A stretch of 64,000 nucleotides of DNA, taken from Rhodococcoides trifolii. Its GTDB lineage: Bacteria; Actinomycetota; Actinomycetes; Mycobacteriales; Mycobacteriaceae. The position numbers and the translations under genes are program-made. This document shows, in pieces, positions 1-64,000 of the stretch; position 1 is the stretch's first letter; each line of letters begins with the position of its first letter. The stretch is from contig NZ_BMCU01000006.1 of NCBI RefSeq assembly GCF_014635345.1, positions 124,001-188,000 on the forward strand, written 5' to 3'. The notes beneath the pieces were generated by a model. The model was not told where the DNA came from, searched no databases, and worked only from the letters and a program-made list of their open reading frames with translations.

Positions 1-1
1 C

Positions 2-763
2 GTCCTGATGCCGGTCCGGGCGCGGATCAGCTGGAACGGTTTCGTCGCGCTGGGATCCGCGGCGTACGCGGTGGTTCTCGCCGGTCTCGCATCGATCCCG
101 CACCAGGGCGTTGCTTTCGCGCTGTTGGTCGTTGTCGGGGCGGCCTGGGTCGGTGTGCAGAGCACCTGGATGATCGCGACGCACGCCGTCATGCCGCCGT
201 GGGTGAAGGCGCGCGTCATCGCATTCGTCATGTTGACGTTTCAGGGAAGCCAGGCCGTCGGTGCACTGTTGTGGGGTCTGCTCACGGATCACATCGGACT
301 GATCCCGGCAATGCTGTTGTCCGCGTGCTTGATGCTGATGTCGGCGGGGGAGATTCTGCGCCGAGGGATTCTGCCGAGCGAGACCATCGCACCCGACCCG
401 TCCGGCGCGTCCGCGCCGTCGGCCCCGCCCGGGAACTACCGCGGTCAGCGGGTGATCGTCGAGACCGTCTACACCGTCCGGCCCGGCCGCACCGACCGAT
501 TCATCGACGACGTCGCAGAATTGAAAAGATCACGGCTGCGCCTCGGTGCAGTGCGGTGGACCCTTGCGGCGTCTGCCTCGTCGGACGAGTCCTACGTGGA
601 ATTCTGTACGTACAAGAACTGGAGCGACTACCTGGCGCAGGAGACGACCCGGCTGACGATTCCCGAGAGTCGGGTGCGGCAGAGGGTGATCGAGAATGTG
701 GTGCGCTCACCCGAGGTCTCCATGTTCGTGGTGTTCGGACGCGGTGAAGACGTCACACGGTGA
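2..763 (+). CDS. MFS exporter (MFS_3/EntS-like), C-terminal part
   Basis: Only the end of the gene is inside the window; the open frame runs in from the left edge. About 130 residues of hydrophobic transmembrane segments are followed, after an Ala/Pro-rich linker, by a soluble tail of about 110 residues that looks like a dimeric alpha-beta barrel (ABM-like). That layout is known for the MFS_3 group of drug or siderophore exporters related to EntS. The substrate cannot be told. It converges on the next gene, and the two 3' ends overlap by 11 nt (753-763). Confidence 0.7.
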   Translation, partial: VLMPVRARISWNGFVALGSAAYAVVLAGLASIPHQGVAFALLVVVGAAWVGVQSTWMIATHAVMPPWVKARVIAFVMLTFQGSQAVGALLWGLLTDHIGLIPAMLLSACLMLMSAGEILRRGILPSETIAPDPSGASAPSAPPGNYRGQRVIVETVYTVRPGRTDRFIDDVAELKRSRLRLGAVRWTLAASASSDESYVEFCTYKNWSDYLAQETTRLTIPESRVRQRVIENVVRSPEVSMFVVFGRGEDVTR

Positions 764-1541
764 ACCGCCCACCGTTACTGAGCAGAACAGCACCGACCAC
801 GTTGGCTGCTGCCGGCGAGGCGAGATAGAGAATGTTGTCCGCCAGTTCCTCGGCGCTGGCATAGCCACGAAACCCGTTCTGTGTCATGGCAGCTCGGAGT
901 CGCTCCGGTGTTCGACGCGCCATCGCGGTGTCCACCGGTCCCGGTGCGACCGTGTTGACTCTGATTCCGAATGCGGCGGCTTCCTTCGCGACCGACTGGC
1001 TCAAGGCGTGCACTCCCGCCTTGGACGCCGCGTAGTGCGGGTAGCCGAGAAGGGTGTCGAACGCCGAGGACGATCCGACGGTCACTATGGAGCCTCGACC
1101 CGCTGCCTTCATGACGCGAACCGCTTCGCGAAGGACGTGGAACGTGCCGTCGAGGTTGACGGACATGATGCGGCGCCAGTCCGAGTCGTCGATATGCGTC
1201 AGGACGTCCACGGGCTCTGCTCGGGTCATCGCGTCGTGGATGCGTTGTTTGCTGGCCGGGTCGTCGATTCCGGCGGCGTGGACCACGACGTCGATTCGTC
1301 CGTGCGTGTTCGCTATGCCGGCGAAGACGGCGGTCACACTCTCCGAATCGCTCACGTCTAGTGCGACAGGGTGGCCGACTTCGATGGTGGACGAGTGCGT
1401 CGTCACCGCTGCGGAATCGACGTCGCAGAGATATACCGCCGCTGCCCCACGATCGGCCAGCGAACGTGCTGTGGCCGCGCCGATCCCCGATCCGGCTCCG
1501 GTCACCACCGTAACCACCCCATCGAAGTCTCGCTCCGCCAT
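753..1541 (-). CDS. SDR family oxidoreductase
   Basis: A 262-aa classical short-chain dehydrogenase/reductase, predicted cytosolic and NAD(P)-dependent. The nucleotide-binding motif TGAGSGIG is at residues 14-21 and the catalytic Tyr170-x3-Lys174 pair (YAASK) is present. The ATG at 1541 was chosen because AGGAAGG lies just upstream and the Rossmann fold begins directly after it; a longer open frame to 1649 adds only non-homologous residues. It is divergent from the flavoprotein gene at 1714, and the perfect 14-bp palindrome at 1611-1624 lies between them, so both are probably under one repressor. The substrate is unknown, presumably an alcohol or ketone intermediate of this cluster. Confidence 0.85.
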   Translation of the reverse strand: MAERDFDGVVTVVTGAGSGIGAATARSLADRGAAAVYLCDVDSAAVTTHSSTIEVGHPVALDVSDSESVTAVFAGIANTHGRIDVVVHAAGIDDPASKQRIHDAMTRAEPVDVLTHIDDSDWRRIMSVNLDGTFHVLREAVRVMKAAGRGSIVTVGSSSAFDTLLGYPHYAASKAGVHALSQSVAKEAAAFGIRVNTVAPGPVDTAMARRTPERLRAAMTQNGFRGYASAEELADNILYLASPAAANVVGAVLLSNGGRFTV

Positions 1542-1610
1542 GAAACACGCCTTCCTGCAACGGTTGTGACGCCACGACATCGGTGCCGACAGTGTCGTCT
1601 CGCATTCACC

Positions 1611-1633
1611 AAGTGAATTCACTTCACTGTAAG
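1611..1633 (+). promoter_or_regulatory. Shared cluster operator, site 1
   Basis: The element begins AAGTGAATTCACTT, a perfect 14-bp palindrome, and continues to 1633. It sits between the divergent SDR (start 1541) and flavoprotein (start 1714) genes. Near-identical elements occur at 3066-3088, 10104-10126 and, on the other strand, 20734-20756. The likely ligand is the TetR regulator at 10157-10780 (inference). Confidence 0.6.
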
Positions 1634-1713
1634 GTGATCGGCAACACAACGCAACGAAGGCGGTTCTCGTAACAATGGTCGCCGCGCGAGCAGCTCGAGG
1701 AAACGGAGTTCCG

Positions 1714-3066
1714 ATGGACGAAGACGACTACGACTTGCTCGTGATCGGTGCGGGCATGGCAGGGCTGACGGCGGCCGCGAAGGCCGCTTCCACGGGTAGC
1801 CGTGTCTGTGTGCTCGACGTCGGATCGGACGTCGGTGGTTCCGCCCGGTTCGCCGGCTACGTCTGGACGGCACCCGATCACGCGACAATGGACGAGCACA
1901 ATCCGAACGGAGACTCTGCGCTGAAGCGGGCGTTGATCGACCGTTTCGACGACGGGGTGCAGTGGATTCGATCCGTCGGTGTGGACGTCGGCGAGGCGCA
2001 GCAGATCCTGAGTTTCGGCCGCGGGCACAAGTTCGACACGAACCACTACGTGGACACGTGTAGGCGACTCGTCGTCGAGTCGGGTGGGACGGTTCTCGTG
2101 AGCACCGTGACCGAACGCCTGGTTCGCGAGGGAGACGCGGTGCGCGGAGCCGTGATTCGTACCGGCGCCGGAGAGACGCACGTGGTGCGGGCGAGGGCAA
2201 CACTGGTCGCGTCGGGCGGTTTCCAAGGCGACCATGATCTTCTGTCCTGTCACGTGCATCCGAACGCCGCCACAATGCAGCTCAGGTCGAATCCACACAG
2301 CTGCGGCGACGGCTATCGTCTGGCGATCGACGCGGGCGCGGCGGCGTCGGCAGACGATGCCGGGTTTTACGGACATCTGATTCCGAGCGGTGTCGAGTTG
2401 AGGGACCCGTCGGATTTCGTGGACTTGTCGCTGTACTACAGCGAGCACGCGCTGCTGTTCAACGTCGACGGTGAGCGGTTCGTCGACGAGACTGTCGGAG
2501 ACCACCTGACCACGATGGCTCTTCTCGACCAGCCCGGCGGCCGCGGATTGCTCGTCGCCGACGCCCGTGTGCATCGGGACTGGATGCTGGCGTCGTACGT
2601 CGAGGGGGCTGTCGCCGTCGACAAGTTCGAACTGGCGAGCAGACGGGGCGGCCGCGTCGGGATGGCCGAGACGCTCGACGAACTCGAATACCTGCCGCAG
2701 GAGTGGGGATACGACGGCGGCGTCATTGCCGCTGCTGTCGCGACCTACAACGCCGACGCGACGTCCGGGGTCACCGTGTCGCCGAGTCGCCGGCTCGATC
2801 CGACACCTCTGTCTGAGGCTCCGTACTACGTGATCGAGACCGTGCCGGCGATCACGTTTCCGTTTCACGGCATACGAATCGACGACCGAGCGCGCGCGTT
2901 GAGCAACGATGGCGTCCCTGTTCCCGGTCTGCTGGTGGCCGGATCGGACACCGGTGGCCTGTGGAACCGCGCGTACGCGGGTGGGTTGGCATCCGCGTTG
3001 GTCTTCGGCCTCACGGCCGCCGAAACCGCCATCGGTCTGTCCTCCTCCGTCGCCCAGTTGACATGA
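1714..3066 (+). CDS. FAD-dependent dehydrogenase, KstD/fumarate-reductase-like
   Basis: A 450-aa flavoprotein of the fumarate reductase/3-ketosteroid dehydrogenase family. The N-terminus carries the dinucleotide-binding motif IGAGMAG at about residues 9-15, and the C-terminus has the DTGGLWNRAYAGGLASAL block that closes the FAD site in KstD-like enzymes. Family members introduce or remove C=C bonds next to carbonyl groups. The ATG at 1714 (after GAGGAAACGGAG) is preferred to an in-frame start at 1675. It is the first gene after operator site 1, with operator site 2 beginning at its stop codon, so it may be a monocistronic unit of the cluster regulon. The actual substrate, steroid or other alicyclic, is not determined. 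Confidence 0.8.
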   Translation: MDEDDYDLLVIGAGMAGLTAAAKAASTGSRVCVLDVGSDVGGSARFAGYVWTAPDHATMDEHNPNGDSALKRALIDRFDDGVQWIRSVGVDVGEAQQILSFGRGHKFDTNHYVDTCRRLVVESGGTVLVSTVTERLVREGDAVRGAVIRTGAGETHVVRARATLVASGGFQGDHDLLSCHVHPNAATMQLRSNPHSCGDGYRLAIDAGAAASADDAGFYGHLIPSGVELRDPSDFVDLSLYYSEHALLFNVDGERFVDETVGDHLTTMALLDQPGGRGLLVADARVHRDWMLASYVEGAVAVDKFELASRRGGRVGMAETLDELEYLPQEWGYDGGVIAAAVATYNADATSGVTVSPSRRLDPTPLSEAPYYVIETVPAITFPFHGIRIDDRARALSNDGVPVPGLLVAGSDTGGLWNRAYAGGLASALVFGLTAAETAIGLSSSVAQLT

Positions 3067-3088
3067 AGTGGATTCAGTTCATTTTACT
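3066..3088 (+). promoter_or_regulatory. Shared cluster operator, site 2
   Basis: The element starts AAGTGGATTCAGTTCA and continues TTTTACT. It begins at the last base of the flavoprotein stop codon and lies about 155 bp upstream of the ABC binding protein. A second GTTCAGTT half-site within an AACTGA/TCAGTT inverted repeat occurs at 3133-3151. This looks like the control region of the transporter operon. Confidence 0.55.
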
Positions 3089-3241
3089 GTGACCTGGTGA
3101 TTGACATCACAGCCTGTCCCGACTACGTTTCAAACTGACATCAGTTCAGTTGCCGAGATGCAGGGGCGACGGATTCCCACGACCCGGGTGACCGGTCGTC
3201 TCGACTCGGGGCTCGCAGACGTGCCCGGAAGGAAAGCAGAC

Positions 3242-4282
3242 ATGAAGACTTTCAAGAAGGCGATCGTCGCCCTCACCACCACAGCCGCGATGCTGGGTGT
3301 CGCCGCATGTGGCGGCGGGTCGACGTCCGGGTCCGCGCCCGTCGAAGGAAGCTGGGACGACATCGTCGCTGCCGCAAATCAAGAGGGCAGCGTCATGTTG
3401 TACTCGAGTCAGAAGCCGGCCAATCTCGATGCTCTGGTCACCGCCTTCCAGACGAAGTACCCCTCGATCAAGATGGAGTACGTTCGCGGGACCGATCCGG
3501 ACATCAACCCGCGCGTGGAGACCGAGAACAAGACGGGCCGGGGCACGGCGGACGTACACATGCTGACCGACGCGTCGTGGATCAAAACCGCTGCGGAGTC
3601 GGGTACGTTCTCCACCGAGCTCCGCGGACCGGATTTCGACGCTCCGGCATTCGATCGTGAGGCCAGTGTCATCAACGACCGGTTCTTCCTGTCGAGCGCG
3701 GCAGTGTTCGGTCTCGGATGGAACACGGCAGCCGTACCGGACGGCTTGACCTCTCCCGAGCAGATCATCGATCCGAAGTTCCGAGGCAAGATCGGCATCG
3801 TCAACCCGACCGGCATCGCGTCGTACGTCGACATGTACAAGTACTTCTCGTCTACCTACGGTGACGATTACTGGCAGCAGATCGCTGATCTCCAGCCCAG
3901 GATCTACCCGAGTGCGCTCGGTATCGCGCAGGCGTTGACGTCGGGTGAAGTGGTGGTGAGTCCGTCCGTGCAGCCGCTGGTCACCGAGGTCGCCGCCGGC
4001 GCACCGGTGAACTGGGCCTTGCCCGACAGCCCCTGGGGAACCCCCTGGTACACCGAAGTTCTCAGCGCCGCACCGCATCCGAACGCCGCTCAGGTCCTCG
4101 CCGACTTCATGGTGACGCCGGAAGGTCAGGCCGCACTGAACGGTGGTTACGCCGCCGCGCTGCCCGACGTCACCGGAGCCGTGGCGCAGGCCCAGGACAT
4201 CACGCTGCCGAACACCGAGGACCTGACTCCGGAAAAGGTCGACGAGTACTCGCAGCAGTGGGCAGGCATCTTCCAGAGCTGA
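3242..4282 (+). CDS. ABC transporter substrate-binding lipoprotein (Fe3+/polyamine type)
   Basis: A 346-aa extracellular solute-binding protein. The N-terminus is a lipoprotein signal: Lys-rich start, hydrophobic core, then the lipobox LGVAAC with Cys about residue 23. The mature part resembles the FbpA/PotD-type cluster of binding proteins. The start at 3242 follows GGAAGGAAAG; the upstream open frame lacks signal-peptide character. It is followed by an SDR, ABC ATPase and two-domain permease with no promoter-sized gap, so the operon pairs import with oxidation. Despite family resemblance to iron and polyamine binders, the context points to an organic catabolic substrate (inference). Confidence 0.85.
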   Translation: MKTFKKAIVALTTTAAMLGVAACGGGSTSGSAPVEGSWDDIVAAANQEGSVMLYSSQKPANLDALVTAFQTKYPSIKMEYVRGTDPDINPRVETENKTGRGTADVHMLTDASWIKTAAESGTFSTELRGPDFDAPAFDREASVINDRFFLSSAAVFGLGWNTAAVPDGLTSPEQIIDPKFRGKIGIVNPTGIASYVDMYKYFSSTYGDDYWQQIADLQPRIYPSALGIAQALTSGEVVVSPSVQPLVTEVAAGAPVNWALPDSPWGTPWYTEVLSAAPHPNAAQVLADFMVTPEGQAALNGGYAAALPDVTGAVAQAQDITLPNTEDLTPEKVDEYSQQWAGIFQS

Positions 4283-4316
4283 CGCCGATTGCGTCGACAG
4301 ATTCGGAGAGGCTGAC

Positions 4317-5081
4317 ATGCAAGGAACAGCTGTTCTGATCACCGGGGCAACCGGGGGGATCGGCGGTGCATGCGCACAAACGTTCGCCGATGCCGGGGCG
4401 ACGGTGTATCTGACCGATGTCGACGACGACGCCGGCCGCACTCGAGCCGACACCCTGGGGCCCAACGCCCACTATCACCATCTGGACGTCACCGACGAAA
4501 CCGATTGGAACGCAATCACATCCGTCATGTCGGACAACGGGCACGGCCTCGACGTTCTGGTCAACAGCGCCGGTGCGGCGATCAAGGCCACATTGGCGGA
4601 CACGACGCTGGCGCAGTTCCGGCGGATGGTGGACCTCAATCTGATCGGGACGTTCCTCGGTCTGAAGGCCGCAGCCCGGTGCATGCGTGACGGTGGCGCG
4701 ATCATCAACCTGTCCTCCTTGCGCGGGGTGGTGGCCACTGCCGAACTCGGGGCGTACGGAGCATCGAAGTTCGGAGTGCGGGCGCTGACGAAAGTCGCCG
4801 CACTCGAGTTGGCGCCCCGTAACATTCGCGTCAATGCCGTGTGCCCCGGAAGTATCGACACCCCTATCACGGCTCACCCGGATTTCGCCGACGACGACAC
4901 GCAGGCATACGTCCGCAGCATCCCGTTGCAACGGCGGGGGACACCCGACGAGGTCGCGAGTGTGGTCAAGTTCTTGGCAAGCCGCGACAGCAGTTACATG
5001 ACCGGATCCGATCTCCTGGTGGACGGCGGCACCGCGGCCGGTGTCCGCACCCCGAAAAAGCATGAAAGAGAGAACAACTGA
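4317..5081 (+). CDS. SDR family oxidoreductase
   Basis: A 254-aa short-chain dehydrogenase with TGATGGIG at residues 9-16 and catalytic Tyr147-x3-Lys151 (YGASK). The start at 4317 has GGAGAGG upstream. Its stop overlaps the ATPase start by 1 nt (TGATG at 5079-5083), so translation is probably coupled to the transporter. Being embedded in an import operon suggests it acts on the imported compound or its first product. The cofactor and substrate cannot be deduced. Confidence 0.85.
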   Translation: MQGTAVLITGATGGIGGACAQTFADAGATVYLTDVDDDAGRTRADTLGPNAHYHHLDVTDETDWNAITSVMSDNGHGLDVLVNSAGAAIKATLADTTLAQFRRMVDLNLIGTFLGLKAAARCMRDGGAIINLSSLRGVVATAELGAYGASKFGVRALTKVAALELAPRNIRVNAVCPGSIDTPITAHPDFADDDTQAYVRSIPLQRRGTPDEVASVVKFLASRDSSYMTGSDLLVDGGTAAGVRTPKKHERENN

Positions 5082-6241
5082 TGACGTCTCGATTTGCGGT
5101 ATCGGGTTTGACCAAGACGTACGGGACGAACGTCGTGGTCGACCACCTGGATTTGGATATCGAGCACGGTGAGTTTCTCGTTCTCCTCGGACCGAGTGGG
5201 TGCGGCAAGACGACGACCCTGCGCTGCCTGGCGGGTCTGGAGACGCCCGAGGGGGGCTCGATCGCGTTCCGCGACGACAGAGTTTTCGACGCGGCCACGA
5301 AAGTGAACGTTCCGGCGCACAAACGCAATATCGGGATGGTGTTCCAGTCGTACGCACTGTGGCCACACATGACGGTTCGCGAGAACATTCAGTACCCACT
5401 CAAGGTCCGCAAACTCAAGCAAGCAATCGCCGACGGCGCTGTCGACAGTGCCGCCGGAATGGTCGACTGCGGAGGCCTCCTGGACCGCTATCCGTCGCAG
5501 CTCAGTGGCGGCCAGCAGCAGCGAGTTGCGGTCGCCCGCGGTCTCGTCGCACAGCCGGACCTCGTGTTGTTCGACGAGCCGCTCAGCAACCTCGATGCGA
5601 GACTGCGGGACCAGGTTCGTTCTCAAATCCACCAACTGCATCAGAATCTCGGATTCACCGCGGTATTCGTCACGCACGATCAGGCCGAGGCGTTCGCGCT
5701 CGGGGATCGCCTTGCCATCATGAAGTCGGGGAAGATCGAACAGTACGACGAACCCGAGTTCGTGTTCGAGAACCCGGTGTCGGAATACGTCGCGGCGTTC
5801 ATCGGAATGGGAAACCGGCTGGAACTACGCCGGGGACACGATGGTTGGATCACCAGCGCCGACGACGTCGTCGATCTCAGCGACGCGGTGGTTCGCGACC
5901 GCGCCGACGAAGGAAAGACCGCGGTAGCGCGGTTCCGCCCGGACGACGTGTCGTTGCACGACTCGATGGCCGACGTACCGGCCGGGAACATCGCGCTGCA
6001 CGCCGAGTTGGTGACGTACGAATACGGCGGCCGCTACTTCGACGTCACGGTGAAGACCGGCGTGGAACAGCTCTCGTTGCGCGCGAACGCAACTCGACAC
6101 AGTGCGGCTCTGCGCGCGAGCCGTCCCGGAGATCCACTGGTGGTGAGCTTCTCACCGTCGTCGCTGCGGGTCTACACGGACTCGGTACCCGACAGCGCGG
6201 ACGCACCCCGCGATCTCGCGACCACCGGGGGCCGGTCCTGA
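5081..6241 (+). CDS. ABC transporter ATPase (PotA/FbpC-like)
   Basis: A 386-aa cytoplasmic ATPase. Walker A GPSGCGKTT is at residues 37-45, the Q-loop lies around VFQSYALWP, signature LSGGQ is at 141-145 and Walker B LVLFDEP at 161-167. The roughly 150-residue C-terminal extension matches a TOBE regulatory domain, as in PotA, FbpC and MalK-like subunits. It overlaps both neighbours by 1 nt (at 5081 and 6241), which fixes the starts. It energises the permease at 6241-7965 with the lipoprotein at 3242-4282. Confidence 0.9.
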   Translation: MTSRFAVSGLTKTYGTNVVVDHLDLDIEHGEFLVLLGPSGCGKTTTLRCLAGLETPEGGSIAFRDDRVFDAATKVNVPAHKRNIGMVFQSYALWPHMTVRENIQYPLKVRKLKQAIADGAVDSAAGMVDCGGLLDRYPSQLSGGQQQRVAVARGLVAQPDLVLFDEPLSNLDARLRDQVRSQIHQLHQNLGFTAVFVTHDQAEAFALGDRLAIMKSGKIEQYDEPEFVFENPVSEYVAAFIGMGNRLELRRGHDGWITSADDVVDLSDAVVRDRADEGKTAVARFRPDDVSLHDSMADVPAGNIALHAELVTYEYGGRYFDVTVKTGVEQLSLRANATRHSAALRASRPGDPLVVSFSPSSLRVYTDSVPDSADAPRDLATTGGRS

Positions 6242-7965
6242 TGGCGACCGCCACGATGACGCCACCGTCGACCCCGACCGAGCCGGCGCAGGCGCGCACC
6301 CGGTCCGTGTCGCCGCAGTGGCGAGCCCGCATCGGCTATGCAGCGGTTCTGGCCGTGCTCGCGTACCTTGTCGTTCTTCCGATGGTTCGGCTACAGATGC
6401 TTGCCTTCGAGGACGGCGCAGCCGGATACCGGGCTCAGTACGGACGTTTCGACATCGCCAAGACGCTGGGCACGACGGCCTCGCTGGCGCTGGGGTCGCT
6501 GGTGATCGCCATGGTGCTGGGCACGCTGCTGGCCTTCGCGGCCAGTCGGCTCCCGGCGAAGATGGGCTGGCTCCGGATCATTCCCATCCTGCCCATCGTC
6601 ATGCCCGCCGTTGCCAGCATCGTCGGGTGGGCTTTTCTCCTCTCGCCCGGTCCCGGTTACCTCAATGTGGTGCTGCGCTTGCTGCCCTGGTGGAGCGGAT
6701 CCGACAGTGGCCCGATCGACATCTACACGGTGCCCTGGATCATCATCCTCACCGGCTTCGGCCTCACGTCGTTCGTGTACCTCTTCGTCAGCTCGGGCAT
6801 GCAGAACATCAGCTCCGAACACCTCGAAGCCGCACAGACCAGCGGATCGTCGACGGTGGGTATCTTCTTCAAGATCGTTCTGCCACTACTGCGTCCGTCC
6901 CTCATCTACGGCGGTGGAATCGCGCTGCTGCTCGGTCTTGGCCAGTTCACCGGACCGCTTCTGCTCGGTCAGAACAGCGGTGTCAAGGTACTCACCACGG
7001 AGATGTACAGCCGAGTAACGCAGTCCCCGTCCGACTTCGCCGCCGCGGCGGCCGCCGGCTCACCGTTGGTGATCTTCGGCATCGTGCTGGTTCTGGTGCA
7101 GAAAGCGCTGTTGGGCAACCAAACTCGATTCGTCACCCACGGCGGCAAGGCCTTTGCACCGTCCACGGGTCGGGCCACCTGGGCCACGGTCACCATTTCC
7201 GTGTTCGCCCTCTTCGCACTGGTCATTCCACTCGTGGGTCTGGTCATCGTGTCGCTGAGTCCGTACTGGTCGGGGTCGCTGTCGTGGAGCCTGCTCACTC
7301 TCGACAACTTCCGCACGCTCCTGTCGACCGACGCCGTGGTGCAATCGGTGCTCACCAGCGTTCTGACCTCCCTCGGTGCCGTCGTGATCTGCATCCCGCT
7401 GGGCTACCTGATGGCGAACCTGCTCGTCCGCGGTCGACGGTTCAAGATCCTCGCCACGATCGCCGACCTCATGACTGCACTGCCGCTGGGCATCCCGGCT
7501 GTCATCTTCGGTGTCGGCTTCCTCCTGACCTACACCGAACCGCCGTTCATCCTCTACGGCACCCGGACCGTCATCGTTCTGGTCTACATCGTGCTGATGC
7601 TGCCGTTCGCGACCAGAATGCAGATGACCGCAATGCTGTCACTGGGCAATACCTACAACGAAGCGTCGGCCACAAGCGGGGCATCACCGTTCGTGACCAC
7701 CATGCGAATCATGTTGCCGCTCATGCGTCCCACGATCCTCAGTGCGGTCGCGTTGATGTTCATTCTGCTGACGCACGAATTCGCGGCGTCACTGTTGGTG
7801 CGTGCGTCGACCACCCAGGTGATGGGCACATTGCTGTTCGACATGTGGCAGAACGGGTCGTATCCGCTGGTGGCGGCAATGGCTCTGTTGATGACTGCCG
7901 TGACGACCATCGGGGTCGCGATCGCCATGCTCGTCGGCGGACGTAACGTTCTGAGCAAGCTGTGA
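6241..7965 (+). CDS. ABC transporter permease, two fused membrane domains
   Basis: A 574-aa inner-membrane permease with about twelve transmembrane segments, arranged as two copies of the BPD_transp_1 domain as in FbpB and ThiP. Each half has a cytoplasmic EAA loop: HLEAAQTSGSS near residue 197 and YNEASATSGAS near residue 470. One polypeptide therefore supplies both halves of the channel. The ATG at 6241 overlaps the ATPase stop. An open frame continues upstream to 5200, but it is out of frame with the ATPase gene and is not a genuine N-terminal extension. Confidence 0.88.
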   Translation: MATATMTPPSTPTEPAQARTRSVSPQWRARIGYAAVLAVLAYLVVLPMVRLQMLAFEDGAAGYRAQYGRFDIAKTLGTTASLALGSLVIAMVLGTLLAFAASRLPAKMGWLRIIPILPIVMPAVASIVGWAFLLSPGPGYLNVVLRLLPWWSGSDSGPIDIYTVPWIIILTGFGLTSFVYLFVSSGMQNISSEHLEAAQTSGSSTVGIFFKIVLPLLRPSLIYGGGIALLLGLGQFTGPLLLGQNSGVKVLTTEMYSRVTQSPSDFAAAAAAGSPLVIFGIVLVLVQKALLGNQTRFVTHGGKAFAPSTGRATWATVTISVFALFALVIPLVGLVIVSLSPYWSGSLSWSLLTLDNFRTLLSTDAVVQSVLTSVLTSLGAVVICIPLGYLMANLLVRGRRFKILATIADLMTALPLGIPAVIFGVGFLLTYTEPPFILYGTRTVIVLVYIVLMLPFATRMQMTAMLSLGNTYNEASATSGASPFVTTMRIMLPLMRPTILSAVALMFILLTHEFAASLLVRASTTQVMGTLLFDMWQNGSYPLVAAMALLMTAVTTIGVAIAMLVGGRNVLSKL

Positions 7966-8723
7966 TCGGTCCAACTCGGTTGTCCGAGAAAGTCGTCCTG
8001 GTCACCGGTGCGACGGGCGGCATCGGTACGGAGATCGTCCGGCGATTGGCCTCGGAAGGTGCGTCGGTGGTCGTCACCGACGTCGACGCCGCCGCGTGCC
8101 GAGCGCTGGTCGCCGATCAGGACAGGCCAGACGAACACCTGGCCGCCGCCCTCGACATCACCGGCGAAGACCACTGGGGCACAGTCGTCGAGGCGGTTGC
8201 CGAGCGGTTCGGCCGACTCGACGCCCTGATCAACAACGGCGCGATCGGCAGCATCGGCACGGTTGTCGACGAAGACCTCGAGCACTACGAGCAGGTGATC
8301 GCGGTCGGTCAGACCGGCACCTGGCTCGGCATGAAACACGCCGGCGCGTACATCGAGCAGACGGGAGGCGGGTCGATCGTCAACATCTGCTCGATCCTGG
8401 GGACGGTCGGCGGACTGGGTAACAGCTTCGCCTACGCGGCGGCCAAGGGCGCGGTACGCACGATGACGAAAAATGCAGCGTTGCACTGGGCCACGACGGG
8501 AGTGCGAGTCAACTCGATCCATCCCGGATTCATCGAGACCCAGCAACTGCTGGATCGATTCGAGGGTTCGGAGCGGCATCGGTCGATGATCGCGCACACG
8601 CCTATGGGCCGACTGGGGTCGGCACCGGAAGTTGCTGCTGCAGTTGCTTTTCTGGCCGGCGACGATTCGTCGTTCATGACCGGATCGGAACTGTACGTCG
8701 ACGGCGGGTGGACCTGCGACTGA
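7962..8723 (+). CDS. SDR family oxidoreductase
   Basis: A 253-aa short-chain dehydrogenase with TGATGGIG at residues 15-22 and Tyr158-x3-Lys162 (YAAAK). The position usually holding the catalytic Ser region reads NICSI, so Ser144 is likely the third catalytic residue. The GTG start at 7962 overlaps the permease stop (GTGA). It ends the transporter operon; a hairpin at 8731-8772 follows. It is the second SDR of this operon, so at least two redox steps may follow uptake. Confidence 0.85.
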   Translation: MIGPTRLSEKVVLVTGATGGIGTEIVRRLASEGASVVVTDVDAAACRALVADQDRPDEHLAAALDITGEDHWGTVVEAVAERFGRLDALINNGAIGSIGTVVDEDLEHYEQVIAVGQTGTWLGMKHAGAYIEQTGGGSIVNICSILGTVGGLGNSFAYAAAKGAVRTMTKNAALHWATTGVRVNSIHPGFIETQQLLDRFEGSERHRSMIAHTPMGRLGSAPEVAAAVAFLAGDDSSFMTGSELYVDGGWTCD

Positions 8724-8730
8724 AGGGGAC

Positions 8731-8772
8731 CGGGGTGGATGCCCTCAGCGCGAGCTGAAGGTGTCCACCCCG
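8731..8772. terminator. Bidirectional hairpin between convergent genes
   Basis: CGGGGTGGA at 8731-8739 pairs perfectly with TCCACCCCG at 8764-8772, with an inner stem TCAGC-GCGA-GCTGA. It lies between the end of the SDR at 8723 and the MBL-fold gene, overlapping the last MBL codons (stop at 8745). There is no clear T-run, so it is a hairpin-only terminator candidate. Confidence 0.5.
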
Positions 8773-9761
8773 TCGTGCGTTCGAACGGTGATCAGTTCGC
8801 GGTCGGCGAGAACATCGAGGTGTGCCAGCGTCTCGCAGGTGGCGACCATCTTGTTGAAGTCGTCCAGCGCCGAGAACGGACGTTCGTGTCGGGTCCAGGT
8901 GAGCGCCGACGCAACCGACAGGCCGGTGCACGGACCCAGCGAACGGACCGCATCGTGGGTGTTCTGCAAGCGGCGATCGTGATGCGCCAACAGTTCTCGG
9001 CACCGGTCGTGGACACTCGAGCCGGTGTTCCCGTGCGACGGCATCATCGACCGATCGGCGTCGTCCAACATGAGCGTCAGCGACGACAGGTAACGGGCCA
9101 GTGGCAGATCCCAGTCGCCGAGCTCGAACCCGATCGACGGTGTGATCGTCGGTAGGACATGGTCACCGGTGAAGCTGAGGCCGAGATCGGCGTCGTGAAA
9201 GACCATGTGACCCTTGGTGTGACCGGGTGTGTGGGTGGCAGCCAGGTTCCTGCCGGGGACGTCGACCGGTCCGTCGGTCAACCACGAGTCGGGCGCAGCC
9301 CAGTCCGACGGCTCGAACGGTTCGGCGATTCCGGCGCGGTAAGCGACGTCCGCGATGTCCGGAGCGCCGGCGCGGTGCAGCTCACGGATCGAACTCTCCG
9401 GAACATTGCAGTTCAATTCCGCAATTGCCGAGATCCCCAGCGCCTCAGCTTTTCCCAGGTGTACTCGCGAGCCGTACCGGCGGCGCAGCTCCACCGCGAA
9501 CGTGTAGTGGTCGCGGTGGACGTGCGTGACGTAGATGTCGTGGATCTCCGCCGGGCGCCGCCCGATGAGCGAGAGAGCCGCAACGAGCTCGTCGTGCGTG
9601 GAGTCACGGCGCCAGCCGCCGTCGATCAGAGCAATACCGATGTCGGTCTCGAGGACATAGACGTTGATGGCGCGGAGGCCGTCCTGTGGCATTTGCAGCG
9701 GTACGCGGTGGACACCGTCCGAAACCGGGAAGCAGCCGGAGTCGGTCCACGACATGGTCAT
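8745..9761 (-). CDS. MBL-fold metallo-hydrolase
   Basis: A 338-aa metallo-beta-lactamase-fold protein. The metal-binding motif THVHRDH (HxHxDH) is present in the N-terminal third, with a downstream HTPGHTKGH block and a GDH motif (FTGDHVLP) supplying the other ligands. Family members hydrolyse thioesters, lactones and similar bonds. The ATG at 9761 overlaps the EthD stop (ATGA); a longer frame to 9977 is shadow. It is the last gene of the minus-strand series. In the light of the kinase/ACAD pair upstream, a lactonase opening a lactone to a hydroxy acid, or a thioesterase, are both possible; nothing in the sequence decides. Confidence 0.82.
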   Translation of the reverse strand: MTMSWTDSGCFPVSDGVHRVPLQMPQDGLRAINVYVLETDIGIALIDGGWRRDSTHDELVAALSLIGRRPAEIHDIYVTHVHRDHYTFAVELRRRYGSRVHLGKAEALGISAIAELNCNVPESSIRELHRAGAPDIADVAYRAGIAEPFEPSDWAAPDSWLTDGPVDVPGRNLAATHTPGHTKGHMVFHDADLGLSFTGDHVLPTITPSIGFELGDWDLPLARYLSSLTLMLDDADRSMMPSHGNTGSSVHDRCRELLAHHDRRLQNTHDAVRSLGPCTGLSVASALTWTRHERPFSALDDFNKMVATCETLAHLDVLADRELITVRTHDGVDTFSSR

Positions 9762-10093
9762 CGGCCCACGGCGGCGAGCGGAACCATCGTCTTCTCGTCT
9801 CCGTACCACATCATTCTGCGTCCGCCCATGGTGCCGACGTGCTCGACCGCGGCCGCCCATTCCGGGCTGGCCAACGCCGCCTCCAGGGCGTCTCGGGATT
9901 CGAAGCTGAGAACCGACAAACCGTCCCACCCTTCGGATTTGCCGCCGAAGGCTTCCAACAACTCGGTGTGCTGCCACCGCAGCAACCCGGGAAGGGGATA
10001 GGTGACGTCGGCGTGCTCACCGCGCCACCAGGTGATGAATTGATCGTGTGTCCAGTCGGTTGGACGGGATGCGACGAGTACGAGGTTGTACAC
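9758..10093 (-). CDS. EthD-family small protein
   Basis: A 111-aa protein resembling the EthD dimeric alpha-beta barrel family, which often accompanies oxygenase or catabolic genes without a fixed enzymatic role. The GTG start at 10093 is supported by AGGAGG at 10097-10102. Operator site 3 (10104-10126) lies immediately upstream, so this gene and the MBL hydrolase probably form their own regulated unit, separate from the TetR gene that ends at 10157. The 4-nt overlap with the MBL gene indicates coupling. Confidence 0.7.
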   Translation of the reverse strand: MYNLVLVASRPTDWTHDQFITWWRGEHADVTYPLPGLLRWQHTELLEAFGGKSEGWDGLSVLSFESRDALEAALASPEWAAAVEHVGTMGGRRMMWYGDEKTMVPLAAVGR

Positions 10094-10103
10094 GGTACCT
10101 CCT

Positions 10104-10126
10104 AAGTGAATTCTGTTCAGTTTACT
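10104..10126 (+). promoter_or_regulatory. Shared cluster operator, site 3
   Basis: The element starts AAGTGAATTCTGTTCA and continues GTTTACT. It lies between the TetR gene end and the EthD gene, ending one base from its Shine-Dalgarno sequence, where a bound repressor would block transcription of EthD and MBL genes. Confidence 0.6.
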
Positions 10127-10156
10127 ACACCGGTCAGAACTCGTCCGTCGGTCGGC

Positions 10157-10780
10157 TCACTTGAGTACTACCCGCATCGCGGCGTCGGTGACCTGCTTCG
10201 TGATGGCGTCGATGGAGAGCTTTCCCTCCGGCCGGTACCAACGCCACACGCTGATCACCAGAGCGAGGACGAGCCGGGCGAGCATCTTGGGATCCGACTT
10301 CACGAACATGCGGGCTTTGATGCCCTTGTTGACGAGTGCCGTCCACTGCACCTCGATCTGGTGCACCAGTTCACGACATTCGAGGCGTTCGGCTTCCTCT
10401 TTGGCCGACTGCCGCTCCGTGGCCAGCAAATCCATGTGGTTCTGCAGGATCCGCCGCTGCAAAGCGTCCGTGGGCGTCGCGGCGAGCGACGCCGTTATGG
10501 CCGCACGCAGTGCTTTCTCGGGGTCGCCCTCGTCTTCGGTGGCCGTGATGAACCTGTCCAGAGAATCTGCGAGTTCGAGGCGCATGATGGTGAGCAGGCA
10601 ATGAGCCTTGGACTCGAAGTAGTGATACAAGGCAGTCTGCCCGATCCCCACTTCGTCTGCGATGGACGCCCACTTGGTGTGTTCGTAGCCCACCTTGCCG
10701 AACTGATCGATTGCAGTGGACAAGATGAGAGTGCGCTTCGAGCGCGCGCTTTCACGCCGAACGCCGGTGCCTACGGTCAT
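10157..10780 (-). CDS. TetR/AcrR family regulator, probable cluster repressor
   Basis: A 207-aa TetR-type protein. The N-terminal helix-turn-helix, about residues 15-62, ends with the family-typical GQTALYHYFESK block; the rest is a helical ligand-binding domain. The ATG at 10780 was chosen because the HTH starts shortly after it, 37 nt beyond the ligase stop; an in-frame extension to 10978 runs antisense through the ligase gene. It is the last gene of the long acyl-CoA operon. The repeated operator-like sequence through the cluster makes it the best candidate for the local repressor, with a CoA thioester or free acid as inducer (inference). Confidence 0.85.
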   Translation of the reverse strand: MTVGTGVRRESARSKRTLILSTAIDQFGKVGYEHTKWASIADEVGIGQTALYHYFESKAHCLLTIMRLELADSLDRFITATEDEGDPEKALRAAITASLAATPTDALQRRILQNHMDLLATERQSAKEEAERLECRELVHQIEVQWTALVNKGIKARMFVKSDPKMLARLVLALVISVWRWYRPEGKLSIDAITKQVTDAAMRVVLK

Positions 10781-10817
10781 CGTTTCCCCACTGTCTGCAA
10801 GTTCTTCGACGGTCAGC

Positions 10818-12335
10818 TTACATTTTTCGAGCTGAATTCGTCTCGGCTGCGCCCGCCAGTTCGGCGGCCAGGGCGACTGCGTCCTGGCGTGACAGCTTTC
10901 CCACTCTGTTCTGCGGCAGGTCTTCGACCGTGAACACGAACTCCGGCCACTTGAACTTGGCCAAGTCGGTGTCGGCAAGTCGAGTGGTGATGTCGTCGAG
11001 CGTCATTTCTCTGCCACCCGTCACGACCAACGCCGCCGCCCGTTCGCCCAGCATGTCGTCGGGGACCGGCACCACACATACCTGGACGACACCGTCGAGT
11101 GCGGCCAGCGCGGACTCCATCTCGTTGATGTCGATGTTGCGACCGCCGCGGATGATGATCTGCTTCTGTCGCCCGGACACGAAGATCGACCCGTCGGTCC
11201 CGACCTCGACCAGATCGCCGGTCGGAAGGAAACCGTCGGGCGTCAGAGCGGGCGGAACGGGCCTCCCCTCGCGTGCGTAGCCCACGAACAACGAGGGACC
11301 TTTGACCTGCGCCTCACCTACCTCGCCGGCGGGAAGCGGCTCACCGAAGGAGTCCACCGATCGCACGATCGTTCCGGGAAACGGTCGTCCGTCGCGGCCG
11401 AGTCGGATGGAGGGCGGATCGTCCAGGGCGGGGGTGGTGTGGCCGAGACACTCGGACATACCGAAGACCCGGAGGAAGGTTGTCCCCAGTACGTTCTCGG
11501 CAAGACCGAGAGCGCGTTCGTTCATCGGTCCGCCGCCGACGGTCATGGCGCGCATCGCCTTCAGTCGTCCCTCGGACTCGTCGGTGACCGACAGCTGCAG
11601 TGCCATCGTCGGGACCAGCATGGTCCACGCAATACCCTGTTGTGCAGCCGCTTCGAGAGCTCGGACGGGTGACCACCTGCCGATCGACACCATGCGTCCA
11701 CCCAGGAAGGCGGGCAGATACATACCGAAACAGAAGGCCGCTACCGACGACAGCGGCACGAATGCGCCGATGGCGTCGCCAGGTTCCAGTCCGACCGCGT
11801 CGATGGTGCTGCGGCAGGCGTAGCGGATCGCCTCCTCGGACTGCACCACGCATTTGGGGCGGCCGGTGGAGCCGGATGTCATCGCGATGGCCGTCCCGCC
11901 CTGCCACCGGTCGATGTCCCCGAAAGAGGCTTGTCCAGATCGTATTTCGAGGGTATCGAATGCTGCCGCAGAACGCGGAAACGTCGAGGCGTCGACACCC
12001 CACTGCGCCAACGAATCGGCGTCACCGATGACGACGTCGGGCGCGATGTCGGCCACAGCCAAAGCGAACTCGGACTCGGTCGCGTGCGGGCTGAGCACCG
12101 CGACGACACCCCCGCGCATACCGACGGCGAGAGCCGAGACCACTGTGCGCCAGGTGTTGTCGGCTTGAACGAGGACGGTGGGTGGTGCCGTGTCGAGTTC
12201 GGCAATAGTGTGTGCCAGCGCGTCGGCGGCCGTCACTACCGCACCGAGGGTGTAACTACCCGATTCGTCGACCACGGCCACGTCGTCCGGTGTCCGCGCG
12301 GCGCGGGTGATCATTTCCTGAGCGAGCGTCTTCAC
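10818..12335 (-). CDS. Acyl-CoA synthetase (AMP-forming)
   Basis: A 505-aa adenylate-forming ligase. The ATP/AMP P-loop reads MTSGSTGRPK, and the C-terminal hinge region shows GDLVEVG followed by GRQKQIIIRGGRNI. It should activate a carboxylic acid to its CoA thioester in the cytosol, the entry step for the beta-oxidation enzymes upstream in the operon. The GTG start at 12335 overlaps the alcohol dehydrogenase stop (GTGA). With the SDR, kinase and ACAD genes it fills the role that LvaE plays in levulinate catabolism; the acid itself is unknown. Confidence 0.88.
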   Translation of the reverse strand: MKTLAQEMITRAARTPDDVAVVDESGSYTLGAVVTAADALAHTIAELDTAPPTVLVQADNTWRTVVSALAVGMRGGVVAVLSPHATESEFALAVADIAPDVVIGDADSLAQWGVDASTFPRSAAAFDTLEIRSGQASFGDIDRWQGGTAIAMTSGSTGRPKCVVQSEEAIRYACRSTIDAVGLEPGDAIGAFVPLSSVAAFCFGMYLPAFLGGRMVSIGRWSPVRALEAAAQQGIAWTMLVPTMALQLSVTDESEGRLKAMRAMTVGGGPMNERALGLAENVLGTTFLRVFGMSECLGHTTPALDDPPSIRLGRDGRPFPGTIVRSVDSFGEPLPAGEVGEAQVKGPSLFVGYAREGRPVPPALTPDGFLPTGDLVEVGTDGSIFVSGRQKQIIIRGGRNIDINEMESALAALDGVVQVCVVPVPDDMLGERAAALVVTGGREMTLDDITTRLADTDLAKFKWPEFVFTVEDLPQNRVGKLSRQDAVALAAELAGAAETNSARKM

Positions 12336-13396
12336 TGTGCGGTCTCTTCCTTCGATCGGGTGAGCACGGCTCGGCCGGCGATGTCGCCGGAGCGAAGGCG
12401 CTGGTAGGCCAGGGGCGCGTCGGTCAGCGGGAACGTCGTGACTTCGGCGTGCAGAGCGCCGGCCTGAGCCAGAGCGACGACGCGCTCGAGATCGTCTCGG
12501 GTGCCCCAGAACGGGGCACCGACGTGCCACCCCGTGGCCATACCCACGTCCTTGCCCACGGTGACGCGCCCACCGGCGCTCCCGACCACCACGAGGCGTC
12601 CGCCCGACGCGAGAAGGCCGGCAGCGGGTTCGGCTGTTCCGGGGGCACCGACGAAGTCGAGCACCAGGTCGGCGCCGCCCATGCCCACCACGTCAGGCGC
12701 CGCGGAGTCGACGGTCTCGTGGAACGACTGCGCACCGGACTTCAGTGCAAGCGAACATGTTTCGGATCGAGCATCGACTGCGACGATTCGCGTTACCCCG
12801 AAGCTGCGCAGGATCTGCAACGCCAGGTGCCCGAGACCGCCGATACCGATGACCAGAACGACGGTCTCGGCATCGATCAGGTCGGAGTTGGTTCGAATGG
12901 CGTGGTACGCGGTCAATGCCGCGTCGGCCAACGGCGCAGCCTGCTCCGCGCCGAGTGTTCCGGTCCGGACGAGAACGGCCTCGGACGGGACGGTCATGAA
13001 TTCGGCCAACCCACCCGGCCGGCCGAGACCGTTGCCGATCGACGCGAGGCGGCCGTCCGACCCGCGGCGCAGTTCGAGGCAGTAGTTCTGGCGACTGCGA
13101 CGGCAGTTCCTGCAGATGCCGCACGACCAGATGCCGTGCACCACAACAGCGTCACCGATCCAATCGGGGTCGGCGTCGGGGCCCACACCCACCACCGTCC
13201 CGGCTACTTCGTGACCGAGGGTGAGAGGGAGTTCGTAGTCGAACATGCCGGCGGGGGAGTCCATGACGTGGAGGTCGGACCGACACAGGCCTGCAGCGTC
13301 GACGCGCAGGAGGAGCTCTTCACCCACCGGTTCGGGATCGGGTACGTCGCGCAGTTGCGGAGGCGTACCCCAGTCGACGAGCTGTACGGCCTTCAT
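12332..13396 (-). CDS. Zinc-dependent alcohol dehydrogenase (MDR)
   Basis: A 354-aa medium-chain dehydrogenase. Catalytic zinc residues Cys38 and His62-Glu63 (LTLGHE) are present, and the structural zinc lobe Cys92, Cys95, Cys98, Cys106 is complete. The NAD-binding motif is GIGGLGH in the second half. The ATG at 13396 shares its A with the TGA of the upstream SDR (TGATG). It probably interconverts an alcohol and a carbonyl in the pathway encoded by this operon. Confidence 0.87.
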   Translation of the reverse strand: MKAVQLVDWGTPPQLRDVPDPEPVGEELLLRVDAAGLCRSDLHVMDSPAGMFDYELPLTLGHEVAGTVVGVGPDADPDWIGDAVVVHGIWSCGICRNCRRSRQNYCLELRRGSDGRLASIGNGLGRPGGLAEFMTVPSEAVLVRTGTLGAEQAAPLADAALTAYHAIRTNSDLIDAETVVLVIGIGGLGHLALQILRSFGVTRIVAVDARSETCSLALKSGAQSFHETVDSAAPDVVGMGGADLVLDFVGAPGTAEPAAGLLASGGRLVVVGSAGGRVTVGKDVGMATGWHVGAPFWGTRDDLERVVALAQAGALHAEVTTFPLTDAPLAYQRLRSGDIAGRAVLTRSKEETAQ

Positions 13397-14184
13397 CAGC
13401 GGGCCGTCCAGCCGCCGTCGACCACGAGCGTTTGTCCGGTCATGTAGGACGACGCATCGGATGCGAGAAACACTATTGCGCCGTCGATTTCGCCGTCCGT
13501 TCCACCGCGGCCCAACATGGTGTTGCGCCGCACCCAGCCGGCGGACTTGTCGTTGGTGAACAACCCGTCCGTCATCTCCGTGTCGAACCAGCCGGGTACG
13601 ACGGCGTTGACGCGGACTCCGCGCCGGCCCCACTGGCCGGCGAGTTCACGAGTGAGCCCCAGAGTTCCGGCCTTGGAAGCGGCGTAACTGGCACCACCGA
13701 TCGGAGCGGTGGAAACGAGTCCGATCACCGACGAGACGTTGACGATCGACGCTCGAGCGTCGGCGGGGAGGGATCCGACGAGGTACGTGGCCAGATGGAA
13801 CCCGGCCACCAGGTTGACCCGAAGGACCGCGTCGAAACCGTCGATGGTCTCGTCTTCGGCGTTGGGAGGCCCCGGCGTGCCGGCGTTGTTCACCAGAACA
13901 TCGATTCGACCGCCTTCGGCGACGGCTCGGTTCACGAGGGAGCGTCGGTCTGCGTCGACGGTGATGTCGCACTGCACGGGCACGATGCCGGGGACCTCGG
14001 CGGCGAGGGTGTTCAGCCGGTCGAGCCTGCGGGCGGCGGCGAAGACGGTGGCTCCGGCCCCGGCCAGCGTCCGCGCGAACCCCAGTCCGAGACCCGACGA
14101 CGCGCCGGTCACGATTGCGACCCGACCGGCGAGCCCGAACATGTCGTCGAGCATTCGCCGTTCTTCGATGATGTTGTCCGTCAT
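13396..14184 (-). CDS. SDR family oxidoreductase
   Basis: A 262-aa short-chain dehydrogenase with TGASSGLG at residues 26-33, NNAG near 99-102, and Tyr167-x3-Lys171 (YAASK). The start at 14184 is preferred because an upstream open frame (to 14577) is antisense to the preceding SDR. It lies between another SDR and the alcohol dehydrogenase, with a 16-nt gap upstream and a 1-nt overlap downstream. The substrate is unknown. Confidence 0.85.
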   Translation of the reverse strand: MTDNIIEERRMLDDMFGLAGRVAIVTGASSGLGLGFARTLAGAGATVFAAARRLDRLNTLAAEVPGIVPVQCDITVDADRRSLVNRAVAEGGRIDVLVNNAGTPGPPNAEDETIDGFDAVLRVNLVAGFHLATYLVGSLPADARASIVNVSSVIGLVSTAPIGGASYAASKAGTLGLTRELAGQWGRRGVRVNAVVPGWFDTEMTDGLFTNDKSAGWVRRNTMLGRGGTDGEIDGAIVFLASDASSYMTGQTLVVDGGWTAR

Positions 14185-14200
14185 GGTTTCTCGCTCACGG

Positions 14201-14959
14201 TCAGTACACAGCCGTTCTGCCGCCGTCCACCGGGATGATGGCCCCGGTGGTGTAACTCGACGCGTCCGACGCGAGGTGAGTGACCAGTCCGGCGATTTCT
14301 TCCGGCCGCCCCAGGCGCCCCGCGGGCAACCGGTCGACGATCTTGCCGACGAATTCGTCGTCCCAGTTCTCGGCCATGTCGGTGGCGAACCCTCCGGGCA
14401 TGATGCAGTTGACCCGCACGGTGGGAGCGTACTCCTGGGCGAAGGCTCGGGTGAGGGCGTTGAGGCCGTTCTTGGCCGCGGCGTACATCGCCTCGGGCGG
14501 GCTGGGGCGTTCGGCGCCGATGCTGGAAATGTTGACGATGGAACCACCACCGGCCGCGACCATTCGGTCACCGGCAACCGCCATCAGCCGAAACGGTCCC
14601 TTGAGATTGACCTCGATCGTCTTGTTCCACAGACCCTCGGTCACCGCGAGGAGATTCTCCGCGAGCGGTGCGATACCGGCGTTGTTCACGACTATGTCCA
14701 GGCCGCCGTGTTCGGAGATGATCGCGTCGACGGCCGGTTCGATCGTGTCCCACTTACCCACGTGCAACGCGAGTGGGTGTAGCGAGCCCGGACCGGTTGA
14801 GCCCAGTGCCTCGATCGCGTCCTTGCACGCCTCCAATTTACGGCTCGACAGCACCACCGTGGCTCCCGCGTCTCGCAGACCGCGAGCGATGGCCAGGCCC
14901 AGTCCGCGGCTGGCGCCCGTGACCAGAGCGACCTTGCCGGTGAGAATTTCGGTCGTCAT
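14201..14959 (-). CDS. SDR family oxidoreductase, partner of the ACAD11-type gene
   Basis: A 252-aa short-chain dehydrogenase with TGASRGLG at residues 14-21, NNAG near 92-95 and Tyr159-x3-Lys163 (YAAAK). The start overlaps the ACAD stop by 4 nt (ATGA at 14959-14956). In levulinate-type pathways an SDR (LvaD) reduces the 4-keto acyl-CoA to the 4-hydroxyacyl-CoA that the kinase phosphorylates. This gene or the next one could do that; the assignment is inferred from position only. Confidence 0.85.
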   Translation of the reverse strand: MTTEILTGKVALVTGASRGLGLAIARGLRDAGATVVLSSRKLEACKDAIEALGSTGPGSLHPLALHVGKWDTIEPAVDAIISEHGGLDIVVNNAGIAPLAENLLAVTEGLWNKTIEVNLKGPFRLMAVAGDRMVAAGGGSIVNISSIGAERPSPPEAMYAAAKNGLNALTRAFAQEYAPTVRVNCIMPGGFATDMAENWDDEFVGKIVDRLPAGRLGRPEEIAGLVTHLASDASSYTTGAIIPVDGGRTAVY

Positions 14960-16158
14960 GCGTGCTTCTTCAATTCGAGTCGGGCGATGGTCCGCAGGTG
15001 GACCTCGCTGGGGCCGTCCGCGATCTGCAGTGCGCGAGTGATGGCGTAGAGGCGCGCGAGAACGGTGTCGTTGCTGACCCCGGCGGCGCCGTGGGTCTGC
15101 ACCGCCCGGTCCACGACATTGTGAGCCACCTCCATTGCCGCCACCTTGATCGCGGCGACTTCCGATCGCGCAGAGGCATTTCCCGCGGTGTCCATGAGCC
15201 ACGACGACTTCAGCACGAGAAGCCTGATCTGGTCGATCTCGATGCGGCTGCGTGCGATCCACTCACGGACGACGCCACGGTCGGCCAGAGGGCCACCGAA
15301 AGCATTGCGCCTCAGAGCACGTTGGCACATCATGTCCAGGGCGCGTTCCGCCATACCGATCGCACGCATGGCATAGTGCATGCGCCCGGGGCCGAGTCGG
15401 CCCTGAGCGATGGCGAATCCGTCACCTTCTTCACCGAGCATGTTGGTGGCCGGCACACGCACGTCGGTGAACTGCACCTCACCGTGACCCAGTCGATCCT
15501 GGAATCCGAACATCGGAAGGTCGCGCAGCACTTCGATTCCCGGCGCGTCCGCGGGTACGAGAATCATGCTCTGCTGGCGGTAGGTCGGGCCGTCGGGATC
15601 GGACTTGCCCATGAAGATCATGAGTTTGCAGTCCGGATCGAGGACCCCGGAGGTGTACCACTTGCGGCCGTTGATCACGTAATCGTCGCCGTCGCGGAGG
15701 ATGGTCGAGGTGACGTTGGTGGCGTCGGAACTCGCCACGTCCGGTTCCGTCATGGCGAAAGCAGACCGAATGGTGCAGTCCAGCAGCGGTTTCAACCACT
15801 GTTCCTTCTGCGCATCGGTGCCGAACATGGCCAGGATCTCCATGTTGCCGGTGTCGGGGGCAGAGCAGTTGATCGTCTCGTTGCCGATCATGGAGCGCCC
15901 GACGATCTCGGCCAGTGGCGCGTACTCGAGGTTGGTCAACCCGGCCCCGAGTCCGTCGTGGGTCATGAACAGGTTCCAGAGGCCGAGTTCGCGTGCACGG
16001 GCCTGCAGATCGCGCATGATCTGCGGTTGTTCGTGCGGATTGTCGTTCGCGGCGATCTGCGCGTCGTAGACCTTTTCGGCCGGGTAGACGTGTTCGGTCA
16101 TGAACGCCTCGAGCGTCTTGCCGAGTTCTTCGGTGCGCGCGGAATAGGAGAAGTCCAT
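14956..16158 (-). CDS. Acyl-CoA dehydrogenase, ACAD10/11 type
   Basis: A 400-aa flavoprotein that closely resembles the dehydrogenase part of ACAD11: it has CSAPDTGNMEIL, FAMTEPDVASSDATN, a QGRLGPGRMHYAM segment and a C-terminal DGPSEVH block. Eukaryotic ACAD10/11 are fusions of an APH-like kinase and this domain, and they process 4-hydroxyacyl-CoAs through a 4-phosphoryl intermediate to enoyl-CoA; LvaC does the equivalent in bacteria. Here the kinase is the separate gene just upstream (16197-17150, 38 nt away). Start ATG 16158. The assigned reaction is inference from family and context. Confidence 0.87.
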   Translation of the reverse strand: MDFSYSARTEELGKTLEAFMTEHVYPAEKVYDAQIAANDNPHEQPQIMRDLQARARELGLWNLFMTHDGLGAGLTNLEYAPLAEIVGRSMIGNETINCSAPDTGNMEILAMFGTDAQKEQWLKPLLDCTIRSAFAMTEPDVASSDATNVTSTILRDGDDYVINGRKWYTSGVLDPDCKLMIFMGKSDPDGPTYRQQSMILVPADAPGIEVLRDLPMFGFQDRLGHGEVQFTDVRVPATNMLGEEGDGFAIAQGRLGPGRMHYAMRAIGMAERALDMMCQRALRRNAFGGPLADRGVVREWIARSRIEIDQIRLLVLKSSWLMDTAGNASARSEVAAIKVAAMEVAHNVVDRAVQTHGAAGVSNDTVLARLYAITRALQIADGPSEVHLRTIARLELKKHA

Positions 16159-16196
16159 GTCCTTCGCTCCTGTCGAGTAGTGGTGGCGAAAGGGTG

Positions 16197-17150
16197 TCAG
16201 GCAGTGAGAAGTGCTGTGCCGGTGATGATCAGCCGGTCGATGGTGGCCGGCAGCTTTTCCTGGTCCGGATCGTGGTGTCGGCCTTCACGGTGTCGGCGCA
16301 GGTTGTGGCCCATGATCGCCGCCATCTTGAGCCGGCCCAGGGCATCGAACCAGGTCAGGTCGGGCAGAGCGGGACCGTTCCGCGAGTAGAGGGCGACGAG
16401 TTCGTCGGAACGGGGCAGTCCCGGCACCTCGCGCCCGACCTCGGGGAAGTTGGTGCCGTCGGCGAACAGGAAGAACCACCCCAATTCCACACGCGGGTCA
16501 CCGGCACTCCATATCTCCCAGTCGATCAGAGCGACCGGTTCGATCCCGTTTGCGATGATGTTGCCCAGCCGATAGTCGCCGTGCACGAGGGTGGGGTCGA
16601 TCGCGTCCGGAACGTCGGCTTCCAGCAAACGCAGCAATCGATCTCCGCCGACCACGAGTTCCGGCGGCACAGCCCCCAGGGTGCGCGCCCAGCGGGCGAG
16701 TTCGTCTGCCGGGGTCAGGGGTTCGGCGATGCCGGGAATCGAGCTCAGTGGGACCCGATGCAGGCGAGGCAGCACTTCGGCTGCGCGCCGCATCCGACGC
16801 GCGGCGAGCCCCGGTTCGACCGCAGGATCGTCGAGAACCGGTTCGAGTGACTCGCCCGTCACCAACTCCATGGCGAACCATGCCGGTTCCTGATCGTCGA
16901 CGGCAACGATTCGAGGGACTGGAACGTCGGTTTGCGCCAGGGCGGTCAGAATGCTCGCCTGCCGCAGCATGTCGTGCCGACCGACTGCGCGCTGTCCGTC
17001 GGGCACGGCCTTGATCACGACGTTGCCGCCGGTGGCGTCGGCGCGGTAGGTCAGGCCCGAGTGCCCGCCGGGCAAGGGCTCGAAACTCGTGACGGTGGAA
17101 CCCGTTTCGGCACTGAGCTTCTCGGCGACGCGGGCGCGCAACTCGGTCAT
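16197..17150 (-). CDS. APH-like kinase, probable 4-hydroxyacyl-CoA kinase
   Basis: A 317-aa aminoglycoside-phosphotransferase-fold protein. The catalytic loop His190-Gly-Asp192 with Asn197 (HGDYRLGN) and the metal-binding Asp210 (LIDWE) are intact, so it should be an active kinase. The start at 17150 overlaps the preceding ACAD stop (ATGA). Antibiotic resistance is unlikely: it is locked into a CoA-pathway operon between two acyl-CoA dehydrogenases. The adjacent ACAD10/11-type gene suggests the role of the ACAD10/11 kinase domain or LvaA, phosphorylating a 4-hydroxyacyl-CoA. Confidence 0.83.
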   Translation of the reverse strand: MTELRARVAEKLSAETGSTVTSFEPLPGGHSGLTYRADATGGNVVIKAVPDGQRAVGRHDMLRQASILTALAQTDVPVPRIVAVDDQEPAWFAMELVTGESLEPVLDDPAVEPGLAARRMRRAAEVLPRLHRVPLSSIPGIAEPLTPADELARWARTLGAVPPELVVGGDRLLRLLEADVPDAIDPTLVHGDYRLGNIIANGIEPVALIDWEIWSAGDPRVELGWFFLFADGTNFPEVGREVPGLPRSDELVALYSRNGPALPDLTWFDALGRLKMAAIMGHNLRRHREGRHHDPDQEKLPATIDRLIITGTALLTA

Positions 17151-18355
17151 GGACGTGGCTCCCGTGGTAGGCCGAGCACTCGTTCGGCGATGATGTTGTG
17201 TTGGATTTCGTCGGTCCCGCCGGCGATCCGGTACCCGGGTGCGCCGAGGATGTGTTCGGTCCACGCGTACGTTCCCCATCTGCCGGAGTCCGCGGTCAGT
17301 TCGCGGCCGAGCAGGAGGCGCACGACGTCCGAGGTGGCGGACATGGTGCCGGTGGCGAGCAGCTTTCCGAGTGACGCCTCCGGCCCGGGGTCGTTGCCGG
17401 CGATGACCGCACCGGCGACCCGCATGTTGCTGATGCGCTGAACGTAGCTGCGTGTCACCAGGTCGGCGACGGCGTCGCGCTCGATTTCGGTCAACTGCCG
17501 ACCGAGGTTCTGCGCCAGGGCGACTGCCTGATCTGCGTTGGCGAGACCGAGGTTGCCGCCGTCGAGCCGCTCGGCAGCGAGGACGGTGAGAGCGACCTGC
17601 CAGCCCTTGCCGACCGGTCCGAGGCGGTAGGCGTCGTCGAGTTCGACACCGTCGAGGTACACCTCGTTGAACGAACTACCGCCGGTCATCTGCTGGATGG
17701 GTCTGATCGTCACACCGGGCGCCGTCATGGGCACCAGAAACATGGTCAGTCCCGCGTGCTTCGCGACACCGGTGTCGGTTCGACAGAGCGCAACTCCGTA
17801 GTCGGCAACCCGAGCGCCTGAAGTCCAGACCTTGTGACCGTTGATCGTCCACCCGCCGCCGGGTGCCTGCACCGCAGCGGTCCGTACGGCAGCGAGGTCC
17901 GATCCGGCCTCGGTTTCCGAGAACAGTTGGCAGACGATGAGATCGGTACGCAGCATCGCGCGGATGTACTTGTCCTGCTGCTCCGGCGATCCCCACTGAG
18001 CGATGGTCGGCGCCACCAATTGCTGCGTCACCGAAAACATTTCGGTTCGCTTGGGAACGTCGAACTCGTCCTCGGCGCGGCGAAACGCCAGAACGTACGA
18101 CAGGGGGAGGTCGCGGCCACCGAATTCGCTCGTCCAGTTGAGCGGCCCCCATCCTGCGTCGAACTTCGCGCGCTCGTACACCGAGATCTCGTCGGTGCGT
18201 GCCCGTTCCTCGTCCGCTGTCCAGTTCTCGAACACCGCCACCGAATCCGAGCCGCTTCCCCACACGGACTCGGTGCGTCGTGTGGCGACGGTCCCGAGCC
18301 AAGCGACCGCGTCGTCGGTGAAGGACGCAAGGTCCGGAATTGTCTGCTGACTCAC
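17147..18355 (-). CDS. Acyl-CoA dehydrogenase
   Basis: A 402-aa acyl-CoA dehydrogenase of the FadE type frequent in actinobacterial steroid and cyclic-acid clusters. It shows the LFSETEAGSDLA substrate/FAD block and a C-terminal GTDEIQHNIIAERVLGL motif. The GTG at 18355 was chosen; an ATG at 18360 is followed at once by a stop. It overlaps the kinase by 4 nt. It should make an alpha,beta-unsaturated acyl-CoA. Together with the ACAD at 20797 it might form a heteromeric enzyme, as some actinobacterial FadE pairs do, but they are not adjacent. Confidence 0.86.
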   Translation of the reverse strand: MSQQTIPDLASFTDDAVAWLGTVATRRTESVWGSGSDSVAVFENWTADEERARTDEISVYERAKFDAGWGPLNWTSEFGGRDLPLSYVLAFRRAEDEFDVPKRTEMFSVTQQLVAPTIAQWGSPEQQDKYIRAMLRTDLIVCQLFSETEAGSDLAAVRTAAVQAPGGGWTINGHKVWTSGARVADYGVALCRTDTGVAKHAGLTMFLVPMTAPGVTIRPIQQMTGGSSFNEVYLDGVELDDAYRLGPVGKGWQVALTVLAAERLDGGNLGLANADQAVALAQNLGRQLTEIERDAVADLVTRSYVQRISNMRVAGAVIAGNDPGPEASLGKLLATGTMSATSDVVRLLLGRELTADSGRWGTYAWTEHILGAPGYRIAGGTDEIQHNIIAERVLGLPREPRP

Positions 18356-18370
18356 TGCATTACCTCGGTC

Positions 18371-19522
18371 TCATACGGTCAGGACGGTGCAGGCGCTGAT
18401 GCCGGGAGCGCCGTACACGTGGGTGAATCCGACGCGCGGACTGCCGGTGACTTGGCGGTCACCGGCCTCACCGCGAAGCTGAGTGACGATTTCGTGGACC
18501 TGCCGCAGTCCCGACGCTCCGATGGGTTCGCCGTTGGCGATGCATCCACCGTCCGTGTTGATCGGGAGGCGACCGCCGATCTCGGTGTCGCCGTTGGTGA
18601 TCATCGATTCCTGCTCGCCGGGCTCGCAGAATCCGCACTCGGCCATGTGCATGATCTCGGCACCACTCTCGGTGTCCTGAAGCTGTGCCACGTCGACGTC
18701 GCCGGGTGTGATGCCGGCCTGTTCGAATGCCGCCCGTGCTGCGTCGGCGGAGACGCTGGTCGGTTCACCACTGCCCTGAACGGCAGGGCTGAAGACCTCG
18801 AACGAGCCGAATCGTCTGGTGCGGTGGGTGATCGCCCGCAGCTGTACCGGTCGTCCGCCGAGCCGACGCGTCGTGTCCTCGTCGGCGACGATCACCGCGG
18901 CGGCGCCCTCACCCGGAGAGCAGAACATGTAGCGGGTCAGCGGATCGTTCACCATGTCCGCCGACGCGATGGTGGCGGCGTCCATCGATTCCCTGCGCCA
19001 GGCGTTCGGGTTGAGAACACCGTTGCGGTAGGCCTTTTCGGCCACGCGAGCGAGAGTGTTCGACGTGATGCCGTGCTGGCGCATGTAGCGGGAGATCTTG
19101 GCGCCGAAGAATTGTGTGGTCACCATCAGCCCGGCTTCGCCGTACCCGTCCGGCAGTCCCCACTCACCGGGCCGCGGGTCGAACGCACCGCGGGGGTGCT
19201 TGTCGAATCCGACGGCGAGTGCGATGTTCGCCGAGCCCGACCGTACGGCGTTGACCGCGGAGAACAGCGCGCTACCTCCAGTGGCGCAGCCGTTCTTGAC
19301 GTTGGTGAACGGTATGCCGGTGAAACCCAGTTCGGCTACCAGGGTGTCGGCCAGGCCGGAGCCGTCACTGCCGCCGAACGCGACCTGGACGTCCGGCCAC
19401 GTCAGTCCGGCGTCGGCCAGTGCGGTGTCGATGGCCGTGACGGCCATCTGGCGACCGCTGACTCCGGGCTGCCGGCCGAACTTCGACAGTCCGGCCCCGA
19501 TGATGGATACGGGTTGGCTCAT
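18371..19522 (-). CDS. Thiolase / lipid-transfer protein (SCP-x type)
   Basis: A 383-aa thiolase-superfamily protein of the SCP2-thiolase type. The active-site Cys lies in NVKNGCATGGSA near residue 86, and the C-terminus contains the HVYGAPGIS turn. Proteins of this type pair with DUF35 proteins, and the DUF35 gene directly upstream overlaps it by 4 nt. The pair probably performs thiolytic or retro-aldol chain shortening of a beta-keto or beta-hydroxy acyl-CoA. Confidence 0.85.
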   Translation of the reverse strand: MSQPVSIIGAGLSKFGRQPGVSGRQMAVTAIDTALADAGLTWPDVQVAFGGSDGSGLADTLVAELGFTGIPFTNVKNGCATGGSALFSAVNAVRSGSANIALAVGFDKHPRGAFDPRPGEWGLPDGYGEAGLMVTTQFFGAKISRYMRQHGITSNTLARVAEKAYRNGVLNPNAWRRESMDAATIASADMVNDPLTRYMFCSPGEGAAAVIVADEDTTRRLGGRPVQLRAITHRTRRFGSFEVFSPAVQGSGEPTSVSADAARAAFEQAGITPGDVDVAQLQDTESGAEIMHMAECGFCEPGEQESMITNGDTEIGGRLPINTDGGCIANGEPIGASGLRQVHEIVTQLRGEAGDRQVTGSPRVGFTHVYGAPGISACTVLTV

Positions 19523-19896
19523 GCCGGCACTTCCTTCGATCGGAACGTTCCCACTGCGAACCGGGGCACCGGTGTGGTGGCGACCAGACTCACCGGCGCC
19601 CCGTCCAGTTCGTCGAAATTGTCGCAATCGATCAGGGCTTCGATCTTGATTCCCTCGGGGAGTTCGACGTAGCCGACCGCGAACGGCCGAAAGCCGTCCG
19701 CCGGGGGCACGTACGGCGGAGACTTCGGCGCGAACCGCTGAATCGTGTACGCCCACACCGTGCCCTGCGTGCTCAAGCGACGGGCGACGCCCGTCGGGGT
19801 TGCGCACCTGCTGCACATCGTGCTGGCGGGGAAGGCAACCGTGTGGCACACGGTGCATTCACTTCCGTCGAGCGCGATGGCGGACGTGTCGACCAC
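19519..19896 (-). CDS. Zn-ribbon OB-fold protein (DUF35)
   Basis: A 125-aa protein with an N-terminal rubredoxin-like zinc ribbon (CTVC then MCSRC, a C-x2-C-x11-C-x2-C pattern) followed by an OB-fold-like region. DUF35 proteins bind acyl-CoA and complex with SCP-x type thiolases or MaoC hydratases. The GTG at 19896 has an AAGGGA-type ribosome site; the stop overlaps the thiolase start (ATGA), consistent with a stoichiometric complex. Confidence 0.85.
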   Translation of the reverse strand: MVDTSAIALDGSECTVCHTVAFPASTMCSRCATPTGVARRLSTQGTVWAYTIQRFAPKSPPYVPPADGFRPFAVGYVELPEGIKIEALIDCDNFDELDGAPVSLVATTPVPRFAVGTFRSKEVPA

Positions 19897-19932
19897 GAGG
19901 AGTCCCTTCTGATTACGGTCGGCGCGGACGGA

Positions 19933-20721
19933 TCAGCGTCCGACCCACTTCGGTTCACGCTTCTCGAGGAACGCGGTGACGCCCTCCTTGCCGTCCTCGG
20001 ACTGCAGTGCGTTGCCCACGGCGAGATGCTCCATGACCATGAGCGACTGGATGTCTGCGTCCAGGCCGCGGTCGATGCACATCTTCGTCAGCTTCATCAT
20101 GAACGGGCTCTTGTCGGTGAGGTTCGCAATGAACTCCTCGACGGTCTTGTCGAGGTCCTCGGCCGGCGCGGACGCGTTGATCAGGTCGAAGTCGACTGCC
20201 TCGATGCCGGAGAGGAGCTTGCCGGTCAGCATGAGCTCCTTGGTCTTGCGGATGCCGATCATGCGGGGCAGGCGGTAGATGGGGCCGGCGCCACCGAAGA
20301 GTGCACGGCGGATGTGGAAATCGCCGATCCGGGCTTCGTCTGCCGCGATCGCAAAGTCGCAGGAGATCATCAGCTCGAATCCACCGGCGGTGACGTAGCC
20401 CTCGAGGACCGCGACCGACGGGGTGTTCATCGAGTAGAGGCGGTCGCACACCTTGGCGGACAGGACGGCAACGTCCATAGCGGTGGTGGTGCCGATGAAG
20501 TCCGACAGCAGTTCGTCGAGGTCGAATCCCGAGCAGAAGGTGTTGTTCACTCCGCGCAGTACGAGAACCTTGAGGTTCGGATCGTTGTCGACCTCCACGA
20601 TGATCTCGTCGAGACGGTGCAGCAGCTCCACCGTGACGGCGTTCTTCTTGTGCGGGCGGTTGAGCCAAACGCGCGCTACTTCGCCGTCTTTCTCCAGAAG
20701 GATGTGGTCGGTGTCGATCAT
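19933..20721 (-). CDS. Enoyl-CoA hydratase/isomerase family protein
   Basis: A 262-aa crotonase-fold protein. The oxyanion-hole segments are recognisable (NTFCSGFDLDEL and GYVTAGGFELMISCD), but the region that normally carries the second catalytic Glu reads RIGDFHIRRALFGGAG, so the exact reaction may differ from simple hydration. The ATG at 20721 (GAGAGG upstream) sits just downstream of operator site 4. It is the first gene of a tightly coupled operon running to the TetR gene. Confidence 0.85.
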   Translation of the reverse strand: MIDTDHILLEKDGEVARVWLNRPHKKNAVTVELLHRLDEIIVEVDNDPNLKVLVLRGVNNTFCSGFDLDELLSDFIGTTTAMDVAVLSAKVCDRLYSMNTPSVAVLEGYVTAGGFELMISCDFAIAADEARIGDFHIRRALFGGAGPIYRLPRMIGIRKTKELMLTGKLLSGIEAVDFDLINASAPAEDLDKTVEEFIANLTDKSPFMMKLTKMCIDRGLDADIQSLMVMEHLAVGNALQSEDGKEGVTAFLEKREPKWVGR

Positions 20722-20733
20722 GTGATTGCCTCT

Positions 20734-20756
20734 CTCAATTTGAACTGGATTCACTT
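20734..20756 (-). promoter_or_regulatory. Shared cluster operator, site 4
   Basis: Read on the minus strand the element starts AAGTGAATCCAGTTCA and continues AATTGAG. It lies just upstream of the enoyl-CoA hydratase start at 20721 and is the probable control site for the main acyl-CoA operon. Confidence 0.6.
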
Positions 20757-20796
20757 CAGTATTGATCAGTTGACTGGTCTGCGTCAATAGCGAACT

Positions 20797-21939
20797 TCAG
20801 ACGCCGATCAAATCTGCGATGCGGTTGCGATGTTTACGCGAGTCGCCCTGCAGCGCTTCGTTTCCCATCGCACGTCGATAGAACGACTGTGCGGGGTGCT
20901 CCCACGTGAAGCCGATGCCCCCGTGAAGCTGGACCGCTTCGGAAGCGACGAGCACGGCCGCATCGGTGCACACCGCACCCGCCACGGCGATAGCCAGGGA
21001 GGCGTCGGACGGGTTCTCGTCGTAGACCGCCGCTGCGTATCGAGACGCCGATCGAGCTCGCTCGAGGGCGAGAAGTGCGTCGGCGAGACGATGTTTGACA
21101 GCCTGGAACGACCCGATGGGTCGACCGAACTGCTGGCGGTTCTTGACGTAGTCGACGGTCATCTCGAGAAGCGCGTCGGCGATGCCGGTGTTCTCGCTCG
21201 CCAGGGCCAGAGTCCCTAATTCAACCAGGCTGCTGCATATTCGGTCGGTGGTGTCGGGGGAGGAGAGTGCAGTCGCGCTCGCGTCGTCCACCGTGAGGTC
21301 GGCTTGGCGACGGGTCGGATCGATGGTGCGTAGGTTCCGCGACGAGATTCGGTCGTCACTGTGGACCGCGAACAATCGCCGGCCATCGGAGCAGTCCGCA
21401 GAGACGACCACCAGATGTGCTTCTGCTCCGCCGATCACGTGCTGTGCGGTGCCGCTGACGGTCCACCCATCCGTGCCGCGCTGCGCGACAAGCGCGTCGG
21501 ATTCAGGTGTCAGCGCGCTGACGGCGACGACGATCGACCCTGTCAGGCTCGCTGCCAGAAGGTCGTCGAGACCGGGTTCCGTTGCTGCGAGCAATGCGTG
21601 GACGCCCAGCGCCGCGCTCGAATACACCGGTTCGGGCGCAATACTGCGCCCGCACTCCTCGAGAATGATGCCCAGCTCCACCATTCCGTATCCCAGTCCA
21701 CCCCTGTTCTCGGGGACGGCCAGGCTGGCGACGGACATGTCGTCTGCCAACCGATTCCACAGCGACGCGGAGTACCCCAGCGGATCGGTCGACGAGGCTC
21801 GTACCTGTGCGATGCCCGAGTGCTTGGCCAGGAGCCCTCGGACCGCGTCGCGGAGTTGCGCTTGTTCGTCGCCGGGGGTGAGGGCGCTCGGTTCGGAGCG
21901 AGGCCACGGGACCTCGATCGGGGATGTCGCAAGAGTCAT
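20797..21939 (-). CDS. Acyl-CoA dehydrogenase
   Basis: A 380-aa acyl-CoA dehydrogenase, shorter and more divergent in the middle domain than the other two. It keeps FGRPIGSFQAVKHRLAD and the C-terminal VQLHGGIGFTWEHP block, where Glu is the likely FAD-pocket residue. ATG start at 21939. It is separated from the hydratase by 75 nt containing site 4, and its own promoter region shares a half-operator with the divergent NTF2 genes. Likely a beta-oxidation or ring-desaturation step. Confidence 0.85.
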   Translation of the reverse strand: MTLATSPIEVPWPRSEPSALTPGDEQAQLRDAVRGLLAKHSGIAQVRASSTDPLGYSASLWNRLADDMSVASLAVPENRGGLGYGMVELGIILEECGRSIAPEPVYSSAALGVHALLAATEPGLDDLLAASLTGSIVVAVSALTPESDALVAQRGTDGWTVSGTAQHVIGGAEAHLVVVSADCSDGRRLFAVHSDDRISSRNLRTIDPTRRQADLTVDDASATALSSPDTTDRICSSLVELGTLALASENTGIADALLEMTVDYVKNRQQFGRPIGSFQAVKHRLADALLALERARSASRYAAAVYDENPSDASLAIAVAGAVCTDAAVLVASEAVQLHGGIGFTWEHPAQSFYRRAMGNEALQGDSRKHRNRIADLIGV

Positions 21940-21953
21940 GACGCTCCACTCGA

Positions 21954-22030
21954 GTTGAGTTCAGTTTGTGTCTTGGACCATAGCGCGGCGGAGTCTCGAC
22001 AAACAGGGGATAGCCGAACTAAGTTCAATT
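21954..22030. promoter_or_regulatory. Divergent promoter region with two operator-like half-sites
   Basis: GTTCAGTTT (21959-21967) repeats the right half of the cluster operator, and GAACTAAGTTC (22016-22026) is an inverted repeat with 5-nt arms. The second site runs almost into the ATG at 22032, which has no Shine-Dalgarno sequence, so that transcript may be leaderless. The region separates the ACAD (minus) from the NTF2 genes (plus). Confidence 0.45.
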
Positions 22031-22031
22031 C

Positions 22032-22406
22032 ATGACGTTGAACATCCAGAGCTACTACGCCACGCTGGACCGGGGTGACCTGCACGCCGCCGTGGCCATG
22101 CTGGCGTCGGAAGTCGAATTCGCCATGATCATCCCGAGCGGAGTGAACCGGGGACGCGGCCGCGACGGCATGCTGGCGTACCTGACAGCACGGCCTCCGG
22201 TCGACCGCAAACACAACATGATCGGCGCCGCTGCCGACGGAGACCTCCAGTTCGCACACGGCACGGTGACCGACGGCGACGTCGTCACGGGGTTCTTCGT
22301 CGGCGCAATGCATCTGAACGCAGACGGATTGATCGACCGCTACCAGGTTTCGTTCGACACGGACTTCGCATTGGTGCCGACACACGGCAATGGGAGCAAT
22401 TCATGA
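22032..22406 (+). CDS. SnoaL-like/NTF2-fold protein
   Basis: A 124-aa single-domain protein of the NTF2/SnoaL type: an N-terminal helix pair (IQSYYATLDRGDLHAAVAML) followed by the curved sheet. Members include ketosteroid-isomerase-like and small-ring isomerases, and lone copies are common in steroid or cyclic-compound clusters. The fold is clear but the activity is not. It overlaps the next, related gene by 4 nt (ATGA), so the two may form a heteromer. Confidence 0.72.
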   Translation: MTLNIQSYYATLDRGDLHAAVAMLASEVEFAMIIPSGVNRGRGRDGMLAYLTARPPVDRKHNMIGAAADGDLQFAHGTVTDGDVVTGFFVGAMHLNADGLIDRYQVSFDTDFALVPTHGNGSNS

Positions 22407-22780
22407 CCGGCAAGACGACGTCCACCGAGGTTCTCGAAACCTGGTTCGCGTACATGGATTCGGCCGATCCCGACAGAGTCCTCGGCATGATCTCGGACGA
22501 CTTCGAGATCTCCATCCTCTTTTCGAAGGGGCAGGGAGACTCGGCCGAGTTCGTCGGTGATCGAGAGGGGCTCGTTCGTTATCTCGCGCAGCGGGAGAAG
22601 AGCACCCTCGTTCACCACATCGAGGCCGGAGCGTGTGTGAACGGAACCGAGCTTGTTCTCGGGAAAACAACGCGCGGAGGCGAATTCGAAGCGTCGTTCA
22701 ACGCTTCGGCACAGCTCGACGCCGAAGGCAAAGTCAGAAGGATGCTGATGGCGCGGAGTCCGGAGATCTCGTTCTCTTGA
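22403..22780 (+). CDS. SnoaL-like/NTF2-fold protein
   Basis: A 125-aa NTF2-fold protein, related in layout to the gene before it (LETWFAYMDSADPDRVLGMISDDFE in the first helices). The tandem arrangement, with 4-nt overlap, suggests a two-subunit enzyme or binding protein. It belongs to the side of the cluster divergent from the acyl-CoA operon. No catalytic residues can be assigned with confidence. Confidence 0.7.
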   Translation: MTGKTTSTEVLETWFAYMDSADPDRVLGMISDDFEISILFSKGQGDSAEFVGDREGLVRYLAQREKSTLVHHIEAGACVNGTELVLGKTTRGGEFEASFNASAQLDAEGKVRRMLMARSPEISFS

Positions 22781-22791
22781 GCGCGCCTCAC

Positions 22792-23136
22792 ATGCATACA
22801 TTTGTCGAAGCGACCACCGTGCAGCAGCTGGGTCCGGTGTCGCGCCGTGTAGTCGAGTTGTTCGACACCGTTGGTGAGTGGCCGTTGCCGGACAACTCCT
22901 CGGTGGCGGGTCTGCTCCACATCAGTGAGCCCCATCTGCGCCGACTACTGGCGGGCGAGTCGACGTCCATGGGGGCCCTTCGCGCCCACCACTACTCCGC
23001 CACTGCTGTTCGATGTCTTCGCCGAGGTGAGTCGGTCAGTGCGTTGTCTGCCCGACTGGGCTACTCCGAATCTCGCGCATTCCGTCGCGCATTTCGGCGG
23101 TGGACGGGCGTGCCCCCGAGTGCGATTCGGCAGTAG
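22792..23136 (+). CDS. Short AraC-type HTH protein
   Basis: A 114-aa protein whose C-terminal half is an AraC/XylS DNA-binding domain (ALSARLGYSESRAFRRAFRRWTGVPPSAIRQ). The usual effector domain of about 200 residues is absent; the N-terminal 60 residues resemble another helical DNA-binding segment (VAGLLHISEPHLRRLLAG). A TTG at 22777 overlapping the previous stop is an alternative start. Probably a cluster regulator or a truncated AraC protein. Confidence 0.65.
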   Translation: MHTFVEATTVQQLGPVSRRVVELFDTVGEWPLPDNSSVAGLLHISEPHLRRLLAGESTSMGALRAHHYSATAVRCLRRGESVSALSARLGYSESRAFRRAFRRWTGVPPSAIRQ

Positions 23137-23307
23137 GTCACGACCTTTATTGTCGTAGGTGCTCTTCAGCGGACATGTCCGTTGTTCAGCCGACGGACGC
23201 TGAGACCGATGCCGCAGACTCCCAGACGAGCCGTGTGTCCAGCCTGCTGCCGCACGCAGCGCGGTAGAACTTGACGAGCATGACCACGACGACGAAGAGG
23301 ATATTTC

Positions 23308-23745
23308 ATGACGACCCTCGAGGAGGCAGCATCGCTGTCCGGCGACGAGCAGGGCCTGGTAGTGCTGTCGACATTGCGAGCCAACGGCACGATCCAGTCC
23401 TCGCTGGTCAACGCCGGTATCCTCGATCATCCCGTCACCGGGGAGCGCGTCCTGGGCGTGGTCGCGGCGGGCCCGGTCAAGCTGGCGAACCTGCGGGTTC
23501 GCCCCCAGGTCACCGCTACGTTCCGCAACGGTTGGCAGTGGGCGGCGGTAGAAGGCCACGCCGAGCTCGCCGGACCCGACGACCCCCAATCCTGGCTCGA
23601 CGCCGTGGGTTTGCGGCTGTTGCTCCGAGCGATCTTCTCTGCGGCCGGCGGTGAGCACGATGATTGGGACGAGTACGACCGCGTGATGGCGCAGCAGCGT
23701 CGGGCAGCGGTGCTAATCCGACCCGACCGGGTCTACAGCAACTGA
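23308..23745 (+). CDS. PPOX-class flavin/F420-dependent protein
   Basis: A 145-aa split-barrel protein of the pyridoxamine-phosphate-oxidase-like class, which in actinobacteria includes F420H2- or FMN-dependent reductases. The barrel features VLSTLRANGTIQSSLVNAGI and the C-terminal AAVLIRPDRVYSN fit the small TIGR03618-like group. Start ATG 23308 with GAGGA upstream. It stands alone, convergent with the VOC gene at 23820. The substrate is unknown. Confidence 0.72.
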   Translation: MTTLEEAASLSGDEQGLVVLSTLRANGTIQSSLVNAGILDHPVTGERVLGVVAAGPVKLANLRVRPQVTATFRNGWQWAAVEGHAELAGPDDPQSWLDAVGLRLLLRAIFSAAGGEHDDWDEYDRVMAQQRRAAVLIRPDRVYSN

Positions 23746-23819
23746 ACGCCCTGCAGTGCTCGATTTTTCTTACGAGGGCGGGCAATACCCGTTACCGACG
23801 CCAGAGCACCGGCACCACG

Positions 23820-24218
23820 TCAGGCGGGTGGCGCGAAGAATTCGAGCGCGACGTTGTCGGGGTCTCGGAACGAGATGCCGGATCCGTAGTGGGCGTGCTT
23901 GATAGCGCTGTGCGTGATACCGAGGTCGTCGAGCTTGCTCGACCAGGCGTCGAGTTCGTCCTGCGTGCACGCAAACGCGATGTGATCGACCCCCGAGCGT
24001 GTTTCGTCGAAGGCGCCGTCGACTTGCCCTGCGGTGTGGGTGTGCAAGCCGAAGAGCATGCCTCCGCCGAGCGCATAGACAGTGTGGTGATAGTCCCCGG
24101 ATTCCTCGTCCTCATCCAGGACAGGCTCGGAATCGAAGAGCCGTGAGTACCACTCGGTGCTCACGGTCAGGTCTGAGACAGTCACAGCTACGTGGGACAG
24201 TCCGGGAAACGCAGGCAT
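23820..24218 (-). CDS. VOC family (glyoxalase-fold) protein
   Basis: A 132-aa single VOC module. Likely metal ligands are His in LSHVAVTVSDL, His in GVDHIAF and Glu in NVALEFF. Members are lyases, isomerases or dioxygenases; a stand-alone module cannot be assigned further. The ATG at 24218 was chosen over an in-frame start at 24323 because the beta-alpha-beta fold begins right there. Divergent from the aldo/keto reductase. Confidence 0.75.
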   Translation of the reverse strand: MPAFPGLSHVAVTVSDLTVSTEWYSRLFDSEPVLDEDEESGDYHHTVYALGGGMLFGLHTHTAGQVDGAFDETRSGVDHIAFACTQDELDAWSSKLDDLGITHSAIKHAHYGSGISFRDPDNVALEFFAPPA

Positions 24219-24384
24219 GGTCGATCCTTTCGTTGCGTTGCGTAACCGACTGTATTCACCGGTCGTCAACCCCGTCGGCTGATTGGCAGAAATGCTCGTC
24301 ATCGGATGGAAGGCGGAGGTCATCGAAGGCGTCCGACCGATTCATGTCAAGCTGGCTCTGCACTACGACGAAAGTACTGACGAC

Positions 24385-25299
24385 ATGACACAACTCGGCC
24401 TCGGCCTTGCTGCCCTCGGACGCCCCGAGTACCTGACAGTCGGGCACTCGACCGCTGTGGGTGGGCGTTTCGATCCGGTCGCCCTCGAGCAGCTGTGCCA
24501 CTCAGTACTCGACGCCGCGTGGGACAGCGGGGTTCGACATCTGGACGTCGCCCGGTCCTATGGATTGGCCGAGCGTTTCCTCGGCAGCTGGTTGTCTCGA
24601 TGGCCGGATCGGCGTGAGGACCTCGTGATCGGCTCCAAATGGGGATATGCCTACGTCGCCGATTTCCAGCGGGGAGCCGCCGTTCACGAGGTCAAGGAAC
24701 ACTCGGCTGCCCGTCTCGCCGATCAGTGGCCCCAGACGCTGCACGAGCTCGGCGGCGTGCCCGATCACTATTTGATCCACAGCGTCACTCCGGACAGTCC
24801 TGCCCTCAGCGACGCTGCACTTCTCGACGACCTGCGCGCACTGGCCGAGGGCGGTACCCGCATCGGCATCAGCACGAGCGGTCCGCACCAGGCCGATGTC
24901 GTGCGTGCCGCGCTGGACATCGCGGTGTTCAGTTCGGTGCAGTCGACCTGGAACCCTCTCGAACCGTCCGCCGGCCCAGCCCTGGCCCTTGCACACGAAG
25001 CCGGCTGGTTCGTCGTCGTCAAGGAAGCAATGGCCAATGGACGACTCGTCGCCGAGGAATCAGAACTGACCCGGCGTGCGGATTCGGAAGGGGTGGGCCG
25101 AGACGCACTCGCGCTGTCGATTGCACTCTCGCAACCGTGGGCTGACGTAGTGCTGTCCGGCGCGGCCACCGTGGACCAACTCGAACAGAATGTCGCGGCA
25201 CTCGACATCGACCGCCACCTGATCGACGCGGGCGATCTGGACCTGGCAGAATCCCCAGAAATATACTGGGCCAACAGAACCCGGCTTCCCTGGACGTAA
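24385..25299 (+). CDS. Aldo/keto reductase
   Basis: A 304-aa TIM-barrel oxidoreductase of the D-threo-aldose 1-dehydrogenase/pyridoxal dehydrogenase-like group. It has LDVARSYG with the conserved Asp and Tyr, and a WGYAYVAD segment near the position of the catalytic Lys. The ATG at 24385 begins directly before the first strand; a longer frame from 24283 adds residues overlapping the promoter region. A cytosolic NAD(P)-dependent enzyme, substrate unknown. Confidence 0.75.
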   Translation: MTQLGLGLAALGRPEYLTVGHSTAVGGRFDPVALEQLCHSVLDAAWDSGVRHLDVARSYGLAERFLGSWLSRWPDRREDLVIGSKWGYAYVADFQRGAAVHEVKEHSAARLADQWPQTLHELGGVPDHYLIHSVTPDSPALSDAALLDDLRALAEGGTRIGISTSGPHQADVVRAALDIAVFSSVQSTWNPLEPSAGPALALAHEAGWFVVVKEAMANGRLVAEESELTRRADSEGVGRDALALSIALSQPWADVVLSGAATVDQLEQNVAALDIDRHLIDAGDLDLAESPEIYWANRTRLPWT

Positions 25300-25323
25300 G
25301 TCGCCGGGCCCCCGGATGTCGTG

Positions 25324-25479
25324 TCAGAACCAGGTTTTTCGGCCGCCGACCGCGCGCCCGGTGGCGCCGAGCAGGCTCAAGACTGCACCCACCACCACGA
25401 GAATCACGCCGATCGTGGTGAGGATGCTTATCTTTGCGAAAATGCCGATGAGCAACAGAATGATACCGAGAACTATCAC
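25324..25479 (-). CDS. Small membrane protein, DUF6131-like
   Basis: A 51-aa protein, two short hydrophobic helices joined by a Gly/Lys turn (IGIFAKISILTTIGVILVVV is the central part), ending in GRKTWF. Length and end match the DUF6131 family of small actinobacterial membrane proteins. The GTG at 25479 is preceded by AAGGGA. Function is unknown in the family. Convergent with the aldo/keto reductase, 24 nt between stop codons. Confidence 0.7.
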   Translation of the reverse strand: MIVLGIILLLIGIFAKISILTTIGVILVVVGAVLSLLGATGRAVGGRKTWF

Positions 25480-25878
25480 TGCAATTCCCTTCGAGTACGA
25501 GGCCGCTGGAGGACCCCGAAGTTACCCGCAAACGCCCAACTGTGGTCGGGTTTTGCGTGAAGGACCGGGCGGGTCGGACCAGCGCCGATCGGTCTGGTTG
25601 TGGTGCTTCACCAGAAGGACACGGAGATGCCGTCGCACCCGTGTGCCAAGACCGTGCTCAACCGACTCGGTGTCGTCTCGTCCGCCCTTCGAGTGGCCGC
25701 GAAATTCTTCTCGGGGTCGGGCCCCTCGGAAGCCGCTGCGTCCAGGGCGTCGTGACTGTGCACAAGTGGTCGCTGAACCTGCGCCGCTGCGTGAGGTGCA
25801 TTTTGCAGGGAAAGCTGGAGTAGCCCGGTTGTGGGTGTACCCTTGGGTTGAACCTTCAACTTACAAAGGAACTTGGCC
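25480..25878. other. Intergenic region upstream of VOC gene
   Basis: No convincing gene. A possible 42-aa ORF at 25627-25755 (plus) has a purine-rich leader but no recognisable family. GTTGAACCTTCAAC at 25847-25860, arms of 6 with a 2-nt spacer, lies just upstream of the VOC ribosome site and could be an operator. Confidence 0.4.
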
Positions 25879-26397
25879 ATGCCCATCCAGCGCCTCAACC
25901 ACGCAGTACTCCACGTTAGCGACCTGACAGAAGCCGTCGCGTTCTACACCGACGTCCTCGGGTTCCGGGTCAAGCTGGAGATGGGAAATCAGGCTGCGTT
26001 CCTACAGGCTGATGCCAGTACCAACGACCACGACCTCGGGCTGTTCCAGATGGGTCCGGGCGCCCAGCCCAGCGATGCTGGACGTCGTACTGTCGGGCTC
26101 TATCACCTGGCGTGGGAGGTGCAGACACTCGCCGACCTCGCCGAGATTGCCCAGAAGCTCAGTGCAGCAAATGCATTGGTCGGTGCGAGTGATCACGGCT
26201 CTACCAAGAGTTTGTACGGCAAGGACCCGAGCGGCATCGAATTCGAAATCGTATGGCTGGTGCCCCTCGAACTGTTGGACGCGGCGGCCATCGAGGGAAG
26301 CAAAAGCATCGGACCGCTGGACTTGCAGAAAGAGATCGACCGTTACGGCATCGGCACCCTCAGTGGCGTAGGAGTGTCCTCCCCGGCGAAGGTGTAA
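25879..26397 (+). CDS. VOC family dioxygenase-like protein
   Basis: A 172-aa vicinal-oxygen-chelate protein resembling extradiol-dioxygenase-like single-domain members. Candidate metal ligands are His in RLNHAVLHV, His in LYHLAWEV and Glu in GIEFEIVW. ATG 25879 sits 8 nt after AAAGGA; an in-frame TTG at 25873 is too close to that site. Extradiol cleavage is possible, but glyoxalase-like lyase activity cannot be excluded. Confidence 0.75.
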   Translation: MPIQRLNHAVLHVSDLTEAVAFYTDVLGFRVKLEMGNQAAFLQADASTNDHDLGLFQMGPGAQPSDAGRRTVGLYHLAWEVQTLADLAEIAQKLSAANALVGASDHGSTKSLYGKDPSGIEFEIVWLVPLELLDAAAIEGSKSIGPLDLQKEIDRYGIGTLSGVGVSSPAKV

Positions 26398-26470
26398 GCA
26401 GCGACGCATTCGCACGGGAGTTCGGGGTACTGGAGCGGCGTCGGCGGTTGAGAACTGCTGGTTCGATGAT

Positions 26471-26517
26471 CGCCGATGGGTATCAACGGGGCGTATTTGT
26501 CGTCGTACCCATCGGCG
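26471..26517. terminator. Hairpin between convergent genes
   Basis: CGCCGATGGGTA (26471-26482) pairs perfectly over 12 bp with TACCCATCGGCG (26506-26517). It lies between the convergent VOC and SDR genes and probably ends both transcripts. No T-run follows. Confidence 0.5.
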
Positions 26518-26531
26518 GACCGATTGGGTGA

Positions 26532-27350
26532 TCAGCTCGTGAGCGCAGCCAGCAGCTTGTCGGTCAGGGGAGTCGGAGTCGCTGCGACAGCGGCTTTCTG
26601 GACTCGGCTCGCTGTGTCCAGGATGTATCGCCGCTTGGGCCGTGAGGACGTAAGGGCGTGCTCGACGGCTTTGGTGACGCGTTTCGGGTCAGCTGCGATT
26701 TTCTGAGTGCGCCCCAGCAGCTTTCGGCTGCCTTCGAGGTGCTTCGCGTACAGCACTCGGTTCTCGCTGCTCAAGTTGGCGGTCATGGCGTCGTAGTCGT
26801 CGAGCATTCCGTCCCACATGTCCGTCTTGATGGGTCCGGGCTCGATCAATGACACCGGAATTCTCCACGGCCGCAGTTCTATTCGCAGTGCGTCGCCGAT
26901 TGCTTCGATCGCGTACTTCGACGCGCTGTACGCGCCGGTGCCGGGTGTGGTGATCAGACCGCTGACGGAGGACATGAAGACGATTCTTCCGGCGGCGGTA
27001 CGAATGGCAGGGAGGACCGCCTGGGTCACGGCGACCTGCGACACCACGTTGACGTCGAGTTGCCGGGAGAGGTCGTCGAGGGACAGTCCCTCCACTGGCC
27101 CGCTGACGATGATGCCCGCGTTGTTGACGACTCCGTCCAGCTTCTGCGGAAGGTGTTGGGGCAGTTCGGCAATAGAATCTCGGTCGGTTATGTCGAGGTG
27201 GATTCCGTGTACGTTCGTCATTGCGTCGAGGCTGGTGAGCGCGGCCTGTGAGCGTGCGGTGCCATACACCGTCCACCCAGCTTCGCTCATGCGTCGGGTG
27301 ATGGCGAGTCCGATGCCGCGTCCGGCACCTGTGACGAGTAGCGATGGCAT
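26532..27350 (-). CDS. SDR family oxidoreductase
   Basis: A 272-aa short-chain dehydrogenase with TGAGRGIG at residues 7-14, NNAG near 97 and a YSASK catalytic motif near residue 155. The C-terminus is longer than in the cluster SDRs and includes a region typical of the retinol/17-beta-HSD-like classical group. ATG 27350 follows AGGAGA. It stands alone, convergent with the VOC gene. Substrate unknown. Confidence 0.82.
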   Translation of the reverse strand: MPSLLVTGAGRGIGLAITRRMSEAGWTVYGTARSQAALTSLDAMTNVHGIHLDITDRDSIAELPQHLPQKLDGVVNNAGIIVSGPVEGLSLDDLSRQLDVNVVSQVAVTQAVLPAIRTAAGRIVFMSSVSGLITTPGTGAYSASKYAIEAIGDALRIELRPWRIPVSLIEPGPIKTDMWDGMLDDYDAMTANLSSENRVLYAKHLEGSRKLLGRTQKIAADPKRVTKAVEHALTSSRPKRRYILDTASRVQKAAVAATPTPLTDKLLAALTS

Positions 27351-27414
27351 GACGATCTCCTGTCGGTGGGGTGAAACCGTATGTGACTGTACTCATAACT
27401 GACTAGACTCAATA

Positions 27415-27665
27415 TCAATTCCCGAAAGTGGCCTGCCACCGCTGATCGACATCGAGGACACTGACAGCCAGAGCGAGCAGCAGGAGGACCCCCGATGACC
27501 GCCACCGAAGAACGTAATGACCGAGCGGCCGAGGGTGGCCGCTGCTGCTGCCCGTGCCTCCATCGCCATCCGCGAGCGAAGCGGCCGGGAGGTGCCGCTG
27601 TGGCTTCGCGACACCGCTGCCGACCGTCCGACCACTGTCATGTTGCGCTTTCAGCAGGCCGACGG
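27415..27665 (+). pseudogene. Decayed copy of the two-gene cassette at 49842-50332
   Basis: The frame ending at the TGA that overlaps the ATG at 27495 encodes EDTDSQSEQQEDPR, close to the C-terminus of the intact gene at 49842-50171. The following stretch carries RPRVAAAARASIAIRER then REVPLWLRDTAADRPTT, clearly related to the 54-aa gene at 50168-50332, but in the frame of the ATG at 27517, one base away from the frame that has AGGAGG at 27482-27487 and ATG at 27495. It therefore looks like a truncated first gene and a frameshifted second gene. The rest of 27351-27949 shows nothing else. Confidence 0.6.
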
Positions 27666-27949
27666 CAGGAGGTAGACGTCGGCGGTCAGTGATCGGGATT
27701 TCCGCCAACCGGGCGCCCATACGAGGGAATCTGCTGGCGTGACTGTTCGACACCGAGTCCGGAGAATAAGAGGTGCAGCGCATAGTGTTGCGCAGATCGA
27801 AATGCCTCGATCGGGAATCCGTTCAGCGAGTAGTCGCAGCAACCACCGAAACAGTCTTTCGACGTAGTTCATACCTGTGCGTAGGAGCCTTCGGTTCTGG
27901 GTAAACACAAGTGACCACGGACACAATTTCTACGAAAGGGACCACCATC

Positions 27950-28093
27950 ATGGCTGACCTCACCGACAAGCAGGCAGAACAAGCTGAGAAGAGCGGATCG
28001 GCCGAAGAGGCTGTCGGCAACAGTCCCCTGCAGAACGAGGACGTCTCGGATCAGGATGCAGCCAAGAACGATGAGGCCAAGGACAAGGGCTGA
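27950..28093 (+). CDS. Small acidic hydrophilic protein
   Basis: A 47-aa protein of almost only Asp, Glu, Lys, Gln, Ala and Ser (starts MADLTDKQAEQAEKSGSAEE), with no hydrophobic core, hence probably disordered and cytosolic. GAAAGGG precedes the ATG at 27950; an in-frame GTG at 27911 is an alternative start. The terminator-like hairpin at 28233-28270 supports a real short transcript. Function unknown; stress-related charged proteins look like this, but that is only a resemblance. Confidence 0.55.
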   Translation: MADLTDKQAEQAEKSGSAEEAVGNSPLQNEDVSDQDAAKNDEAKDKG

Positions 28094-28232
28094 CCACAAC
28101 GGCTGACATCACCGGCAATCAGGCGCATGGGGCCTAGGAACACGTAGCAAGCGGAAGATGAACCGCCGCAACGAGTCCAAAGCCCGCGATGGGCAGTTGC
28201 CGTAGTCGACCGGGGACGTACTCTCCGGACAG

Positions 28233-28270
28233 AAAGGCCCTGGTGGGTTTAGCCACTCACCAGGGCCTTT
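28233..28270. terminator. Strong hairpin terminator
   Basis: AAAGGCCCTGGTG (28233-28245) and CACCAGGGCCTTT (28258-28270) form a perfect 13-bp stem with a 12-nt loop. The A-rich/T-rich ends make it a bidirectional intrinsic terminator between the small acidic gene and the amidohydrolase. Confidence 0.75.
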
Positions 28271-28365
28271 GCTACATGTCGGTGATGGTTGGATAGGTCC
28301 CCGCCCCGGGTGCGGCGCTCAACCGCCGAAGTCGTCCTACCAGGCTCGATCGACAGCCGAAGAGC

Positions 28366-29373
28366 TTACTGTTGCGCGGGGGTTCCGGTGGTCAGTCGAG
28401 GTAGGAGTCGATAAGCGTTGTCGTGCATGACCTGCGCGAGCATTACAGGTCTGTTCGAGAAGTACTCGTCGACGTTGTCGGTGAACCAGCCCGCGGTGCG
28501 TGGGTTGGCAGCGGGGAAGTCGGTGCCGAACAGAATGTGGTCCGAGTCGACGAAGTTCTCGAGTGCCACCAGGTTCGTTTCGAATCCCGACAGGGCGGTT
28601 TCGTAGTAGAACGTCCGGAAGTCGGCGAGGATCTCGTCTGCGGTCAGTTCGCTGTCGAGATGAAATGCGCACAGAGCGGCGACGCGGGCGGCTAGGTAGG
28701 GCGTGCTGCCGCCGGAATGGGCGAGAACGATCCTCACGTTCGGGAACTGCCGTTTGCGTCCGCTGGTCACCAGATCGGCGGCGCCCTTGTAGGTCTCGTT
28801 CGGGGTTTCACTGATCGGGGTGGGCAAGAGCTGGCTCGGGGCCCGATTGCTGCCCGGTGTCTGCTCGCCGTGCAAGAACACCACTGCGTTGCGGCGGTCG
28901 AGTTCGGCCCACAGCGGTTCGAAGATCGGGTCGCCCAGGGATCGGGCCTCGTCACCGACGCCGTACACGTTGGTCAGCGTGACGCCGTCGGCTCCCAACA
29001 CGTCGAATGCGTATGTCAGCTCGTCGAGCGCGGCGTCGGTGTCCGTCGGGGTCGGTAAATGTGCGAACAGGCCGAACCGCCCCGGGTGGTCGTCCGCTGC
29101 CTGACGGGACTGGGTGTTCACCTCGCGGGCGAAGTGATGGCGCTTGTTCTCCGGGAGCCGAGATTCGATGTCGTTGGGTACGGACAGGATCGCGGTACCG
29201 ATGCCCAGCTGATCCATGAAGTCCACACTGACCTGAGGTGTCCAGGGCTTTTCGTCCTCCTTGAACTTCCAGCCGGACGTGTCGCCGAATAGACCCGAGG
29301 TGAGCATGCTGGTCGGCATGAAGTGGTGGTGAAAATCGATTCGACCCGGTCTGGTGGCGCTTTCGGCAGTCAT
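28366..29373 (-). CDS. Amidohydrolase family protein, ACMSD-like
   Basis: A 335-aa TIM-barrel amidohydrolase of the group containing aminocarboxymuconate-semialdehyde decarboxylase and o-pyrocatechuate/gamma-resorcylate decarboxylases. The first strand shows DFHHHFMP (metal His-x-His), and the C-terminal part has FGTDFPAANPR with the conserved Asp. It may decarboxylate an aromatic or muconate-type acid. The ATG at 29373 is preferred to a GTG at 29382. Divergent from a MarR gene with a perfect palindrome between them, so regulation by that protein is likely. Confidence 0.78.
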   Translation of the reverse strand: MTAESATRPGRIDFHHHFMPTSMLTSGLFGDTSGWKFKEDEKPWTPQVSVDFMDQLGIGTAILSVPNDIESRLPENKRHHFAREVNTQSRQAADDHPGRFGLFAHLPTPTDTDAALDELTYAFDVLGADGVTLTNVYGVGDEARSLGDPIFEPLWAELDRRNAVVFLHGEQTPGSNRAPSQLLPTPISETPNETYKGAADLVTSGRKRQFPNVRIVLAHSGGSTPYLAARVAALCAFHLDSELTADEILADFRTFYYETALSGFETNLVALENFVDSDHILFGTDFPAANPRTAGWFTDNVDEYFSNRPVMLAQVMHDNAYRLLPRLTTGTPAQQ

Positions 29374-29399
29374 ACCCACCACTCAACCCGCAATAGTTG

Positions 29400-29414
29400 A
29401 TAATTGTCAATTAT
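29400..29414. promoter_or_regulatory. MarR-type operator palindrome
   Basis: ATAATTGTCAATTAT, perfect 7-bp arms around one base, in the 64-bp region between the divergent amidohydrolase and MarR genes. AT-rich palindromes with TTG/CAA ends are typical MarR sites. Confidence 0.65.
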
Positions 29415-29437
29415 TATCTCGTGTTAAATTTTTCTTC

Positions 29438-29875
29438 ATGGTTGACGCCGCCCCCGAGCTTCGGCTCCTCGACGCTTTGTACCGGCTGAACAAGTTGGTT
29501 GTGGCCGACGCCCGTGTTCACGTCGCTGCGAGCGCCGATCTGGACCTCGTGGACTTCCTGGTGCTGCGCACGGTAAAGATGGGCATCGATAATCCAGGTG
29601 ATCTCGTGAGCGACCTCGGTCTGAACCCGTCCGTTCTCAGCAGGTCGCTATCGAGGCTTGTCGACTCCGGATTGGTGACTCGCGAGATCGATGTCACGGA
29701 CTCGCGCCGGTCACGAATCCGATTGACAGACAGCGGTCTACAGACGACCGACGACATCGGGGCGCGAATGAGACCCAGTCTGGCCAAGCGGCTTCAACTC
29801 CTACCCCCGAACCGAATCCGCGTATTGTTGGACAGCCTCGACATTCTGTGTGGGGATGCGGTCGACCGAACCTGA
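29438..29875 (+). CDS. MarR family regulator
   Basis: A 145-aa winged-helix protein: LVSDLGLNPSVLSRSLSRLVDSGLVTREIDVTDSRRSRIRLT is cut here to the recognisable DSRRSRIRLT wing and the SVLSRSLSRLV recognition helix (about residues 66-76). Start ATG 29438; the leader is A/T-rich without a clear ribosome site. Probably represses itself and the divergent amidohydrolase through the palindrome at 29400-29414, with an aromatic acid as likely ligand. Confidence 0.8.
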   Translation: MVDAAPELRLLDALYRLNKLVVADARVHVAASADLDLVDFLVLRTVKMGIDNPGDLVSDLGLNPSVLSRSLSRLVDSGLVTREIDVTDSRRSRIRLTDSGLQTTDDIGARMRPSLAKRLQLLPPNRIRVLLDSLDILCGDAVDRT

Positions 29876-29915
29876 GCAGTGGTTGTTGGCTCGGACGGAC
29901 AAGGCGCGGGGCCCG

Positions 29916-30578
29916 TCAGGTCAGTGCTGAAGGGTAGCGGGCGTCGGCATCGACACGCGTTTCGTGCAGGTCGAGGTAGGTAGGAGCGATTTCGGCAGCG
30001 GATGTTCCGGGCTGTCCGGATCCGATCCAGGCGCTGATCGCCAGATGTGCTGCGTAGACGCCATGCTTGGCGAGAACGTTGTGCAGGTTGAGCACCCAGT
30101 TGCGGAGACCGGCAGAAGCGATACTGATGTTCGCGAAAGACGGTGTCGGATCGACCGATCCGCCGCCCGTAGTGACAATGATGGTCCCGGTTTTCGCGGC
30201 AATCATTTCGTCGACGACCTGTCTCACGACATGTATTGCACTGAAGTAGAAGTCCAATTGCGGTTGAAGATTGGCCGGCGTGACGTCGAGCACGTCGGCA
30301 GCGGGCAGAGTTGCGTCGGCCGCCGAGAACTCGAGAACGTCCACGTCGCCGAGAGTCGTGCGGATCTGGGCGAACGCTTCGGTAATCGACTCCGGTACCA
30401 GCAGGTCCGCCGTGAAGCCGGTTGCGTCGATTCCCTCGTCTGCGAGCAGGGCGGTCAGCGAGTCCAACTTTGTTCTGTTTCGGGCGACGAGCGCGACGGC
30501 GAACCCCTCTTGTCCGAAGACACGGGCGATCGCCAGTCCCATCCCAGATCCTGCACCGACAATGACGATCAGCGACAC
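29916..30578 (-). CDS. SDR-like oxidoreductase
   Basis: A 220-aa short SDR. The nucleotide-binding motif GAGSGMG is at residues 8-14. The expected Tyr-x3-Lys catalytic pair is not obvious: the corresponding region reads FANISIASAGLRNW, so it may be a catalytically atypical member. GTG start at 30578. Divergent from the HxlR regulator with about 100 bp between them, hence probably its target. Confidence 0.72.
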   Translation of the reverse strand: MSLIVIVGAGSGMGLAIARVFGQEGFAVALVARNRTKLDSLTALLADEGIDATGFTADLLVPESITEAFAQIRTTLGDVDVLEFSAADATLPAADVLDVTPANLQPQLDFYFSAIHVVRQVVDEMIAAKTGTIIVTTGGGSVDPTPSFANISIASAGLRNWVLNLHNVLAKHGVYAAHLAISAWIGSGQPGTSAAEIAPTYLDLHETRVDADARYPSALT

Positions 30579-30676
30579 GGTTCCATCCCATCCTGGTTAC
30601 TATTCGTCTGTTACAACATCATTCGTGCACAGAATCCCCGACACAAGAGGGCACATTCGTGTTCGTGAGGAGCGGA

Positions 30677-31081
30677 ATGGCCATCAGCGAGAACAACACG
30701 ACCGCGCGCACACCGGTGCCCGGCCCGTGCGACGGGTGGGGTGATGATGCGCCGTTGATTCGCAGCATCCTCGACCGCGTGGGAGACAAGTGGGGCATCC
30801 TCGTCATCGCCGTTCTCCGGGACGCGCCGTTGCGATACAAGCAGTTGCAGCGCTCGGTGCCCGGTATATCCCAGAGGATGCTCACCCTCGCCCTGCGCCA
30901 CCTCGAACGCGATGGACTGGTGACGCGCACAGTTCACGCCGAAGTGCCGTTGCGCGTCGAATACAGCTTGACCTCACTCGGTTTATCACTTCTCGACCAC
31001 GTCTTGGGCCTGGCCATGTGGGTATCGACACACGTCGAGGAGATCCAGCATCACCGTGACGAGTTCGACCGGCGAACCTGA
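30677..31081 (+). CDS. HxlR family regulator
   Basis: A 134-aa winged-helix protein of the HxlR type: DRVGDKWGILVIAVL, then RYKQLQRSVPGISQRMLTLALRHLERDGLV and a wing ending in VEYSLT. One Cys (PGPCDGW, near residue 20) sits where redox- or aldehyde-sensing HxlR proteins have theirs. ATG 30677 follows GAGGAG; a GTG at 30659 is an alternative. Likely controls the divergent SDR and perhaps the luciferase-like gene downstream. Confidence 0.8.
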   Translation: MAISENNTTARTPVPGPCDGWGDDAPLIRSILDRVGDKWGILVIAVLRDAPLRYKQLQRSVPGISQRMLTLALRHLERDGLVTRTVHAEVPLRVEYSLTSLGLSLLDHVLGLAMWVSTHVEEIQHHRDEFDRRT

Positions 31082-31453
31082 TTCGGCGACATCATGATCG
31101 ATGCATCCGGTCCCGGTGGCGTGGTGATCGAGGACAGTGATCCGTCTCTCTCACATCGCGGGCCGATTCGGCCGTGTAAGCGAAACAGGTTGTCTCAGTT
31201 CGGTAGTCCGAAGGGGCGGGAGGAGTTGTGCCGGCAGGCCGCCGGGAACACGTTCGCTGCACGAAGCGAGATGCTTGCTCGGGCGGGCAGTCCCGTGTCC
31301 ACCTTGCGGCATCACAAGCTCAATGGGTCAGTGTCCTCGGCGCTGCATTCGGGTGTGGAGATGGAGCAGCGCGGAACATTTTCTCGGTCGAGATGGTTGA
31401 CTTGTAAACTAACCCAGGGTCCACATCGTGTGCCCCGACCGAGAGGCCCAGCA
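31082..31453. other. Intergenic region before luciferase-like gene
   Basis: No coding signal was seen. Near the 3' end, TTGACTTGTAAACTAA (31396-31411) combines a possible -35 hexamer with a partly palindromic AGT-TTACA-AGT element that could be an HxlR-type site for the gene at 31454. Confidence 0.35.
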
Positions 31454-32482
31454 ATGCATGTAGGTGTGGACAGCTTCGTGTCCTCCGTAACCGACCCGAC
31501 CGACGGCCGCGTGATCGGCGCTTCCGAGCGAATGGAGCATCTGCTCGAGGAGATCACCCTCGCCGATCGGGTGGGTCTGTACTCGTTCGGGGTCGGCGAG
31601 CACCACCGCAGCGAGTACTACGATTCCGCTCCGTCGATCATCCTGGCGGCCGCGGCAGCTCGCACGGAACGAATTCGGCTGGGCAGTGCGGTCAAGGTTC
31701 TCAGTGCGGACGATCCGGTGCGGGTCTTCCAGGAATTCGCCACCCTGGATCTGATCTCGAAGGGACGGACGGATCTGGTCGTGGGCCGCGGCTCCTTCAC
31801 CGAGTCGTTCCCCCTGTTCGGTCTGGACCTGGCCGACTACGACTCGCTGTTCATCGAGAAGCTCGAGCTGCTGCTGCAGATCCGCGACAACGTCGAGGTG
31901 ACGTGGTCGGGCAAGCACCGGCCGGCTCTGACGCGGCAGAGCATCTACCCGCGTCCCGCGCAGGATCCTCTGCCGATCTGGGTGGGCGTCGGCGGCAGTC
32001 CCGAATCATTCGCTCGCGCAGGTCTGTTGGGGTTGCCGTTGATGATCGCGATCATCGGCGGTGAGCCGCGCCAGTTCGCGCCGCTCGTCGATCTGTACCG
32101 CCGCGCGGGTGCGCAGGCAGGTCATGCGCCGGAGAAGCTGAAAGTGGGCCTGCACGTGTTCGGGTTCGTCGCGGAGACCACGCAGGCGGCGTCGGACACC
32201 ATCTACCCCGGGTGGAACGAGATGTTCACGAAGATCTCGCGCGAGCGGGGATTCGCGCGACCGACCCGAGCGCAGTTCGATGCCACGTCCGGACCGAACG
32301 GTGCCTTCTTCATGGGTGACCCGCAAACGGTGGCCGAGAAGATCGCGCGAGTCGGCGAACAGCTCGGCGGTGTGGATCGGTTGTCTCTGCAGATGACCAA
32401 TCCCCGCTTGGCTCACAGTGATCTGCTCCGCGGGATAGAGCTGCTGGGAACGGAGGTCGCACCGCTGGTGGCCGATCTCTGA
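31454..32482 (+). CDS. LLM-class flavin-dependent monooxygenase
   Basis: A 342-aa luciferase-like TIM-barrel protein. FGVGEHHRSEYY near residues 45-56, ERIRLGSAVKVLSADDPVRVFQEFATLDLIS (cut to its core LGSAVKVLS) and a C-terminal GDPQTVAEKI block are typical of bacterial-luciferase-like oxidoreductases. The ATG at 31454 has GAGAGG upstream; the open frame from 31094 is not coding-like. It needs a reduced flavin supplied by a partner reductase that is not adjacent. Substrate unknown. Confidence 0.82.
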   Translation: MHVGVDSFVSSVTDPTDGRVIGASERMEHLLEEITLADRVGLYSFGVGEHHRSEYYDSAPSIILAAAAARTERIRLGSAVKVLSADDPVRVFQEFATLDLISKGRTDLVVGRGSFTESFPLFGLDLADYDSLFIEKLELLLQIRDNVEVTWSGKHRPALTRQSIYPRPAQDPLPIWVGVGGSPESFARAGLLGLPLMIAIIGGEPRQFAPLVDLYRRAGAQAGHAPEKLKVGLHVFGFVAETTQAASDTIYPGWNEMFTKISRERGFARPTRAQFDATSGPNGAFFMGDPQTVAEKIARVGEQLGGVDRLSLQMTNPRLAHSDLLRGIELLGTEVAPLVADL

Positions 32483-32541
32483 CTATGGGCTTCATCATGA
32501 CGAGCTAGCGGACCTACGGCCGGCTCTGCGGAATTTGAGGC

Positions 32542-32573
32542 GGGGCCGCGTCGTCTGTTGCCGAAGCGGCCCC
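32542..32573. terminator. Hairpin between convergent genes
   Basis: GGGGCCGC (32542-32549) and GCGGCCCC (32566-32573), an 8-bp GC stem with a 16-nt loop, between the luciferase-like gene and catC. Confidence 0.4.
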
Positions 32574-32647
32574 TGGTCGAGCGCCTCGAGATCAAAACGG
32601 GAACGCGCGCGCATGCTCACGTGAGGAGTCCTGCTTGCGAACGGCGC

Positions 32648-32932
32648 TCACCCCGCCGCGATATCCGACGGATGTTGTGCGAGCGGGGTCACCTCGATCG
32701 TCATGAACTCGAAAAGAGGCAGGTTCCAGAGGATCTCGTGCAGCCGCTCGTTGTCGGCTACGTGGAATATCGAAAGGTTGGAGTACTGACCGACCATGCG
32801 CCAGATGCTCACCCACTCCCCGCCGCGCTGCAGATCCTGCGAGTACGCCTTCTCCCGTGCCAGCGTGTCCGCTCGCACGTCGGCGTCCAGGTCCCGCGGC
32901 AACGCGACATCCATCTTCACCGCAAACAGCAT
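32648..32932 (-). CDS. catC: Muconolactone delta-isomerase
   Basis: A 94-aa protein with the full length and pattern of CatC: MLFAVKMDVALPRD at the N-terminus and IFHVADNERLHEILWNLPLF in the centre. It converts muconolactone to beta-ketoadipate enol-lactone in the cytosol; family members are decamers. It lies 5 nt after catA and ends the catR-catB-catA-catC operon. The next enzyme, enol-lactone hydrolase (pcaD/L), is not in the window. Confidence 0.95.
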   Translation of the reverse strand: MLFAVKMDVALPRDLDADVRADTLAREKAYSQDLQRGGEWVSIWRMVGQYSNLSIFHVADNERLHEILWNLPLFEFMTIEVTPLAQHPSDIAAG

Positions 32933-32937
32933 GAGCG

Positions 32938-33789
32938 CTAAACCTTGTCGAGGACGAAGTCGTACGTGACTTCCCTGCCCCCGTCGACGTCGTGGGGGTC
33001 GAGGATGAGTTCGGGCTTCACGGCGTCGGCGACGTCGTTGTCGTTGTACTTGTCACCGGGGAAGTAGAGCTGGGTCGTGATCTGCTGGTATCCCGGAGCG
33101 GCGACCTTGAGGTGCAGGTGCGCTGGACGCCACGGGTGCCATCCGGCTGCGGAGATGAGCTTGCCGCAGGCACCGTCGGTGGGGATCTGATAGGGAGCGG
33201 GCTGCATCGTCCGAATCTGGAAGTGGCCGTTCTCGTCTGCGGTGACGGTGCCGCGCAGGTTCCACTCAGGAATGCCGGGGGCGAACTGCGAGTAGAAACC
33301 GTCGTCGTCGGCGTGCCAGATCTCGAGAACGGCACCCAACAACGGCTGTCCGGCAACATCAGTGACCTGACCCTGGAACAGCAACGGGGTTCCGTGCTCA
33401 CCGTCGCGCATGGGGAGGACGGCGTCGTGTCCGAGCTCCGGAGCGGCGGGGACGTAGTACGGGCCTTCGATGGTGCCCTTGCTGCCGTCGCGTGTCTCAC
33501 CGGCGACCTCCTCGACTGCGTGCTCGACCCACACGTCGAGGAACAGTGGCCATTCGCCGTCCTGCCCGACGTTGATCAGCCAGGACTTGAGAGCGTTGTA
33601 CTCGTCGTAGGTGACCTTGTGGTCGTGGACCGCCTTGTGCACGGCGGCTAGAACTTCGCGAGCGAGCAAGCTGACTCGTTCGGGCGGGGTGGCAGCGGCA
33701 GCGGCCGACTTGTCGGTGGCGAAGCGCGCGGTGGCGTTGGCCCCGGATGCAGCCGCCGTAGCGGTCTCGGGTGCGTGATCGATACTCAT
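32938..33789 (-). CDS. catA: Catechol 1,2-dioxygenase
   Basis: A 283-aa intradiol dioxygenase that cleaves catechol to cis,cis-muconate. The iron ligands are all visible: Tyr166 (GFYSQF), Tyr200 (PAPYQIP), His224 and His226 (RPAHLHLKV). The N-terminal helical dimerisation domain with an Ala-rich first 35 residues precedes the catalytic beta-sandwich. ATG 33789 follows AGGAG with good spacing; an in-frame TTG two codons upstream is rejected. Cotranscribed between catB and catC. Confidence 0.96.
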   Translation of the reverse strand: MSIDHAPETATAAASGANATARFATDKSAAAAATPPERVSLLAREVLAAVHKAVHDHKVTYDEYNALKSWLINVGQDGEWPLFLDVWVEHAVEEVAGETRDGSKGTIEGPYYVPAAPELGHDAVLPMRDGEHGTPLLFQGQVTDVAGQPLLGAVLEIWHADDDGFYSQFAPGIPEWNLRGTVTADENGHFQIRTMQPAPYQIPTDGACGKLISAAGWHPWRPAHLHLKVAAPGYQQITTQLYFPGDKYNDNDVADAVKPELILDPHDVDGGREVTYDFVLDKV

Positions 33790-33837
33790 GGACAACTCCT
33801 TGTGTGAAACGGGTACAGCGGGCTGGGTCGGAAAGAA

Positions 33838-34941
33838 TCAGGTGTCGAGCCGGTACCGGTCGAGCTTGTCGGGATCGATGTCGACGCCGATGCCCGCTCG
33901 GCCGGAGACGGCGAGCTCGCCGCCTCGGATCTGCAGCGGTTCGGTGAGCAGGTCGTCGCGCATGTCCAGGAAGTTGGACAGTTCGCCGGCGCGGCGGGAG
34001 GTCAGGTCGAACGCGGCGCCGAACGCGACCGTGCACGCCGATCCGAGCTGGCCGTCGATTTGATTTCCCATCACCACTTCGAGTCCGAGGCCTTCGCAGA
34101 GGTGATGTGCGCGTTGTGATCCGGTGAAGCCGGTGCGTGCGGTCTTGATACTGATTGCGGTGGCGGAACCGCCGAGCACCTCTCGGGTGATGTCTGCGGG
34201 GGTGACCGCCGACTCGTCGGCGACGAAGGGAACGGTCAGTTGCTGTACGAGCCAGCGTCGACCGAGAACGTCGTCGGCGGGGCACAGTTCTTCGGCGAGA
34301 GTGAGATTCAGATCGCTCATCTCCCGCATTGCGCGCGCGGATTCGGAGGCGGTCCACCCGCGATTGCCGTCGACGTACAGCTCGACGTCGTCGCCGAGAC
34401 CTTCACGTAGTGCGCGCACGACGGCGGTGTCCAGGGACACCGGGCGGCGACCGACCTTGACCTTGAACACCTCGATGCCGTAGTCGCTGCGCATGCGAGT
34501 GGCCTCGTCGACCATTGCCTCCGGAGTGTCGAATCCGAGCATGTGACTCACGCGCATGCGGTCGGTGAAGCCGCCGAGCATCTCGCTGACCGAGAGGTCG
34601 AGCGTGCGACCCAGTGCGTCCCAGATCGCCATGTCCACCGCAGCTTTCGCGACCGGATTGCCGACGGTTCGCGCCATCCGCGTGTGTGCGACCTCGCGCT
34701 CGGTCAACGTCAGGCCGAGTACCGCAGGCGCGAAGATGGTCTCGACGACCGCGACCAGACCCCGCTGCGTCTCCCCGTAGGTGAACGGCCGCGGCGGTGC
34801 GTCGGCTACACCGATCACACCGTCGTCGGTGTGCACGCGTACCAGCACGTGCTCGGCGGCGTGGACCTCACCGCTCGCGAACCGAAGCGGCTTGCGGTAG
34901 TCGATGGAATACGGGATGGCCTCGACAGCAACAATTTTCAC
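33838..34941 (-). CDS. catB: Muconate cycloisomerase
   Basis: A 367-aa enolase-superfamily enzyme making muconolactone from cis,cis-muconate. The catalytic Lys-x-Lys is at residues 160-162 (FKVKVG); the metal-binding residues appear in VDGNRGW, LAEELCP and VADESA, and a further Lys in SIKTARTGF. The GTG at 34941 overlaps the catR stop (GTGA), so the regulator and first enzyme are translationally coupled. The muconate rather than chloromuconate type is inferred from the intact chromosomal cat/ben context. Confidence 0.95.
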   Translation of the reverse strand: MKIVAVEAIPYSIDYRKPLRFASGEVHAAEHVLVRVHTDDGVIGVADAPPRPFTYGETQRGLVAVVETIFAPAVLGLTLTEREVAHTRMARTVGNPVAKAAVDMAIWDALGRTLDLSVSEMLGGFTDRMRVSHMLGFDTPEAMVDEATRMRSDYGIEVFKVKVGRRPVSLDTAVVRALREGLGDDVELYVDGNRGWTASESARAMREMSDLNLTLAEELCPADDVLGRRWLVQQLTVPFVADESAVTPADITREVLGGSATAISIKTARTGFTGSQRAHHLCEGLGLEVVMGNQIDGQLGSACTVAFGAAFDLTSRRAGELSNFLDMRDDLLTEPLQIRGGELAVSGRAGIGVDIDPDKLDRYRLDT

Positions 34942-35846
34942 GATATCGCCTCGATGTAGGTGGTCGGCAGAATGTCGGCGTCCTCGAGTGCACGTACCAG
35001 CGACGCCACGAGGGGTGAGGGTTCGGTGCGGTTCCACGCCAACGCCAGATCGATGGCGTCCGCGCCGGTGACGTCGCGAAAGACGACTCCGTCGAGCTTC
35101 ATCGCTCGCACCGACTCGGGCACCATGGCGACGCCGAGACCGGCCGCGATCAGTGCCAACAGGACGGAAGTGTCGGGGGCTTCGTGCTCGCGTCGGGGTG
35201 TGAAACCTGCTGCGCGGCAGCTTCGCACGACCACATCGTTCACCGCGGAGTGGGTATCGGAGTACATCACGAAGCTCTCGTAGGACACATCGAGGACTTC
35301 GAGCGCCGGCTCCTGTGCCAGTCGATGGTCGGCGGGTAGCGCGAGCACCAGCGATTCCGTGGCGATTGTGCGGACCACCAGATCGTTGCCCGCGACGGGG
35401 GGTCGTAAGACGGCCAGATCGAGCTCGTTCGATCGGAGACCGTCGACCTGAGCCGGTGTCAGGAGATCGCCGTGTACTTCGAGGACGACCTCCGGTAGCC
35501 GCTGGCGCAGCGCGCGTGCGATGGCGGGCAGTCGGTCGAAGGCGGCGGTGCCGGTGAATCCGATTCGGACGAGCCCGGTGCGGCCTTCGTCGATTCGCCG
35601 AACACCCTGCACGCTGTCCTCCAGGCCGCTCAGGAGGCGGACGGCTTCACGGTAGAAGAACTCGCCCGCGGGCGTGAGGCTGACCTGCCGGGTGGTGCGC
35701 GCCAGGAGTGTGACGCCCAATTCGGTTTCGAGTTGGCGAACCGACTGCGAGAGCGCCGGCTGCGCAAGGTAGAGCCGTTTCGCGGCTTGACCGAAGTGAC
35801 GGGTCTCGGCGACCGCGACGAAGTGCCTGAGATGTCGCAGCTCCAT
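34938..35846 (-). CDS. catR: LysR family regulator of the cat/ben genes
   Basis: A 302-aa LysR-type regulator. The N-terminal winged HTH (about residues 1-60, AAKRLYLAQPALSQSVRQLE) is followed by a periplasmic-binding-like effector domain, expected to sense cis,cis-muconate. ATG 35846. It is the promoter-proximal gene of the catBAC operon and divergent from benA; the palindrome at 35929-35944 is the obvious binding site. In several described rhodococcal cat clusters the regulator is, as I recall, of another family and divergent from catABC, so this arrangement recalls proteobacterial CatR. Confidence 0.9.
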   Translation of the reverse strand: MELRHLRHFVAVAETRHFGQAAKRLYLAQPALSQSVRQLETELGVTLLARTTRQVSLTPAGEFFYREAVRLLSGLEDSVQGVRRIDEGRTGLVRIGFTGTAAFDRLPAIARALRQRLPEVVLEVHGDLLTPAQVDGLRSNELDLAVLRPPVAGNDLVVRTIATESLVLALPADHRLAQEPALEVLDVSYESFVMYSDTHSAVNDVVVRSCRAAGFTPRREHEAPDTSVLLALIAAGLGVAMVPESVRAMKLDGVVFRDVTGADAIDLALAWNRTEPSPLVASLVRALEDADILPTTYIEAIS

Positions 35847-35928
35847 GCGTTTGCCTCCGTCTCGGTCGGTTTCGGGTGATCCACACCACGGTATGCCGCC
35901 GAACCATCCATGACAAAGATGTAGAACC

Positions 35929-35944
35929 CGCTTATTGATAAGCG
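35929..35944. promoter_or_regulatory. LysR-type operator in the catR/benA divergent promoter
   Basis: CGCTTATTGATAAGCG, perfect 7-bp arms with TG in the middle, containing the T-N11-A pattern of LysR sites. It is 83 bp upstream of catR and 103 bp upstream of benA, so one site could control both directions. Confidence 0.7.
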
Positions 35945-36046
35945 TGAACAATCAATGGACATCCTGGTCGGGACTAGGCGAACACCTGGTGTGACCGCCG
36001 CCACGTGGTGCCACAGTCGAGGAAACCCCTACATCTGGAGGACTGG

Positions 36047-37429
36047 ATGACCGAGATCCTGGACCACGTTCGCGACCAAGTTGCCGCCGCAGTGGTCGAC
36101 GACGCCGACGCCGGTGTCTACCGCGCCAACCGGACGATCTTCACCGACGAGGAGATCTTCGAGCTCGAAATGAAGCACATCTTCGAAGGCAACTGGATCT
36201 ACATCGCCCACGAGACCCAGATTCCGAACAACGGCGATTATTTCACCGTGCACATGGGTCGGCAGCCCGTGGTGATCACGCGCGACAAGGACGGTGAGCT
36301 GCATTGCCTCATCAACGCATGCGCCCACCGGGGAGCGATGCTGTGCCGCCGCAAGACCGACAACCGCCCGACCCTGACGTGCCCGTTCCACGGCTGGACG
36401 TTCCGCAACGACGGCACTCTGCTCAAGGTGAAAGACCCCGACGGCGCCGGCTACCCGGAGACCTTCGACGTCGACGGGTCTCACAACCTCACCAAGGTGC
36501 CCCAGTTCGCCAACTATCGGGGGTTCCTCTTCGCGAGCCTCAACCCCGACGTCTCGACGATCGAAGAGCACCTCGGTGACACCACCAAGGTCATCGACAT
36601 GCTGGTCGACCAGTCGCCCGACGGCCTCGAGGTGCTGCGCGGATCCTCGACCTACACCTTTGACGGAAACTGGAAGGTGCAGGCGGAGAACGGCGCCGAC
36701 GGCTACCACGTCAGCGCGGTGCACTGGAACTACGCGGCAACCACATCACGACGGAACAACGGCGAATCGAAGAACACCACCAAGGCGCTCGACGCCGGCG
36801 GTTGGGGCAAAACGGGCGGCGGTTACTGGTCGTACCCGAACGGGCACCTGTGCCTGTGGACTTGGGCGGCCAATCCGCAGGACCGTCCCCTCTGGGATCA
36901 GATGGATCAGCTGAAGGAGAAGTTCGGCGACGCCAAGGGCGAATTCATGGTGAAGGGTTCGCGCAACCTGTGTCTCTACCCGAACGTGTATCTGATGGAT
37001 CAGTTCAGTACGCAGATCCGGCACTTCCGGCCGATCGCGCCGAACAAGACCGAGGTGACCATCTACTGCATCGCCCCTAGAGGGGAGAGCAAAGAAGCAC
37101 GCTCGCACCGCATTCGGCAGTACGAGGACTTCTTCAACGCATCCGGCATGGCTACTCCGGACGACCTCGAAGAGTTCCGGTCGTGCCAGCTCACGTTCCA
37201 GGCCACGAACGCGCCGTGGAACGACATGAGCCGCGGCGCCGACCACTGGCTCTCCGGTCCCGACCCGGTGGCCGAAGCGCTCGACATGCACGGCGTGGTG
37301 TCGGCCGGGGTGAAGAACGAGGACGAAGGACTGTTCAACGTCCAGCACGGGTATTGGCGCAAGACGCTTCTGGCCGCCATCGATCGCTCTACGGAGAAGA
37401 CCGGCTCCTTGAACGACGGGACGAAATGA
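36047..37429 (+). CDS. benA: Benzoate 1,2-dioxygenase, large (alpha) subunit
   Basis: A 460-aa Rieske oxygenase alpha subunit. The Rieske cluster ligands are Cys92, His94, Cys112 and His115; the mononuclear iron site shows Asp218-Gly-Tyr-His221-x4-His226. With BenB and the reductase it converts benzoate to the cis-1,2-dihydrodiol carboxylate. ATG 36047 has GGAGGA upstream; the in-frame ATG at 36005 lacks a site. First gene of the ben operon, 1 nt before benB. Confidence 0.95.
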   Translation: MTEILDHVRDQVAAAVVDDADAGVYRANRTIFTDEEIFELEMKHIFEGNWIYIAHETQIPNNGDYFTVHMGRQPVVITRDKDGELHCLINACAHRGAMLCRRKTDNRPTLTCPFHGWTFRNDGTLLKVKDPDGAGYPETFDVDGSHNLTKVPQFANYRGFLFASLNPDVSTIEEHLGDTTKVIDMLVDQSPDGLEVLRGSSTYTFDGNWKVQAENGADGYHVSAVHWNYAATTSRRNNGESKNTTKALDAGGWGKTGGGYWSYPNGHLCLWTWAANPQDRPLWDQMDQLKEKFGDAKGEFMVKGSRNLCLYPNVYLMDQFSTQIRHFRPIAPNKTEVTIYCIAPRGESKEARSHRIRQYEDFFNASGMATPDDLEEFRSCQLTFQATNAPWNDMSRGADHWLSGPDPVAEALDMHGVVSAGVKNEDEGLFNVQHGYWRKTLLAAIDRSTEKTGSLNDGTK

Positions 37430-37430
37430 C

Positions 37431-37937
37431 ATGACCTCCACCGAAACCCGCATCACACAGACGGCGATCGAGCAGTTCCTGTATCGGGAAGCGCGCTACC
37501 TCGACGACCGCGAGTTCGAGAAGTGGCTCACCTGTTACGCCGACGACGTCGAGTACTGGATGCCCTCGTGGGGCGACGACGACCTTCTCACCGAAGACCC
37601 GCAGACCGACATCTCGCTCATCTACTACGAGAACAAGGGCGGCCTCGAGGACCGCGTGTTCCGAATCCGCACCGAACGATCCAGTGCGACATCGATTCCC
37701 GAACCGCGGACGAGCCACAACATCAGCAACGTCGAGGTCATCGAGCGAACAGGCGACATCGTCGATGTTCGATTCAACTGGCACACCATGTATTTCCGCT
37801 ACAAGACGATCGACCCGTACTACGGGACCTCGTTCTATTCGATCGACTTCTCGGGCGAGTCGCCGTTGATCCGCCGCAAGACCGTGGTGCTCAAGAACGA
37901 CTACATCCATCACGTCGTCGACATCTACCACTTCTGA
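37431..37937 (+). CDS. benB: Benzoate 1,2-dioxygenase, small (beta) subunit
   Basis: A 168-aa NTF2-fold beta subunit of a ring-hydroxylating dioxygenase, the expected length for BenB. It provides structure to the alpha3-beta3 oxygenase. YADDVEYWMPSW and the C-terminal NDYIHHVVDIYHF are typical. ATG 37431 directly follows the benA stop; the reductase gene begins 13 nt downstream with GGGAGG. Confidence 0.94.
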   Translation: MTSTETRITQTAIEQFLYREARYLDDREFEKWLTCYADDVEYWMPSWGDDDLLTEDPQTDISLIYYENKGGLEDRVFRIRTERSSATSIPEPRTSHNISNVEVIERTGDIVDVRFNWHTMYFRYKTIDPYYGTSFYSIDFSGESPLIRRKTVVLKNDYIHHVVDIYHF

Positions 37938-37950
37938 CAGGGAGGGAGTC

Positions 37951-40668
37951 ATGAGTCACCGTGTCGCGCTGTCCTTCGAGGATGGCGTCACCCGCTTCAT
38001 CACCGTGACCGACGGTCAGACGGTGGCGGACGCGGCCTACCGCTCGCGGATCAACATCCCACTCGACTGCCGCGACGGCGTCTGCGGAACCTGCAAAGCG
38101 GTGTGCGAATCCGGCGAATACGACGGAGGCACTTACCTCGAGGACGCACTCACCGAGGAGGAAGCCAAGGACGGATATTGCCTGCCCTGCAGCATGACTC
38201 CGGAATCGGACCTCGTCCTGCAGATCGCGAGCACGTCGGCGGTAGCCAAGACGCAAGCGTCGAAGTTCACGACGACGGTCACTGCCGTCGAGACGTTGTC
38301 GCCGACCACCGTTCGGCTGGCCGTGAAGTCGCCCGAGGGTGCCGATCTCGTGTTTCTGCCCGGTCAGTACGTCAACATCTCCGTCCCCGGGTCGCAGGAG
38401 ACGCGGTCGTATTCGTTCAGTTGTGTCCAGGGATCGGACGAGCTCTCGTTCCTCGTCAAACTGATCGACGGCGGGCTGATGTCGACCTACCTCTCCGACA
38501 CTGCGAAGGTCGGTGACGACATCTCCTTCACCGGCCCGCACGGCAGCTTCTTCCTCAGGGAAGCGGAACGGCCCGCACTTCTCTTGGCCGGCGGCACCGG
38601 TCTCGCGCCGGTTCTGTCGATTCTGCGCACCCTCGAATCGTCGGGCAGCACCCGAGACGTCCATCTCGTCTACGGCGCCAGCACCGACGACGACGTCGTG
38701 GAACTCGATACATTGAAGTCGTTGGCGGACAGTCTCGACGGATTCACCTGGGACTACTGCGTGTCCGACAAGGACACCACGGCCGAGAACACCGGGTACG
38801 TCACCGGTTTCATCAAGCCGGAACATCTGAACGACGGGGACGTCGCGGTCTACCTCTGTGGCCCGCCACCCATGGTCGAGGCCGTCCGCGGTCACTTCGT
38901 CGAGCAGTCGGTGGAGCCCACCGGCTTCTACTACGAGAAGTTCGCCCCGTCGGCAGCGGTGCCCGAGGACGAGTCCGGCGACGGCACGGCCGCGCCGGCC
39001 GACGAACAGCCGAAGGCCGAGGAGATCGCGCCTCCGACGAAACCCGTTCGTGGCGAACACGAGTCGCCCGACTTCGTCGTCCCCGACACCCTCGAGCACG
39101 AGACCGAAGACCGGTCATCACGCACCCTGTGCGGGCAGATCGTCTTCGATCGACGGGTGGCGACCATGGACGCGGTCGTCGGTGAGCATGTCGCGCCCGA
39201 CGAGGAACTGGTGGCGATGCGGTCGATTGCCGGGCAACGCGTCACCGCCGCTGTCGCCGGCGGATTTCCGTTCGTGGCCGACGAGGACCCGGATGTTCTG
39301 GTGACCGCCGACGCGACCGCCGTTGCAGGGCAGCACGTATGGACCGGCAGGGCGATCGAGCCGCTGACGATCCGCAAGGCCCCCACGGTCGAACCGGCCG
39401 GCTACGAGATCGGTGAGGAACACCCATCCGTTCACGAGTCGGACGCCGTCTTCGAAGCTCGTCGGGCGCTCGAACTCGGCGCGCTCGAACTGGTCATCGG
39501 TCGGCTCACCTCTCAGCAGATCGCCGGGTACCGCTTGCTCGCCGAAGCAACGACGAGGTACGTCGACGGGGACCGTTTCGTCGACGCCGCCGCCTACACC
39601 GAGACCAACGGCGCGTTCCACGACTACCTGTTCACCGCGACTCGCAACGAGCACCTGCTGCAGGCGTACACCGCACTGGGTGTGAAAGCTGCGATGGCCG
39701 AGGTGCTCGCGAACGCCACCTGGTGCGACCCGCTGTGCGCGCAGGACCACCTCGACATCGTCGACGCGTTCGAGGCCGGCGATCGGGAGGCCGCACGCAC
39801 CCTCATCGCGGACCACGCGGAGCGATCCAAGATCACCATGAAGCGTGCGATGCAGGAAAGGGTCGACACCAAGACGCCCAAGTTCGTTCACCCCGGCCGC
39901 TTCGCGGGCAAGGTCGTTCTGGTGACCGGTGCGGCCCAGGGCATCGGCGAATGGGTGGCACGGCGCATCTCCGCCGAGGGCGGCACGCTCGTCCTGGCGG
40001 ACCGCTCCGAACTCGTCGAGGCCATCGCAACCGAACTGTCGACCGACGACGCTCCGGCGCACGCGGTGCTGGCCGACCTCGAGACGTGGGAGGGTGCGTC
40101 CTCGCTCGTCGACGCAGCGATCGGGCGGCACGGCCGTATCGACGTCTCCATTCACGTTGTCGGAGGGACTATCTGGGCCAAGCCGTTTTGGGAGTATCCG
40201 CCGGAGCAGATCGAGAAGGAAATCGATCGCTCGCTCTGGCCGACGCTGTGGTCGTGCCGTGCCGCGATCCCGCACATGGTGGCGCAGGGGGCCGGGACGA
40301 TCGTGAACGTCTCGTCGGTGGCAACCCGTGGCATTCATCGGGTCCCGTACGCCGCGGCGAAGGGCGGGGTCAACGCCATCACCGCGGCACTCGCACTCGA
40401 AGCCGCCCCGCACGGTGTTCGGGTGGTTGCCACTGCTCCCGGTGGGACTCAAGCCCCGCCCCGGCGCATTGCCCGTGGGCCCGGCCCTGCCGACGATCAG
40501 GAACGCGAGTGGTATCAGGCGCTCGTCGATCAGACCGTCGACTCGTCGCTGTTGGGCAGGTACGGCACTCTCGACGAGCAGGCGGCGGCTATCTGTTTCC
40601 TGGCGTCGGACGAGGCGTCCTACATCACCGGAACCGTGTTACCGGTGGCGGGCGGTGACCTCGGGTGA
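37951..40668 (+). CDS. benCD: Fused BenC reductase - FCD-like domain - BenD dehydrogenase
   Basis: A 905-aa polypeptide with three recognisable parts. Residues 1-334 are BenC: plant-type 2Fe-2S (Cys40, Cys45, Cys48, Cys80), FAD motif RSYS at 152-155, NAD-binding GGTGLAP at 214-220 and CGPPPM at 303-308. Residues about 496-636 look like the all-helical FCD effector domain of GntR/FadR regulators, with His557 (FHDYL), His600 and His622 at the usual metal positions and no DNA-binding domain. Residues 648-905 are BenD, an SDR with TGAAQGIG at 659-666 and Tyr800-x3-Lys804. BenC is normally about 340 aa and BenD about 260. No frame break is visible; a GTG at the end starts the LuxR gene. Residues 335-495 match nothing I know. 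Confidence 0.9.
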   Translation: MSHRVALSFEDGVTRFITVTDGQTVADAAYRSRINIPLDCRDGVCGTCKAVCESGEYDGGTYLEDALTEEEAKDGYCLPCSMTPESDLVLQIASTSAVAKTQASKFTTTVTAVETLSPTTVRLAVKSPEGADLVFLPGQYVNISVPGSQETRSYSFSCVQGSDELSFLVKLIDGGLMSTYLSDTAKVGDDISFTGPHGSFFLREAERPALLLAGGTGLAPVLSILRTLESSGSTRDVHLVYGASTDDDVVELDTLKSLADSLDGFTWDYCVSDKDTTAENTGYVTGFIKPEHLNDGDVAVYLCGPPPMVEAVRGHFVEQSVEPTGFYYEKFAPSAAVPEDESGDGTAAPADEQPKAEEIAPPTKPVRGEHESPDFVVPDTLEHETEDRSSRTLCGQIVFDRRVATMDAVVGEHVAPDEELVAMRSIAGQRVTAAVAGGFPFVADEDPDVLVTADATAVAGQHVWTGRAIEPLTIRKAPTVEPAGYEIGEEHPSVHESDAVFEARRALELGALELVIGRLTSQQIAGYRLLAEATTRYVDGDRFVDAAAYTETNGAFHDYLFTATRNEHLLQAYTALGVKAAMAEVLANATWCDPLCAQDHLDIVDAFEAGDREAARTLIADHAERSKITMKRAMQERVDTKTPKFVHPGRFAGKVVLVTGAAQGIGEWVARRISAEGGTLVLADRSELVEAIATELSTDDAPAHAVLADLETWEGASSLVDAAIGRHGRIDVSIHVVGGTIWAKPFWEYPPEQIEKEIDRSLWPTLWSCRAAIPHMVAQGAGTIVNVSSVATRGIHRVPYAAAKGGVNAITAALALEAAPHGVRVVATAPGGTQAPPRRIARGPGPADDQEREWYQALVDQTVDSSLLGRYGTLDEQAAAICFLASDEASYITGTVLPVAGGDLG

Positions 40669-43442
40669 TCGCTCGCCCCGCCTCGGCGACGATACGTCGA
40701 TCGCCGGTGTCGGGGCCCGTATCGGGCTACGGTGACGCCGTGCCCCACCACCCACCTGTGGTCGGTCGCCGAGAGGTGGTCGACGACCTCCTCGCCGCCG
40801 TGGCCACCGGCGTCGACCGCTCCGTACTGGTCGTGGTGGACGGGGCGCCGGGAATGGGCACGACCGCCGTCGTCGACGCCGTTGCTGCGGCGTTCGCCGG
40901 GCGACTCCCGCACGCCTCGGTCACGCGAGTGGCGGCTGTCCCGTGGGAGTCGACGGTTCCCTTCGGAATTGTGGGGCAGTTGACGCCGGGAGCAGATTGG
41001 GCTGTCGACGCACCTGACTCGGTCGAGGATGCCAGATCATTTGCCGCAGCAGTGTCTCCGGACGACGGACCGCCGGTTCTGATCGTCGTGGACGACGCCC
41101 ACGACGCCGATCCGGAATCACTGCAGCTGCTGGCAAGCATGGTGCGGCACGTCCGCAGCCGGGGAATCACGGTGGTGTGTTCGCGTCACCTCCGGCCCGC
41201 CGGATCCCCGGCGGCGCAGGACATCCTGGACAAAGCCGCGGACGAGTGTGTCACCGTGGCGCCGCTGACCGTGTCCGACGTGTCGGAACTCGCAGCCGTT
41301 CGCGGGGTGGTCCTACCTCAGTCGGCGGCAGCGCATCTGTTGCAGCACACCGGTGGTCGGCCGCGGCACATCGTGGCACTGCTGGAGGAAACGCCGCGCG
41401 CGACGTGGAGAGGAAGCCGAGCGCACCTACCGGCTCCCGCGTTCGTCGAATCACGGATACGTGCCGAGCTGTCGCGCAGCGACCCGACGACACGAGCTCT
41501 GGCCGAGGCGGTCGCGATCATGTCCACTCCGACGTCCATTCCGGTGGTGTGTGCAGTATCGGGCGTGGGCGATCCGTGGGACGCGCTCGACACTGCCGTG
41601 GCATCGGGCCTGGTGCTCGTGCACCACCGGCCGACGGCCATCCTGCTCGAGACACCCGATCCGATGGTGCGCGCCGCCATCCTGGCGACGGTGAGCCTGT
41701 CCGAGCGATCGAGGTTGCACCGCCGAGCGGTCGACGTGGTCGAGGATCAGGCCGATGCGTTGGCGCACATCGTCGAATCGATGCCCCTTCCCGACGACAG
41801 CGTGTCCGCGCAGCTCGTCGCGTTGGCGGGTGAGCGAGCGGCGAAGGGAGAGTGGGGATCCGCCGCCCGGCTGTATGAACTGTCGTCTCGGTCCAGTCGT
41901 GATCCGGCCGCGCGGGACGAGAGGCTCGTTCTCGCGGTCGACGCCATGATCGGTGCGGGTGACGTGCCCGGGGCCGCCGCATACAGCGCGGAGATCGAGA
42001 GCCTGCGTGAAACCCCCATGCGTAACGCGGTTCTCGGATATCTCGCCATTCTGCGCGGCCGCCCGCACGAAGCGGAGGAGCGGTTGCGGCGTGCCTGGGA
42101 GTCGGTGCGGACACGTCACGATCCGCACACTGCGGCCATCGTCTGTCACCGTCAGGTGCTGCACAACCTTGCCCGGTGTCACGGCGGCGAGCTCGTGATG
42201 TGGGCGGACCGAGCCGTCGAGCTCGTCGGAGCCGACGACGCCACCGCGGTGGAAGCGCAATCGATTCGCGGTCTCGGACTCGGGGGGACGGGCCGAACGG
42301 CGGAAGCCCTCAGCAGTTACAGCGACCTGTGGAGTCACGCCAGCACCGGCGCGGTGGGGCAGCGAGTGCAGATGGGTGCGGGGTGGCTGCACCTGGCAGC
42401 CGACCGTGTCGACACCGCGCGCGCAGAGCTCGAATCTGCCTCTCCCACCGATTTTCTCGGAGGATCGACGCGAATTTCGTTGTGGGCGCACGCGTGGCTC
42501 GGCCGAACGTACTTCCTCACCGGCGAGTGGGACGCGGCCCTTCGAGTGGTCGGTGCCGGAATCGATCTTGTCGACCGGTCGGGATCGGTACTGATCGCGC
42601 CACTCCTGCACTGGACCGCGACGCAGATTCACGCTTTACGCGGAGACTGGCGCAAAGCCGAGAACAGCGCACGCGACGGTGACGCGGGAGCACGTGATTA
42701 CGAAATCATGCGGGTGCCAGCGTGTCTCGCACATGCGGCGATGTCCGAGGCGCGTGCCGACTACCCCGGGGTTCTGCGAGCACTGGCGCCGCTCACCGAG
42801 GAGTGGGCTGCTGACGACATCTCCGAACCCGGGTTCTGGCCATGGGCGGACGTCTACGCCAATGCTCTTGTGGTGGAGGGCCGACTGGACGAGGCGGAGG
42901 GGTTTCTCGATATTCACGAACGCCGGGCCACCGTCGCGGATCACCGGTCCACGCAGGCTCGCTTGGGGTATGCCCGCGGCCGACTGCACGGCGCGCGAGG
43001 AGATTTGGACGCTGCGCGAGCATCGTTCGACAGCGCACTCGGCGACCTCGCGGATCTCCCCTTGATCTACGACCGTGCGCGGGTGAACTTCGCCTACGGT
43101 CAGACGCTGCGACGCGCCGGAAAGCGGCGGGAAGCGGACGTCGTCATCTCAGCCGCCCGCGAGTGCTACCTCTCGATCGGGGCGAGTACCTATGTGGCGC
43201 GTTGCGATCGTGAGCTCAAGGCCGGGGGAATGCGTGCCGTCCTCAGGGATCGTCCGCTCGATGCGCTGACACCGCAGGAAGACGCTGTGGCGGCACTGGT
43301 GTCGACCGGTTTGAGCAATCGCGAAGTGGCCGCCGAACTGTTCCTGTCGGTGAAGACAGTGCAGTTCCACCTCACTCGGGTCTACGCAAAACTGGGGATC
43401 CGCTCGCGGGCAGAGCTGGCGGCGAAAGCATCCGCTGGCTGA
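40665..43442 (+). CDS. Large ATP-binding LuxR (LAL) regulator of the ben genes
   Basis: A 925-aa regulator. Walker A GAPGMGTT is at residues 60-67, a Walker B-like VLIVVDDAHD lies near residue 140, a long helical/TPR-like middle follows, and the C-terminal LuxR HTH begins at DALTPQEDAVAALVSTGLSN and ends with VKTVQFHLTRVYAKLGI. The GTG at 40665 overlaps the benCD stop (GTGA); a GTG at 40740 is an alternative giving 900 aa. The position suggests it activates ben, beside the CatR-type control at the other end of the unit. Confidence 0.87.
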   Translation: MIARPASATIRRSPVSGPVSGYGDAVPHHPPVVGRREVVDDLLAAVATGVDRSVLVVVDGAPGMGTTAVVDAVAAAFAGRLPHASVTRVAAVPWESTVPFGIVGQLTPGADWAVDAPDSVEDARSFAAAVSPDDGPPVLIVVDDAHDADPESLQLLASMVRHVRSRGITVVCSRHLRPAGSPAAQDILDKAADECVTVAPLTVSDVSELAAVRGVVLPQSAAAHLLQHTGGRPRHIVALLEETPRATWRGSRAHLPAPAFVESRIRAELSRSDPTTRALAEAVAIMSTPTSIPVVCAVSGVGDPWDALDTAVASGLVLVHHRPTAILLETPDPMVRAAILATVSLSERSRLHRRAVDVVEDQADALAHIVESMPLPDDSVSAQLVALAGERAAKGEWGSAARLYELSSRSSRDPAARDERLVLAVDAMIGAGDVPGAAAYSAEIESLRETPMRNAVLGYLAILRGRPHEAEERLRRAWESVRTRHDPHTAAIVCHRQVLHNLARCHGGELVMWADRAVELVGADDATAVEAQSIRGLGLGGTGRTAEALSSYSDLWSHASTGAVGQRVQMGAGWLHLAADRVDTARAELESASPTDFLGGSTRISLWAHAWLGRTYFLTGEWDAALRVVGAGIDLVDRSGSVLIAPLLHWTATQIHALRGDWRKAENSARDGDAGARDYEIMRVPACLAHAAMSEARADYPGVLRALAPLTEEWAADDISEPGFWPWADVYANALVVEGRLDEAEGFLDIHERRATVADHRSTQARLGYARGRLHGARGDLDAARASFDSALGDLADLPLIYDRARVNFAYGQTLRRAGKRREADVVISAARECYLSIGASTYVARCDRELKAGGMRAVLRDRPLDALTPQEDAVAALVSTGLSNREVAAELFLSVKTVQFHLTRVYAKLGIRSRAELAAKASAG

Positions 43443-43487
43443 AGGAACCGAAGCTGCAGAATCGACGATTTCCGAATACAGCTGCCG

Positions 43488-43816
43488 AACCCCGCACCAG
43501 GCCACACCGGCTGCCAGTGACGTCGTGGGGTAATAGTTCGACACGAACCCATAGATGAGGACCTGCGTTCCGATCGCTCCGATACCGATACCGGTTCCGG
43601 CTACGGCTACGGCGACGAGCAGGACGCCAAGCGGGAAGCCCAAAGTCAGCACGATCAGTGAGAGGGCGGCGAGGCAGAAGGTGACAGCGATGACGCGCTG
43701 CGGGCCGGTGCGGTCCGCAACGCTCGACGCGATCAGACCGCCGACGATCGCGCCGCCGTTGAGGACCAGCAGAAACGACAGCGACGCGTTCGTGCGTTCC
43801 GGGCTCTGAAGTGCCG
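43488..43816 (-). pseudogene. Remnant of an MFS aromatic-acid transporter (BenK-like)
   Basis: Read on the minus strand without interruption for about 110 codons: QSPERTNASLSFLLVLNGGA, then a cytoplasmic-loop motif GLIASSVADRTGPQRV and further transmembrane stretches to GVAWC. This is the second half of an AAHS/BenK-type symporter. The N-terminal half is missing (the NTF2 gene starts immediately) and the end breaks off after VAWC into antisense of the LuxR gene. The ben cluster therefore has no intact transporter of its own here. Confidence 0.7.
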
Positions 43817-44230
43817 TCAGGCCGGCGTCTCGGCCTGTCCGGGGCTCTGGGAGAACATGTAGTTGCAGATACGCCAGCCCGCGGAGGTGTTGCGCAGGAC
43901 AAACAGTTCGCGGAAGTAGCTGGGGATGCGGGCGCCGTCGGCTTTGGCCGTGACCATGACGGGCTGCTCGCTGCGCACCACTGCGAATTTGTCGTGCACC
44001 TCAGCCGATTTCACCTGCAGCGTCACCTGCATATTGATCTCGTTGAAGGTGGCGATGTAGAAGGCTTCGATTGCTGCCGAACTGCGCAGGCTCGGAAGGT
44101 TCTCGGGAATGATCTCGGCGTCCTCGGCGTAGAGGGCGACGATTGCGGCTCGGTCCTCGGCCGCGAGCGCCTTCCCGTAGGCATTGACGACGGCGACGGC
44201 GTCAGCGGTAGTGGTGGTGTGGCTTGTCAT
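43817..44230 (-). CDS. SnoaL/NTF2-like protein
   Basis: A 137-aa NTF2-fold protein of the YybH-like group (VVNAYGKALAAEDRAAIVALYAEDAE is cut here to its start). ATG 44230 has GGAGCAAG upstream. Its stop codon directly abuts the MFS remnant, so it probably replaced the transporter's front half in a rearrangement. Function unknown. Confidence 0.72.
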   Translation of the reverse strand: MTSHTTTTADAVAVVNAYGKALAAEDRAAIVALYAEDAEIIPENLPSLRSSAAIEAFYIATFNEINMQVTLQVKSAEVHDKFAVVRSEQPVMVTAKADGARIPSYFRELFVLRNTSAGWRICNYMFSQSPGQAETPA

Positions 44231-44334
44231 GTCTTGCTCCAGTCGGTTCGTCCGCCGGCGGCGGCGGGATGAGAGTGTTCTCGAAGTGTTTGCGATGCGG
44301 CGATTTTGAATGCACTGACGGTCGGCCGTCGGAG

Positions 44335-44499
44335 TCACGGGATGAGCACGATCTTCCCGTGCGTGTGCCGGTCTTCTAGCTGGGCGTAGGCCGCGCGCAC
44401 ATCAGCTAGGCGGTAGGTAGCGGTGATGGGGATGCACAACTGCCCGGAGGCGACGAGCTCGGCGAGCGTGGCCAGCAATACTGACGTGCCCCGGGGGGC
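44335..44499 (-). pseudogene. C-terminal remnant of a zinc-type/quinone oxidoreductase
   Basis: About 54 codons encode LLATLAELVASGQLCIPI, then YRLADVRAAYAQLEDRHTHGK and IVLIP before a stop. This is the standard end of an NADP-dependent quinone oxidoreductase (MDR). No start or upstream part is present: the stop codon of the NmrA-like gene adjoins. A degraded fragment. Confidence 0.65.
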
Positions 44500-45150
44500 T
44501 CAGTACGCGACGGTGAATCTGCGGCCGATGTGCTGCGGCTGTTCGATCTCGTCCACCGCGGCGACGGCGAAGTCTTCGGTCGAGATTCGGCTTTGCCCGG
44601 TGGCGTCGGCGATGAGGTCGTCGTCGGCAGTGCGGTAGGTACCGGTTCGATCGCCCGGCTCGATCTCGGCGGCTGGGGTGAGGTTGGTCCATTTCACGTC
44701 GGAGACCGTCCGGTAGTAGTCCAGGGCGTCGCCGTGTGCGTGCATGATCTGCAGAACGAACTCGGGCAGGCCTTCGGCGTCCCACACCTGTGTGCCATTC
44801 GGGGTTCGCAGGGAGCCTGCGCCGCCGACGGCGATCAACCGCGGTGCGTCCGCGCCCAGCGAGCGCAGGCCTTCGACAAGCGTCTCGGCCGCGGGCTTGA
44901 TCGTGGCGATGGTTCCCGGGCCGTCACCGCCACCGACCGCGCTGACCAGGACGTCTTGGCCCTTGGACACTGCTGCGACAGACGCAGAGTCGAGCACATC
45001 GCCCTCGGTGACCGTCAAGTTGTGGTGATCGGTGGTGACGTTGGCCGGATTCCGGACGACTGCGGTGACCTCGTGGCCGCGGGTCAGGGCTTCGGCCACG
45101 ATGCGGCTACCGATCGTTCCGTTGGCTCCGAACACTGCGATCTTTGACAT
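44500..45150 (-). CDS. NAD(P)-binding NmrA/atypical-SDR protein
   Basis: A 216-aa protein with a Rossmann motif FGANGTIGS at residues 6-14. It belongs to the NAD(P)H-binding NmrA-like group, which includes redox sensors and reductases such as flavin reductase BLVRB-like proteins. ATG 45150 has GGAGCAG upstream. Divergent from the AraC gene, probably its target. Confidence 0.75.
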   Translation of the reverse strand: MSKIAVFGANGTIGSRIVAEALTRGHEVTAVVRNPANVTTDHHNLTVTEGDVLDSASVAAVSKGQDVLVSAVGGGDGPGTIATIKPAAETLVEGLRSLGADAPRLIAVGGAGSLRTPNGTQVWDAEGLPEFVLQIMHAHGDALDYYRTVSDVKWTNLTPAAEIEPGDRTGTYRTADDDLIADATGQSRISTEDFAVAAVDEIEQPQHIGRRFTVAY

Positions 45151-45226
45151 TTCTGCTCCTTCATCGGTTGGTACTTGTAGTTTTCCGTCTTCCTCGTCCT
45201 GCGGAAAGGTAAAATCGAGACCGATC

Positions 45227-46090
45227 ATGGTCAAAATTGGACAACTCATCCCGTCGATCGGATTCGCGCCACCCGACGACACGCCTCTGCCCGGGCTCGA
45301 GGTGCTAACGCTCGCCGAACTGGCGACCCGCGCTGCGGCCACCGATCTGGTGACGCCTCAGCGGCCGCAGTTTCATCAGCTGTTCGCGGTCACCAGCGGC
45401 ACGCTGCGACACACCGTGGACTTCACCGCCTACGGCATCGATGCAGGTTCGGTCCTGTGGGTCCGACCGGGACAGGTTCAACAGTTCGGCGACCTTACCG
45501 AGGCCGACGGCTTACTTGCCGTATTCCAGGCCAGCTCGGTCGATCCGAGGACAGCGGCCGCCGCGCGACTCGACGACCCGTTCGGTCGGGCAGTGGCCCC
45601 TGCGTCCGACTCGGGCACGCCCGCGTTGCATCGTGCGATCACGCACCTGGCAGCGGAATTCGAAGATGCAGGAGGGCTGCCGGTCGCCGCCCGGCGTGAA
45701 GTCCTACGCAATCTGCTCGCCGTTGTCGCGGTGCGGGCAGCCGCGCTGTGCGCACAGCCGGTAGATACAGTCGACACCACCTTCGTCCGGTTCCGCACCC
45801 AGCTCGAACAGGACTTCACCCACACACGGCGGGTTGCCGATTACGCTGACAGCCTTGGCTATTCGGCACGCACTCTGAGCCGGGCAACCCAGGCCGCGGC
45901 CGGTGTCGGTGCGAAGGAGTTCATCGACCGCCGGGTCACCCTCGAAGCGAGACGACTGCTCGCGCATGCCGATCTCCCCGCAACGGCGATCGCGACCCGC
46001 CTAGGCTTCGTCGACGCCACCAATTTCGCAAAATTTTTTCGGCATCGGACCGGGCTGCCGCCAGGCGCCTTCCGCGCCTCGGTTCGTTGA
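45227..46090 (+). CDS. AraC family regulator
   Basis: A 287-aa AraC-type protein: a cupin-like N-terminal domain (LFAVTSGTLRHTVDFTAYGI near residue 55) and a C-terminal double HTH (ADYADSLGYSARTLSRATQAA, then ATRLGFVDATNFAKFFRHRT). ATG 45227. Located 76 bp from the divergent NmrA-like gene, which it likely controls. Confidence 0.82.
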   Translation: MVKIGQLIPSIGFAPPDDTPLPGLEVLTLAELATRAAATDLVTPQRPQFHQLFAVTSGTLRHTVDFTAYGIDAGSVLWVRPGQVQQFGDLTEADGLLAVFQASSVDPRTAAAARLDDPFGRAVAPASDSGTPALHRAITHLAAEFEDAGGLPVAARREVLRNLLAVVAVRAAALCAQPVDTVDTTFVRFRTQLEQDFTHTRRVADYADSLGYSARTLSRATQAAAGVGAKEFIDRRVTLEARRLLAHADLPATAIATRLGFVDATNFAKFFRHRTGLPPGAFRASVR

Positions 46091-46467
46091 CCACGTAGCC
46101 GTCCCAGGACTCTGCATCGCTACATACTGCTCCCCAGCTGGCTACATCAACTCGGTCCGAATAACGCTGCGAGACAGGCACATTGATGAGTTCTCTTGAG
46201 ACCCGCCACGATCAACTGCTGGCAGAAGCCTCCGCGAACTTCGTCGACACGGACAAGTCGGCTGCGGTCCGGGAACTGGCTCCGGGCAGCGGGAACTGCA
46301 CATCGCCGCAATTATCAACTCGTCCGAAGGGTTCGATGGAGTAGTCCGGGTCGGCCACACCTCTACGGTCGCGTCCGAACCGACTCCTATACCGGCGGCC
46401 CACCAGGAATCACCGGACTGCCCACTCGCTCGACATCACAACTAGGCCGGGCGAGTTGCGCATCGAT
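46091..46467. other. Gap between convergent genes; possible decayed small ORF
   Basis: An ATG at 46186 opens a 52-codon frame (MSSLETRHDQLLAEASANFV...), and a second frame overlapping its end reads RELHIAAIINSSEGFDGVV. Together they look like one short gene broken by a frameshift. No family was recognised, and there is no other signal in the gap. Confidence 0.3.
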
Positions 46468-47244
46468 TCAGGGCACCAGACCCGCTCGCCGAGCAGCATG
46501 CGCTGCTTCGTATCTCGTCGCGGCGTCGAGCTTGGCCATGATCGATTTCATGTAGCTCTTGACTGTGGACACAGTGAGGCCGAGTTCCTCGGCGATCGCG
46601 ATGTTGGATCGGCCCAGCGCCACCAGAGACAGCACGTCACGTTCGCGCGGGGTGACGTGTGGAGCGGCGGTCGTTGCTACAGCGGGTTCGAGGAAGGCTC
46701 GCATCGAGTCGAGTACGGACGAGACTTCCGGGGCATCGACCCGCGTAGCGGCTGCCCGGAGCCGGGTGTACGTCTGGCGTAGGTCCTCGCGCAGACGGTC
46801 GGCGTCGCGCCGCGCCTCGTCGACCGCGAGGTCCTGGCCCAGAACTCCCGCTTCGACGCTCAGCACATCGAGTACGCGATCACCGATGTGCCCGGCCGTG
46901 TGCATCGCGCCGTAGAGCACACCGACGGCCGTCCGCCCGACGACGACCGGGGTCGCGATCATGGCGCGAAGCCCCTCGGCGCCGATGATCGCGTCGTACC
47001 GGTGGCTGATCTTCGGCGTCCGCATGTAGTCGTCGAGCGCGACAGTGCGATTGATCTGTAGGACCTTGCCGCCGAGACCATGGCCGGCTTCGAGTTCGAC
47101 TCCGTCGAGCGCACCGACGGAGTAGCCCGCGAAATGGCGCAGCGTCAGGCGCTGACCCGCGGTCATGATTCCGCCGAACGCAAGCGCCACGCCCGAGCCT
47201 GCACGTACCCGGTCCACGGCTGCGTCGAAATGAGTGTCGATCAT
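46468..47244 (-). CDS. GAF-domain LuxR regulator (RamA-like)
   Basis: A 258-aa regulator: an N-terminal GAF-like sensor (about residues 10-150), a helical linker and a C-terminal LuxR HTH (LSLVALGRSNIAIAEELGLTV, then VKSYMKSIMAKL). This is the layout of RamA, the acetate-metabolism regulator of Corynebacterium. ATG 47244. It is divergent from an acyl-CoA synthetase gene, with the palindrome at 47260-47277 between them, so control of that gene is likely. Confidence 0.78.
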   Translation of the reverse strand: MIDTHFDAAVDRVRAGSGVALAFGGIMTAGQRLTLRHFAGYSVGALDGVELEAGHGLGGKVLQINRTVALDDYMRTPKISHRYDAIIGAEGLRAMIATPVVVGRTAVGVLYGAMHTAGHIGDRVLDVLSVEAGVLGQDLAVDEARRDADRLREDLRQTYTRLRAAATRVDAPEVSSVLDSMRAFLEPAVATTAAPHVTPRERDVLSLVALGRSNIAIAEELGLTVSTVKSYMKSIMAKLDAATRYEAAHAARRAGLVP

Positions 47245-47259
47245 GAGTCTCCGTCTTTC

Positions 47260-47277
47260 TACCCTCTTCGGAGGGTA
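47260..47277. promoter_or_regulatory. Operator palindrome between GAF-LuxR and ligase genes
   Basis: TACCCTC-TTCG-GAGGGTA, perfect 7-bp arms, in the 69-bp divergent region. It lies 16 bp upstream of the regulator start and 37 bp upstream of the ligase start. Confidence 0.6.
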
Positions 47278-47313
47278 TCGGGCGGCGAGTGTTCCGCGCC
47301 ACACTCCTTAACC

Positions 47314-48846
47314 ATGACGACCCTGACCGACGATGTCGCACGGCTCCTGTCCACGTACGGATCTGCTGACGCCGACCTCGCCTCCCTGCTGTGCGACGAC
47401 CATGATCCCGCTGCGATCGCGTTCACCTTCATCGAGGGCGATCTGACCTCGCGAGATCTCACCTACGGCGAGTTGCACGACCTGTCTGCACGTTTCGCGA
47501 CGGGCCTCGCCGAGATGGGTGTCGCTCGCGGTGACCGTATCGGAGTGCTGATGAGCAAGCGGCTCGAGCTGGTGGTCGCCCTCCTTGGTCTGTGGCGCCT
47601 CGGCGCGGTGCATGTCCCTCTGTTCACGGCTTTCGCGACTCCGGCGATCGCGATGCGCGTCGAGGCCGCGCACGCGCGCTTCGTCATCACCGAGACGGAC
47701 CAGCGCGAGAAGCTCGACGCGATCGAGGGCATCACGGTGCTAGAGACGGGGGAGGGCTTCGACGCGCTGATCCGTGAGCACGAGCCGTTGGTGACCTCGG
47801 TGGCCGTGGGCGGCGACGGGCTGATGATCCAGCTGTTCACCAGCGGTACGACGGGAAAGCCGAAGGGCGTCCCGGTGCCGGTGTCAGCACTGGCGTCGTT
47901 CGTCGCCTACATGACCTACGGACTCGACGTGTCCGAGGACGACGTGTTCTGGAACGCGGCTGATCCCGGCTGGGCCTACGGGCTCTATTACGCCATTCTC
48001 GGACCGATGGCCATGGGTCGCCGCAGCCTCATGCTGCACGCCGGGTTCACGCCCGCTGTCACCATGGCGGTCATGCAGAAGTTCGACGTGACCAACTTCG
48101 CTGCGGCACCGACTGTGTACCGGAGCCTGAGCAAGGACCCGTCTTTCGGCGGCATCCGGCTGCGACGCGCATCGTCGGCGGGGGAGCCGCTGACGCCAGA
48201 CGTCCTGGTGTGGTCGGATTCCGCGCTCGGCGTGTCGGTGCGTGACCACTACGGCCAGACCGAACTCGGCATGGTCATCGTCAACGCCTGGCACGACGCG
48301 GTGCGTGAGCCGCTGATCCCGGGTTCGATGGGAAAGCCGTTGCCGGGCTTCACCGCCGGAGTCGTCGAGGATCAGATCGGCTTGGAGGTGGCGGGCAGCC
48401 CGTTGATGTGGTTCACCGGATACGTCGATGCCCCCGAGAAGACCGCCGAACGGTTCACCGAGGACGGGTCCTGGTACTTGACGGGTGACGCCGGCCGCAT
48501 CGAGAACGGCTCGTTCTTCTTCTCTGCGCGTAACGACGACGTGATCATCATGGCCGGGTACCGCATCGGACCGTTCGACGTCGAAAGTGTTCTGGTGGAA
48601 CACCCCTCGGTCATGGACGTCGCGGTGGTGGGTCAACCCGACGACATTCGCGGCGAGGTAGTCGAGGCGTACGTCGTTCTCGCGGAGGGTGTCTTGGGAA
48701 CACCCGCGCTGGAGTCCGAACTGCAGCAGCTGGTGAAGACCAACTTCGCCGCTCACGCCTACCCACGCACGGTGCACTTCGTCGACGGGCTGCCCAAGAC
48801 GCCCAGCGGCAAGATGCAGCGCTTCCTGCTGCGCCGAAGCCGTTAG
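47314..48846 (+). CDS. AMP-forming acyl-CoA synthetase (ACS/MACS-like)
   Basis: A 510-aa adenylate-forming enzyme. The P-loop is LFTSGTTGKPKG, the aromatic core is DHYGQTELGM, and the C-terminal hinge and lysine appear in LTGDAGRIENG and LPKTPSGKMQR, where the Lys of SGKMQR is the acetylation-type residue. It resembles acetyl/medium-chain acyl-CoA synthetases more than benzoate ligases. The divergent GAF-LuxR regulator fits a short-chain acid role. Confidence 0.85.
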   Translation: MTTLTDDVARLLSTYGSADADLASLLCDDHDPAAIAFTFIEGDLTSRDLTYGELHDLSARFATGLAEMGVARGDRIGVLMSKRLELVVALLGLWRLGAVHVPLFTAFATPAIAMRVEAAHARFVITETDQREKLDAIEGITVLETGEGFDALIREHEPLVTSVAVGGDGLMIQLFTSGTTGKPKGVPVPVSALASFVAYMTYGLDVSEDDVFWNAADPGWAYGLYYAILGPMAMGRRSLMLHAGFTPAVTMAVMQKFDVTNFAAAPTVYRSLSKDPSFGGIRLRRASSAGEPLTPDVLVWSDSALGVSVRDHYGQTELGMVIVNAWHDAVREPLIPGSMGKPLPGFTAGVVEDQIGLEVAGSPLMWFTGYVDAPEKTAERFTEDGSWYLTGDAGRIENGSFFFSARNDDVIIMAGYRIGPFDVESVLVEHPSVMDVAVVGQPDDIRGEVVEAYVVLAEGVLGTPALESELQQLVKTNFAAHAYPRTVHFVDGLPKTPSGKMQRFLLRRSR

Positions 48847-49208
48847 CCGCGACTTCGGCGGCGGCCCGGGCTCGGCTTCGGAGTTCTTCGGGCGGCCTGA
48901 CGGGCACGCCGCGGCTGGAGGCGGTCGAACAGATCGGCCGATGTGTGCGAGTCGACCTCGCTGCCACGGCGCGTCGGCGCCCGCAGCATACTTCTCGCTG
49001 ATCGACAGGGGGACAATACGAATCGGGGTCGACGCTTGGTGCACACCGGGGCAGGGACCGATCATCGACAACGTGCACGACGCAATCTCCGTGACACTTA
49101 CCGGCAACGGGCTGTCGCCGCCGAATATGAGGAGATCGTAGAGGGCGGCGCGATGAGAGAAGTACGAATGGGTGACGCCTCACCTTCCGAGACGCGAATG
49201 CCACTCTG
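48847..49208. other. Gap before integrase remnant
   Basis: Open frames are present, but none matches a family I recognise. Codon usage of the frames ending at 49141 and 49212 does not stand out, so this is probably degraded sequence at the edge of an insertion. Confidence 0.35.
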
Positions 49209-49391
49209 GTGAAGGAGCAGAACGGCGTCGAAACGGCCCAAACGCAGCTCGGCCACTTCAACTTACGAGTGACGGAGGCTGACTACATCCAGCGGATGAA
49301 CAGCGCGCCGGATCTGACCCTGCTGCTCAATATGCTCGGACCGGTACAGGTGAACACTTCAACCCCCGAAATCGACCAGAATGTCGACTGA
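49209..49391 (+). pseudogene. Tyrosine recombinase (integrase) C-terminal remnant
   Basis: About 60 codons. VETAQTQLGHFNLRVTEADY resembles the end of phage/ICE integrases, where a LGH box is followed by an RVT strand and the nucleophilic Tyr (here ADY). The catalytic core is not found upstream, so only the last part survives. It stands 32 nt before the hairpin and tRNA fragment, the expected neighbourhood of an att site. Confidence 0.5.
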
Positions 49392-49422
49392 GTGTTGACG
49401 TGCCGCCGAAATCACGGCGACG

Positions 49423-49464
49423 AAAAAGCCCGTCATCTGCATACTTGCTGGTGACGGGCTTTTT
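49423..49464. terminator. Intrinsic terminator hairpin next to tRNA fragment
   Basis: AAAAAGCCCGTCA (49423-49435) pairs with TGACGGGCTTTTT (49452-49464), 13 bp with a 16-nt loop and T/A runs, usable in both directions. It directly follows the tRNA-like 3' end on the minus strand, as a tRNA terminator would. Confidence 0.8.
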
Positions 49465-49468
49465 GCAG

Positions 49469-49513
49469 TGCGCCCACAGGGCCTCGAACCCCGGACCCAG
49501 TGTCTTAGAATCC
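49469..49513 (-). other. tRNA 3' fragment, probable attachment-site half
   Basis: On the minus strand the T-arm is complete (CGGGG, TTCGAGG loop, CCCTG), followed by an acceptor 3' strand TGGGCGC and discriminator A, with a 5-nt variable loop (GGGTC) before it. CCA is not encoded. The 5' half with the partner GCGCCCA, D-arm and 5' anticodon strand is absent. The TTCTAAG stretch suggests the anticodon loop, but the isotype cannot be fixed. Confidence 0.6.
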
Positions 49514-49536
49514 GTCGGTCGCGGGGGTTCGTAGAT

Positions 49537-49599
49537 GTTCAGGAAAGTGTGCCTGAACAGGTGTTATGTGCACTCACAGTTTCAGGTGGATTCACCTGA
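49537..49599. repeat. Cluster of CAGG/CCTG inverted repeats
   Basis: GTTCAGG (49537-49543) and CCTGAAC (49552-49558) form one inverted repeat; TCAGGTG (49582-49588) and CACCTGA (49593-49599) form another with the same core. The spacing and position, just inside the tRNA fragment, resemble arm-type recombinase or excisionase sites. AGTGTTGA is also repeated at 49620-49635. Confidence 0.4.
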
Positions 49600-49841
49600 G
49601 TCCGCTCGGATTCGGCTCAAAGTGTTGAGTAAGTGTTGACCAGGCAATCGGGGCTTTATGGAGGCGCCAGTGTCGCCCTGCGGGGTCCGTCGTGTCGGTG
49701 CTCGCACCTACAGTGTGCACGCCGACACAGAGACAAGTCGTCGATCTCGACCTACTGCGGCGCTTTGCCCGCCGGAGGGGTTCGGTGCACACCGTTCGGC
49801 CTCGCAGCGCGTCGGCTCGCAACAACGAAGGGACATCTCTG

Positions 49842-50171
49842 ATGCCTGCACAAGCATGGGTGACACTGATCGTCGGCGTCCTCGCTGTCGTCGGAGTCGC
49901 TCTCACAGTCCGGCAGCGCACTGTCGCCGATAAGCGCGCCCAAGCCTGGCAACGAATAACGTGGTGCCTCGAGCGCACCACCAGTGACGACGAAGCGGAA
50001 GCCGCGCTGGGCTGGGACATCTACACCCCGGTGACCGACTCGCCGCTCATCACCGCGACCGAACGCGATGTCCTGCGCGCCGTCGCCACCCGCGCGCTGT
50101 GGCGAGCACTGGCGTCACCGCCGCAAACCGAGGACACTGACAACCAGAGCGAGCAGGAGGATCAGCCGTGA
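49842..50171 (+). CDS. Small membrane-anchored protein of the two-gene cassette
   Basis: A 109-aa protein: one N-terminal transmembrane helix (AWVTLIVGVLAVVGVALTV, residues 5-23), then a helical charged cytoplasmic part (WQRITWCLERTTSDDEAEAALGW) and an acidic C-terminal tail (EDTDNQSEQEDQP). ATG 49842 has GAAGGGA upstream. Its stop overlaps the next gene by 4 nt (GTGA). The tail and the next gene recur in damaged form at 27415-27665. Function unknown. Confidence 0.65.
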   Translation: MPAQAWVTLIVGVLAVVGVALTVRQRTVADKRAQAWQRITWCLERTTSDDEAEAALGWDIYTPVTDSPLITATERDVLRAVATRALWRALASPPQTEDTDNQSEQEDQP

Positions 50172-50332
50172 CCACGACCGAGAACAGGAAGAGCCCCGCG
50201 CGGCCGCAGGTGGCGAGGGCCGCCGCGCGTGCGTCCGTTGCGTTGTACGAGCGCGATGGTCTCGAGGTTCCGCAGTGGATCCGCGACGCTGCAGCCGGGC
50301 GTCCGACGACACCGCCCGCTCAGCAACCCTGA
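50168..50332 (+). CDS. 54-aa cassette protein
   Basis: A 54-aa Arg/Ala-rich protein. The central RPQVARAAARASVALYERDG is followed by LEVPQWIRDAAAGRPTT. The GTG at 50168 overlaps the upstream stop. The related decayed copy at 27517-27665 shows conservation at the amino-acid level (VARA/VAAA, VPxWxRD, RPTT), which supports a real gene. Probably works with the membrane-anchored partner; the role is unknown. Confidence 0.6.
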   Translation: MTTTENRKSPARPQVARAAARASVALYERDGLEVPQWIRDAAAGRPTTPPAQQP

Positions 50333-50929
50333 ACTCGGTCGCACCTACTCGCACGTCAGGTCGGAATCGCCACGGTGGGCGCACCTGTCAGCGATCGAGG
50401 GTCTCTTCTTCTAGGACTCACGTGGTACCACGTACGTTCGACGGCCCGCTTCGGCGGAGCTGCGGACCTCAGCTCGACGCCGAGCATCGGACTCGGTGGA
50501 TCAGTCTGCGTCGACTGGACACCGACAATTACCGAGTGTGGTTTCGCGTTTTCAGATGACCGGTCGGTGCGGAAACTGCTGCGACGGCCGTAGCGTCAGA
50601 CGCCTGATTGCCGCGGGAATATCGCTGGCGGATAAAGCAACTGCGCCAGTTGCGGTGATCCGGATTTCCACGGCATTGTTAGACGCAGGATTCCGGTCAG
50701 CACAAAACCAAACGTCCAGCAGCACCAGCATCAGCGGGAAGATGATGCCAGTTGCCACGGCGTTGGCGAGCCGGCCTCGACGCATTCGTCTGTGAAGGTA
50801 CTCCAGTGGGGCTGCTGTGGGTCGTCGGGGATGCCCCGGCAATCGGGCGCAGTGCCTAGGCTCAGCCCGGAGAAGTCGGGGTTGGTGGCGGGCGCGTTCA
50901 CGAGACGTCGATCCTCGTGGTGGTGTCGG
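50333..50929. other. Long gap, one doubtful small ORF
   Basis: A minus-strand frame at 50552-50785 (77 aa, one hydrophobic helix VATGIIFPLMLVLLDVWF) might encode a small membrane protein, but it has no good ribosome site and no recognised family. Nothing else was seen. Confidence 0.3.
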
Positions 50930-52126
50930 TCAGGCGGGGACGGGGGTTGCGCCGCTGCGTAATTGGTGACGCAGGGAGGGGACGTCGTCGACATCGACCG
51001 CGGTGCCGCTGACTGCCGAGAGTTGCGCGGCATCGACGGTGAGCATCACTCGGTAGGCGGAAGGGAAGTCGGTGTCCATGGCCGTGCCGGTGAGGATGCA
51101 GCGGACGAAGTGCTGAATCTCGGCCACGAACGCTTCGGCATACCCCGTACCCACGCCGCCGCCCGGCATGGCAGCAACATCGGTGAAGTAGGGATGCTGC
51201 GGTCCGGTGAAGACGCGGCGCGGACCGTCCAGTGTGCCGGTGCCGCCCGTGTAAACGTGGAACTCGCCTCCCGCGATGGAGTCGAATCGCGCGTGTCCCG
51301 TGGCGCCGTGTACCTCGATGCCGAGGGAGTTCGGCAAACCAGCAGCGATGCGGTTGACGTGGATCTGTCCGACGGCCCCGTTGTCGAGTTCGACGGTGAG
51401 CAAGGCGATGTCGTCGGTGTCGACGACGGCGGTCTCACCGTCGGTGCCCGGGACCGGTCGTTCGGTGATTGCAGTGCGCAGCGTGCTCGACAGGACTCGT
51501 CGGATGGGCCCGGCCACATACTGCACCGCGTCGATGGCATGGGTTCCAATGTCGATCAACGCACCGGCTCCGGCGGTGTCCTTGGCGAAGCGCCAGCTGA
51601 ACGGTGCGTCGGGCAATGCCGCGTAATCGGCGTTGTACCACGCTGTGAAGCTGCGAACGGCGCCGATGCGGCCTTCGCCGACGAGGTCGTGGACGGCCGC
51701 GAGGCCGGGCAGGCGGCGGAAGGAGAAGCCTACGCCGGTGACCGCCACTGATGCGGTGGCGAGAGCGACGAGCTCCTCTGCTTCTTCGGATCCGGTGCCG
51801 ATCGGCTTCTCGGCGAACACGTGCTTACCCGATCGAAGTACCGCAGGCAGTATTCGGGTGTGGAGGTTGTTCGGGAGTGCGAGACTGATTGCGTCGATGG
51901 TGGGGTCGGCGAGGACGGAGTCCAGGTCGTCGGTGACGGCGCCGTAGCCATAGCGCGCTGCGGTTTTTCGTGCGAGGTCGAGGTTCGGGTCGACGACGAC
52001 GGCGAGGTCGATCGTCACTTCGTCGAGCCCGGCCGCCATAGAGACGTTTCGAAAGCCGAAGGCGTGTGCTTGGCCTGCGGCACCGGCTCCGACGAGGGCG
52101 ACTCGGAGGTGGTGTGGAGATTTCAT
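50930..52126 (-). CDS. Gfo/Idh/MocA family oxidoreductase
   Basis: A 398-aa NAD(P)-dependent sugar/inositol-type dehydrogenase. The Rossmann motif GAGAAGQAH is at residues 13-21, and the family signature EKPIG (Lys is catalytic) is near residue 108. It probably oxidises or reduces a cyclic polyol or sugar. ATG 52126. Upstream are a GntR domain and an orphan sugar-binding lipoprotein, consistent with a sugar catabolic remnant. Confidence 0.85.
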   Translation of the reverse strand: MKSPHHLRVALVGAGAAGQAHAFGFRNVSMAAGLDEVTIDLAVVVDPNLDLARKTAARYGYGAVTDDLDSVLADPTIDAISLALPNNLHTRILPAVLRSGKHVFAEKPIGTGSEEAEELVALATASVAVTGVGFSFRRLPGLAAVHDLVGEGRIGAVRSFTAWYNADYAALPDAPFSWRFAKDTAGAGALIDIGTHAIDAVQYVAGPIRRVLSSTLRTAITERPVPGTDGETAVVDTDDIALLTVELDNGAVGQIHVNRIAAGLPNSLGIEVHGATGHARFDSIAGGEFHVYTGGTGTLDGPRRVFTGPQHPYFTDVAAMPGGGVGTGYAEAFVAEIQHFVRCILTGTAMDTDFPSAYRVMLTVDAAQLSAVSGTAVDVDDVPSLRHQLRSGATPVPA

Positions 52127-52256
52127 GGTGGTTCTCTTTCCTGCCGCGGTACCACTGAGTACGGCTTAAGTCGGTGACGGGACCGCTCATGGGCGAGATG
52201 CGGATGTGTTGCGGGAGGGAGTGTTTGCTGCGCCGCAGAGAACCTGTCGGTGTTCG

Positions 52257-52553
52257 TTACGAGCGCAGTGCGATGCAGCGTGTGTAACCGGTGCGGACGA
52301 TCAACCCGGCGTCCGTCAGCGCATCGATGGCGATGCGCAATGTTCGCCGGTCGACTCGAAGGTGACCGGCCAGAGAGGTACTCGATGGAAGCTCGCAACC
52401 CGGCCCGAGGGTGCCGTCGTCGATTGCCGTACGGATCTGGGTTTCGATCTGGTGGTAGATCGGAGCTCCTGTGCAGGTACGGATTTCGAGGTGACGGTGG
52501 AACCAACCCGTCGAGTCGGTCGGGGAACGTGATGGCTGCAGAGTGTCGATCAT
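52257..52553 (-). CDS. GntR-type DNA-binding domain, lone
   Basis: A 98-aa protein that is only a GntR winged helix: YHQIETQIRTAIDDGTLGPG, then LPSSTSLAGHLRVDRRTLRIAIDALTDAG (cut to RVDRRTLRIAIDAL) and VRTGY. No effector domain follows; it ends after CIALRS. It could be a short functional regulator or a truncated remnant. It is 130 nt from the Gfo/Idh/MocA gene and 23 nt from the lipoprotein gene, all on one strand. Confidence 0.65.
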   Translation of the reverse strand: MIDTLQPSRSPTDSTGWFHRHLEIRTCTGAPIYHQIETQIRTAIDDGTLGPGCELPSSTSLAGHLRVDRRTLRIAIDALTDAGLIVRTGYTRCIALRS

Positions 52554-52576
52554 CTAACTCGTCGAAGCCGTTTGTG

Positions 52577-53584
52577 TCAGCGGGTGCCGGCGGCGGCGTA
52601 GTCGGCCACCGCGTCGATGTTGGACTCGTCGATGAACGCCGGTCCGGTCAGTACCGCCTCGCCGCCGCCGATGGTGTTGCCGTTGTTGAGGTAGAGCCAC
52701 AGCGAATCGACTGCGAGGTAACCCTGCAGGAATGGCTGCTGATCGTTAGCCCATACGACGTCGCCGTTTCTGATTTCCTTCACCGTTTCGGCGTCGATTC
52801 CGAACGTGACGATCTTGGCGTCGACACCGGTAGCGGCCTTCGACTGGACGGCGACGTGTCCGATCGACGAGTCGAGGGTGGCGATGGTGTCGAAGGTCGG
52901 GTCCTGCTGAAGCTTGGCCGTCAGGAGCGCCTCGACGGACGGCATGTCCTGGCTGTTTACATAGAACGACTCCACCACAGCGCCCGGCATCTTCTGTGCG
53001 ATTCCAGCGCAGCGCGCTTCGAGTGAGACGTTGCCCTGCTCGTGAACGACGCAGAGCACCTTCTTGGCGCCGTCCTGGGCGAGGCGCTCCCCGGCCGACT
53101 GTCCGGCGATGTCTTCGTCCTGTCCGAAGTACTGTTGGACACCCATTTCCTTGTATGTACTCAGACCCGAGTTGAGTCCGACGACCGGAATGCCGGCCGC
53201 CTCGGCAGCAGCGACGGCAGGTTTCATCGCGTCAGGTTTGGCCAGCGTGACGGCGATTCCGTCCACCTTGGAGTCGATGGCCGATTGCACGAGGTTGGCT
53301 TGGTTGGGCGCCTGGGGATCCGAGGTGTAGCGCAGTTCGACGTTGTCCTTCGCTGCGGCCGCTTCGGCGCCCTTCTGCACGACGTCCCAGAACGCGTTAC
53401 CGGGTACACCGTGGGTGATCATCGCGATGGTGAGCTTGGGGGTGTCGGCAGACCCCGCGGCCATCGAGCTACCAGCCGAATCCGTTGCGCCTCCGGTGCT
53501 GGAGCAGGACGTGACCAGCAGAGTCAGGGCCGCGAAGGTGCCGAGGGTCCCTCGTCGAAGGGAGTGGTTTCGAGACTTTGTCAT
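52577..53584 (-). CDS. Sugar ABC transporter binding lipoprotein (ribose-type)
   Basis: A 335-aa periplasmic-binding protein of the RbsB/Peripla_BP_4 type. The lipobox LVTSC is at about residues 23-27 after a basic N-terminus (MTKSRNHSLRR). The mature protein shows the two-lobed pattern, with SKVDGIAVTLAKPDAM and PVVGLNSG. ATG 53584 with GAAAGG upstream. No ATPase or permease gene lies nearby, so it is either orphaned or uses a distant transporter. The palindrome at 53747-53764 suggests LacI control. Confidence 0.85.
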   Translation of the reverse strand: MTKSRNHSLRRGTLGTFAALTLLVTSCSSTGGATDSAGSSMAAGSADTPKLTIAMITHGVPGNAFWDVVQKGAEAAAAKDNVELRYTSDPQAPNQANLVQSAIDSKVDGIAVTLAKPDAMKPAVAAAEAAGIPVVGLNSGLSTYKEMGVQQYFGQDEDIAGQSAGERLAQDGAKKVLCVVHEQGNVSLEARCAGIAQKMPGAVVESFYVNSQDMPSVEALLTAKLQQDPTFDTIATLDSSIGHVAVQSKAATGVDAKIVTFGIDAETVKEIRNGDVVWANDQQPFLQGYLAVDSLWLYLNNGNTIGGGEAVLTGPAFIDESNIDAVADYAAAGTR

Positions 53585-53723
53585 GATGTGCCTTTCGTAG
53601 GCGGATATCGCATCGGCGGTGGATGGGTACGCAGGTGTGTCTGGCCTCGCGTGCCGTGAAATTAGGTAGGGCTGGCGTTGATCGCACAATTCCGAAGCGG
53701 TTGCGATGGAGTCGAAGCGAAGC

Positions 53724-53764
53724 CCCAATATTGGGCCGGAAGAAGGAACCGTAACGTTACGGTT
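53724..53764. promoter_or_regulatory. LacI-type operator in divergent promoter
   Basis: AACCGTAACGTTACGGTT at 53747-53764 is a perfect 18-bp palindrome with the central CG of LacI/PurR-family sites. A second palindrome CCCAATATTGGG lies at 53724-53735. Both are between the lipoprotein (minus) and LacI (plus) genes. Confidence 0.75.
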
Positions 53765-53877
53765 GACGGTAGGTTGTGACGTGCGTCATGTCAAGACATG
53801 TAGCCGGAGCATCGAAGAATGATGATGAACAACTGGCGGAGTGGGCTTTTCGGTGCACAGTGGGGAAGGATGAGGCG

Positions 53878-54891
53878 GTGGACTCCTCTCGCGTGACGAT
53901 CACCGACGTGGCGCGCGCCGCGGGCACGTCGACGACGTCGGCGTCAGTTGCGTTGCGTGGAACGCCGGGTGTGTCGGACGAAACTCGGGCGCACATCGCT
54001 GCTGTCGCAGCTCGTTTGGGCTATCGGCCCAACATCGCCGCGCGCAGGCTCCGGCAGGAGCGGTCACGGCTGCTCGGGGTGACGTTCGCGCTCGACCAGT
54101 CGTTCCATTCCGATCTGGTCACCCACCTGTATGGCGCGGTGGATGCGATCACGTATGACCTGGTGCTCAGCGCCGAGACGGCGCACCGACCCGCTGTACG
54201 CGCTGCAGAGAGTCTGCTGCAGGACCGGGTGGAGGCGCTGTTGCTGATCAGCCCGGAAATCACGGACGTGGAGTTGGCGACGATTGCCTCACGGGCAGAG
54301 CGAGTCGTGGCAATAGGATCCGAAGTAACTGTGCCAGGGGTGTATTCGGTCCGGACCGACGATCGCGCCGGGATCGGATCGGTGGTCGATCACCTCGTCG
54401 AACTCGGCCACACGGATATCGCCTACGCCGAGGCTGCGTCCGTTCCGCTCAACGCCGAACGCCGAACGGCGTACATGGAGGCGATGCGATCGCACGGGCT
54501 CGACGAGCACGTGCGAGTGCTCTCTGCGTCCAACACCGAGGCAGCCGGCGCTGAGCTCGCTGCCAGGCTCCTGATCGACCCTCGCTTGCCGACGGCGCTG
54601 ATCGCGTACAACGACATGTTGGCAATCGGGTTGCTTCTGGCGCTCAAGGACGGTGGTGTTGTTGTTCCGCAGGATGTTTCGATCGTCGGGTACGACGACA
54701 CCCAGTCGGCGGGATGGTCCTCGGTCGACTTGACCAGTGTGCGTCAGGACGGGGCGCAGCTGGCGCGCATCGCTGTAGAATGGGCGACCGAACCGGGCGA
54801 GCGTGACCTCGGCAATGAGCGGACGGAACTCGTGGCACCCCAGCTGATCGTGCGGTCGACCACCGCTTTGCCTCGCGCTGTCGACACCTAG
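53878..54891 (+). CDS. LacI family regulator
   Basis: A 337-aa LacI-type repressor. The N-terminal HTH VTITDVARAAGTSTTSASVAL and the hinge helix (AARRLRQERSRLLG) are followed by a sugar-binding-like domain with DDRAGIGSVVDHLVELGH. GTG 53878 follows GGAAGGATGA and places the HTH at residue 6 as usual; starts at 53776 or 53788 are less likely. Probably represses the divergent lipoprotein operon through the 53747 palindrome. Its TAG stop overlaps the creatininase stop on the other strand in a shared CTAG. Confidence 0.85.
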   Translation: MDSSRVTITDVARAAGTSTTSASVALRGTPGVSDETRAHIAAVAARLGYRPNIAARRLRQERSRLLGVTFALDQSFHSDLVTHLYGAVDAITYDLVLSAETAHRPAVRAAESLLQDRVEALLLISPEITDVELATIASRAERVVAIGSEVTVPGVYSVRTDDRAGIGSVVDHLVELGHTDIAYAEAASVPLNAERRTAYMEAMRSHGLDEHVRVLSASNTEAAGAELAARLLIDPRLPTALIAYNDMLAIGLLLALKDGGVVVPQDVSIVGYDDTQSAGWSSVDLTSVRQDGAQLARIAVEWATEPGERDLGNERTELVAPQLIVRSTTALPRAVDT

Positions 54892-55718
54892 CGGGTCGAT
54901 TCCGCGAGATCTGGGTCCTGGTCCGATAATGTGCGCCACTGAGATTGTCGCGCAACGATTCTGAGCCAGATTTCCTCCGTGGCGTCAATGGTCAGTGGGG
55001 GAGGAGAGTGTTCGTCCGTGCCGGTGGCGAGGATGCGTCGCCCCAGCTCGTTGAGGCTGTCCTCGAGGATTCGGCGGCCGTAGTCTGCGCTTGCGTCCGC
55101 CGCGTCGTCGCCCTGGGCGAATCTGCCCAGCGGGCTCGTCGCGCGATCTGGCACTCGATCGAGGTCCACCAGATCCGGTCGTATGTACATCAACTGGGAC
55201 AACTCGTAGCGGCCGGCGTGATCACCGTGATGGCGTCCGCGAACCAATTCGGGGTCGCTGACGGCCACGACCTGCACGGGGCATGTGCGGGTGAACTCCT
55301 CGGCCACCAGCCTGAGGTCGGCTTGGTTGCCGTGGTGTCCGGTCACCAGCACGAGGGTGCGAAACCCGGCGTTCGCGAACGCGCGGAGCTGGAACAACAG
55401 CATGCGCAGCAACACATCCGGAGGAACTCCGCCCAGGCGCGGATTCACCTTGCCCATGACCGCCGCGAGCCACGGCGCGTGGTATCCGGTTTCGTGGATC
55501 TGGTACCCCTGGGTCGGGGCGACGATACCGCCGTAGCGTCTCGCCGCCTGCTCGCACAGCCAGACCGCTTTGACGGTGTCCAGGCCGAATGCTGCTGCGT
55601 GTCCGTGTGGTTCGCACAACCCCAGCGGCAGATACACCACCGGCGCGGCGCTCAGGCGTGTTTCGAACTGGTGGGGCAGAAGTTCCTCCCACCGCACTGT
55701 GTCGTTCACCGTGATCAC
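54888..55718 (-). CDS. Creatininase family amidohydrolase
   Basis: A 276-aa creatininase-fold protein. The metal-binding segment is CEPHGH then LDT, and GHHGNQ follows near residue 126; a second metal-binding DHAGRYELS is present. Members include creatininase, MftE and FAPy deformylase. The GTG at 55718 has GGGAGTGAG upstream. It follows the aldo/keto reductase by 4 nt and is probably cotranscribed, under the LacI operators near 56774-56810. Cyclic amide hydrolysis is the general expectation. Confidence 0.8.
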   Translation of the reverse strand: MITVNDTVRWEELLPHQFETRLSAAPVVYLPLGLCEPHGHAAAFGLDTVKAVWLCEQAARRYGGIVAPTQGYQIHETGYHAPWLAAVMGKVNPRLGGVPPDVLLRMLLFQLRAFANAGFRTLVLVTGHHGNQADLRLVAEEFTRTCPVQVVAVSDPELVRGRHHGDHAGRYELSQLMYIRPDLVDLDRVPDRATSPLGRFAQGDDAADASADYGRRILEDSLNELGRRILATGTDEHSPPPLTIDATEEIWLRIVARQSQWRTLSDQDPDLAESTR

Positions 55719-55722
55719 CGTC

Positions 55723-56706
55723 TCACTCCCAATGGGTTGCGTGGTTGAAGTTCTTGATGAAACGGTGCCGGGTACGCAGCAGCTCGACGACGTCGGCCGG
55801 GAGGTCGGGCCCGTCGACCGCTGCGATGTTCGCCCGCGCGTGTTCTGGGATGTGCATGCTCGTCAGAGCGGTCGTGATTCCCTCGGCCTGCGTGACGAAC
55901 TTGAGTGCCAGCGCGGCGAGCGAGGGCGCGTGCTGCGGGACGAAGGAGCGTAACCGGTCGACCTTGTCGAGGTAGACCTCGCGGGGGATGGTCGCGTCGA
56001 AGTACCCGTCGAGGTAATGGCCGGCGGGGAAGTGCGTCGTGGCGGTGATGGCACCGGTCAGCCCGCCTTCGTCCAGAACGCACCGAGCCAGCACGGCGAC
56101 GCCGTGTTGGCGGCAGAGCGGCACCAGCGCATCGAGGGCGGTGGGGTCGAAAATGTTCACGATCGTTTGCACGGAATCGATCGCACCCGTGGTGACGAGC
56201 CCGAGTGCGACGTCGGAGCGGTGATCGGGGAGCGAGACGCCGATTCCCCCGACGAGGCCGGCGTCCTTGAGCTCGACGAGTTCGTCCAACCAGTGGCCCT
56301 CGGTCCCCCAGGTCGGCCACCACAGGTGAAGCTGGAGCAGGTCGAGATGATCGACGCCGAGCTCCTTCAAGGAGCGTTCCGCGCTGGCCCGGATGTGCCC
56401 GCGGGGGAAGACGGTCTCCACGTCGACCGGGGTACCCCACCGCCGCCGCGGCCCGAGGGAGTCGACCTTCGTCGCAACAATCGGTGGGGCCCCGGACCAC
56501 GCGCGAAGGGCCTTGCCGACCAATGCTTCGGAGGGGCCGTAGGCGCGGGCGGTGTCGACGAAGGTGACACCGGAGTCGAGAGCGTGATGCAGCGCGGTGA
56601 TGCCCTGGGCCTCGTCGGGCGTCCCGAACCAGTGGGAGAATCCCATGGCTCCGAATCCCAACGTGCTCACCAGTTTTCCGGCCAGTTCGATTGTGGCGTA
56701 CTTCAT
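55723..56706 (-). CDS. Aldo/keto reductase
   Basis: A 327-aa TIM-barrel reductase of the YajO/Tas-like group: FGAMGFSHWFG, then VDTARAYG (Asp and Tyr), IVATKVDSLG (Lys) and LLQLHLWWP (His), giving the full catalytic tetrad. ATG 56706. The two LacI-type sites at 56774-56810 lie upstream. With the creatininase gene it forms one of the two units apparently controlled by the LacI at 56855. Confidence 0.82.
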   Translation of the reverse strand: MKYATIELAGKLVSTLGFGAMGFSHWFGTPDEAQGITALHHALDSGVTFVDTARAYGPSEALVGKALRAWSGAPPIVATKVDSLGPRRRWGTPVDVETVFPRGHIRASAERSLKELGVDHLDLLQLHLWWPTWGTEGHWLDELVELKDAGLVGGIGVSLPDHRSDVALGLVTTGAIDSVQTIVNIFDPTALDALVPLCRQHGVAVLARCVLDEGGLTGAITATTHFPAGHYLDGYFDATIPREVYLDKVDRLRSFVPQHAPSLAALALKFVTQAEGITTALTSMHIPEHARANIAAVDGPDLPADVVELLRTRHRFIKNFNHATHWE

Positions 56707-56773
56707 GGTTGCACCTGATGATGTCGAAGGGCGTGATGAGTTCGTTTGATAAAAGACTGATTTCGTAAGATTG

Positions 56774-56810
56774 TTAGCGCGCTCTACTAAAGTGAGAGTA
56801 GCACGCTCTA
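56774..56810. promoter_or_regulatory. Paired LacI operator sites upstream of AKR gene
   Basis: TTAGCGCGCTCT (56774-56785) and the related TAGCACGCTCTA (56799-56810), each centred on CG. The same 12-mer and its inverse recur at 58055-58066 and 58080-58091 in front of the P450 gene. Confidence 0.65.
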
Positions 56811-56854
56811 ACAGTGGGCGTGCGGATTCGGAACAGTCGATTCGTGTCGTCGAT

Positions 56855-57877
56855 TCAGCGGCTGCGGAGGTGATCCGAGGATCCACGGATGATCAACTGG
56901 TGAGTCAGGGTGTTCGTGCGTCCCGGCAGGGACGGCTCCTCGATGCGGCCGAGAAGAAGTTCCGCGGCCTGCGCGCCCATGTGTCGGGCCTTCGGGTCGA
57001 CGGAGGTCAGGTCGACGCCCGGATAGGACGCGGCTCGGGTGTTGTCGTACCCGACGACGGCGAGGTCCTGCGGCACAGAGAGGCGCTCCCGGCGGGCGCC
57101 GATGAGCACGCCGACAGCAGTGGAGTCGTTGTAGCAGAACACCGCAGTGGGAAGGGAATTCGACCGTCGCAGACCCAGCAGTGCGCGCTGTCCGCCGTCC
57201 TCGGTCGCGTCCCCTGACACCACACGCTCGCGAAGCGAGGCTCTCTCGACCGCGGCGCTGTACCCGGCACGCCGGGCGTGATTCTGCAGAGTCGAGGGCC
57301 CCTCGACGTAGACGATGTCGCGATGTCCCTGCTTGATCAGATGGTCCGTTGCAGCGAACGCACCCGCCTCGTCCTCGCCGTGGACGGCGTCACCGAGTTC
57401 GACGAGTGGATCCTCGCCGATCATGACGGTCGGCGTGCCGGCGAGGATGGCCGACAGATCCAGGTGTTCGGGAACGTGGGTGGCCAGCAGGATTCCGTCC
57501 GGGCGCAGCCCCACCAACGTTTCGATGCCGGCGGCAAGGCTCGACTCGTCCTGAGTGCTCGTGGAGAGCAGGAGCTGATACCTCGTCGGCCCGATCACGT
57601 CCAGGACCCCGTCTGCGAAGTCGGCGTAGACCTGATTGTGTAGGTCGAAGATTGCCAGGCCGATCGAGTTCGTGGTTTTCGAGGCGAGGTTCGCGGCAAG
57701 TGCGTTGCGGCGGTAACCGAGTCTGCGGGCGGTGTCGAGTACGAGGGTGCGTTTCTCGGGAGAGACGTACCCGGTCTCTCGCATCACCAGCGACACCAGC
57801 GCCCTCGACACTCCGGCCTCGCGCGCGACGTCGACCATCGTCACCGAGCGCGCGCCGTGAACCGGACCTGCTGGCAT
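56855..57877 (-). CDS. LacI family regulator
   Basis: A 340-aa LacI-type protein with VTMVDVAREAGVSRALVSLV near residues 12-31 and a hinge NALAANLASK. The effector domain has the usual DEAGAFAATDHLIKQGHRDI. ATG 57877. Identical operator-type sequences on both sides, in front of the aldo/keto reductase and the P450, suggest it represses both. The inducer is unknown, perhaps a small oxygenated or sugar-like ring compound. Confidence 0.85.
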   Translation of the reverse strand: MPAGPVHGARSVTMVDVAREAGVSRALVSLVMRETGYVSPEKRTLVLDTARRLGYRRNALAANLASKTTNSIGLAIFDLHNQVYADFADGVLDVIGPTRYQLLLSTSTQDESSLAAGIETLVGLRPDGILLATHVPEHLDLSAILAGTPTVMIGEDPLVELGDAVHGEDEAGAFAATDHLIKQGHRDIVYVEGPSTLQNHARRAGYSAAVERASLRERVVSGDATEDGGQRALLGLRRSNSLPTAVFCYNDSTAVGVLIGARRERLSVPQDLAVVGYDNTRAASYPGVDLTSVDPKARHMGAQAAELLLGRIEEPSLPGRTNTLTHQLIIRGSSDHLRSR

Positions 57878-58053
57878 GACAGAACCGTATCCCACAACCT
57901 GCTCGTCGTTGGCGATCGCGGGTCGGGTCACCGCACAGGCGTGCAGTCCATCAGACGGGCATGGAAGTCGGGGTTCGCCAAGCCGACCAGCGGTTGGTTA
58001 CGACATCGTGAACCCCCGCACCAGATCGATACCGTGAGGTAGTTGACTCCAAT

Positions 58054-58092
58054 GTTAGCGCGCTCTACTGTGTGGAATTAGAGCGCGCTAAC
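58054..58092. promoter_or_regulatory. Inverted LacI operator pair upstream of P450
   Basis: GTTAGCGCGCTCT (58054-58066) and its exact inverse AGAGCGCGCTAAC (58080-58092) are separated by 13 bp. The second site ends 25 bp before the P450 ATG, consistent with repression of that gene; looping to 56774-56810 is possible. Confidence 0.7.
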
Positions 58093-58117
58093 GTCGCCGC
58101 CGAGAAAGAAGTTCCAC

Positions 58118-59350
58118 ATGCCCGAAAGCATCGAAAAGCCCTACGTAGAATCGGATTACGCCCCGCTCTACGACCCGTTCACCGATGACTTCCAGTCCGA
58201 CCCGTTCGCGGCATACCGCCGACTGCGGCACGAGGCGCCGGTCTACTTCAACGAGAAATGGGGCTTCTATGCGTTGAGCCGATTCGACGATGTGAGGGTC
58301 GCACTCAAGGACAGTGAGTCGTATCTCAACTACGAAGGCGTCGACATCGACGACTTCGAGCAGGAACAGCGCGGCCCCGGGCTCCTTCCAGACCTCGACA
58401 ATCCGCGCCACGACCAACTGCGCGCCGTCGTCCAGCGCTCGTTCATGCCCCGAAGCATCAAAGCGCTGACCGAGCAGATCAGGGCAGTGTGCAACACGCT
58501 CATCGACGGTTTCGGAGACCGACGAGAGGTCGACCTAGCCGAGAGTTTCGCGTGGCCGATCCCGTTCGAGGTCTTCTTCGACTTCCTCGGAATGCCGAAG
58601 GGTGAGATCCGGGAGAAGTTCGTACAGTGGACCCACGGCATCAAGCACCGCGAGCCCGGCTCACCGGAAATCACGCCCTTCGCCCGCGAGTCCACGCGTG
58701 AACTGCGCAACTACCTCGCCGAACTATTGCACGAGCGTCGCCGCACCCCGCGCCAGGACGTCCTGACAACAATCGTCCAAGCCGAGATCGACGGTGCACC
58801 GCTCGCGCCCGCGGATTTCGACGCCGCAGCCGAAGCCGTGGGCCTCGCGTTCGCGCTGTACATTGCCGGAATCGAAACCACCGCAGGCCAGATATCCACC
58901 CTCTTCGAGCAGCTCGCCCTGCACCCCGACCAGCAACAGGCCCTTCACGACGACCCCGCTCTGATCCCGAGAGCGGTGGAAGAGTCCCTGCGCTACCGCA
59001 GCATCTTCCAAGTGACAGCTCGCACCACGGTACGGCCGGTCGACGTCGACGGTGTCGAAATCCCTGCCGGTAGAAGAGTTTTCCTCATTCTCGGCTCGGC
59101 GAACGTCGACGAGACGAAGTTCGACAACCCCGAGCAGTTCGACATCCACCGCACCCCTGCGCCCCATCTCGCGTTCGGCGAGGGGCTTCACGGGTGCCTC
59201 GGAAACCCGCTGGCCCGACTCGAGGCGACCGTGGCGTTGCAGCAACTGGCCTCGCGCACCGGCATCTTCACGCTCTCCGGTGAGCCGCGCCGGTACGTCA
59301 CCACACCGAACGCCTATGTCCTCGATCGAGTCCCCGTCACCTTCGACTGA
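58118..59350 (+). CDS. Cytochrome P450
   Basis: A 410-aa soluble bacterial P450. The I-helix oxygen motif is AGIETT, the K-helix is EESLRYR, and the heme loop FGEGLHGCLG puts the heme thiolate at Cys360. ATG 58118 with AGAAAGAAG upstream. The next gene, 22 nt downstream, encodes a reductase of the phthalate-dioxygenase-reductase type, so the pair works like a split version of fused P450RhF/CYP116B-type enzymes. LacI sites control it. The substrate is unknown; a small aromatic or alicyclic ring is plausible. Confidence 0.9.
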   Translation: MPESIEKPYVESDYAPLYDPFTDDFQSDPFAAYRRLRHEAPVYFNEKWGFYALSRFDDVRVALKDSESYLNYEGVDIDDFEQEQRGPGLLPDLDNPRHDQLRAVVQRSFMPRSIKALTEQIRAVCNTLIDGFGDRREVDLAESFAWPIPFEVFFDFLGMPKGEIREKFVQWTHGIKHREPGSPEITPFARESTRELRNYLAELLHERRRTPRQDVLTTIVQAEIDGAPLAPADFDAAAEAVGLAFALYIAGIETTAGQISTLFEQLALHPDQQQALHDDPALIPRAVEESLRYRSIFQVTARTTVRPVDVDGVEIPAGRRVFLILGSANVDETKFDNPEQFDIHRTPAPHLAFGEGLHGCLGNPLARLEATVALQQLASRTGIFTLSGEPRRYVTTPNAYVLDRVPVTFD

Positions 59351-59372
59351 CCGCCAGAAAGCTGCGCTTCTC

Positions 59373-60368
59373 ATGACCGACCAACTGAGCACCTCCCACA
59401 GCTCGACCGCCACACTCGAAGAGGACGACCGAGAGATCCGAGCAACGGTGATCGAACGCGTCGTTGCCGCAGACGATGTCATCCTGCTGACCCTCGCCGC
59501 GTCGGACGGCGCACCGCTCCCGCCGTGGCGACCCGGCGCACACATCGACATTCATCTCGGCAACGGGCTGGTCCGTCAGTACTCCCTGTGCGGTGATCCC
59601 GACGACCGAACCACCTTCACCATCGGTGTGCTGAACGCACCTGCCGGCCGCGGCGGTTCCTCCTACATCCACCAATCGGTCCACGTCGGTGACGAGGTCA
59701 CGATCGCCGGACCGCGAAACCATTTCGAAATCGAGCCCGCAGGCCGCTATCTGTTCATCGCCGGCGGAATCGGCATCACTCCCATCGCGGCGATGATCGG
59801 CGAAGCCATAAGATCGGGAACCCCCTGGGCCCTCGTCTACGGAGGCCGCACCGAACAGTCCATGGCGCTACGCGAAGAACTTGTTGCACTCGGAGATTCG
59901 GTGACATTGTGGCCGCAGGACACGTCCGGCCTCATCGACCTCTCCCGTGTCCTCGGATCGCCGGAACCCGGCACCGCGATCTACGCATGTGGCCCCGAAC
60001 CGCTCCTCGGTGCCATCGAGACGATCTGCAAGGCCACGTGGAACGCGGGGGCGTTGCATCTGGAACGGTTCACACCCAAGGCCATCGACGATTCGGCCGA
60101 CACCGCGTTCGAGCTCGAACTTGCGCAAAGCGGGCGGCGTATCACGGTCCCGGCCGGCGGCACCGCCCTGGCGGCACTTGCCGAAGCAGGGGTACACATT
60201 CTCTCGTCCTGCGGCGAGGGCACGTGCGGAACATGTGAGACTCCTGTTCTGGAAGGTGTTGTTGATCATCGTGATTCGGTCCTGACTACCGAAGAGCAAG
60301 ACTGCAACGACTGCATGATGGTCTGTGTGTCGAGGGCGAAAGGGCCGTTGCTCGTACTCGATGTCTGA
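59373..60368 (+). CDS. PDR-type FMN/2Fe-2S oxidoreductase, P450 partner
   Basis: A 331-aa electron-transfer protein in the order FMN, NAD, then C-terminal 2Fe-2S. The flavin motif is RQYSL; nucleotide binding is shown by GGIGITP and CGPEPLL. The iron-sulfur Cys are 280, 285, 288 and 318. This is the phthalate dioxygenase reductase/VanB arrangement, opposite to BenC. It should pass electrons from NADH to the P450 upstream, without a separate ferredoxin. ATG 59373. Confidence 0.9.
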   Translation: MTDQLSTSHSSTATLEEDDREIRATVIERVVAADDVILLTLAASDGAPLPPWRPGAHIDIHLGNGLVRQYSLCGDPDDRTTFTIGVLNAPAGRGGSSYIHQSVHVGDEVTIAGPRNHFEIEPAGRYLFIAGGIGITPIAAMIGEAIRSGTPWALVYGGRTEQSMALREELVALGDSVTLWPQDTSGLIDLSRVLGSPEPGTAIYACGPEPLLGAIETICKATWNAGALHLERFTPKAIDDSADTAFELELAQSGRRITVPAGGTALAALAEAGVHILSSCGEGTCGTCETPVLEGVVDHRDSVLTTEEQDCNDCMMVCVSRAKGPLLVLDV

Positions 60369-60399
60369 GCACTCCAAAGAGGTTCGACGGGCAGTTGTG

Positions 60400-60795
60400 T
60401 CAGTTTGACGTCCGGCTCGATGTGGAGCGGATAACAAGACGCGGCCGTAGGACGGCGGATAGCGCGTCGGTGCGACCCTGATCCAGGCGTTCCATTGCGG
60501 CGTCGATTGCTTTGAGGGCCTTCTCGCGCGGCTTCTGGCTGACCGATGTGCGAGGTTAGCGAGGACGCTGTCGTCGTAGCCTCCTCGGCCGCGCGTACTC
60601 CGGAGTTTTCGGTGAAATCGCCGTCGATCACCTGGACGTGGGCGTCGAGATTGTCTCAGTGCATCGCCCCGATGTATCCGGTTAGCCGATCGGCAGCACT
60701 GGGATTGGACCCCCGGTCAGATGCACGATGCGTCGGTGCCCGAGCTGTACCAGGCGATCGACAATCGCGCACATGCCGCGAAGAAGTCCGCCGGG
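60400..60795 (-). pseudogene. Decayed LacI-family regulator
   Basis: Three pieces of a LacI effector domain appear in order on the minus strand but in different frames: IVDRLVQLGHRRIVHLTGGP (about 60710-60770), VQVIDGDFTENSGVRAAEEA (about 60570-60640) and a C-terminal end ALKAIDAAMERL then RPRLVIRSTS with a stop at 60400. A stop and at least one frame change interrupt it, and the HTH is missing. The gap 60369-60937 contains no other gene. Confidence 0.65.
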
Positions 60796-60937
60796 GTCTG
60801 AGCGGCAGAGGACCGAGCGCAGAAGGATGCGCGATAATGAACGCAGGTAACGCCTTCCAGATCGTGGCGGCCGCTGTTCAAGTCTCCTGCAGAGATCGCC
60901 GCCGAAACCGCAGGGTTGGCGACAGATTTTCCGAACC

Positions 60938-61369
60938 TCACCTGCGTTCGTTCGAGGGGGCCGACTGCTGCGCGTTGTTCGCCGCGGTGGGGCTCCCGGG
61001 GATGCTTCCCCCGGATCGCGTTGTCGTGGGGTCGAACTCGAATACTTCTAGTTGGAATCCCACGGGTCGGTGACTCGATACCTCCTCGAGCTCGCGACCG
61101 AGTGCGCTGTGCAACTCATCGACAATCCGCTGCACGGTAGGAGCGTCTTTCCCTCCGGCGATTTTGACACGGACGTGAACGTACCCGGTGTCGCCGCCCG
61201 CGATGTCGTCGGCGATCCGGTACCGGTCGATGGCGGACGCATACGTCCGAATGCCCCAATGGGGAAACACGCCCAACTTCTGTGCTGCCGAATGCAGAGT
61301 GTCGACGAGGGAGTTCACGTCGAGGGAGTCGGCCAGATTGCCGGTGTACTCGATGGCCACGTGGGGCAT
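60938..61369 (-). CDS. CHMI-like tautomerase
   Basis: A 143-aa protein with the pattern of 5-carboxymethyl-2-hydroxymuconate isomerase: Pro directly after the start Met (MPHVAIEYTGNL), the catalytic base in tautomerases, and HVRVKIAGGKDAPTVQRI near residue 65. About 20 disordered residues are added at the C-terminus. ATG 61369. It probably isomerises an unsaturated acid or ring-cleavage product. Divergent from the OYE gene, with two inverted repeats between them. Confidence 0.75.
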   Translation of the reverse strand: MPHVAIEYTGNLADSLDVNSLVDTLHSAAQKLGVFPHWGIRTYASAIDRYRIADDIAGGDTGYVHVRVKIAGGKDAPTVQRIVDELHSALGRELEEVSSHRPVGFQLEVFEFDPTTTRSGGSIPGSPTAANNAQQSAPSNERR

Positions 61370-61417
61370 TGCAGAGAACCTCGTTCCGAGATCGGGTCAT
61401 GCCGTGGTGTCGCTGGT

Positions 61418-61450
61418 CATTGTCATTGCACAGACCCGGTTCTGACAATG
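61418..61450. promoter_or_regulatory. Long-spaced inverted repeat in CHMI/OYE divergent region
   Basis: CATTGTCA (61418-61425) and TGACAATG (61443-61450), 8-bp perfect arms 17 nt apart. Possible operator for the local HxlR or IclR protein. Confidence 0.45.
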
Positions 61451-61580
61451 CGAAGTAGTTGGCACAAACCATGTCGACAACGCATGAAGACTGCATCGAA
61501 AGTGAACGTGGCGCGATTGCATCTCGCCTGGTGAAACGGTCGGGAACGAAAAGGTTCCCAATTGTCAACCCGAATGTGAC

Positions 61581-61593
61581 CGACGTAACGTCG
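61581..61593. promoter_or_regulatory. Palindrome upstream of OYE gene
   Basis: CGACGTAACGTCG, 6-bp arms around an A, 36 bp before the start at 61629. Confidence 0.4.
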
Positions 61594-61628
61594 TGAGCGA
61601 CCAGCTTGTGTAATCGAAAGGCATTCAG

Positions 61629-62843
61629 ATGCAACTACATTCGACGCTCGACGATGTCGATCTCACCACCGTCGATCCGCTGTTCTCCCCACTTCGGCTC
61701 AACACGACATCAGTTCGCAATCGCTTCTACCTGCCTGCCATGCAACGAGGCTCGCGTGGATACAAGCCGACCGCCGGAATGGCCGAGACGCTACGAAAGA
61801 CCGCCGAGCAGGGGCCGGGAATCATCATCACGGAGGGCGCCGCCCCGGAACATCCCGCAGGCTACTGGCAGCCCGCGTTCAGCATCCTGGGACGTAACAC
61901 AGCCGATGAATGGGGCCACGTGGTCCGAGAGGTCCTCTCGACCGGCGACGTCGTTCTCTTGATGCAGCTCTGGCACCCCGGGGCGCTACGGCTCGTGGTG
62001 GACGGCATCGAGAATCCGTATCCTGACCATCCGGCTTTCAGTCCGTCGGGCTTGATCCAGGACGGGCGAACCAACGGGGTCGCGATGACGACGCAGGACT
62101 TGCAGGACACCAAGAACGCATACGTGGACAGTGCCCTCGTGGCACAGAGCCTCGGCGCGCACGGAATCGAATTGCATTGCGCGCACGGCTACCTTTTGGA
62201 TCTGTTCTTGTGGCACGAGACCAATGTTCGTACAGACGAATACGGTGGTGGGACCCTCGCCGAGCGAGCGGCGTACCCGGCGGAGATCATCGAGGCGATT
62301 CGCGCGGCGACCGGCCCGGATTTCATCATCTCCGTCCGATTCTCGCAGTGGAAGGAGGTGGACTACGGTGCTCGAATTGCGCAGACCCCGGACGATCTCG
62401 GCCCGTTCCTGGAGCGGATGGAAGGCGCCGGAGCGAACGTCTTTCACGTATCGGCGCGACGCTTCGAAGCACCAGGGTGGCCCGACTTGGACCAGCGGAG
62501 GAGTGTGGCGGCGTGGGCCAAGAGCATGACCGACCTGCCGGTTATCACCATCGGCAGCGTGGGGCTCTCGACCGACTTGGCAAGCGATGTCTTCGACAAC
62601 AAGGATCCACTTCTTCAGGTCGAGGAAGATATCTTGCGAGTGCGGGCCGGCCTCGACGCGGGGGACTTCGACATGATCGGCGTCGGTCGCGCGCAAATCT
62701 CGAACCCGGACTTCGTCGATCGGGTACGCCGAGGTGACTTCGGTGGAATGCGCGACTTTCGGAAGTACCGTGACCTTGCCGAGGCGTACGAAAGCTACTC
62801 ACACGAGGGGCAACTAGTCGATCAATCGCGAAAAATCGACTAG
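61629..62843 (+). CDS. Old Yellow Enzyme family oxidoreductase
   Basis: A 404-aa FMN TIM-barrel enzyme of the NADH:flavin oxidoreductase/OYE type. The active-site segment is HCAHGYLLDLFL (His-x2-His), followed by NVRTDEYGG and, in the second half, FHVSARRFE. At 404 aa it lacks the C-terminal 4Fe-4S and NAD domains of 2,4-dienoyl-CoA reductase. It would reduce activated C=C bonds. ATG 61629 with GAAAGG upstream. Adjacent HxlR and CHMI-type genes suggest a small ring or unsaturated-acid pathway. Confidence 0.85.
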   Translation: MQLHSTLDDVDLTTVDPLFSPLRLNTTSVRNRFYLPAMQRGSRGYKPTAGMAETLRKTAEQGPGIIITEGAAPEHPAGYWQPAFSILGRNTADEWGHVVREVLSTGDVVLLMQLWHPGALRLVVDGIENPYPDHPAFSPSGLIQDGRTNGVAMTTQDLQDTKNAYVDSALVAQSLGAHGIELHCAHGYLLDLFLWHETNVRTDEYGGGTLAERAAYPAEIIEAIRAATGPDFIISVRFSQWKEVDYGARIAQTPDDLGPFLERMEGAGANVFHVSARRFEAPGWPDLDQRRSVAAWAKSMTDLPVITIGSVGLSTDLASDVFDNKDPLLQVEEDILRVRAGLDAGDFDMIGVGRAQISNPDFVDRVRRGDFGGMRDFRKYRDLAEAYESYSHEGQLVDQSRKID

Positions 62844-62975
62844 ACCGTCGGTCCCTGGCGCCGGGAACTGCACGAGTTGAACGGAAACTGGTCACGACGG
62901 CGCTGCCGCCGAGATAGCGTGCCCCGCGAGTGCTGTTCGTGGAACAGGAATCGATTGAGGGAAGTGGGTTGCTTC

Positions 62976-63479
62976 GTGGAGGCTGAGGGCGCTTCCGACA
63001 GTACGTCTGCAGTGAATCTCATCATGGACGACATCACCCATATTCTTCGCGGAGTCGACTCTGCGGGGGACTCGGACGAGTTGTTCAGACACTTGGCCTC
63101 TCTGTTGACCGAGTTCGACCGGGACCGTTCCGCCCCAGTAGTCGGGGTGGTCGGACACGTTGGAAACTATTGGCGCAATTGGGTTCTCGTCATCTCTCGT
63201 GCCGGCCCGCTGCGTCCGTCCGCAATGCGGCGTCTGCTCGACACGCTGGATCCCACGCACCCGGTGTCACAGAAGATGCTGACCCACAACCTGCGCTTGC
63301 TCGAACGCGACGGCATGCTCACGCGTACCGTCGTCGCTGACGTTCGTAGGCACGTCGAATACGCTCTGACACCGTTGGGTCGAGAACTCTCCGACCTGAT
63401 CATGGCGCTCGTCGACTGGGGTTTCCGCCATTCGGACGACATCAGGCGGGCTCGTCAAGCCTTCGATGTTCACTACTGA
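62976..63479 (+). CDS. HxlR family regulator
   Basis: A winged-helix protein of 167 aa from the GTG at 62976 (GAGGGAA upstream); GTG 62964 and ATG 63024 are other options. The HxlR core is GNYWRNWVLVISRAGPLRPSAM, then KMLTHNLRLLERDGML and a VEYALTPLG wing. It is longer at the N-terminus than usual HxlR proteins. Probably regulates the OYE gene just upstream on the same strand. Confidence 0.75.
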   Translation: MEAEGASDSTSAVNLIMDDITHILRGVDSAGDSDELFRHLASLLTEFDRDRSAPVVGVVGHVGNYWRNWVLVISRAGPLRPSAMRRLLDTLDPTHPVSQKMLTHNLRLLERDGMLTRTVVADVRRHVEYALTPLGRELSDLIMALVDWGFRHSDDIRRARQAFDVHY

Positions 63480-63625
63480 TGTGGACCTCGACGTCGGTCG
63501 CCAATCAGTGTCCGTTCGGATGCGCACCGACCTCGCTTACCATTCTGTCGGGTCGCCCATATCCAACGGCAACGATGTCAGTCGAGCATCATCGGGTCCG
63601 TCCACCGCAGAGGAGTGGTTAGTCG

Positions 63626-64000
63626 ATGGCCGACATCGGTCGCACCACCTTGATTCTCGATGCGATTGCCGAGAGTCGCGGTTCGTTGTCTCTCAGCGAG
63701 CTTGCGGCTCGTACCGGGCTGCCGAGATCGACGGTCCATCGCATCGCTCAATCGCTCGAACGCGAGCTGTTCTTGGTCAGAGTTCCGCAACGGCACGGGT
63801 ACGCGCTGGGTCCGGGCCTGCTGAAGTTCGGAATGAACGCGCACCTGAGGTTGTTGTCCAGCAATCGAACTCAGCTAGCGCAGCTGGCCCGCACGATGAA
63901 CGAGAATGTCGAACTCGCCGTCTTCAGCGGACGTGAGGTGGTCGTGGTGGATCAACTTGCGTCGCCGGAGCGTTTGCGAGGCGTATCCAAGGTAGGCAAG
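63626..64000 (+). CDS. IclR family regulator, N-terminal part
   Basis: The frame is open from the ATG at 63626 to the end of the window (125 codons), so the gene is cut by the edge. The winged HTH is complete: LSLSELAARTGLPRSTVHRI, then a wing ending YALGPGLLKFG, followed by the beginning of the effector domain (TMNENVELAVFSGREVVVVD). GAGGAG precedes the start. IclR proteins of this type control aromatic and ring-acid catabolism. Confidence 0.85.
   Translation, partial: MADIGRTTLILDAIAESRGSLSLSELAARTGLPRSTVHRIAQSLERELFLVRVPQRHGYALGPGLLKFGMNAHLRLLSSNRTQLAQLARTMNENVELAVFSGREVVVVDQLASPERLRGVSKVGK

Follow-up and report, generated by a model that had tools for sequence, protein, structure and literature searches.

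The benzoate dioxygenase reductase (BenC) and the dihydrodiol dehydrogenase (BenD) of Rhodococcoides trifolii are joined in a single protein with an FCD domain between them, and this triple fusion is widespread in soil actinobacteria, occurring in many of them. We propose that the FCD domain is a metal-assisted carboxylate sensor that gates the reductase of the fusion; on the basis of sequence comparison and analogy, we give this proposal about an even chance of being correct.

The triple fusion and its locus

In the window, a 64,000-nt stretch of R. trifolii DNA, one uninterrupted 905-codon frame on the + strand extends from the ATG at 37951 to the stop codon at 40666-40668. The initial annotation had described this frame as joining BenC, FCD and BenD, and the open frame and the domain profiles bear out that description. 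The fusion, its parts and the neighbouring genes are located as follows.

32938..33795, - strand: catechol 1,2-dioxygenase (PF00775, PF04444)
33838..35037, - strand: muconate cycloisomerase-like enzyme (PF13378, PF02746; tested as 33838-34941)
34938..35951, - strand: divergent LysR-type regulator (PF03466, PF00126; tested as 34938-35870)
36005..37429, + strand: benA, benzoate 1,2-dioxygenase large subunit (TIGR03229; Rieske and ring-hydroxylase domains; start codon provisional, profile run on 36020-37429)
37431..37937, + strand: benB, benzoate 1,2-dioxygenase small subunit (TIGR03232, 266.2 bits, cut-off 225.55)
37940..37946, + strand: likely ribosome-binding site GGGAGGG, 4 bases 5' of the ATG of the fusion (read directly)
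37951..40668, + strand: benC-FCD-benD triple fusion, 905 aa (open frame; profile domains; kept in relatives)
37957..38952, + strand: BenC reductase with [2Fe-2S], FAD and NAD modules, residues 3-334 (NF040810)
38953..39402, + strand: variable low-confidence linker, residues 335-484 (pLDDT; pairwise identity)
39403..39876, + strand: FCD domain, residues 485-642, Pfam 500-624 (PF07729; fold match to FCD regulator structures)
39898..40665, + strand: BenD dihydrodiol dehydrogenase, SDR, residues 650-905 (NF040811)
40665..43442, + strand: LuxR-type regulator with AAA domain (PF00196, PF13191; start codon provisional)

The BenC part matched the equivalog profile NF040810 with 486.7 bits (cut-off 430) over profile positions 1-333 of 333, and the BenD part matched the equivalog profile NF040811 with 413.6 bits (cut-off 380). 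The motif residues of both enzymes are intact across 38 aligned fusions. In BenC, C40, C45, C48, C80, R152, G214-G217 (GGTG) and C303-P306 are invariant, and we take these to be the [2Fe-2S] cysteines and the flavin/NAD motifs; in BenD, T659, G660, G664, G666, Y800 and K804 are invariant, presumably representing the SDR glycine motif and Y-x3-K. An AlphaFold model of the whole fusion had a pTM of 0.48, and its domain arrangement is not reliable.

The fusion lies downstream of benA, whose product matched TIGR03229 with 789.7 bits (cut-off 780.95), and of benB; upstream, on the opposite strand, are the LysR, muconate cycloisomerase-like and catechol 1,2-dioxygenase genes. As judged from these profiles, the locus is one for the conversion of benzoate to catechol and onward. 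The frame of the LuxR-type regulator overlaps the stop codon of the fusion. In a scan across the window, AGGAGG occurred at chance level.

The FCD domain and its predicted metal site

The FCD domain had been expected at about residues 496-636. The profile search found PF07729 at residues 500-624 with 61.2 bits (cut-off 24.3), so that the expected span was right within a few residues. No GntR helix-turn-helix (PF00392) was matched in the window protein at E <= 1, nor at E <= 0.01 in the proteins of L136, L159, L228 and L031. A helix-turn-helix hidden in residues 335-484 was also considered and rejected, as this region had no Pfam match at E <= 1. With no N-terminal winged helix-turn-helix detected by profile, the fusion protein would not be classed as a GntR transcription regulator.

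A model of residues 485-644 generated with AlphaFold2 had a pLDDT of 85.5 and a pTM of 0.80. Employing Foldseek, we obtained 310 matches to this model at E <= 10, of which 10 were at E <= 0.001 (best 8e-5). Among the 50 matches listed, all were titled as regulators, many of them as GntR family; DhdR, McbR and PmiR, whose titles do not give the family, are presumably GntR members as well. The modelled structure thus supports an all-helical FCD fold for this region. Comparison of an FCD profile with solved structures gave nothing at E <= 0.05, and the single sequence matched DhdR/PDHR at E 0.019; the fold search was clearer. Sequence, fold and the pocket residues described below all support the earlier view of an FCD domain without a DNA-binding part.

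39607..39816, + strand: predicted zinc ligands N553, H557, H600 and H622 (conservation; spacing versus Atu1419)

In the VanR protein Atu1419, zinc is bound by Asn137, His141, His192 and His214, according to the text available for PMC7797058, and the FCD domain of the fusion has the same Asn-x3-His step and the same 22-residue step between the last two His. TM0439 and HypR carry the three His, and in CitO one of the His, together with an Arg and a Phe, matters for citrate (available text of PMC6608401); R504 of the fusion may be the counterpart of the citrate Arg of CitO. In other FCD proteins small acids bind beside the zinc, as the consulted portions of PMC7797058 and PMC6608401 describe. The zinc-binding regulators Atu1419, TM0439, HypR and CitO share with the fusion the FCD fold and the Asn/Asp plus three His, whose spacing matches, but possess a DNA-binding winged helix, of which none was detected in the fusion protein (same sources, in part). 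By its residues, the FCD domain of the fusion is predicted to belong to the metal-binding FCD subgroup, which is marked by Asn/Asp and three His at fixed spacing.

The predicted site is conserved. H557, H600 and H622 are found in 81 of 81 triples, 44 of 44 BenC-FCD doubles and 3 of 3 P450 fusions (see below); N553 and R504 are present in all 81 triples and all 3 P450 fusions, and in 91% and 98% of the 44 doubles, respectively. Mean pairwise identity over the 81 triples was 76.1% for FCD, 71.9% for BenD, 70.7% for BenC and 29.1% for the linker, so that FCD is the best-conserved part of the fusion, above either enzyme. These residue and identity comparisons left out L067 and, except for the window's own locus, L001-L017 (mostly repeats of the genomes of L032-L111); domain boundaries in the comparisons of triple fusions were taken from BLAST segments. 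The high conservation of FCD together with the kept pocket residues argues for a working pocket and against a relic.

A variable linker with tandem motifs

Residues 335-495 had been left unexplained by the initial annotation; residues 335-484 now appear as a variable linker with a tandem motif. The linker ranges from 65 to 224 residues in the 81 triples, and that of the window has a pLDDT mostly under 50 in the AlphaFold model. The motif, R-x-[IVL]-x-G-Q, is mostly present in two or three copies about 32 residues apart, and three copies can be recognized in the window.

39109..39162, + strand: AGQ repeat 1, RTLCGQ at residue 391 (motif statistics; model pattern)
39208..39261, + strand: AGQ repeat 2, RSIAGQ at residue 424 (motif statistics; model pattern)
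39304..39360, + strand: AGQ repeat 3, degenerate, TAVAGQ at residue 456, no Arg (by eye; outside the strict pattern)

Repeat 3 matched the motif profile at E 0.008, and each of the three copies shows a strand-turn-strand pattern in the AlphaFold model, at low confidence. With the pattern R-x-[ILVM]-x-G-[QR], we counted 171 copies in the 81 triple linkers, compared with a mean of 1.02 and a maximum of 4 in 200 shuffles. Four linkers had no copy, ten had one, 41 had two, 25 had three and one had four; the spacing between adjacent copies was 28-40 residues in 78 of 94 cases, with a median of 32.

The same pattern was absent from all 44 double linkers. Six doubles, all of genus g157 and with linkers of 155-222 residues, carry a different motif, A-R-P-x-G-[YFHL], in two or three copies. 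In six-frame ORFs of L031-L111, a stricter form of the AGQ motif had 110 occurrences within fusions (77,211 residues) and two elsewhere (1,312,129 residues). L137 and L224, whose BenC has no FCD, retain one linker motif (RCIAGQLV) at the BenC end. When the linker was compared with the window's own genome, it matched, besides itself, two frames that look unrelated (E 0.35 and 0.74). A 24-position motif profile run against five genomes found no convincing protein besides BenC fusions and BenC tails, the best other match being a 40-codon frame with a stop (E 6e-4) and the others having E >= 0.13. The AGQ repeats are likely a short contact, perhaps a docking or spacing element.

Distribution of triples, doubles and BenC without FCD

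Whether the fusion is fixed in related genomes was addressed by several surveys. With the window's FCD as the query, FCD and BenD were in one frame in 80 of 80 named-genome loci, and BenC was unbroken as well in 79; the lone exception, L067, is a metagenome bin in which the BenC frame is interrupted. These are the best 80 of 92 loci found with that query, and the sample favours triples. The triple fusion is present in 17 of 37 genomes from the window's genus (its own included), and the remaining 20 had no BenC match at E <= 1e-70. A frameshift or assembly artefact is ruled out by the same order being open in the 79 loci and the 17 genomes.

Triple fusions were found in Rhodococcus, Williamsia, Gordonia (including a Gordonia alkanivorans strain at L064), Amycolatopsis, Nocardioides, Pseudonocardia, Saccharopolyspora, Prauserella, Mycobacterium/Mycolicibacterium, Nocardia, Actinomycetospora, Knoellia, Propioniferax, Kribbia and others, and on a Tsukamurella plasmid.

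A survey of 331 genomes of the family was queried with BenC alone and gives a fairer count than the FCD-queried loci. BenC was present at E <= 1e-70 in 112 genomes. Sixty of these have frames of at least 858 codons and were counted as triples, for the most part from their length alone; the frames from the window's genus were read as well. The other 52 were all read: 43 have a BenC-FCD double and a separate BenD (L136 is such a locus), 5 have BenC without FCD (L137, L213, L219, L223 and L224, with BenD kept in these genomes) and 4 end at a contig edge.

Among 394 genomes sampled across the class, 15 had an FCD match at E <= 1e-12. The matching frame was of triple length in 11 of them, a BenC-FCD double in G062, and 399-410 codons long in the remaining three. 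BenC at E <= 1e-75 was found in 14 of the 394, namely the same 11 genomes, G062, G401 without FCD, and one with a distant reductase of 39% identity.

History of the fusion

We constructed a BenC tree with 84 rows (44 doubles, 5 BenC without FCD, 3 P450 fusions, 5 proteobacterial BenC and 27 triples, a chosen subset of the 81); several rows had long branches that were flagged by the program. The sampled triples formed one clade (100/99), and doubles occupied the other actinobacterial branches. Of the FCD-less sequences, L137 and L224 (genus g23) nest inside the triple clade next to a Mycolicibacterium triple, and L213, L219 and L223 nest among the doubles, the branch of L223 being weaker.

The simplest reading of this tree suggests an early union of FCD with BenC in actinobacteria, followed later by a single fusion with the downstream gene, which added BenD. 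Apparently, FCD was lost from BenC about four times. In an FCD tree with 22 triples and 21 doubles, again a chosen subset, and a distant outgroup, the root fell among the triples, and the rooting is unreliable.

Other reductase-FCD architectures

Five Paraburkholderia plasmid records encode a closely related FCD, 86-100% identical among themselves. In the three of these loci that were read, a BenC-type reductase, FCD and a cytochrome P450 are joined in one 929-residue frame; the P450 was confirmed by Pfam in one of them. Compared with six BenC FCDs, their FCD showed 41-45% identity to five and 35% to the other one; its identity to the flavin-reductase FCDs was 29-32%. The BenC tree places the Paraburkholderia reductases with proteobacterial BenC, so the reductase-FCD-P450 architecture may be an independent joining event. 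Within their 10 kb stretches, the three loci showed no match to BenD at >= 45% identity. About 1 kb past the P450 fusion of L158, there is a gene for an SDR oxidoreductase.

L156 and L157 are flavin reductase-GntR helix-turn-helix-FCD proteins and account for two of the three closest FCD matches outside BenC in the 394-genome survey. Like the fusion, they have a reductase with a C-terminal FCD; they differ in that the reductase is of another family, the helix-turn-helix is retained and the FCD is only 30-31% identical to that of the window. In L156, Tyr replaces the last His.

Possible role of the FCD domain

In the proposed mechanism, the BenC part would supply electrons to the BenAB dioxygenase, and the BenD part would oxidise the resulting diol acid to catechol. 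The FCD domain between the two enzymes would be a metal-assisted carboxylate sensor recruited from a GntR-type regulator. In the ligand-free state it would hold back NADH oxidation or electron delivery by the reductase, and binding of benzoate (or the diol acid) would release the reductase; such gating would spare NADH when there is nothing to oxygenate. The linker repeats would act as a docking or spacing element. Metal binding, the identity of the ligand, the direction of control and BenC rather than BenD as the target are points that we infer from sequence comparison. As to the domain itself, allosteric sensing of benzoate, the diol or an acid, as suggested earlier, is in our view the best reading.

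The relatives of the fusion FCD that were read, whether in doubles, triples, P450 fusions or flavin reductases, are C-terminal to a reductase. Because FCD follows the reductase while the downstream partner varies (BenD separate or fused, or P450), we prefer a role in controlling the reductase to one in controlling BenD, scaffolding or channelling. Conservation of the metal-site residues and R504 in triples, nearly all doubles and P450 fusions also counts for a sensor. On the other hand, ordinary GntR regulators with related FCDs were matched too (28-32% identity), so FCD alone does not imply a reductase; the short, nearly constant FCD-BenD junction and the long, variable BenC-FCD linker would also suit control of BenD; and FCD is not essential, since 5 of the 112 BenC-bearing genomes lack it on BenC and keep BenD.

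A more elaborate form of the proposal would be a self-regulating benzoate metabolon, in which a zinc-FCD responds to benzoate or the diol acid by gating the electron flow from NADH, and the tandem R-x-I-A-G-Q motifs dock the reductase-dehydrogenase onto BenAB, so that oxygenation and rearomatisation proceed only with substrate. The BenAB dioxygenase has three-fold symmetry. We regard this version as conceivable but doubtful.

It is unlikely that FCD serves BenD, binding the diol acid (or a keto acid) and handing it over to, or controlling, the attached dehydrogenase. The FCD-BenD junction of 4-10 residues, mostly 7, next to a widely varying BenC-FCD linker would fit such a role (98 triple rows, chosen for having all three parts), but fusion of adjacent genes would yield a close junction anyway. 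Moreover, FCD is within BenC and BenD is a separate protein in 43 family genomes, and the three Paraburkholderia loci have FCD without a BenD in their stretches by the above threshold, the nearby SDR gene of L158 being noted.

A purely structural FCD, that is, a dimerisation module uniting copies of BenC/BenD or shaping a complex on BenAB, is also improbable. In most VanR-type regulators the FCD-containing C-terminal domains form dimers (available text of PMC7797058), and an interface would be conserved too; but R504 and the metal-site residues, all conserved, are features of the pocket in FCD regulators, as far as the consulted part of PMC6608401 describes them, and FCD is missing from five genomes that keep the enzymes.

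The initial annotation had proposed that the fusion channels NADH/NAD+ between reductase and dehydrogenase. BenC consumes NADH and BenD generates it in consecutive steps of the pathway, which counts for channelling, as do the intact active-site motifs of both enzymes in the 38 aligned rows. Against it, the BenC-FCD linker of the triples is long, variable and modelled at low confidence; the FCD-reductase link occurs without a fused BenD in the 43 doubles, and P450 replaces BenD in Paraburkholderia; and in L137 and L224, which lie inside the triple clade, BenC and BenD have returned to separate frames. The separate BenD, the P450 partner and the variable linker suggest that FCD serves the reductase rather than a tight reductase-dehydrogenase channel, and channelling as the purpose of the fusion is quite improbable. 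A non-functional FCD, left over from a GntR gene that was captured by the fusion, would fit the apparent losses of the domain from BenC; this reading is very improbable in view of the identity of FCD among triples, exceeding that of both enzymes, and its kept pocket residues.

Relation to known systems

Gating of the reductase by FCD would have a parallel in HpaC of Acinetobacter baumannii (AbHpaC), the reductase of 4-hydroxyphenylacetate hydroxylase. Its C-terminal MarR domain is autoinhibitory, and 4-HPA relieves the inhibition and accelerates flavin reduction by a factor of at least 30 (review PMC10816480, available text). Both proteins are aromatic-oxygenase reductases with a C-terminal regulator-derived domain; they differ in that AbHpaC combines a flavin reductase with a MarR fold, whereas the window's protein combines an iron-sulphur flavoprotein reductase with an FCD fold, in place of MarR, and a dehydrogenase.

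If the reductase is gated by FCD, regulator-derived sensors would be a recurring stop on wasteful NADH oxidation in aromatic oxygenases. The same device would have been reached with FCD as with MarR, here in the reductase of a Rieske dioxygenase and perhaps also in a reductase-P450 fusion. A reductase module gated by substrate would then be available for engineering, with the five FCD-less BenC relatives in the family as ready natural controls. The linker repeats may indicate where an assembly contact is made.

The triple fusion is already in print, as a description, for one strain: benC and benD of Gordonia alkanivorans YC-RL2 are fused with an FCD domain (PMC6362181, available text). In Rhodococcus TG-1, benC is called an FCD domain-containing protein and lies beside a separate benD (PMC11858498, in part), and a figure legend for R. 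ruber Chol-4 labels benC reductase/dehydrogenase and gives benD besides (PMC6498646, in part). In the available text of these three papers, drawn from open-access literature with subscription journals mostly outside its scope, we found neither a mechanism nor a survey, and no mention of a metal site or a linker motif; that of the YC-RL2 report also held no account of evolution. The earlier statement that BenC and BenD are separate proteins in known systems holds for the annotated proteobacterial examples consulted, but the YC-RL2 report had already described the fusion. In Pseudomonas and on plasmids of Paraburkholderia aromaticivorans and Roseomonas, the same enzymes are encoded in the same gene order as in the window, but BenC (336-347 aa) and BenD are separate proteins without FCD.

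BenC proteins with and without the FCD domain

Among the loci carrying the BenC-FCD-BenD fusion in one frame (triples), BenC and FCD are joined by a linker that mostly has two or three copies of the repeat R-x-[IVL]-x-G-Q (AGQ motif). Two genomes that were placed inside the triples encode a BenC that has no FCD domain and is separate from BenD, with one AGQ motif retained at the end of this BenC:

L137, 5560-6720, (-) strand
L224, 3384-4832, (-) strand

In six BenC-FCD doubles (BenD separate) of genus g157 (L226, L228, L229, L231, L232 and L233), the AGQ motif is replaced by A-R-P-x-G, present in 2-3 copies per linker of 155-222 residues. One BenC frame, from a Pseudonocardia metagenome bin, is broken:

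L067, 4517-7242

Other FCD fusions

On Paraburkholderia plasmids, a BenC-type reductase, FCD and a cytochrome P450 form a single frame of 929 aa:

L158, 3987-6776 (annotated as benC; the only annotated record of these)
L159, 3987-6776
L160, 3939-6728

This gene is adjoined by a helix-turn-helix regulator gene.

Flavin reductase, GntR helix-turn-helix and FCD are joined in two genomes of the class, and this protein is perhaps a reductase doubling as a regulator:

L156, 1465-2625, (-) strand
L157, 724-1935, (+) strand

The neighboring LuxR-type gene

The stop codon of the fusion in the window is overlapped by another frame:

40665-43442, LuxR-type regulator with an AAA domain

Large frames resembling this regulator by eye adjoin the ben genes in L136, L137 and L138.
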